A stretch of DNA of 20,201 bases from positions 1 through 20,201 of IMG/VR virus record IMGVR_UViG_3300042557_000208, one strand, 5' to 3'. A program made the translations under genes and the position numbers. Positions 1 through 20,201 of this stretch are shown one piece after another. The notes under the pieces are model-generated. The model searched no databases. It was given only the letters and a program-made list of their open reading frames with translations, and was not told the origin of the DNA. This DNA comes from a virus. Within the stretch, counting starts at the first letter, position 1. The number at the start of each line of letters is the position of its first letter.

Positions 1-158
1 AATCAGCTTTATACATAGGATTTAGAAGCGATTTAAGCAATGATATGAGCAGAATGGAACACAACATTAGCCTATCATTTAAAACTCGGCAGAGAGGCTT
101 ATTTAGCGTTGGTTATGGAATGTCAGGATATTCAATCGGTTATGCAATAAAATTATAG
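1..158 (+). CDS. C-terminal end of an unidentified protein (5' end outside window)
   Basis: An open frame (codons in phase with position 3) runs from the window edge to a TAG at 156-158. The visible 51 residues alternate polar and aromatic or hydrophobic residues (for example LFSVGYGMSGYSIGYAIKL at the C-terminus). This looks like beta-strand structure, such as a tail or fibre protein or a beta-barrel end, but no family is recognised. It is followed after 2 nt by another ATG, so it is probably the last large gene of an upstream operon. The start and most of the protein are missing, so no function is assigned. Confidence 0.6.
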   Translation, partial: SALYIGFRSDLSNDMSRMEHNISLSFKTRQRGLFSVGYGMSGYSIGYAIKL

Positions 159-160
159 TT

Positions 161-292
161 ATGGCAAAGGCAATGAACGTAAGTGCATACGTTAAAAAAT
201 CAAGCAAAAGAGGCGTAGCTGCAAAAAGTAAAACGAGCAGTAATAAAACGAGCAAAAATTATAAAAAAAAATATAGAGGTCAAGGTCGATAA
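161..292 (+). CDS. small, strongly basic 43-aa peptide
   Basis: ATG at 161 lies 2 nt after the preceding stop, and the frame closes with TAA at 290-292. The 43-residue product is very rich in Lys, Arg, Ser and Asn and ends in KKKYRGQGR. It has no membrane segment and few acidic residues. Such a peptide could bind nucleic acid or be a small structural or tail-associated protein, but no function can be assigned. Support comes from the tight spacing between two genes and the strong positive-charge bias. The alternative is a chance ORF in A-rich sequence. Confidence 0.55.
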   Translation: MAKAMNVSAYVKKSSKRGVAAKSKTSSNKTSKNYKKKYRGQGR

Positions 293-303
293 ATAATAAT
301 ATT

Positions 304-597
304 ATGGCAATCAAAAACTTAAATCCGGTAACAAGCATAATGGATTTTAAAACATTTGCAAAGAATCCAATTATAGCTACAATGTTTTTAGTAATCATTG
401 GCATTAGCGTTCTATACATTGACATTAGAGGTAACTTTAATAGTCAATTAGAGGCTCAGAGTGCTAAGATTGAAAAGCTAGAATCGAAGATGGATGCTAT
501 GGGACAGTCATTAATTAAGTGCGAGAGCGCAATGAGTGGAGCATCTGCAAAGTTAAGCACATTGGAATCATTGGGTAAAATACAGAAAATCAAATGA
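304..597 (+). CDS. membrane-anchored coiled-coil protein, possible inner-membrane spanin
   Basis: The 97-aa product has a short N-terminal region, one hydrophobic segment at about residues 22-39, then a charged region (about 45-90) with spaced Leu, Ile and Met resembling a coiled coil. One N-terminal anchor plus a periplasmic coiled coil is the architecture of Rz-type i-spanins. The next gene, overlapping by the four bases ATGA, encodes a lipoprotein as expected of the partner o-spanin, and a holin-like protein and an endolysin follow. The role as i-spanin is inferred from topology and context, not from recognisable similarity. It could also be a small structural membrane protein. Confidence 0.55.
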   Translation: MAIKNLNPVTSIMDFKTFAKNPIIATMFLVIIGISVLYIDIRGNFNSQLEAQSAKIEKLESKMDAMGQSLIKCESAMSGASAKLSTLESLGKIQKIK

Positions 598-929
598 GAT
601 ATTTAGCATTCATACTGCTTTTATCTTCATGTACAACGGCTGAAATTGAGCAGGTAAATAAATACGATACTTTACTCTTAAAAATAGAGCAAAGCCAAAA
701 GGTAATGGATAGCAGTATTGTTGAGGCTACAAAGAAAGAGGCTAAAATAATTAATAAAACTGTTCAAAGCATTATTCAAGACAAAAAGCAAATTGCAGAA
801 TTAGTTACTCAGGTAGCTGATGCAAAAGCAAACACTAGAGTTGAGATTCAAGTGCAGACTATCAGGGATACTGTTTTTGTTACAGAAAAGAAAAACTTCT
901 GGGGCAAAAGTAAAAAGGATACATTATGA
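594..929 (+). CDS. small lipoprotein with coiled coil, possible outer-membrane spanin
   Basis: The 111-aa product begins with a short lipoprotein signal peptide ending in the lipobox LSSC, with Cys13 as the predicted lipidated residue. The rest is charged and helix-prone (about residues 15-85), followed by a short tail ending in a Lys-rich stretch. Lipidation plus a helical periplasmic domain fits an Rz1-like o-spanin that would pair with the upstream membrane coiled-coil protein to fuse inner and outer membranes after endolysin action. The start ATG overlaps the upstream stop, and its own stop overlaps the next start. It is longer than classical Rz1 proteins. Function rests on topology and position in the lysis cassette. 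Confidence 0.55.
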   Translation: MRYLAFILLLSSCTTAEIEQVNKYDTLLLKIEQSQKVMDSSIVEATKKEAKIINKTVQSIIQDKKQIAELVTQVADAKANTRVEIQVQTIRDTVFVTEKKNFWGKSKKDTL

Positions 930-1138
930 CAGAGTTTTTTAAAGATGAGAACGGAAATCTAAGCATGAAGCGTTTATGCGGGTTGCTTTGTGTAATTGCC
1001 TTATGCGTGACTATGTATCATAACTCATTCAGCGAGGAACATACTGCACCATCGGCTATATTGGTTGAATCAGTAGCTTTGTTAGCATTCGGTTGCCTTT
1101 CATTGACTAGCGCAGATAAAATATTTAAAAAGAAATGA
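926..1138 (+). CDS. holin-like small membrane protein
   Basis: The 70-aa product starts with a polar stretch (MTEFFKDENGNLSMKR), has two hydrophobic segments at about residues 18-31 and 42-60, and ends in a Lys-rich tail (KIFKKK). This resembles the small two-segment holins next to endolysins in Bacteroidota phages. Holins form lesions in the inner membrane that time lysis and release or activate the endolysin. It overlaps the lipoprotein gene upstream and the M15 peptidase gene downstream by ATGA, so all four lysis genes are probably translationally coupled. The N-terminal polar sequence and the neighbouring endolysin make holin the best call, but experimental support is absent. Confidence 0.7.
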   Translation: MTEFFKDENGNLSMKRLCGLLCVIALCVTMYHNSFSEEHTAPSAILVESVALLAFGCLSLTSADKIFKKK

Positions 1139-1587
1139 AACTATCAGAGCATCTAGATTTATCAGAGATTATTCGTAGCGATAGCGCTAAAAGAAACGGC
1201 ATCAGCAATATGCCTACGCCAGATCATATAGAAAACTTTAAGATATTAGCAACTAAAGTATTTGAGCCTATTAGGGAGCATTTTGGTGTTCCTATTAGGA
1301 TATCATCTGGTTATAGATCAGCAGAGTTAAACAAATGCATTAAGGGATCTTCTGCGACCAGTCAGCATTCAAGTGGCGAGGCTATTGATATAGATCAGGA
1401 TGGCACTACAATAACTAATAAGCAGGTATTTGACTATATTAAGGATAATCTAGCCTTTGATCAGCTAATCAATGAGTTTAATTATGCATGGGTTCATGTT
1501 AGTTATAAAGCAAATGGTAAGCAAAGAGGCGAGATCCTAGAGGCTTATAAAGAGGGTAAAATAACAAAATACAGATTATATAAATAA
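1135..1587 (+). CDS. M15-family peptidase endolysin (zinc D,D/L,D-carboxypeptidase type)
   Basis: The 150-aa protein carries the M15 zinc-site pattern SxHxxGxAxD as SQHSSGEAID (His78, Asp85) and a WVHVSY motif that supplies the third zinc ligand His121. Glu114 is placed as the likely catalytic acid. The SSGYRS segment at about 57-62 is also typical of this fold. M15 peptidases cleave peptide cross-links or stem peptides of peptidoglycan. The single-domain size without a binding domain fits a Gram-negative phage endolysin. There is no signal peptide, so export would rely on the holin-like protein encoded immediately upstream, whose stop overlaps this start. Confidence 0.93.
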   Translation: MKLSEHLDLSEIIRSDSAKRNGISNMPTPDHIENFKILATKVFEPIREHFGVPIRISSGYRSAELNKCIKGSSATSQHSSGEAIDIDQDGTTITNKQVFDYIKDNLAFDQLINEFNYAWVHVSYKANGKQRGEILEAYKEGKITKYRLYK

Positions 1588-1593
1588 TTTATT

Positions 1594-1601
1594 TATCTTT
1601 G
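1594..1601 (+). promoter_or_regulatory. Bacteroidota -7 promoter element, candidate leaderless promoter
   Basis: TATCTTTG matches the Bacteroidota consensus TAnnTTTG exactly. It lies four bases before the ATG at 1606, so transcription would start at or just before the start codon. No clear -33 TTTG is visible. The 14-mer TTATATAAATAATT just upstream (1576-1589) recurs upstream of the similar promoter at 14903. Confidence 0.6.
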
Positions 1602-1605
1602 TGCT

Positions 1606-1770
1606 ATGTATAAAGAAGAATTAGAAGATTTAAAGATTAACCAGGTCATTAAAGTATTTGAGAATCCTCAAGTCTGGCGCAATAATGCAAGTAGATTGCA
1701 TAAGGAAACTCAAAAATTATTCCATATAAAGAAAATGAAAGATCATACTATGATTATCCGTATATTGTAA
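1606..1770 (+). CDS. hypothetical 54-aa charged protein
   Basis: The frame ATG 1606 to TAA 1770 encodes 54 residues starting MYKEELEDLKINQVIKVFEN. The product is mixed-charge, probably mostly helical, and has no membrane segment or known motif. A consensus -7 element ends five bases before the ATG, so the gene probably has its own promoter and a leaderless or nearly leaderless transcript. A weak hairpin overlaps its end. Monocistronic position between the lysis cassette and the next promoter suggests an independently controlled small regulator or host-takeover protein, but this is inference from layout only. Confidence 0.65.
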   Translation: MYKEELEDLKINQVIKVFENPQVWRNNASRLHKETQKLFHIKKMKDHTMIIRIL

Positions 1771-1786
1771 AATTGTTGTTACAATA
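1763..1786 (+). terminator. weak AT-rich hairpin, possible terminator of the 54-aa gene
   Basis: TATTGTA (1763-1769) and TACAATA (1780-1786) form a 7-bp stem around a 10-nt loop. An interrupted T-rich stretch follows (1791-1805). The stem is nearly all A-T and overlaps the stop codon, so termination would be inefficient. Confidence 0.3.
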
Positions 1787-1802
1787 AAAATATATTTTTT
1801 AT

Positions 1803-1836
1803 TTTGTGAATTATTAAAATAACTTTTTTATATTTG
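1803..1836 (+). promoter_or_regulatory. Bacteroidota-type promoter for the small-gene block
   Basis: TATATTTG (1829-1836) fits TAnnTTTG exactly, and a TTTG at 1803-1806 lies 22 nt upstream as a possible -33 element, slightly wider than the usual spacing. Transcription would begin near 1841, giving a leader of about 35 nt before the ATG at 1876. Confidence 0.55.
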
Positions 1837-1875
1837 ATCAGCAATTCAATAAAGGGTTGCACAAAACTTGCAAAA

Positions 1876-2082
1876 ATGACAACTTTATTAAACACATTAA
1901 ACAAAGAATTATTAAAGGCTCAAAAAAACGTTGAAAAGATACAATCTAAGTATAATGATTCTAAAACTGAAAAAAATGAGTATTCAGGAGATAATAAAAT
2001 TTATAAACAATTCGCAAACGCTATTCAAGTTAGAGATATTTTAGACAATACGATTAGTCAACTAACTTATTTGGTCAACTAA
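1876..2082 (+). CDS. hypothetical 68-aa coiled-coil-like protein
   Basis: The product (MTTLLNTLNKELLKAQ...) is Lys, Asn, Gln and Glu rich with regularly spaced hydrophobics, consistent with two helices or a short coiled coil. No domain is recognised. The frame is also open to a TTG at 1834, but that TTG is inside the -7 promoter element, so the ATG at 1876 is preferred. The ten bases AAAACTTGCA end three bases before this ATG. The same ten-mer precedes the next gene at 2185. No function is assigned. Confidence 0.6.
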   Translation: MTTLLNTLNKELLKAQKNVEKIQSKYNDSKTEKNEYSGDNKIYKQFANAIQVRDILDNTISQLTYLVN

Positions 2083-2084
2083 CC

Positions 2085-2148
2085 ATTCCTGTTCCTGCAA
2101 GTCAGGAATCTGCCGCCTCGCTTGATCAGTCAAGCGGGGATTTGGCAG
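2085..2148 (+). ncRNA. GC-rich structured leader/intergenic RNA element with three stems
   Basis: In an otherwise AT-rich region the gap between genes is GC-rich and folds well. Stem I is ATTCCTG (2085-2091) with CAGGAAT (2103-2109). A second TTCCTG copy at 2092-2097 can compete for the same partner. Stem II is 10 bp, 2116-2125 with 2130-2139, around a TCAG tetraloop, with one G-U pair. Stem III, CTGCC (2110-2114) with GGCAG (2144-2148), encloses stem II. The stem I loop TGCAAGT (2096-2102) is complementary to ACTTGCA at 2174-2180, just upstream of the 2185 start, so a pseudoknot or start-site masking is possible. No T-run follows, so it is not a standard terminator. A cis-regulatory leader or processed small RNA is inferred. 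Confidence 0.55.
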
Positions 2149-2184
2149 TACAGGGCAATGGAGTTCTGTAAAAACTTGCATACA

Positions 2185-2340
2185 ATGAAAATATACACAA
2201 TTGAATTTATGGACAAGGATTACAATGATCTAATGACCAAAGTAGTCATATTTAAAAACTTAAAGCAAGTCAAATCATATGCTAAAGAGATTTTAGCTAA
2301 CCTTTGTGATAATGACATCGTAACCTTTAGAATTTACTAA
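2185..2340 (+). CDS. hypothetical 51-aa protein downstream of structured leader
   Basis: The product (MKIYTIEFMDKDYND...) is a small mixed alpha/beta-looking protein with no recognised family. The frame is open upstream to a TTG at 2122, but those codons lie inside the structured element. An in-frame ATG at 2158, preceded by an AGGG, is an alternative start adding nine residues. ATG 2185 is preferred because the sequence becomes protein-like there and because AAAACTTGCA ends four bases before it, as at the neighbouring gene. The position suggests control by the folded leader. Confidence 0.55.
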   Translation: MKIYTIEFMDKDYNDLMTKVVIFKNLKQVKSYAKEILANLCDNDIVTFRIY

Positions 2341-2341
2341 T

Positions 2342-2431
2342 ATGGAAATTATCATTTTTTTTATTATTATGTCGGCAATACTGATAACAGTAGCCGGATT
2401 GTGTGACTATTTAATCCAAAAAATAAAATGA
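2342..2431 (+). CDS. 29-aa single-span membrane peptide
   Basis: ATG 2342 to TGA 2431 encodes 29 residues, most of them hydrophobic (IIIFFIIMSAILITVAG, about residues 3-19), followed by a short polar tail ending QKIK. The start is one base after the preceding stop, and its stop overlaps the next start as ATGA, which supports real translation. It is probably an inner-membrane micropeptide. A similar peptide occurs at 3120. Function unknown. Confidence 0.5.
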   Translation: MEIIIFFIIMSAILITVAGLCDYLIQKIK

Positions 2432-2685
2432 GTGTACTAAAAGATTTAAAAACAAAGTATCCTGACTGCTACTATGATGCAGACATGGATGCTATCTATT
2501 GGAATGGTCAGACAGTAGCAGAAGATGCTAAGTATCTGATTGAAGATCATTACGATGGTCTAAAGACATGGGCATCTGGTAAATCAGGCAATCCAGAAGA
2601 TGAGACGATGCAGTCATGCTCAGGCGAAGACTACATTATTGCAGAATTAAACCACGATTATCATTACGCATTCGACCAGATATGA
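2428..2685 (+). CDS. hypothetical acidic 85-aa protein
   Basis: The soluble 85-aa product is rich in Asp, Glu and Tyr (for example YPDCYYDADMDAIYWNGQ near the N-terminus), with no recognised domain. Acidic small phage proteins of this type are often early host-interacting or DNA-mimic proteins, but that is only a general analogy. Both ends overlap neighbouring genes by ATGA, so it belongs to the translationally coupled small-gene string from 2342 to about 3221. Confidence 0.6.
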   Translation: MSVLKDLKTKYPDCYYDADMDAIYWNGQTVAEDAKYLIEDHYDGLKTWASGKSGNPEDETMQSCSGEDYIIAELNHDYHYAFDQI

Positions 2686-2903
2686 ACTTACTAGAAAGAT
2701 TAAACCCAGAGCATTTAGAGATGCTAAAGGTTGAGCAAGAAAAATTCCCACTTACGATTAAAAATCTAATTGCAGAATTGGAAAATAATAATCATTTTTT
2801 AGATTTAACCTACCAAAGCATCCTTAAATTATTTTTGCATTTAGATTTAAAAGATTATTCAGTAACTTCACTAGAAAAATTATTTGACAATGTTAGCAGT
2901 TAA
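2682..2903 (+). CDS. hypothetical 73-aa helical protein
   Basis: The product starts MNLLERLNPEHLEMLKVEQE and is rich in Leu, Glu, Asn and Lys, probably all-helical. No domain is recognised. The open frame extends further upstream to 2616, but the ATG at 2682 overlaps the preceding stop in the ATGA arrangement used throughout this block, so it is taken as the start. It overlaps the following gene by 14 nt. Confidence 0.6.
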   Translation: MNLLERLNPEHLEMLKVEQEKFPLTIKNLIAELENNNHFLDLTYQSILKLFLHLDLKDYSVTSLEKLFDNVSS

Positions 2904-3123
2904 ATCAACAGTATATCCAGACGGATTTAGAATCCTATGGGTAAGCGGAATGCCAAAGCACAAAGAGTTAGCAATGGATTCTCAGCTATATAACAGATGG
3001 GCAGTCTATGTTCATAACCTGGTCTTTAATATCAAAGGCGTTAATAAGATTAGATCTGGAGGCGTTTGCTATTCAGACGGTCAGGAATCAGCATTAAGGT
3101 TAGCAAAGGAGATACTAGGATGA
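2890..3123 (+). CDS. hypothetical 77-aa protein
   Basis: The product (MLAVKSTVYPDGFRILWVSG...) appears alpha/beta with several aromatic residues and a C-terminal helix (ESALRLAKEILG). No family is recognised. A TTG two codons upstream is in frame, but ATG 2890 is preferred. The gene overlaps the preceding one by 14 nt, and its stop overlaps the start of the membrane peptide at 3120. It is probably co-translated with the other small accessory genes of this block. Confidence 0.6.
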   Translation: MLAVKSTVYPDGFRILWVSGMPKHKELAMDSQLYNRWAVYVHNLVFNIKGVNKIRSGGVCYSDGQESALRLAKEILG

Positions 3124-3221
3124 TAGAAAATCGTATCTTCTGGGTAATCATGGCAGCCGTGTCCTTAGTAGTATTGGTATTTATTATTGAATTATTTATC
3201 ATGTTTTATTTGTATTTATAA
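3120..3221 (+). CDS. 33-aa single-span membrane peptide
   Basis: ATG 3120 to TAA 3221 encodes 33 residues. After MIENRIFW the sequence is almost entirely hydrophobic (VIMAAVSLVVLVFIIELFIMF), long enough for one transmembrane helix. The ATGA overlap with the upstream gene supports translation. It ends the small-gene operon just before the promoter of the recombination module. Role unknown. It resembles the peptide at 2342 only in general character. Confidence 0.5.
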   Translation: MIENRIFWVIMAAVSLVVLVFIIELFIMFYLYL

Positions 3222-3239
3222 ATTATTATTATAACTTTA
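3209..3239 (+). promoter_or_regulatory. promoter of the recombination module
   Basis: TTTG at 3209-3212 lies 19 nt before TAACTTTA (3232-3239), a TAnnTTTG match with one mismatch in the last base. This is the expected Bacteroidota -33/-7 spacing. The -7 element begins exactly 12 nt before the ATG at 3244, the same distance as at 1594 and 14903, so the mRNA may be leaderless or nearly so. Confidence 0.55.
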
Positions 3240-3243
3240 AAGA

Positions 3244-3906
3244 ATGAGCGATATTGAATTACATCAAAAGAAATTACCAACCTTACAGGAGCTTTATAGC
3301 GATCCAGAGGGACTGGTAAAAACAGATGCTTTGCAGGTTATCCTAAACGGGCAACCTCCTGCATCCTGGATTAAAACACATCCATTTATTAAAGGCTATA
3401 AATATCTGCCTATTGATAAAGTAGAATACTTGCTAAAGCGCATTTTTAAGAATTACAGAATAGAGGTCTTGCGGGAGGGTTCTTCATTTAACGGAGTTTA
3501 TGTCGTAGTTCGTGTGCATTATCTTAATCCAATTAGCGGTCTTTGGGATTTTCACGATGGCATAGGAGCTGCACAATTACAGACTGCTTCTGGTAAGTCT
3601 GCGGCTGATCTAGCGAACATTAACAATGGCGCTTTGTCAATGGCTTACCCATTAGCTAAAACAGTAGCAATAAAGGATGCCTGTGATCATTTTGGTACTA
3701 CGTTTGGAAGCGATTTAAACCGCAAAGATACTTTAGCATTTACCTCTGATGATAAATTGCACATAGTTGCCCAAAACAAAGAGGAGGACCGGATGCAAAA
3801 GCTAATCGAAAAGGCTCAAGACAGAGAAACTCTGGAAACTCTTAAAACACATTTAACTGAAAACTTACAAAATCAATTTGATACAAAATGGAAATCTTTA
3901 AAATAA
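3244..3906 (+). CDS. single-strand annealing protein (Rad52/Sak-like recombinase)
   Basis: The 220-aa protein has the pattern of Rad52-superfamily phage annealing proteins: an N-terminal segment YLPIDKVEYLLKRIF (about residues 58-72), a beta-rich section with VYVVVRVHYLN, a DGIGAAQ motif near 105-111, and a helical C-terminal part containing DACDHFGTTFGSDLNR. Such proteins anneal complementary ssDNA during phage recombination and genome repair. The next gene, overlapping by 19 nt, encodes a YqaJ/lambda-exonuclease-like nuclease, its usual partner. ERF or another annealing family cannot be excluded by eye. Confidence 0.75.
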   Translation: MSDIELHQKKLPTLQELYSDPEGLVKTDALQVILNGQPPASWIKTHPFIKGYKYLPIDKVEYLLKRIFKNYRIEVLREGSSFNGVYVVVRVHYLNPISGLWDFHDGIGAAQLQTASGKSAADLANINNGALSMAYPLAKTVAIKDACDHFGTTFGSDLNRKDTLAFTSDDKLHIVAQNKEEDRMQKLIEKAQDRETLETLKTHLTENLQNQFDTKWKSLK

Positions 3907-4583
3907 GAGCATCAGCAGCCGGTAAAATATCTGGCATAAAAGGACTAGGCGAAACAGGTAAAAGCTACTGTAAGCAATGGCTAAAAGAAAAGCTATACAA
4001 AAGGCGTACTGAAATTAAATCTAAATACATTGACAAAGGAAACAGGCTAGAGGAGGAGGCGTTTACGCTCATGGCTTTGCAGTTAGACTTAGGAATGGTT
4101 TACAAGAATGATAAATACTTTGAGGATGACTATTTCTGCGGAACTCCAGATCTAATACATAATGGAGTTGTTTATGATAATAAATGCTCCTGGTCTTTAG
4201 ATACATTTCCAATGTTTGAATCAGAAATACCAAATTCTGACTACTTTAATCAGTTGCAAGTATATATGCACTTGACTGGATGTACCAAAGCCTCTCTGTG
4301 CTACACTTTAATAGATGCAGACTATGATCTAGTTAGTCAGGCAGTAAAATGGCTTACAGAGCCTAAAAAGATATACAGTACGATTTTTAACATGGTTTAT
4401 ACTAAAGAAGCGTATAAGGTATATTATGAGGAGTTCTGTGATGGATTTGAGGGTAATTTTATTGAAATACCAGAAGCAGATCGGATTAAAACATTTGAGT
4501 TTGAGTATGATCCGCAGGTAATTGAAAAGCTACAAGCTAGAGTGATTGAATGCAGGGAGTATATAGCTACGCTTGTAAAATGA
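3888..4583 (+). CDS. YqaJ/lambda-exonuclease-like PD-(D/E)XK nuclease
   Basis: The 231-aa protein shows the core nuclease motifs: GNRLEEEA around 51-58 (motif I Glu55 or neighbouring Glu), GTPD ending at Asp88, then Asp97-Asn-Lys99 (YDNKCS) as the (D/E)XK pair, and the helix motif QLQVY (121-125), the QxxxY signature of phage recombination exonucleases. It would digest one strand of dsDNA ends to give ssDNA for the annealing protein encoded just upstream. The reading frames overlap, suggesting coupled expression of the pair. Confidence 0.88.
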   Translation: MEIFKIRASAAGKISGIKGLGETGKSYCKQWLKEKLYKRRTEIKSKYIDKGNRLEEEAFTLMALQLDLGMVYKNDKYFEDDYFCGTPDLIHNGVVYDNKCSWSLDTFPMFESEIPNSDYFNQLQVYMHLTGCTKASLCYTLIDADYDLVSQAVKWLTEPKKIYSTIFNMVYTKEAYKVYYEEFCDGFEGNFIEIPEADRIKTFEFEYDPQVIEKLQARVIECREYIATLVK

Positions 4584-4780
4584 AAAAATACCTAAAAGTG
4601 CCAGATAAAAAGCGTATTGCTTTGGCTTTAGAGTTAATAGCAGGTCATAACGTAAGTCCGGCAGATGCAAGTAAGTATCTTAACCTGTCAATGCCTAGCG
4701 TTTGCGGTTGGATGACATCCTACTGGTTTTATCAAAAGCCTATAAATCCAATAGTTTTAATATTAAAAAGCGATGTTTAA
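4580..4780 (+). CDS. small helix-turn-helix-like protein
   Basis: The 66-aa product contains ALELIAGHNVSPADASKYLN followed by LSMPSVCGWM, which reads as a helix-turn-helix (about residues 15-48) similar to small phage DNA-binding adaptors. An in-frame ATG at 4550 exists, but ATG 4580 overlaps the exonuclease stop as ATGA and is preferred. It may be a regulator or accessory DNA-binding protein of the recombination module. The family is not recognised with certainty. Confidence 0.6.
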   Translation: MKKYLKVPDKKRIALALELIAGHNVSPADASKYLNLSMPSVCGWMTSYWFYQKPINPIVLILKSDV

Positions 4781-4883
4781 TCATTTATTCCACAAGATAA
4801 TTTTAGATTATATTAGAGGCAAGTCACTTGCTAAATATAAAATAGAAGATATTTGCAATGCTTTTAAAAATTATTATGGCTAA
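4773..4883 (+). CDS. hypothetical 36-aa peptide
   Basis: ATG 4773 to TAA 4883 encodes 36 residues, MFNHLFHKIILDYIRGKSLA followed by a helix-like segment ending FKNYYG. It overlaps the upstream gene by 8 nt and the downstream gene by 8 nt, the same arrangement seen between other genes here. Without it a gap of about 95 nt would remain in an otherwise gap-free operon. The sequence looks like a small amphipathic helical domain. No function is assigned. Confidence 0.5.
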   Translation: MFNHLFHKIILDYIRGKSLAKYKIEDICNAFKNYYG

Positions 4884-5070
4884 AAAACACATTAAAACCG
4901 ATGGGCGTGGCTCTGCTCAGGAACTCGGCAAAGTCCAGGAATATAAAGCCAAACCAAAAAAGTATAAATCAGACATTATTGAAAACTATTTAAAAGCCAG
5001 AGATCGGTTGTTTTGGCTAGAGGGTACGCTAGATCAAAGAGCAGAAATTGAGCAAAGATGGAACAAATAA
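4876..5070 (+). CDS. hypothetical basic 64-aa protein
   Basis: The product starts MAKKHIKTDGRGSAQELGKV, with a basic N-terminal half and a helical C-terminal half (about residues 33-62). An in-frame ATG at 4858 would add six residues, but MAKK is the more natural start. It overlaps the VRR-NUC gene by 13 nt. The position between exonuclease and VRR-NUC genes suggests a DNA-associated accessory role. No domain is recognised. Confidence 0.55.
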   Translation: MAKKHIKTDGRGSAQELGKVQEYKAKPKKYKSDIIENYLKARDRLFWLEGTLDQRAEIEQRWNK

Positions 5071-5513
5071 AAAGAGATCCTATGGAAATGTACCATAGCC
5101 GTAAAACTGCAAAAGTAGTAAAACCAACTAATGTACGTACTGAATGGCAAGAGCAACTAGCGTTTTGTAAGTGGTTAAAAATGCAATACCCACAGGTGCG
5201 CTTTAGATCAGACATTCAATCAGCCGGGAAGCTGACACCTGCCATGCAGAATATTAAATTGATTTTAGATCCATTTAGAGGTTTTCCAGATATTACTATC
5301 TACCTAAAGCGTGGTGAATTTTGCGGTCTTATGATTGAAATGAAGCGCGAAAACTCTGGCTTATATCTTAAAGATGGTAGCCTGTCTAATTCAAAGCACG
5401 TGCAAGAGCAGGGCAAAATGCATGAATTTTTACGTGATAATGGATGGAAAGTTGAATTTGCGGAGGGGATGGATGGGGCAAAAATAAAATTTAAGGAATA
5501 TTTGATGAAATAA
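5058..5513 (+). CDS. VRR-NUC domain nuclease
   Basis: The 151-aa protein has the VRR-NUC pattern: a helix with ExQEQLAFCKWLK (about 29-41), GFPD with Asp78, the (D/E)XK pair IEMK (Glu94, Lys96), then KHVQEQGKMHEFLRDNGW, which matches the conserved His/Gln helix after the active site. VRR-NUC enzymes are compact PD-(D/E)XK nucleases. The phage forms are thought to act as structure-specific or junction-resolving nucleases. Its place at the end of the recombination module fits resolution of recombination or replication intermediates. Identification is strong, but the exact substrate is unknown. Confidence 0.88.
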   Translation: MEQIKRDPMEMYHSRKTAKVVKPTNVRTEWQEQLAFCKWLKMQYPQVRFRSDIQSAGKLTPAMQNIKLILDPFRGFPDITIYLKRGEFCGLMIEMKRENSGLYLKDGSLSNSKHVQEQGKMHEFLRDNGWKVEFAEGMDGAKIKFKEYLMK

Positions 5514-5531
5514 TTATAAAATAGTAAATTG
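5501..5531 (+). promoter_or_regulatory. candidate promoter for the structured RNA at 5537
   Basis: TTTG at 5501-5504 (inside the end of the VRR-NUC gene) and TAAATTG at 5525-5531 are 20 nt apart. The -7 element deviates from TAnnTTTG in its last two positions, so this is weak. If real, the RNA would begin at about 5535-5538, exactly where the first hairpin starts. Confidence 0.3.
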
Positions 5532-5536
5532 CAACA

Positions 5537-5633
5537 AGGTTAGAGTCTCAAAAATAGTTAACCTAAGGAATTAAAAGCCCTTGCATGATTTTGGACGTGA
5601 GACTCTCAAATGATTGCAGGGGCTTATTTTTTT
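5537..5633 (+). ncRNA. predicted structured RNA with kissing loops and 3' intrinsic terminator
   Basis: Two hairpins fill the gap after the VRR-NUC gene. Hairpin A pairs AGGTTA (5537-5542) with TAACCT (5559-5564) around a 16-nt loop. Hairpin B pairs 5575-5585 with 5615-5625 (11 bp, one G-U) around a 29-nt loop and is followed by seven T (5627-5633), so it is a good intrinsic terminator. Loop A holds GAGTCTCA (5543-5550) and loop B holds TGAGACTC (5598-5605), which are exact complements. They could form an 8-bp loop-loop interaction, or 9 bp if the closing A-U is used. An unusually large terminator loop complementary to the preceding loop suggests a stand-alone folded RNA of about 100 nt or an attenuator for the gene at 5645. 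No known RNA family is recognised. Confidence 0.6.
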
Positions 5634-5644
5634 AATAAATTTTT

Positions 5645-6199
5645 ATGGAAAATTATAAACCAGAAGAATATTATAGAGCCAAAATTGATAAATATCTTAC
5701 TATGTATTTTATTATTGAAAGAGAGATAAAGTCGGTTTGTGGTAGATACCGAATAGATTATGTTTTGCAATGTAAGGAATCTAAAAAATTATTTGGGTTA
5801 GAGGTTAAATCAGAAAAACGAATGAGAGGTAATGATTTTGGCAAGTATTTAAAACAAGCCAGTAATTATTCTGATTGTGAATGGTATTCAAAATTTGGCA
5901 AAGTAAAGATTTTAATTTTTATTACTCCGGCAATCTCAAATTCATTTATTAACATAACTAAAATGGAATATTTAAATGGCAAAGAAATATACTACTCTCA
6001 ACATGACCGCAATCATGAACATTCCAATGTAGGTGGGTTAATTGGTCAAATTTGTAACATAGGTGAAATCAGAAGTTTTAAAGGTTATTACGGTAATGAT
6101 TATTTTTCATTTATGTATAGAAATAAAACAATCTGGAGTTCAAGACTTAAAGGCAAAATACATGAGGTTAATTATAATTTTTATAATGATAAATTATGA
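5645..6199 (+). CDS. putative PD-(D/E)XK nuclease
   Basis: The 184-aa protein contains RIDYVLQC (Asp38) followed at the right distance by GLEVKSEK (Glu53, Lys55), a D...ExK core as in restriction-endonuclease-fold enzymes, with a possible motif I Glu25 upstream. The C-terminal half is rich in aromatics, Asn and Lys and matches nothing recognised. Its ATG lies 12 nt after the T-run of the terminator-like RNA, so expression probably depends on read-through or an unseen promoter. It overlaps the primase gene as ATGA, linking it to replication. It could process phage replication intermediates or attack host or competitor DNA, and the sequence does not decide which. Confidence 0.6.
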   Translation: MENYKPEEYYRAKIDKYLTMYFIIEREIKSVCGRYRIDYVLQCKESKKLFGLEVKSEKRMRGNDFGKYLKQASNYSDCEWYSKFGKVKILIFITPAISNSFINITKMEYLNGKEIYYSQHDRNHEHSNVGGLIGQICNIGEIRSFKGYYGNDYFSFMYRNKTIWSSRLKGKIHEVNYNFYNDKL

Positions 6200-7095
6200 A
6201 AGATATATTTTTCCAGTTTTATGAATCGGATATTAAATCAACAAAGCCACTAGGTATTGTTTCTTTGGAATACTGGATTAATTCAATGAAAAATCCAAAG
6301 CCAAAATTTAAAGAAATATTTGATAAAATACATTTAGCCTCATTAAATCAAAATAAAGCCGAAAAAGATATTTTAAAGAGATCTTTATACTTTTTTACTC
6401 CTTCGGTTATTGTAAAAACTAAGCGTTGTTATGCTGATATTGATGCATTCACAGGACTGCTTACAGTAGATTTTGATGGATTAGATTCTGATTATGCAAA
6501 CGAATTTAAAAGCGCATTATTTAATCAATATAAATTTATAATTTGTGCGTGGCTTTCTGCATCACATAAAGGCGTTAGAGCATTGATAAAAATACCCATT
6601 GCCAAAAACGTAGATGACTTTAAATTGTATTTTAATGCCATTGAGCAAGAATTAGGAATATATAATGGATTTGACATAGCACCTAAAAACTGTGTTTTAC
6701 CTATGTTTATGTCATACGATACTGATATTTTATCTCGGAATGATTATTCAACATTTACAAAAAAATATAAGCCATTAGAGATTATACCAATACCACAATA
6801 TTTTGTAATAAACGATCCTTCAACTGTTGAACGTATAATTCAATCAACAGTAAATAAAATTAATTTTAATGGTCATCCTCAACTTAGAGCAATATCATTT
6901 GCTTTAGGTGGGTATGTTGCCTCTGGTTATATTGCTCAAATAGAAGCAATACAATTAATTAATAACTGTATTGAGTCAAACGGATATTTATCCAGGCAAA
7001 CAAATGGATTGAAAATGTCAGATGTGTACAAAAAAACTGCAAAGGAAATGATAATAAAAGGTCAAACTAAACCATTAGATATTCAAAAAAGATAA
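6196..7095 (+). CDS. VirE_N/BT4734-like primase domain protein
   Basis: The 299-aa protein carries features of the archaeo-eukaryotic primase-like N-terminal domain of Bacteroidota VirE/BT4734 proteins: LTVDFDG with the metal-binding DFD at 92-94, the segment WLSASHKGVRALIKI starting at 119 (nucleotide-binding SxSxxG region), and a downstream FDIAPKN...MFMSYD segment. The C-terminal 90 residues look helical, like a PriCT-type domain. It probably makes primers for phage replication and works with the helicase encoded one base downstream. In many relatives the primase and helicase are fused. Here they are separate genes. Confidence 0.78.
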   Translation: MKDIFFQFYESDIKSTKPLGIVSLEYWINSMKNPKPKFKEIFDKIHLASLNQNKAEKDILKRSLYFFTPSVIVKTKRCYADIDAFTGLLTVDFDGLDSDYANEFKSALFNQYKFIICAWLSASHKGVRALIKIPIAKNVDDFKLYFNAIEQELGIYNGFDIAPKNCVLPMFMSYDTDILSRNDYSTFTKKYKPLEIIPIPQYFVINDPSTVERIIQSTVNKINFNGHPQLRAISFALGGYVASGYIAQIEAIQLINNCIESNGYLSRQTNGLKMSDVYKKTAKEMIIKGQTKPLDIQKR

Positions 7096-7096
7096 C

Positions 7097-8626
7097 ATGG
7101 ATAAATTCAAAAACAATGCTAAAGACATGACATTAAATCCAGTTGAATGGTTTAATTTCTATGGTGACTTTAAAGAGATATTTAAAAATAGTAAAAATCA
7201 CTATTTTATTTCAGATACTGAAGTTGGTACTTATAAGAGAAAGCAGGAAGTAATATTTAGCGTTAAGGATATTTTTGTTACGATTAAAGATGATGATCAT
7301 TTTGATATACCATCTGGCGCAAAGTACACAAAATTTATGCTACTGACCAAAGTCCGGTATAAAAATAATTATAGCGTTGCTATGAATTTTGTTTTGTTTG
7401 ATTTAATGAAAATTCAAATACCATTTATTAGAGTGGGAGTTGATTATTATAAAAAGATTACAAAGCCTACCAGATATGGAGGTAATGCGGTTTTGTTAAA
7501 ACATTGGAGAAAAGAGGAAATTAAACAAGATTATGACGCAAATTTTTTAAATAAAATCTACAAATATGATGACTTTACTATTGAGCCTAATAATGTAGAT
7601 TATTCTGCTACAATCAATAATTTTTACAATTTATATGCAAAATTTCAGCATGAAATACATTCTGATTTGGTAAAAGAAACCGAGATAGAAACCTCCTTAA
7701 ATTTGATTAAGCATATTTTTGGCAATAAATATGAAATAGGATTAAGGTATTTAAAGGTTTTATTTGAGTACCCAAAGCAAATTTTACCTATAGTAGTGTT
7801 AGTATCTGAGGAAAGAGGAACTGGTAAAACAACTTTTTTAAACTGGATGGACATGATTTTTGGTGAAAATTGTGTAAGTATTTCACCAGATGATGTGGCA
7901 CGTGGTTTTAATTCGATTTACGCTACTAAAAACATTATACTTATAGATGAAGCAGTTGCAGAGAAACAAGCTACTGTAGAGAAGCTAAAAAGCATAGCTA
8001 CTGCCAAAACAATCTCAGTATCTCAAAAGTTTGTTTCTGAATATTCAATACCTTTTTATGGTAAAATTATTTTATGTACTAATAAAGAAACCGATTTTAT
8101 GAAAATAGACAATGAGGAAATCAGATTCTTTGTATTGAAAGTACCTACAATACAAAAATTAAATACCCAGATTGAAACTTTATTATTTAATGAGATACCT
8201 AAGTTTTTAAAGTACCTAACACAATTACCAGATATTGATTTTTCGTTATCACGTATGGTTTTTACTGCTGATGAAATTAAATCAGATGCTTTAGAGATTG
8301 TAAAAGAAGAAAGTAAAAGCGGACTCTGTAAAGAAATTGATATTATAGTTGAGGACTTTTTTAATAACAATGCAAAAATTGATGAATTTCAAGCAACTGC
8401 ACTAGATATAAAAAATAGATTTTTTAGTAGAGATAACTCAATTTCGGCTAATTACATTAGAAAGGTATTAAAAAATGAATTTAAACTAAATCCTGACAAA
8501 ATTCAGCGATATAATCCCTTTAATGAAACCATGACTTCACAAACTGGTACACCTTTTACCTTTAAAAGAATACATTTCTGTGATTTTGTAAAAAACTTTT
8601 TTAACGCTGAATTTGTAGACTTCTGA
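7097..8626 (+). CDS. SF3-like replicative helicase (DUF5906-type primase-helicase ATPase)
   Basis: The 509-aa protein has an ATPase core with Walker A GTGKT (241-245, preceded by SEER), Walker B ILIDEA (Asp284, Glu285) and sensor/motif C IILCTNKE with Asn329. These are the ordered motifs of superfamily 3 helicases used by phages and plasmids. The C-terminal region (about 395-500) resembles a winged-helix DNA-binding domain. It would unwind DNA at the phage origin with the upstream primase. The gene is followed by an AT-rich repeat region, and one copy of the TTGTAAAAAACT repeat lies within its own 3' end (8586-8597). Confidence 0.85.
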   Translation: MDKFKNNAKDMTLNPVEWFNFYGDFKEIFKNSKNHYFISDTEVGTYKRKQEVIFSVKDIFVTIKDDDHFDIPSGAKYTKFMLLTKVRYKNNYSVAMNFVLFDLMKIQIPFIRVGVDYYKKITKPTRYGGNAVLLKHWRKEEIKQDYDANFLNKIYKYDDFTIEPNNVDYSATINNFYNLYAKFQHEIHSDLVKETEIETSLNLIKHIFGNKYEIGLRYLKVLFEYPKQILPIVVLVSEERGTGKTTFLNWMDMIFGENCVSISPDDVARGFNSIYATKNIILIDEAVAEKQATVEKLKSIATAKTISVSQKFVSEYSIPFYGKIILCTNKETDFMKIDNEEIRFFVLKVPTIQKLNTQIETLLFNEIPKFLKYLTQLPDIDFSLSRMVFTADEIKSDALEIVKEESKSGLCKEIDIIVEDFFNNNAKIDEFQATALDIKNRFFSRDNSISANYIRKVLKNEFKLNPDKIQRYNPFNETMTSQTGTPFTFKRIHFCDFVKNFFNAEFVDF

Positions 8627-8848
8627 TTATCAGTATGTTAAAAAATGTAAAAAAAATATACCCTTTAAAAGTTAGTATAAAAAAAAAATAAACAAAAAAA
8701 AAACCTATTTACTTTATATTACTATTATTATTAACTTTTTTACAAAATAGTAAAAATATAGTATTAACAGTATTTAAAGTTGGTTTTAGTCTGTTTAAAA
8801 CTTGTAAAAAACTTGTAAAAAAGTGTTTAAAACTTAAAATAACAAAAC
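8627..8848 (+). other. AT-rich non-coding repeat region, candidate replication origin
   Basis: This 222-nt gap after the helicase gene is extremely AT-rich with long A-runs (8678-8703). Iteron-like words recur: TTGTAAAAAACT at 8802-8813 (also at 8586-8597 inside the helicase gene), TTGTAAAAAAGT at 8813-8824, and its exact reverse complement ACTTTTTTACAA at 8734-8745. GTTTAAAACTT occurs as a direct repeat at 8793-8803 and 8825-8835. Repeats beside a primase/helicase pair in an easily melted region are what a phage origin looks like. A promoter region for the 8849 gene is an alternative or additional role, although no TAnnTTTG match is present. Confidence 0.45.
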
Positions 8849-9076
8849 ATGAAACTAATAAATGATACTGATCTATTTAAAGCCTGGCAAACCATTGACA
8901 AACTTAATTCTGGGGATATATATAAACTTTCTAAAATACCTCAACATCGCAGAAATTTATTTATACGATGCATTAAGCAAAGAATAGATACCTTAAAGGA
9001 TTGTGAATTTAATCCTGATTATACAAAAATTAAGAAGTTATCAGATTTTTATACCTTTACCTGTGAAATTAGTTAA
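8849..9076 (+). CDS. hypothetical 75-aa protein between origin-like region and terminase
   Basis: The product (MKLINDTDLFKAWQTIDKLN...) is basic and mostly helical, with an IPQHRRNLFIRCIKQRI segment near residues 30-46 that could bind nucleic acid. No family is recognised. It is separated from the helicase gene by the repeat region and from the small terminase by 24 nt, so it starts the packaging operon or is a small early gene placed by the origin. Function unknown. Confidence 0.6.
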   Translation: MKLINDTDLFKAWQTIDKLNSGDIYKLSKIPQHRRNLFIRCIKQRIDTLKDCEFNPDYTKIKKLSDFYTFTCEIS

Positions 9077-9100
9077 CTGAAATAAACTAAATATTTTACA

Positions 9101-9406
9101 ATGGCAGATGGTAGAAAAAATAATAGTGGTACTTTAGGCAATAATGGAGGCAGACCGCCAAAGTCAGACGAAATAGCTTTAATTGCAAGACTATCGCCAA
9201 TGGATAACCTGGCGTTAAAATTACTTAATGATAAGTTAGAGGAGGGCGATATGGCAGCTCTTAAAATGTTTATGGAATACAGATGGTCTAAACCAAAGCA
9301 AGAAGTTGCCATTGATGGTGATCTAATGCTAAGCATTCCTGCTCCTGTGATCTACAATACTGCACCTCCAATAGCAAATAATGAAAATGACATAGAAGAT
9401 GTTTAA
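9101..9406 (+). CDS. terminase small subunit-like protein
   Basis: The 101-aa product begins with a basic, Gly- and Asn-rich stretch containing NNGGRPPKSDE, followed by a helical section (ALKLLNDKLEEGDMAALKMF, about 45-64) and an acidic tail. Proteins of this type, with the GGRPP motif and lying directly before the large terminase, are common small-terminase or terminase-associated proteins of Bacteroidota phages. It would recognise packaging sites and load the large subunit. It overlaps the large terminase gene by 8 nt. It is shorter than many small terminases, so the call rests mainly on position. Confidence 0.6.
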   Translation: MADGRKNNSGTLGNNGGRPPKSDEIALIARLSPMDNLALKLLNDKLEEGDMAALKMFMEYRWSKPKQEVAIDGDLMLSIPAPVIYNTAPPIANNENDIEDV

Positions 9407-10565
9407 ATGCTCACCTGTCTTTTATAAGAATTATAATTACAAAGAGAAGGTTTTAATCAATCAGGGCGGCACATCCTCAAGCAAAACCTACTCCATTATG
9501 CAACTGCTATTCTATAAAGCAGTAACAGAGCAGAGATCAGTTATAACAGTAGCCGGTGAATCATTGCCTAACCTTAGAAAAGGTGCTTACAGGGATGCTG
9601 AAAATATCTTTGCAGATAACAAATATCTACAATCGCAACTAAAGTTCTGGAATAAGACTGAGCGAATAATCTACTTTAAGAACGGATCTTTGATTGAGTT
9701 TGTATCATTTGAAAATGAGCAATCAGCTAAGAATGGTAAGCGTGACTATCTTTTTGTTAATGAGGCTAATGGTATAAGCTATCAAATTTACTGGCAGTTA
9801 GCAATCAGGACAAAAAATCAGATATACATAGACTATAATCCTACTAATGAGTTCTGGGCGCATACTAAGCTAATAGGTCAGCCAGATACGAAGCTGATAA
9901 TAACAGACCATAGGCACAATCCATTCCTATCAGAGCAGGACCATGAAAGAATAGAGGCTATAAAAGACTTAGACTTAGAACTGTGGCGAGTATATGCCAG
10001 AGGCATGACCGGTAAGATTGAGGGCGTTATATTCCGTAACTGGGCAATATGTGAAAAGATACCAGAGGATGCTGAGCTGATTAGCTATGGCATTGACTTT
10101 GGCTTTACTAACGATCCCACAGGCATAATAGAAGTTTACAAATCAGGTGGTGAGTTATGGGTAAATGAGATGTGCTATGAAACTAGACTAACCAATATGG
10201 ATATTTGCAGGAAGCTAAGAGATTTTGGCGTAACAGATGATCAGGAAATCATAGCTGATTCGGCAGAGCCTAAGTCTATTCAAGAAATATATGCAGAGGG
10301 ATTTAACATTCACGGCGCAATGAAAGGACCAGACAGTATAAAGCAAGGCATTGACATCCTTAAAAGATATAAAATAAATATAACGGCAAATAGCCATAAC
10401 TTTAAAAAGGAATTATATTCATATATTTGGAAAAAAGATAAGACAGGCAGGATGCTTAATGAGCCTATTGATGCTTTTAACCACTTAATAGATCCGTTAC
10501 GTTATGTGGCATTAAATAAGTTAGCATCTAAGATTAAACAAGAATATTCATTTGATTGGAACTAA
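9399..10565 (+). CDS. terL: terminase large subunit (PBSX-like)
   Basis: The 388-aa protein shows a Walker A-like GGTSSSKT (23-30), a Walker B region DYLFVNEAN with the catalytic Glu122 (an Asn replaces the usual Asp, as often seen in PBSX-type terminases), and a C-terminal RNase H-like nuclease domain with YGIDFGFTNDPT (Asp233), IIADSAEP (Asp287) and DAFNHLIDPLRY (Asp358/Asp365). It pumps DNA into the prohead through the portal encoded next and cuts the concatemer. All catalytic motifs are intact. The stop lies one base before the portal ATG. Confidence 0.95.
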   Translation: MFKCSPVFYKNYNYKEKVLINQGGTSSSKTYSIMQLLFYKAVTEQRSVITVAGESLPNLRKGAYRDAENIFADNKYLQSQLKFWNKTERIIYFKNGSLIEFVSFENEQSAKNGKRDYLFVNEANGISYQIYWQLAIRTKNQIYIDYNPTNEFWAHTKLIGQPDTKLIITDHRHNPFLSEQDHERIEAIKDLDLELWRVYARGMTGKIEGVIFRNWAICEKIPEDAELISYGIDFGFTNDPTGIIEVYKSGGELWVNEMCYETRLTNMDICRKLRDFGVTDDQEIIADSAEPKSIQEIYAEGFNIHGAMKGPDSIKQGIDILKRYKINITANSHNFKKELYSYIWKKDKTGRMLNEPIDAFNHLIDPLRYVALNKLASKIKQEYSFDWN

Positions 10566-10566
10566 A

Positions 10567-12009
10567 ATGGGCGTATTTTCTAAAATATTCAAAGCTGATA
10601 TAGAAAAGGCAGCTACTACTCAGTTAGAGGCGTTAATGCCTGGACTTCAGCAACAAATAACTGCTAACCTATATAACCAGAATGTTTTTGGATGGATTGG
10701 CAATAATCAGGTCATAGTTGACTTTGAGGACAAAGTAAAGTTTGTTGACGAGGGATTTAAGAAAAACGCTGACATATATACCTGCATTGATATTATATCA
10801 AAGAAAATAGCGGAATGCGCTTATTGCCTATACGAAGTAAAAGAGGGCGTAACTAAAAAGGATCTAAAGGTATTCCAGAATATGTCAATGGCTGAGGGTG
10901 CTACTGCTAAGATGCGGACTTTGCAACTTAAAGAGCAGATGTTTAACCAAGTAGAAAACAATCCTATTTTGGACTTACTGGCAAAGCCTAATCCTCAGCA
11001 GACTTATGAGGAATGGATGACTGATCTAGCAGGGTTCTTTTTATGTACTGGCGATGGATATATCTTTGGAAATGGCAAGGATCCTGACATGACTGCAAAA
11101 TGCATCTGGTCACAACTCTACTCTTTGCCTAGTCAGTTTATAGAGATTATCTCTGGTGGAATGTTTGAGCCAATCAAAGGTTATCAGATGCGCTCTGTTT
11201 ATATGACCGAAGTGCCTATACCGGCTCACCAAGTTGTGCATTTTAAATCCTTTAATCCTGACTTTACGCTGACAGGTGCGCAACTTTACGGACAGTCACC
11301 TATTAAAGCTATTTACAGGAATGTGCTAAAAGAGAATGAGGGCGATAACGAATTACTAAAGCAAATCAGGAATGGTGGTGCTTATGGTTTTATATCTCCA
11401 GATGGACCGGGTGCATCGCTGACTAAAGATCAGATGAATGTGCTTAAAGAAAAGTTTGTGGAGGCTAAGCGTGGCGAAACCTTAATGGATCGTATATTCC
11501 CAAGCTCTGGTCCTTTGAAATGGACTCAGATAGGAATGCCATCTACTGATCTGCAATTAATAGAATCGCTTAACATTGATACCAGAAAGATATATGCAGC
11601 GTTTCACGTTCCTATACAGTTTTCAGGTAGTGAAGCAGCATCAACCGATAATAACATGGGTTGGGCGTCAAAGCAGTTAATCTATAACGCAACCGCTCCA
11701 CTATCTCGCAAGATCAGGGATGCAATCAATAAGTTTGTTTGTGAGCCATACGCTAAAGTTTACGGTAACCAATATTACTTTGATTTTGATTTTAGCTCTT
11801 ATCCTGAGATGCAGGAAGACATGGAACGCCTTACTGCATGGCTAAATCAATCATATTGGATTACTCCAGATGAGAAGCGTATTGCTCAGGGTTATGATAA
11901 GATAAGTAGTGTAGATATGAGCAAGATATACGTACCTGCTAACTTAGTACCTATTGAAGAATTGTCGCTAGACCAGGCTTATAACAATGCAACCATAAAT
12001 GGCAAGTAG
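10567..12009 (+). CDS. portal protein (HK97 family)
   Basis: The 480-aa protein follows TerL directly and has HK97-type portal features: an N-terminal KNADIYTCIDIISKKIAECA helix (active set of about residues 63-85), the DLLAKPNPQQTYEEWM segment, a long central region with PIPAHQVVHFK and SFNPD, and a C-terminal KIRDAINKFVCEPYAK helix. Portals form the dodecameric ring for DNA entry at one capsid vertex. The frame is open to a TTG at 10552, but the ATG at 10567 right after the TerL stop is preferred. It overlaps the minor head gene by 11 nt. Confidence 0.92.
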   Translation: MGVFSKIFKADIEKAATTQLEALMPGLQQQITANLYNQNVFGWIGNNQVIVDFEDKVKFVDEGFKKNADIYTCIDIISKKIAECAYCLYEVKEGVTKKDLKVFQNMSMAEGATAKMRTLQLKEQMFNQVENNPILDLLAKPNPQQTYEEWMTDLAGFFLCTGDGYIFGNGKDPDMTAKCIWSQLYSLPSQFIEIISGGMFEPIKGYQMRSVYMTEVPIPAHQVVHFKSFNPDFTLTGAQLYGQSPIKAIYRNVLKENEGDNELLKQIRNGGAYGFISPDGPGASLTKDQMNVLKEKFVEAKRGETLMDRIFPSSGPLKWTQIGMPSTDLQLIESLNIDTRKIYAAFHVPIQFSGSEAASTDNNMGWASKQLIYNATAPLSRKIRDAINKFVCEPYAKVYGNQYYFDFDFSSYPEMQEDMERLTAWLNQSYWITPDEKRIAQGYDKISSVDMSKIYVPANLVPIEELSLDQAYNNATINGK

Positions 12010-12880
12010 TGTTAAATACCATAAAACCTATTTAAAGCTACATAAGGAATATGAGGCTTATGCGTACCCTATTATAAAAAAAGCTTTAGATGACCAGACA
12101 GGTGCAGTTGCTGACTTTGTCAATGAAGATACGTTTGATAACATAGAGTTATACATCCAGTTCTTAGTGCAGCAAAAGCCTTTGTATTCTGGATTAGAAA
12201 AGATATACACAAAGGTTGGCGTTTCGGCAGCTACATTCTCTTATGACTGGATTCGTAACTCAGTACCTAAAACTAAAAAGGATTTTATAATTGATTTCTT
12301 TAATGCTGCATGGTACGAAGAAATGGTAAACTACTTTAGGCTAATCGGAGGTACTAAGGTTACAGGCATAGACGAAACTACAATGGATAAGGTTAAGACT
12401 TTATTAGCTAATATTTTAGGACAAAATTTGTCCAGAAGAGATCAGGCTAAACTATTTGAAGAAACGCTAAATGATCCTGCATTTAACAGAGCAAGGTCTT
12501 TAGTTATAGCTAGAACAGAATCTACAACTGCTGCAAACTTTGGGATTAACATGGGTGCTGAGAGTTCTGATTATGAGGTGCAAAAGTTCTGGATTAACAC
12601 AAAGGATAAACGTACTAGACTTTCGCACCTAGCAATGACTCAGGATCGAATAGGATTAAATCAGTTTTTTACGCTTAGAAATCCTAAAACTAATGTAGTT
12701 ACTGAAATGATGTACCCTGGTGATGTCGGTACTGCTTTGAATAAAATACCTGCTGCTGAGGTTGTTAATTGCCGTTGCGTTATGGCAACCGAAGCGATAA
12801 AGGATGCTGATGGTTTGCCGATACTAAAACCGAGAACGCCTGAGTATCTAAGAAAATTAAAAGAAATAGATAATGAATAG
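11999..12880 (+). CDS. minor head protein (SPP1 gp7/Mu gpF-like)
   Basis: The 293-aa protein has the C-terminal signature of the Mu F/SPP1 gp7 head morphogenesis family: IARTESTTAANFG, WINTKDKRTRLSHLAM with His210, a MYPGD segment, and the terminal NCRC (257-260). Members are minor capsid components that associate with the portal in assembling proheads and may travel with the DNA. The order portal, minor head, protease, capsid is as expected for HK97-like modules. The start at 11999 overlaps the portal gene end. Confidence 0.88.
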   Translation: MASSVKYHKTYLKLHKEYEAYAYPIIKKALDDQTGAVADFVNEDTFDNIELYIQFLVQQKPLYSGLEKIYTKVGVSAATFSYDWIRNSVPKTKKDFIIDFFNAAWYEEMVNYFRLIGGTKVTGIDETTMDKVKTLLANILGQNLSRRDQAKLFEETLNDPAFNRARSLVIARTESTTAANFGINMGAESSDYEVQKFWINTKDKRTRLSHLAMTQDRIGLNQFFTLRNPKTNVVTEMMYPGDVGTALNKIPAAEVVNCRCVMATEAIKDADGLPILKPRTPEYLRKLKEIDNE

Positions 12881-12905
12881 TATATTTACATAAAATTTTT
12901 TAATC

Positions 12906-13613
12906 ATGAAAGGATTATTAGAATACAAGAATTATAAAGCCGAGATAAAAGACATGGATTCTGAAAGGATGACAGTCACAGGCTACTTTGCAAGTTTTGG
13001 GAATATAGATTATGATGATGATATTATTATGCCCGGTGCAGCGACAAAGACAATCGCAGAACGTGGTCCAAAAGGATCGAATGAGATATTCTTTTTAAAT
13101 CAGCATAACTGGTCTCAACCGCATGGAAAACCTATGGTATTAGAGGCTCAGGAAAAAGGAATATACTTTGAGAGTTCTATTGCACCTACAAGCTACGGCA
13201 GGGATGCAATGATTCTTTATGCAGAGGGTATTGTAATTCAGCATTCTATTGGTTTTAGCACTATGAAAGCTGACTATGATCAGAATACAGGAATGCGCAT
13301 GATTAAAGAAATAAAATTATACGAGGGATCAAATGTCACTCTGGGTGCTAATCCAGAAACTCCATTTATGGGATTTAAGTCCTTGACTATGGCAGAGATA
13401 AACGATCAGATTGGTAAAATGATTAAGCTACTAAAAGATGGTAGCTTGACAGACGAAGGCTTTGGCAGGTTAGAAATAGCATTAAAGCAATTTCAACTAG
13501 AGGCGTTCAATTTAGGTAAAAATTCACTATCGGAAGCAGAGCCGACATTAGTCACTCCAGTAAAAGATGAGCCGAATATATTAACAGAATTAATAAAACA
13601 TTTAGAAAAGTAA
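12906..13613 (+). CDS. HK97-family prohead protease
   Basis: The 235-aa protein matches the U35/HK97 prohead protease: VTGYFASFGNIDYDDDIIMPGA at the N-terminus (about 24-45), the catalytic histidine in LNQHNW (His67), the nucleophile in QHSIGF (Ser114), and an acidic residue in the following strand IKLYEGSNV (Glu140). It cleaves scaffold and capsid delta domains during maturation. The C-terminal 60 or so residues are low-similarity and Leu, Glu and Lys rich. It is followed two bases later by the capsid gene with a predicted N-terminal delta domain, its likely substrate. Confidence 0.93.
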   Translation: MKGLLEYKNYKAEIKDMDSERMTVTGYFASFGNIDYDDDIIMPGAATKTIAERGPKGSNEIFFLNQHNWSQPHGKPMVLEAQEKGIYFESSIAPTSYGRDAMILYAEGIVIQHSIGFSTMKADYDQNTGMRMIKEIKLYEGSNVTLGANPETPFMGFKSLTMAEINDQIGKMIKLLKDGSLTDEGFGRLEIALKQFQLEAFNLGKNSLSEAEPTLVTPVKDEPNILTELIKHLEK

Positions 13614-13615
13614 AA

Positions 13616-14818
13616 ATGGAAAATTTAGAAGTAAAGGCTCAGGAGTTGCTCGACGCAAACAAAGCCAAAACAATTGAAGAAGCTAAGGCTATCATCGCAA
13701 ACGCTATCAGCGAAGCTACAAAGGCAGCTGATCTAAAGCTAGAAGAATTGCAAAAATCTACATCGGTTAGAATTGATGCAATGGACAAAGCATTGCTAGA
13801 GGCACAGTCAGAAGCTAACAGAATGAAAATGGATGCTCAAGAAGCAGCGCCAATTTCTTTTAACAAAGCATTTGCTACTGCTATGGATGAAAACTCTGAT
13901 AACTTAGAGAAATTCCGTAGAAAAGAGATCAAGCAGTTTGCAATGGAGTTAAAGACAGTTGGTGATATGTCATTAGCTAACATTACTGATCTTGCTGCTG
14001 CAAACGTGCAGATGCTACCAGGTATCATCCCTGCTGCGCCACGTAAGTTGCACATTAGATCATTGTTACCTACTGGAGTTATGACTACTTCTGCAATCCA
14101 CTATCTTCAGGAAACAGGTTCTGAGGGATCAGTTGCAGCATGGGCAGATAATTCAGGTACAAAATCTCAAATTGATTACGATTTAACTGAAGAGGTAGCA
14201 CCATCTGAGTTTATTGCAGGTTATCTTCGTATAACTCGCAAGGCATTAGATGATATTTCAGCAATGAGATCTTATCTTCAAAGCCGTTTGTTAGAGCAGT
14301 ATCTTGATGCTGAAGATAATCAACTATTGAACGGTTCTGGAGTTTCGCCAAATCTAGGTGGTTTGATTACCAATGCTGAGGCTTACTCAGGATTCCGTAC
14401 TATTCAGGTTGAGAAATTACTAGATTCAGTTGCACAAATTGAAAGCAACAATCACTCTGCAAATGGTATCTTGTTAAGTCCAGAGCAATTCTATGCGCTG
14501 ATGCTTACTAGAGGCACTACAAATGATTACACGCTACCGGGTGGAGTTGCAGTTGATCTTGTAAATGGTCAAATGTTTATCTCTGGAGTTCCTATCTTCA
14601 AGTCTACTGCAATGAGCGATTCTAAGTATTTAGTTGGTGACTGGTCAAAAGGTGCGCAACTATTTGTACGTGAGAATCCGATTGTTAGATTCTTCGAAGA
14701 AGATGGTACAAACGTAAGAGAGAACAAAATAACTGTTCGTGTTGAAGGTCGTATTGCTCTACCTATCTACTACACTGATGCATTTGTGACTGGATCTCTA
14801 AACGCTAATCCTAGCTAA
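13616..14818 (+). CDS. major capsid protein (HK97 fold)
   Basis: The 400-aa protein has an Ala/Glu/Lys-rich coiled-coil N-terminal region (about 1-80) that acts as a built-in scaffold (delta domain) in HK97-type capsids. The shell domain then shows typical segments: IRSLLPTGVMTTSAIHYLQET, TRKALDDISAMRSYLQSRLL, the GLITNAEAYSG loop, ILLSPEQFYALM, and a C-terminal VRFFEEDGTNVRENKITVRVEGRIALPIYYTDAF spanning the P and A domains. Codon use looks more optimised than in neighbours, as expected for the most abundant virion protein. A strong terminator follows 27 nt after the stop. Confidence 0.95.
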   Translation: MENLEVKAQELLDANKAKTIEEAKAIIANAISEATKAADLKLEELQKSTSVRIDAMDKALLEAQSEANRMKMDAQEAAPISFNKAFATAMDENSDNLEKFRRKEIKQFAMELKTVGDMSLANITDLAAANVQMLPGIIPAAPRKLHIRSLLPTGVMTTSAIHYLQETGSEGSVAAWADNSGTKSQIDYDLTEEVAPSEFIAGYLRITRKALDDISAMRSYLQSRLLEQYLDAEDNQLLNGSGVSPNLGGLITNAEAYSGFRTIQVEKLLDSVAQIESNNHSANGILLSPEQFYALMLTRGTTNDYTLPGGVAVDLVNGQMFISGVPIFKSTAMSDSKYLVGDWSKGAQLFVRENPIVRFFEEDGTNVRENKITVRVEGRIALPIYYTDAFVTGSLNANPS

Positions 14819-14845
14819 TTTTTTTGGTTAATAAGTGTAAGGATG

Positions 14846-14878
14846 AAAAGCCTGTCATTAATTTGGCAGGTTTTTTTT
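14846..14878 (+). terminator. intrinsic terminator after the major capsid gene
   Basis: AAAGCCTGTC (14847-14856) pairs with GGCAGGTTT (14865-14873), mainly through CCTGTC/GGCAGG with one G-U, around an 8-nt loop. Eight T follow (14871-14878). It should end or reduce transcription from the head operon before the glycosylation cassette. Confidence 0.85.
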
Positions 14879-14902
14879 ATTTCATTATGTTATATAAATA
14901 AT

Positions 14903-14910
14903 TAACTTTG
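14903..14910 (+). promoter_or_regulatory. Bacteroidota -7 promoter element before the glycosylation cassette
   Basis: TAACTTTG matches TAnnTTTG exactly and starts 12 nt before the ATG at 14915, so the mRNA would begin at or next to the start codon. The preceding 14-mer TTATATAAATAATT (14890-14903) is shared with the promoter region at 1576-1589. No clear -33 element is visible. Confidence 0.6.
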
Positions 14911-14914
14911 CTTT

Positions 14915-15091
14915 ATGTTTAAAGCCAACTTTATAGGTCAAGCAGGATTATACAAAAATCAAGAATATGTTATTTGTGTTGGCGTTATAAATGGTTGGAT
15001 TCATGTCCGCAGGAAATGCGGAGCAGGTCGAATAAATTACCCATCAATATTAGACTTCCTAAGAGATTGGGATAATATCCGTAAAGTATGA
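14915..15091 (+). CDS. 58-aa protein leading the glycosylation cassette
   Basis: The product (MFKANFIGQAGLYKNQEYVICVG at the start, cut here at 20 by convention: first residues MFKANFIGQAGLYKNQ) has alternating hydrophobic and polar residues through YVICVGVINGWIHVRR, suggesting a small beta-barrel (SH3-like) domain, then a short helix SILDFLRDWDNI. No family is recognised. Its stop overlaps the next gene's start as ATGA, and a promoter element lies just ahead, so it is the first gene of the cassette and could be an assembly or regulatory factor for it. This is inferred from position only. Confidence 0.65.
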   Translation: MFKANFIGQAGLYKNQEYVICVGVINGWIHVRRKCGAGRINYPSILDFLRDWDNIRKV

Positions 15092-16002
15092 GAATTTTTC
15101 ATTTAGGGTTAATGGTAGCGCCTCCGCCAAATGATTCAGCACGTAAAGCCTTTTTAGCTAACTGTACTGATTACATAGAGTTATCAACAGGCGCAAAGGA
15201 TGTAAACCAAGAAGCGATAAGAATAGCCAGAGAGTTTAGACCGGATATTATCTTTATGCAGATACAAAGTCCTAACATTATACATATAGAAACTGTAAAG
15301 GCTATGCGTGAAACAGGCGCATGGATCTGTAATTGGAACGGCGATATAAGAGATGAAACTCCTGCATGGATGATACAGATGGCACCTCATATAGATAAGA
15401 CTTTGTTTTCTAATATGCGAGATGTCAAAAACGTAGTAAACGGCGGATATTTAGAGATAGGTTATGATCCTGAGATATACAAGCCAGAGGGCGAGATAGG
15501 TAATTGCAGAGATATTTCATTCTTTGGTAATAATTACGGAGGCGATAAATTTCCGCTTAGCAGGTTGCGTATAGACATGAATACGATGCTACATAAACAT
15601 TTTGGCGATAAGTATGGCGTTTATGGAAACAACTGGTTTAATGTAGCCGGAAACTATAACCATTCACAAGCAGAAGAATCAAAAGCATACAGAGCTACTA
15701 AAATAGCTATTAACTTGAGCCACTATGACGAAGATTCTTATAGCTCAGATAGGATTTATAGGATACTAGGCTCAGGGGCGTTCTGTTTATGCAAAGCCTA
15801 TCCTAATATGCCTTTTATAGACCATGTTCACGTTAGGACATGGAATAGCCTTTATGATTTAATGGTATTGCTAAGATACTATTTGGATGACCATAAAGAG
15901 GAACGTGATCTAATAGCAAAGCAAGGCAATGAGTTTGTTAAGGCAAATTATACATTTGATAAAATGGTAAAGAATTTAATACAGATATATGAGCAAAATT
16001 AA
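15088..16002 (+). CDS. CgeB-like glycosyltransferase (GT-B fold)
   Basis: The 304-aa protein resembles the CgeB/Glyco_trans_1_2 group. The N-terminal half has alternating strands with FRPDIIFMQIQSPN and ICNWNGDIRD. The C-terminal half has the donor-binding-type segment DSYSSDRIYRILGSGAFCL (from about 216), then ERDLIAKQGNEFVKANYTFDKM. These enzymes are predicted to transfer sugar from a nucleotide-activated donor. The acceptor is unknown. It opens the row of overlapping sugar-modification genes and overlaps the next by 14 nt. The cytoplasmic location implies action on phage proteins, nucleotides or glycan precursors inside the cell. Confidence 0.8.
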   Translation: MRIFHLGLMVAPPPNDSARKAFLANCTDYIELSTGAKDVNQEAIRIAREFRPDIIFMQIQSPNIIHIETVKAMRETGAWICNWNGDIRDETPAWMIQMAPHIDKTLFSNMRDVKNVVNGGYLEIGYDPEIYKPEGEIGNCRDISFFGNNYGGDKFPLSRLRIDMNTMLHKHFGDKYGVYGNNWFNVAGNYNHSQAEESKAYRATKIAINLSHYDEDSYSSDRIYRILGSGAFCLCKAYPNMPFIDHVHVRTWNSLYDLMVLLRYYLDDHKEERDLIAKQGNEFVKANYTFDKMVKNLIQIYEQN

Positions 16003-16738
16003 AGTATTAGGATTTATGACTATACACTACGCAGGTGACTACTTGCGTGAGGCTCTTATGTCGGTTGTAGATCATGTAGATAAAATGGTGATTGCTTATA
16101 GCATGATGCCAAGTCAAGGTCATGGAACGCTATTGCAATGTCCAGACTCAGAGGGTTATATATTTAGCATTTGTCAGGATGTATTAGGCGATAAGTTAAT
16201 CTGGGACAGAGCAGATAGGTACGGCGCAGAGAATGAACATAGATCAGTCAAGTACAAATACTCAGATGGATATGATTTGGTGCTGACAGTAGATTCAGAT
16301 GAGGTTTATAAATCAGATGAGTTAGGTGCATCTTTTGAGTATGCTTATTGGGGCGTAGATCGGTTTTATGGCATTGATGGTTTTGTAAACTTTTGGCGCT
16401 CTTTTAACTATGCTTGTTATGATGGTTTTAGACCGATACGATTAGAGAATTTGCACAGAAAAGAACATACTCAGGATTTAAATTTAAAGCAGACTATCTA
16501 TCATTTTAGCACCTGTCAGCCAGAGCCGATAATGAGATACAAGTATAATGTTTTTGGTCATGCTCACGAAGTTAGAAAAGACTGGCTAAATGATTGTTTC
16601 TACAGATGGAAACCAAATAACCAATTTGATGATGTGCATTGTGTAGCCTACAACATTTGGAATCCTGTTAAGTTTGATAAATCAGTATTGCCTAGTTATT
16701 TAAAGAGTCATCATAATTATAACAAGGTATTAGTATGA
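15989..16738 (+). CDS. GT-A-like glycosyltransferase
   Basis: The 249-aa protein starts with KVLGFMTIHYAGDYLREALMSVVDHVDKMVI, the first Rossmann-like half of a GT-A enzyme, and has DSDE at 102-105 after strands DLVLTV, corresponding to the metal-binding DxD motif. The rest is rich in Trp, Tyr and Phe, as expected for a sugar-acceptor site. The likely reaction is transfer of a sugar from a nucleotide sugar using a divalent metal. Acceptor and linkage are not predictable. It overlaps both neighbours and probably acts in one pathway with them. Confidence 0.72.
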   Translation: MSKIKVLGFMTIHYAGDYLREALMSVVDHVDKMVIAYSMMPSQGHGTLLQCPDSEGYIFSICQDVLGDKLIWDRADRYGAENEHRSVKYKYSDGYDLVLTVDSDEVYKSDELGASFEYAYWGVDRFYGIDGFVNFWRSFNYACYDGFRPIRLENLHRKEHTQDLNLKQTIYHFSTCQPEPIMRYKYNVFGHAHEVRKDWLNDCFYRWKPNNQFDDVHCVAYNIWNPVKFDKSVLPSYLKSHHNYNKVLV

Positions 16739-17301
16739 ACGCAGCTATAATTATAGATGATAGGGAAGATGTGGCTCAGGAAGCAATGCAAAGGCATAAG
16801 AGGTTTATACCAAAGTCATGGGATTTATTGCATATTCAACCGCCCTATGCAGGTGGCATTTACTATATAAAAACTCCTAGAGTATATAACTCTATACTAA
16901 CTAATCCTAACTTTTGGCAAGGCGCAAGATATGACAGGGTGCTAATATTTCAGCATGATTCAGGATTACTTAAAGATGGCATAGAGGAGTTTTTAGAATG
17001 GGACTTTATAGGATCGTGGATTAAGAACATACCGGGTTGCATGAATGGAGGTTTAAGCATTCGCAATCCAAAGCTGATGTATGAGATATGCGCAAAGCAT
17101 CCGTACAAAGGAATGGAAAAAGATGGTAACGAAGACATTTATTTTACTAATAAAATGCGTGAATTAGGCTATAAGTTGCCCGATAAGGCAACCTGCAATA
17201 AGTTTGCAGTTGAAACCGAGTTTGAGTATGGCTCAGTAGGTTATCATGCAATAGATAAGTATCATAAAAATTATAACCTTTTACTAAAGCAATATGATTG
17301 A
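16735..17301 (+). CDS. DUF5672-like glycosyltransferase-related protein
   Basis: The 188-aa protein matches the pattern of DUF5672 proteins, which occur in phage and bacterial glycan loci: RVLIFQHDSGLLKDGIEEFLEWDFIGSWI (about 68-97) followed by GCMNGGLSIRNPKLM (near 101-115) and an acidic GNEDIYFTNKMRELGY motif. The HDS and NED segments are candidate metal or donor-binding sites like the DxD and ED motifs of GT-A enzymes. It overlaps the preceding gene by ATGA and the methyltransferase by 8 nt. Family assignment by eye is fairly good. The substrate is unknown. Confidence 0.72.
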   Translation: MNAAIIIDDREDVAQEAMQRHKRFIPKSWDLLHIQPPYAGGIYYIKTPRVYNSILTNPNFWQGARYDRVLIFQHDSGLLKDGIEEFLEWDFIGSWIKNIPGCMNGGLSIRNPKLMYEICAKHPYKGMEKDGNEDIYFTNKMRELGYKLPDKATCNKFAVETEFEYGSVGYHAIDKYHKNYNLLLKQYD

Positions 17302-17848
17302 TAAAATATTAAAAGTAAGCGCAGAGGAGTTAAATGCAATCAATCTGTCTAAGTATCTAAAAAGTACGGATGATCTGGGATTTCCAAAAGGCTGGTTTTA
17401 CATGGATGCAGGTTTAGAGCATTATAGATTACTAGCATTTATCAGCACTTTAGTTAACGGAGCTACTTTGCTAGACATTGGAAGCTATCAGGGAAGCTCT
17501 GCCATAGCTTTGTCGTTTAACAAAAAGAATAAAGTTATTAGTTATGACATTGAGCATCAGCCAGAGATAGCGGAAATTAAAATACCTAATATTCAATTTA
17601 TAAAAGGCGATGTTTTGAAGTATGAGATTACTGCTCCTTTTATCATGCTAGATACATACCATGACGGCGAGTTTGAGCAGGAGTTTGCGGATCATTTGCT
17701 AAAGATTAATTACAAAGGTCTGGTCATGTTTGATGACATTCATCTAAATAATGAAATGAGTAATTTCTGGAATGCATTAAAGAACGAAAAATACGATTTA
17801 ACACATATAGGACATCATACAGGTACAGGCATAGCTATTTATGATTAA
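17294..17848 (+). CDS. class I SAM-dependent methyltransferase
   Basis: The 184-aa protein has the SAM-binding motif I LLDIGSYQGSS (DIGSYQG at 61-67), the acidic residue at the end of strand 2 in VISYDIE (Asp85), and MLDTYHDGEFEQEFADHL followed by GLVMFDDIH, resembling the Methyltransf_24 group. Such small enzymes in glycan loci usually O-methylate sugars, though protein or small-molecule methylation is possible. It lies between glycosyltransferase genes with 8-nt overlaps on both sides, so capping or modifying a sugar chain is the likely role. Confidence 0.82.
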   Translation: MIDKILKVSAEELNAINLSKYLKSTDDLGFPKGWFYMDAGLEHYRLLAFISTLVNGATLLDIGSYQGSSAIALSFNKKNKVISYDIEHQPEIAEIKIPNIQFIKGDVLKYEITAPFIMLDTYHDGEFEQEFADHLLKINYKGLVMFDDIHLNNEMSNFWNALKNEKYDLTHIGHHTGTGIAIYD

Positions 17849-18446
17849 TTTATTTACTTCAATTTATACCGATAAAAGCGCAATTAGGCAAAAGGAATTA
17901 ATCTACTGCCTAAATAAGAACATAGAGAATCAGCTTATAGATAAAATTTATCTGTTTGTAGATGGTTTTGTAGAGTTGCCAAATTCTGACAAATTAGTAA
18001 TTATACCATTTCAGCGACCTACTTACAGGGACTTTTTTAACTTAATAGATAGAACAGTCACAAGCAGGGAAGATATTTCAATGGTCGCTAATACAGATAT
18101 TTATTTTAACCATACGCTTAGCCAGTTGACTTTAAATGAACGGCAATGCATAGCCTTAAGCAGATGGGATGATAAGATCGGAGGCTTAAAGTTACACAAT
18201 GAGCGCTTTAGTCAAGATGTCTGGATATTTAAAGGCAAGATGCGCAATGTTAATTTCTGTGATTTTTATTTAGGCATACCGGGTTGTGATAATCGGATTG
18301 CTTATGAGTTACATAGCGCAGGTTATGCGCTTTATAATCCTGCTACAAGAATACAAGCTATTCACTATCATAGAAGCGATCTGCATAATTACGATGGCAG
18401 AACATTAAAGATACAAAGACCATATCTGTTTATTCCTGTAACATGA
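17841..18446 (+). CDS. putative GT-A-like glycosyltransferase
   Basis: The 201-aa protein begins with a short strand-helix unit (MINLFTSIYTDKSAIRQKEL) and has SMVANTDIYFN with NTD at 84-86 in the position of a DxD-like motif, followed by IALSRWD and, near the C-terminus, PGCDNRIAYELHSAGYAL and IHYHRSDLH. These features recur in small glycosyltransferases of phage and bacterial polysaccharide loci. The single Asp in NTD makes the metal site atypical. It overlaps both neighbours and belongs to the same operon. Confidence 0.65.
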   Translation: MINLFTSIYTDKSAIRQKELIYCLNKNIENQLIDKIYLFVDGFVELPNSDKLVIIPFQRPTYRDFFNLIDRTVTSREDISMVANTDIYFNHTLSQLTLNERQCIALSRWDDKIGGLKLHNERFSQDVWIFKGKMRNVNFCDFYLGIPGCDNRIAYELHSAGYALYNPATRIQAIHYHRSDLHNYDGRTLKIQRPYLFIPVT

Positions 18447-19387
18447 ACATATTACTAAGTCCAGGCATTTACTTACCGCATCAGAGAGCAGGATCTGAAA
18501 TCTATTTGCATCGGGTTGTAACCTATCTAATGAGCAAAGGTCATGAGGTTAAGGCAGTAACTAGATGCCCTGAAAATTACAGTTATGAGGGCATACAGGT
18601 TTATAAAGCTAAAGACAATTACAAGCAATGCCATAATGATTTATGGGACTGGGCAGATCTGGTGTTTTGTCAACTGTCTGGCACTTACTATGCAATGAAT
18701 AAACAAAGGCTAAAAGCTAAAAAGGTTATTAACTTTGCTCATAATAACGTAGGTTATCCGCAGGTTAACATAAGACCGAATACTTATACTGTTTATAACT
18801 GCGAGAACACAAAGCGAGAATTAAACTACAATCAGGAAACCTATACTTTGTACGCACCAATTAATTATAGAGATTACTCAACTGCTAGACCAGAAGCTGA
18901 GTATGTTACGCTAATAAACCATAATGAAAACAAAGGCGGTCAGATATTAATAGAGATTGCCAAGCGAATGCCTAAAACAAAATTCATGGCAGTACAAGGC
19001 GGTTACTATCATCAGATCAAAGATGAAAAGGTCAGGAATATAAAATATGTACCTTTAATTGATGATGTTAAGAAATATCTGGCTATGACTAAGGTCCTAA
19101 TTGCACCATCAGAGTATGAAAGTTATGGAATGGCTCAAATAGAAGCTCTGTGTTGCAATATTCCTGTAATCTGTTCTGATATACTAGGCTTTAGAGATAG
19201 TGTCGCAGATGCAGGGATATTCGTTGAGAGGAACAATATAGATGGATGGATTGATGCTATTAGTAACATAGATACAATCCAGACTAAGAAAACACCTTTA
19301 GAGAGGGCAAAAGAATTAGATCCTGCTAAGGAATTGCCAAAGTTTGAAAATTGGTTAAATAAAATATGTAATTTAGCGATTATATAA
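18443..19387 (+). CDS. GT4-type glycosyltransferase (GT-B fold)
   Basis: The 314-aa protein has the N-terminal MNILLSPGIYLPHQRAGSEIYLHRVV segment, in which the glycine-containing acceptor loop aligns with GT4 enzymes. The C-terminal donor domain has PSEYESYGMAQIEALCCNIPVI with the EX7E pair at Glu226 and Glu234, followed by SDILGFRDSVADAGIFV. GT4 enzymes are retaining transferases using nucleotide sugars. It is somewhat shorter than the usual 350-400 aa. It is the last gene of the cassette and is followed after 45 nt by the head-tail connector gene with no promoter or terminator visible. Confidence 0.87.
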   Translation: MNILLSPGIYLPHQRAGSEIYLHRVVTYLMSKGHEVKAVTRCPENYSYEGIQVYKAKDNYKQCHNDLWDWADLVFCQLSGTYYAMNKQRLKAKKVINFAHNNVGYPQVNIRPNTYTVYNCENTKRELNYNQETYTLYAPINYRDYSTARPEAEYVTLINHNENKGGQILIEIAKRMPKTKFMAVQGGYYHQIKDEKVRNIKYVPLIDDVKKYLAMTKVLIAPSEYESYGMAQIEALCCNIPVICSDILGFRDSVADAGIFVERNNIDGWIDAISNIDTIQTKKTPLERAKELDPAKELPKFENWLNKICNLAII

Positions 19388-19432
19388 TGGAAAAAAAAGA
19401 GTATCTAAAACAACCTTTTAAACCTAAAGAGA

Positions 19433-19933
19433 ATGGACCAGTTAAATGTAGTGAGCCTAGCGGATGCAAAGATGTATCTAAGACTAGACCTAGACTATAC
19501 AATAGAAGATGGATTAATTACATCATTGATAAAATCTGCGGTAAATCAAGCTGAGCAGTTTACTTTACAAGTATTATGGCAAAGGCAAATGAGTTTAATT
19601 ACGCCTGTTTCTGGTGCAGTTAAAATATATGAGTACCCTTTGATCTCAGTTGAAACTGTGGTCGATCCTGATATGGTTGTGCTAACTTTTGAAACAATCG
19701 AAACGCAAGGCTTTACGGAGGTTATATCAGATACGGCAGGATTTAATACAGTTACGTTTGTCGCAGGTTATGGATGGAATTATGAGGGCGGATCTGATGT
19801 GCCAGATGATATTGAAACGGCAATTAAAGAAATGATAGCCTATTATTATGAGAACAGAGATAATCCAGTTGTGGGAATGCCTACGATTGCAACTTTGTTA
19901 CTATCGCCTTACAGACGCATTACTCTATTCTAA
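19433..19933 (+). CDS. head-tail connector (gp6-like)
   Basis: The 166-aa protein starts MDQLNVVSLADAKMYLRLDL and continues ITSLIKSAVNQAEQFT, the characteristic N-terminal helices of the HK97 gp6/phage_connect_1 family. The C-terminal half contains an AIKEMIAYYYENRDN helix that is also typical. It forms the ring below the portal. It is normally encoded soon after the capsid gene. Here the glycosylation cassette separates them. The purine-rich AAAGAGA just before the ATG may aid initiation. Its stop overlaps the next start as TAATG. Confidence 0.87.
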   Translation: MDQLNVVSLADAKMYLRLDLDYTIEDGLITSLIKSAVNQAEQFTLQVLWQRQMSLITPVSGAVKIYEYPLISVETVVDPDMVVLTFETIETQGFTEVISDTAGFNTVTFVAGYGWNYEGGSDVPDDIETAIKEMIAYYYENRDNPVVGMPTIATLLLSPYRRITLF

Positions 19934-20201
19934 TGAATCCAGGCAGATTAGATAAGCGCATTACATTTGGCACGTTCACATCGGTTGAAAATGCCTATCA
20001 GGATTACGTGATTACGTTTGTGCCTGTTTTGGCTACATGGTCAAATATAAAGCCATACGATGGTAATAGACAGTTACAAGCGCAAGAACAAGTCATAAAT
20101 CAGGTCTTTAGGTTTACAATCCGGTATAGAAAAGACTTTGCACCTACTAAGGACATGAGGATTCTGTATGAGTTAAATTTTTTCACGATTCATTCAATTA
20201 G
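19933..20201 (+). CDS. head closure / head-tail adaptor protein (3' end outside window)
   Basis: The visible 89 residues start MNPGRLDKRITFGTFTSVEN and include the beta-rich segments TWSNIKPYDG and RFTIRYRKDF with a following MRILYELNFF. This is the pattern of SPP1 gp16/HK97 gp7-like head-tail adaptors, small proteins that close the head after packaging. Gene order after the connector supports the call. The window ends inside the gene. The only other interpretation is a related small tail adaptor. Confidence 0.8.
   Translation, partial: MNPGRLDKRITFGTFTSVENAYQDYVITFVPVLATWSNIKPYDGNRQLQAQEQVINQVFRFTIRYRKDFAPTKDMRILYELNFFTIHSI

Follow-up and report, generated by a model that had tools for sequence, protein, structure and literature searches.

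Conserved loop-loop pairing in leader elements of early DNA replication and recombination operons of Bacteroidota phages: a probable switch for those genes

Why should the gap directly before a phage replication operon carry two hairpins whose loops are complementary to each other? The question arises from a 20,201-nt stretch of viral DNA, positions 1 to 20,201 of IMG/VR record IMGVR_UViG_3300042557_000208, which is referred to here as the window. An initial annotation described two hairpins with an exact 8-nt loop-loop complement followed by a 7-T run, and proposed either an attenuator or a stand-alone small RNA of about 100 nt. The coordinates of stems, loops and T-run all proved correct (Table 1), and both stems are present in the minimum free energy (MFE) fold (z = -2.3). 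The start codon at 5645 lies 11 nt after the T-run rather than the 12 nt given, and the label "VRR-NUC" attached to the upstream gene drew no Pfam hit even at E = 1; its PHROGs matches are to Holliday junction resolvase / endonuclease families.

Table 1. Predicted features of the element and of the genes around it in the window
Feature	Position	Strand	Basis or remark
Upstream gene, nuclease / Holliday-junction-resolvase-like	5058..5513	+	PHROGs; 3' end overlaps TTTG box
-33-type promoter box, TTTG	5501..5504	+	Sequence; consensus TTTG / TAnnTTTG (PMC6847099)
-7-type promoter box, TAAATTGC (TAnnTTGY)	5525..5532	+	Sequence; motif and -12 to -5 position from PMC9723704
Hairpin 1, 5' arm AGGTTA	5537..5542	+	Sequence, MFE fold
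Loop 1 kissing segment, GAGTCTCA	5543..5550	+	Complement of 5598-5605
Hairpin 1, 3' arm TAACCT	5559..5564	+	Sequence, MFE fold
A-rich linker between hairpins, 10 nt	5565..5574	+	12-28 nt in relatives
Hairpin 2 (terminator stem), 5' arm AAGCCCTTGCA	5575..5585	+	Sequence, MFE fold
Loop 2 kissing segment, TGAGACTC	5598..5605	+	Complement of loop 1
Hairpin 2 (terminator stem), 3' arm TGCAGGGGCTT	5615..5625	+	Sequence, MFE fold
U-run of predicted intrinsic terminator, 7 T	5627..5633	+	Sequence
First gene of downstream operon, nuclease-like	5645..6199	+	Weak PD-(D/E)XK-like match
BT4734-like primase N-domain gene	6196-7095	+	Second gene of downstream operon
DUF5906/VapE-type helicase gene	7097-8626	+	Third gene of downstream operon

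Promoters were called by consensus only, using the Bacteroidota consensus TTTG / TAnnTTTG (PMC6847099) and the TAnnTTGY motif, which occupies -12 to -5 (PMC9723704). Placing the -7-type box of the window at -12 to -5 puts the predicted +1 at 5537, the first base of hairpin 1, so that the predicted RNA would run from hairpin 1 through the linker and hairpin 2 to the end of the U-run and measure about 97 nt.

Scored for its two stems and its loop pairing together, the window element was equalled by 2 placements only in 300 dinucleotide shuffles of the whole window on both strands. Taken alone this is suggestive; it is the comparative evidence that decides. The one other match that our scanner (described below) returned in the window (7956-8045) was rejected, as it lies inside a gene and scores far lower. 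No second copy of the element sequence was found in its own record, and a direct DNA search of 50,697 phage records gave no match. No Rfam 15 family matched the window or 11 element-bearing loci at gathering score, and relaxed thresholds gave nothing either, the best sub-threshold score being 28.4 vs. 80 bits for sau-19; the c4 antisense RNA model (RF01695) matched neither the window nor these loci.

Relatives were found through the upstream gene, successive rounds of queries with which gave 21, 55 and then 61 viral loci plus one MAG locus, and the gap after the gene was read in each. Five classes of element were distinguished at this position by their loop pairs: class A, comprising the window, L009 and L019 (GAGTCTCA/TGAGACTC), class B (ATTAGGGA/TCCCTAAT), class C (GCTACAACG/CGTTGTAGC), class D (TAAGGG/CCCTTA) and class E (TTGCGCT/AGCGCAA). 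A relative of class C, L094, has the pair AGCGTTCAGT/ACTGGACGCT with one G-U. Elements of classes A-E start shortly 3' of a promoter-like box and end in a stem and U-run before an ATG. In class C, hairpin 1 is weak or absent and the pairing there is pseudoknot-like. Relatives that keep only the terminator stem, without the upstream hairpin or the loop complementarity, did not occur. The near-palindromic loops that had suggested dimerisation are peculiar to the window's type, other types not being palindromic, which takes away the ground for that proposal.

Some relatives lack the element at this position. In L020, L021 and L055-L057 the promoter stands directly before the primase gene, and in L058, L071, L087 and L088 a small gene (HTH-like in L058) takes the place of the element. 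Proteins of ~50-75 aa were seen in this slot after the upstream nuclease gene at L058 3461-3625 (HTH_17-like), L071 1415-1573 and L088 3335-3562, as though the slot could be filled by either a protein regulator or the RNA element. At L061 3455-3545 and at further class C loci, a short open frame (MKI(F/L)K.SLLF...) coincides in part with the element. Its candidacy as a leader peptide was rejected, as the later part changes frame in L060 and the reading is not conserved.

A second query, the Zn-ribbon gene downstream of classes B and D, led to further types in the leaders of this gene in other contigs. Their loop 1 segments are GTAGAGGG in type F, GTAAGGAG in G (one G-U), CTGGAAAG in H, GTGATGCT in I and GTGGAAG in both J and K, and in each of types F-K the loop of hairpin 2 holds the complement. 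Together with the classes above, these bring to at least 12 the number of element types that share one layout, namely promoter, hairpin 1, linker, a hairpin 2 resembling a terminator, U-run and ATG. Their sequences are largely unrelated, and every type has a complementary loop pair of its own. Nearly all elements have a -7-like box shortly before hairpin 1, usually at a distance of 1-17 nt, and a TTG-to-box spacer of 20 nt is common to most relatives. Many promoters 5' of types A, C, D, F, G and H carry TAnnTTGC and match the SM5 motif of F. psychrophilum, not the sigma-A box TAnnTTTG; possibly they are served by another sigma factor or are relaxed sigma-A sites.

Further copies were located with a scanner whose pattern was hairpin 1, kissing loop, hairpin 2, U-run and start codon. 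From 1.44 Mb of sequence it returned 65 redundant (29 unique) matches at operon heads; 0.72 Mb of shuffled DNA gave 4. Some copies lie ahead of an annealing-type recombinase gene (named by position; no Pfam hit), behind which comes a YqaJ exonuclease gene. Others head ResIII and SNF2-type helicase genes (L157, L058, L092), and in L134 a copy stands ahead of a 212-aa gene. The genes behind the elements thus include nuclease, Zn-ribbon, primase-helicase, annealing-type recombinase with YqaJ exonuclease, and ResIII and SNF2 helicase genes. Some genomes carry two copies, and the two codes differed in 8/8 such contig types examined (G001, G002, L061, L062, L070, L074, L092 and mumin6-1); the loop 1 segments are TAAGGG and ACTGGAAG in G001, and GTCGTCG and GTGGAACG in mumin6-1. 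No convincing element was seen in Cellulophaga phi18:1, Flavobacterium lotta8-1 and FPSV-S1, searched whole, or in the parts of phi46:1 and P12024L that were searched. Loop 1 often reads nTGGAA followed by A, G or C despite differing stems (types H, J, K, S, V and mumin_2), which may reflect a preferred kissing sequence or a shared origin.

If the loops are meant to pair, each loop 1 should fit its own loop 2 better than those of other types. In a loop 1 x loop 2 matrix of 12 types, the mean diagonal score was 20.5 and the mean off-diagonal score 9.95, and 0/200,000 permutations reached the diagonal sum; these types were found by position and not by complementarity, two class C types among them share a lineage, and the loop boundaries were drawn by hand. 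With 20 types the diagonal sum was 393 vs. 201 +/- 15 (0/200,000 permutations), a figure that is partly circular, as types S, T, U, V, W, mumin_1 and mumin_2 came from the scanner, which requires complementarity. The 12-type figure is free of this circularity, as is the mumin/hattifnatt comparison below. Stems show compensation as well: GCA..TGC vs. GTA..TAC in hairpin 2 of class B, and AACTAT/ATAGTT vs. AATTAT/ATAATT in hairpin 1 of class D. Two MAFFT alignments in which loop segments (those of L124 and L094) are misplaced were left out of all pair counts. Within class A, to which the window belongs, the three distinct sequences show no covariation, and support for this class comes from the anatomy that it shares with the other types.

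Cultured Flavobacterium phages of the mumin group, which are virulent (PMC7077304), provided a comparison at close range. Phage vB_FspS_mumin6-1 has one element before gp034 (endonuclease), with the loop pair GTCGTCG/CGACGAC, and a second before gp037, which precedes helicase and primase genes, with the pair GTGGAACG/CGTTCCAC. The second element occurs in 46 Flavobacterium phage records (the mumin group and relatives) at 80-100% identity. Between mumin and hattifnatt9-1, stinky9-1 and tooticki6-1 it has a mean column identity of 92%, and the latter three, in which the loop pair is GTGAGACG/CGTCTCAC, differ from mumin in two adjacent loop pairs that are changed on both sides, i.e., compensatorily. 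All 29 pairs of the alignment are standard, and 29-44% of cells are paired when it is slid by 1-3 columns; the shuffle control, with three distinct rows, was weak (44/500). Duplexes within a code have computed energies of -11.4 and -11.7 kcal/mol; pairing the mumin and hattifnatt codes with each other gives -4.4 and -4.9 kcal/mol. The gap between the second element and the next gene is longer in the hattifnatt-type phages. The swap fits neutral drift via G-U intermediates or selection for distinct codes.

With pairing kept over at least 12 largely unrelated types and two compensatory changes between close relatives, the loop-loop pairing is strongly supported and is conserved by the measure of sequence comparison; its function is inferred. 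Since loop sequences change freely yet stay complementary, the pairing itself is maintained by selection. The chance explanation, inverted repeats that happen to surround an ordinary terminator, is hardly credible to us. AT-rich DNA does yield about 2 weaker matches per shuffled window, but three findings speak against it: the outcome of the permutations, the reciprocal exchange of loop pairs seen from mumin to hattifnatt, and the enrichment of operon-head matches over shuffled DNA. Chance is also made less likely by the persistence of complementarity in relatives while the sequence is replaced, which is a stronger argument than the shuffles.

The 3' ends of the elements resemble intrinsic terminators. 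A run of at least four T stands before the ATG in 26/26 elements, compared with 23/269 of the remaining genes on these contigs, and the T fraction at -12..-1 is 0.74 vs. 0.29 for the other genes. The stem is followed directly by the U-run, as in intrinsic (Rho-independent) terminators. Most types have 10-14 nt between the base of hairpin 2 and the ATG, a tighter range than a terminator by itself would require; the distance is 16 nt in U, 17-19 nt in class A and 28 nt in E. By an estimate from the standard A-form rise, the linker is long enough in most types for both hairpins to stack on the loop helix (coaxial kiss). The window, E and one S variant lack about 3-10 A of the length needed, a shortfall that slack in the loops can help to cover.

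What the comparison demonstrates is an arrangement of two hairpins, loop-loop pairing, a U-run and a promoter-like box at the head of early DNA-metabolism operons. We consider it probable that this arrangement is a leader attenuator, i.e., an intrinsic terminator heading early operons whose efficiency is set by the loop-loop kiss, most likely in cis; the kept pairing in the early replication and recombination operons of these Bacteroidota phages would then probably be a switch for those genes. Host RNA polymerase would start at about 5537 and hairpin 1 would form at once, whereupon the loop of the nascent hairpin 2 would kiss loop 1. Hairpin 2 and the U-run would act as an intrinsic terminator just before the first start codon, so that some transcripts would stop there as short leader RNAs; how often polymerase reads through into the replication operon would be set by the kiss. 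Pairing would occur mainly in cis, each copy having its own code. We infer termination itself, an effect of the kiss on it, the direction of that effect and a relieving signal. Points against this reading are the lack of covariation within class A, the weak or missing hairpin 1 of class C and the longer gap behind the second element in hattifnatt-type phages.

The position of the element, between a promoter (called by consensus) and the first gene of an operon, is that of a leader attenuator. Of the two functions in the initial annotation, that of an attenuator is the better fit. The promoter adjoins hairpin 1, the short distance from the end of the U-run to the start codon leaves no room for a second promoter, and where relatives lack the element, the first gene of the operon directly follows the same promoter. 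Less supported is an independent small RNA that would act on host or phage targets and have nothing to do with the genes downstream. It would account for the promoter-like box, the terminator-like end and the length of ~97 nt, but the element stands directly before the first gene of the early operon in relatives, its loops are occupied by each other, and loop sequences are not conserved, so no target would be shared; we regard such a role as very improbable. Antitermination of the kind known from HK022 put, where polymerase becomes resistant to terminators once the RNA has bound it, is improbable too. Its appeal lies in a size of about 70-100 nt, two stem-loops directly after early promoters and two copies per genome. 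However, there is no conserved sequence for a fixed RNA polymerase surface to recognize, the copies in one genome differ in loops and stems, every element ends in its own terminator-like U-run, and the putRNA paper (PMC9378689) describes no loop-loop kiss.

Translation offers a different account, one counting against the attenuator, in that the 10-14 nt between hairpin 2 and the ATG could also serve translation control. The kissed hairpins would form a compact 5' end governing translation or mRNA stability, and the U-run would be a ribosome-binding region or spacer without termination. Bacteroidota translation is governed by local mRNA structure and not by Shine-Dalgarno pairing (PMC6847099), which agrees with this account, as does the narrow spacing in most types. 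Nevertheless, these phages have an A-rich tract before their other genes and a U-rich one here, the A at -3 that is favoured in these bacteria (PMC6847099) is missing from most element genes, and a GC-rich stem directly followed by a U-run is the signature of an intrinsic terminator. We therefore think a 5'-UTR role unlikely. Somewhat less unlikely, though still doubtful, is self-regulation in trans, whereby the terminated leader RNA kisses the nascent leader of the same operon or of a co-infecting phage as a dosage timer or a means of superinfection control, in the manner of P4 CI RNA, pT181 attenuation or IsrK. The loops of two such molecules are complementary by construction, codes differ where a genome has two copies and also among close relatives isolated on the same host set, and the short form of IsrK, a phage leader RNA, acts on its own read-through mRNA (PMC4825925). 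On the other hand, intramolecular pairing should be kinetically favoured and G-U intermediates permit neutral drift of the code; the differing codes of two copies in one genome fit cis action and self-specific trans action equally. Lysogenic immunity is an unlikely form of trans control, given that a search of element-bearing contigs found no tyrosine integrase gene and that phages of the mumin group are virulent. Immunity of temperate phages was rejected on these grounds and on the near absence of the Zn-ribbon gene from 395 genomes of one Bacteroidota class, in which only two marginal, stop-containing matches were found. It is a speculative and likewise doubtful thought that the loop pair is a self-recognition code, with terminated leaders accumulating and acting in trans on leaders of the same code only. 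Were it true, each early operon would count its own transcripts or genome copies, related phages sharing a host would diverge in code to avoid or impose mutual control, and virulent phages would possess an RNA-only, rapidly switchable specificity system.

Several known systems resemble the leader attenuator proposed here in part. The P4 CI and P1 C4 RNAs are short, leader-derived phage RNAs whose complementary segments control a replication or antirepressor operon, and they act in trans in lysogens; in contrast, the present elements have no Rfam match (c4 is RF01695) and the phages that bear them appear virulent. In lambda, the terminator tR' just after a phage promoter holds back an operon and is relieved by the Q protein at DNA and polymerase; the promoter-proximal terminator is alike, but no kissing RNA is known to be involved there. 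The antisense attenuators of pT181, in which a loop kiss can drive termination, come close, as a loop-loop kiss governs an intrinsic terminator in the leader of a replication gene and the loop codes are exchangeable, giving specific variants (PMC3753616). There, however, the partner loop is on a separate antisense RNA, whereas here both loops lie in one leader and hairpin 2 is itself the predicted terminator. The put elements of HK022 likewise have two stem-loops in ~70 nt directly after early phage promoters, in two copies per genome, but they suppress termination via the zinc-binding domain of the RNA polymerase beta' subunit, their copies share sequence, and neither kissing loops nor a terminator of their own is described (PMC9378689). 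The elements thus share with put the stem-loops after early promoters and the multiple copies per genome, but not the similarity between copies. Gifsy-1 IsrK is also a phage leader RNA that ends at a terminator, read-through giving the downstream mRNA, but it acts in trans on translation, it is of prophage origin, and the available part of its report describes no loop-loop architecture (PMC4825925). A conserved ligand-binding core, as in metabolite riboswitches, is absent, no core sequence being common to the element types. We found no description of a kissing-loop terminator in phages in a literature search that had subscription journals largely outside its coverage. The element would best be classed as a variant of leader attenuator/terminator RNAs outside any named family.

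Control of early genes in Bacteroidota phages is little known, and the present data indicate a recurrent RNA device that often stands at the heads of early operons. A test system is at hand in the 46 Flavobacterium phage records, which include natural variants with two loop pairs changed compensatorily. Kissing codes that diverge in nature and are largely self-specific would also be of use in building RNA circuits, and complementarity between the loops of a leader hairpin and a terminator is a search rule unused by sequence- or stem-based RNA finders.

Two further observations concern the window itself. At 3180-3260, the gene at 3244 has no element and a promoter-like box, TAACTTTA, lies a few bases before its ATG; this gene occupies the slot of the annealing-type recombinase gene, where other contigs have a kissing-loop leader. 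Between the capsid and later virion genes, at 15088-19387, is a cluster of genes that look glycosyltransferase-, methyltransferase- and sugar-related, as judged by eye from their translations.
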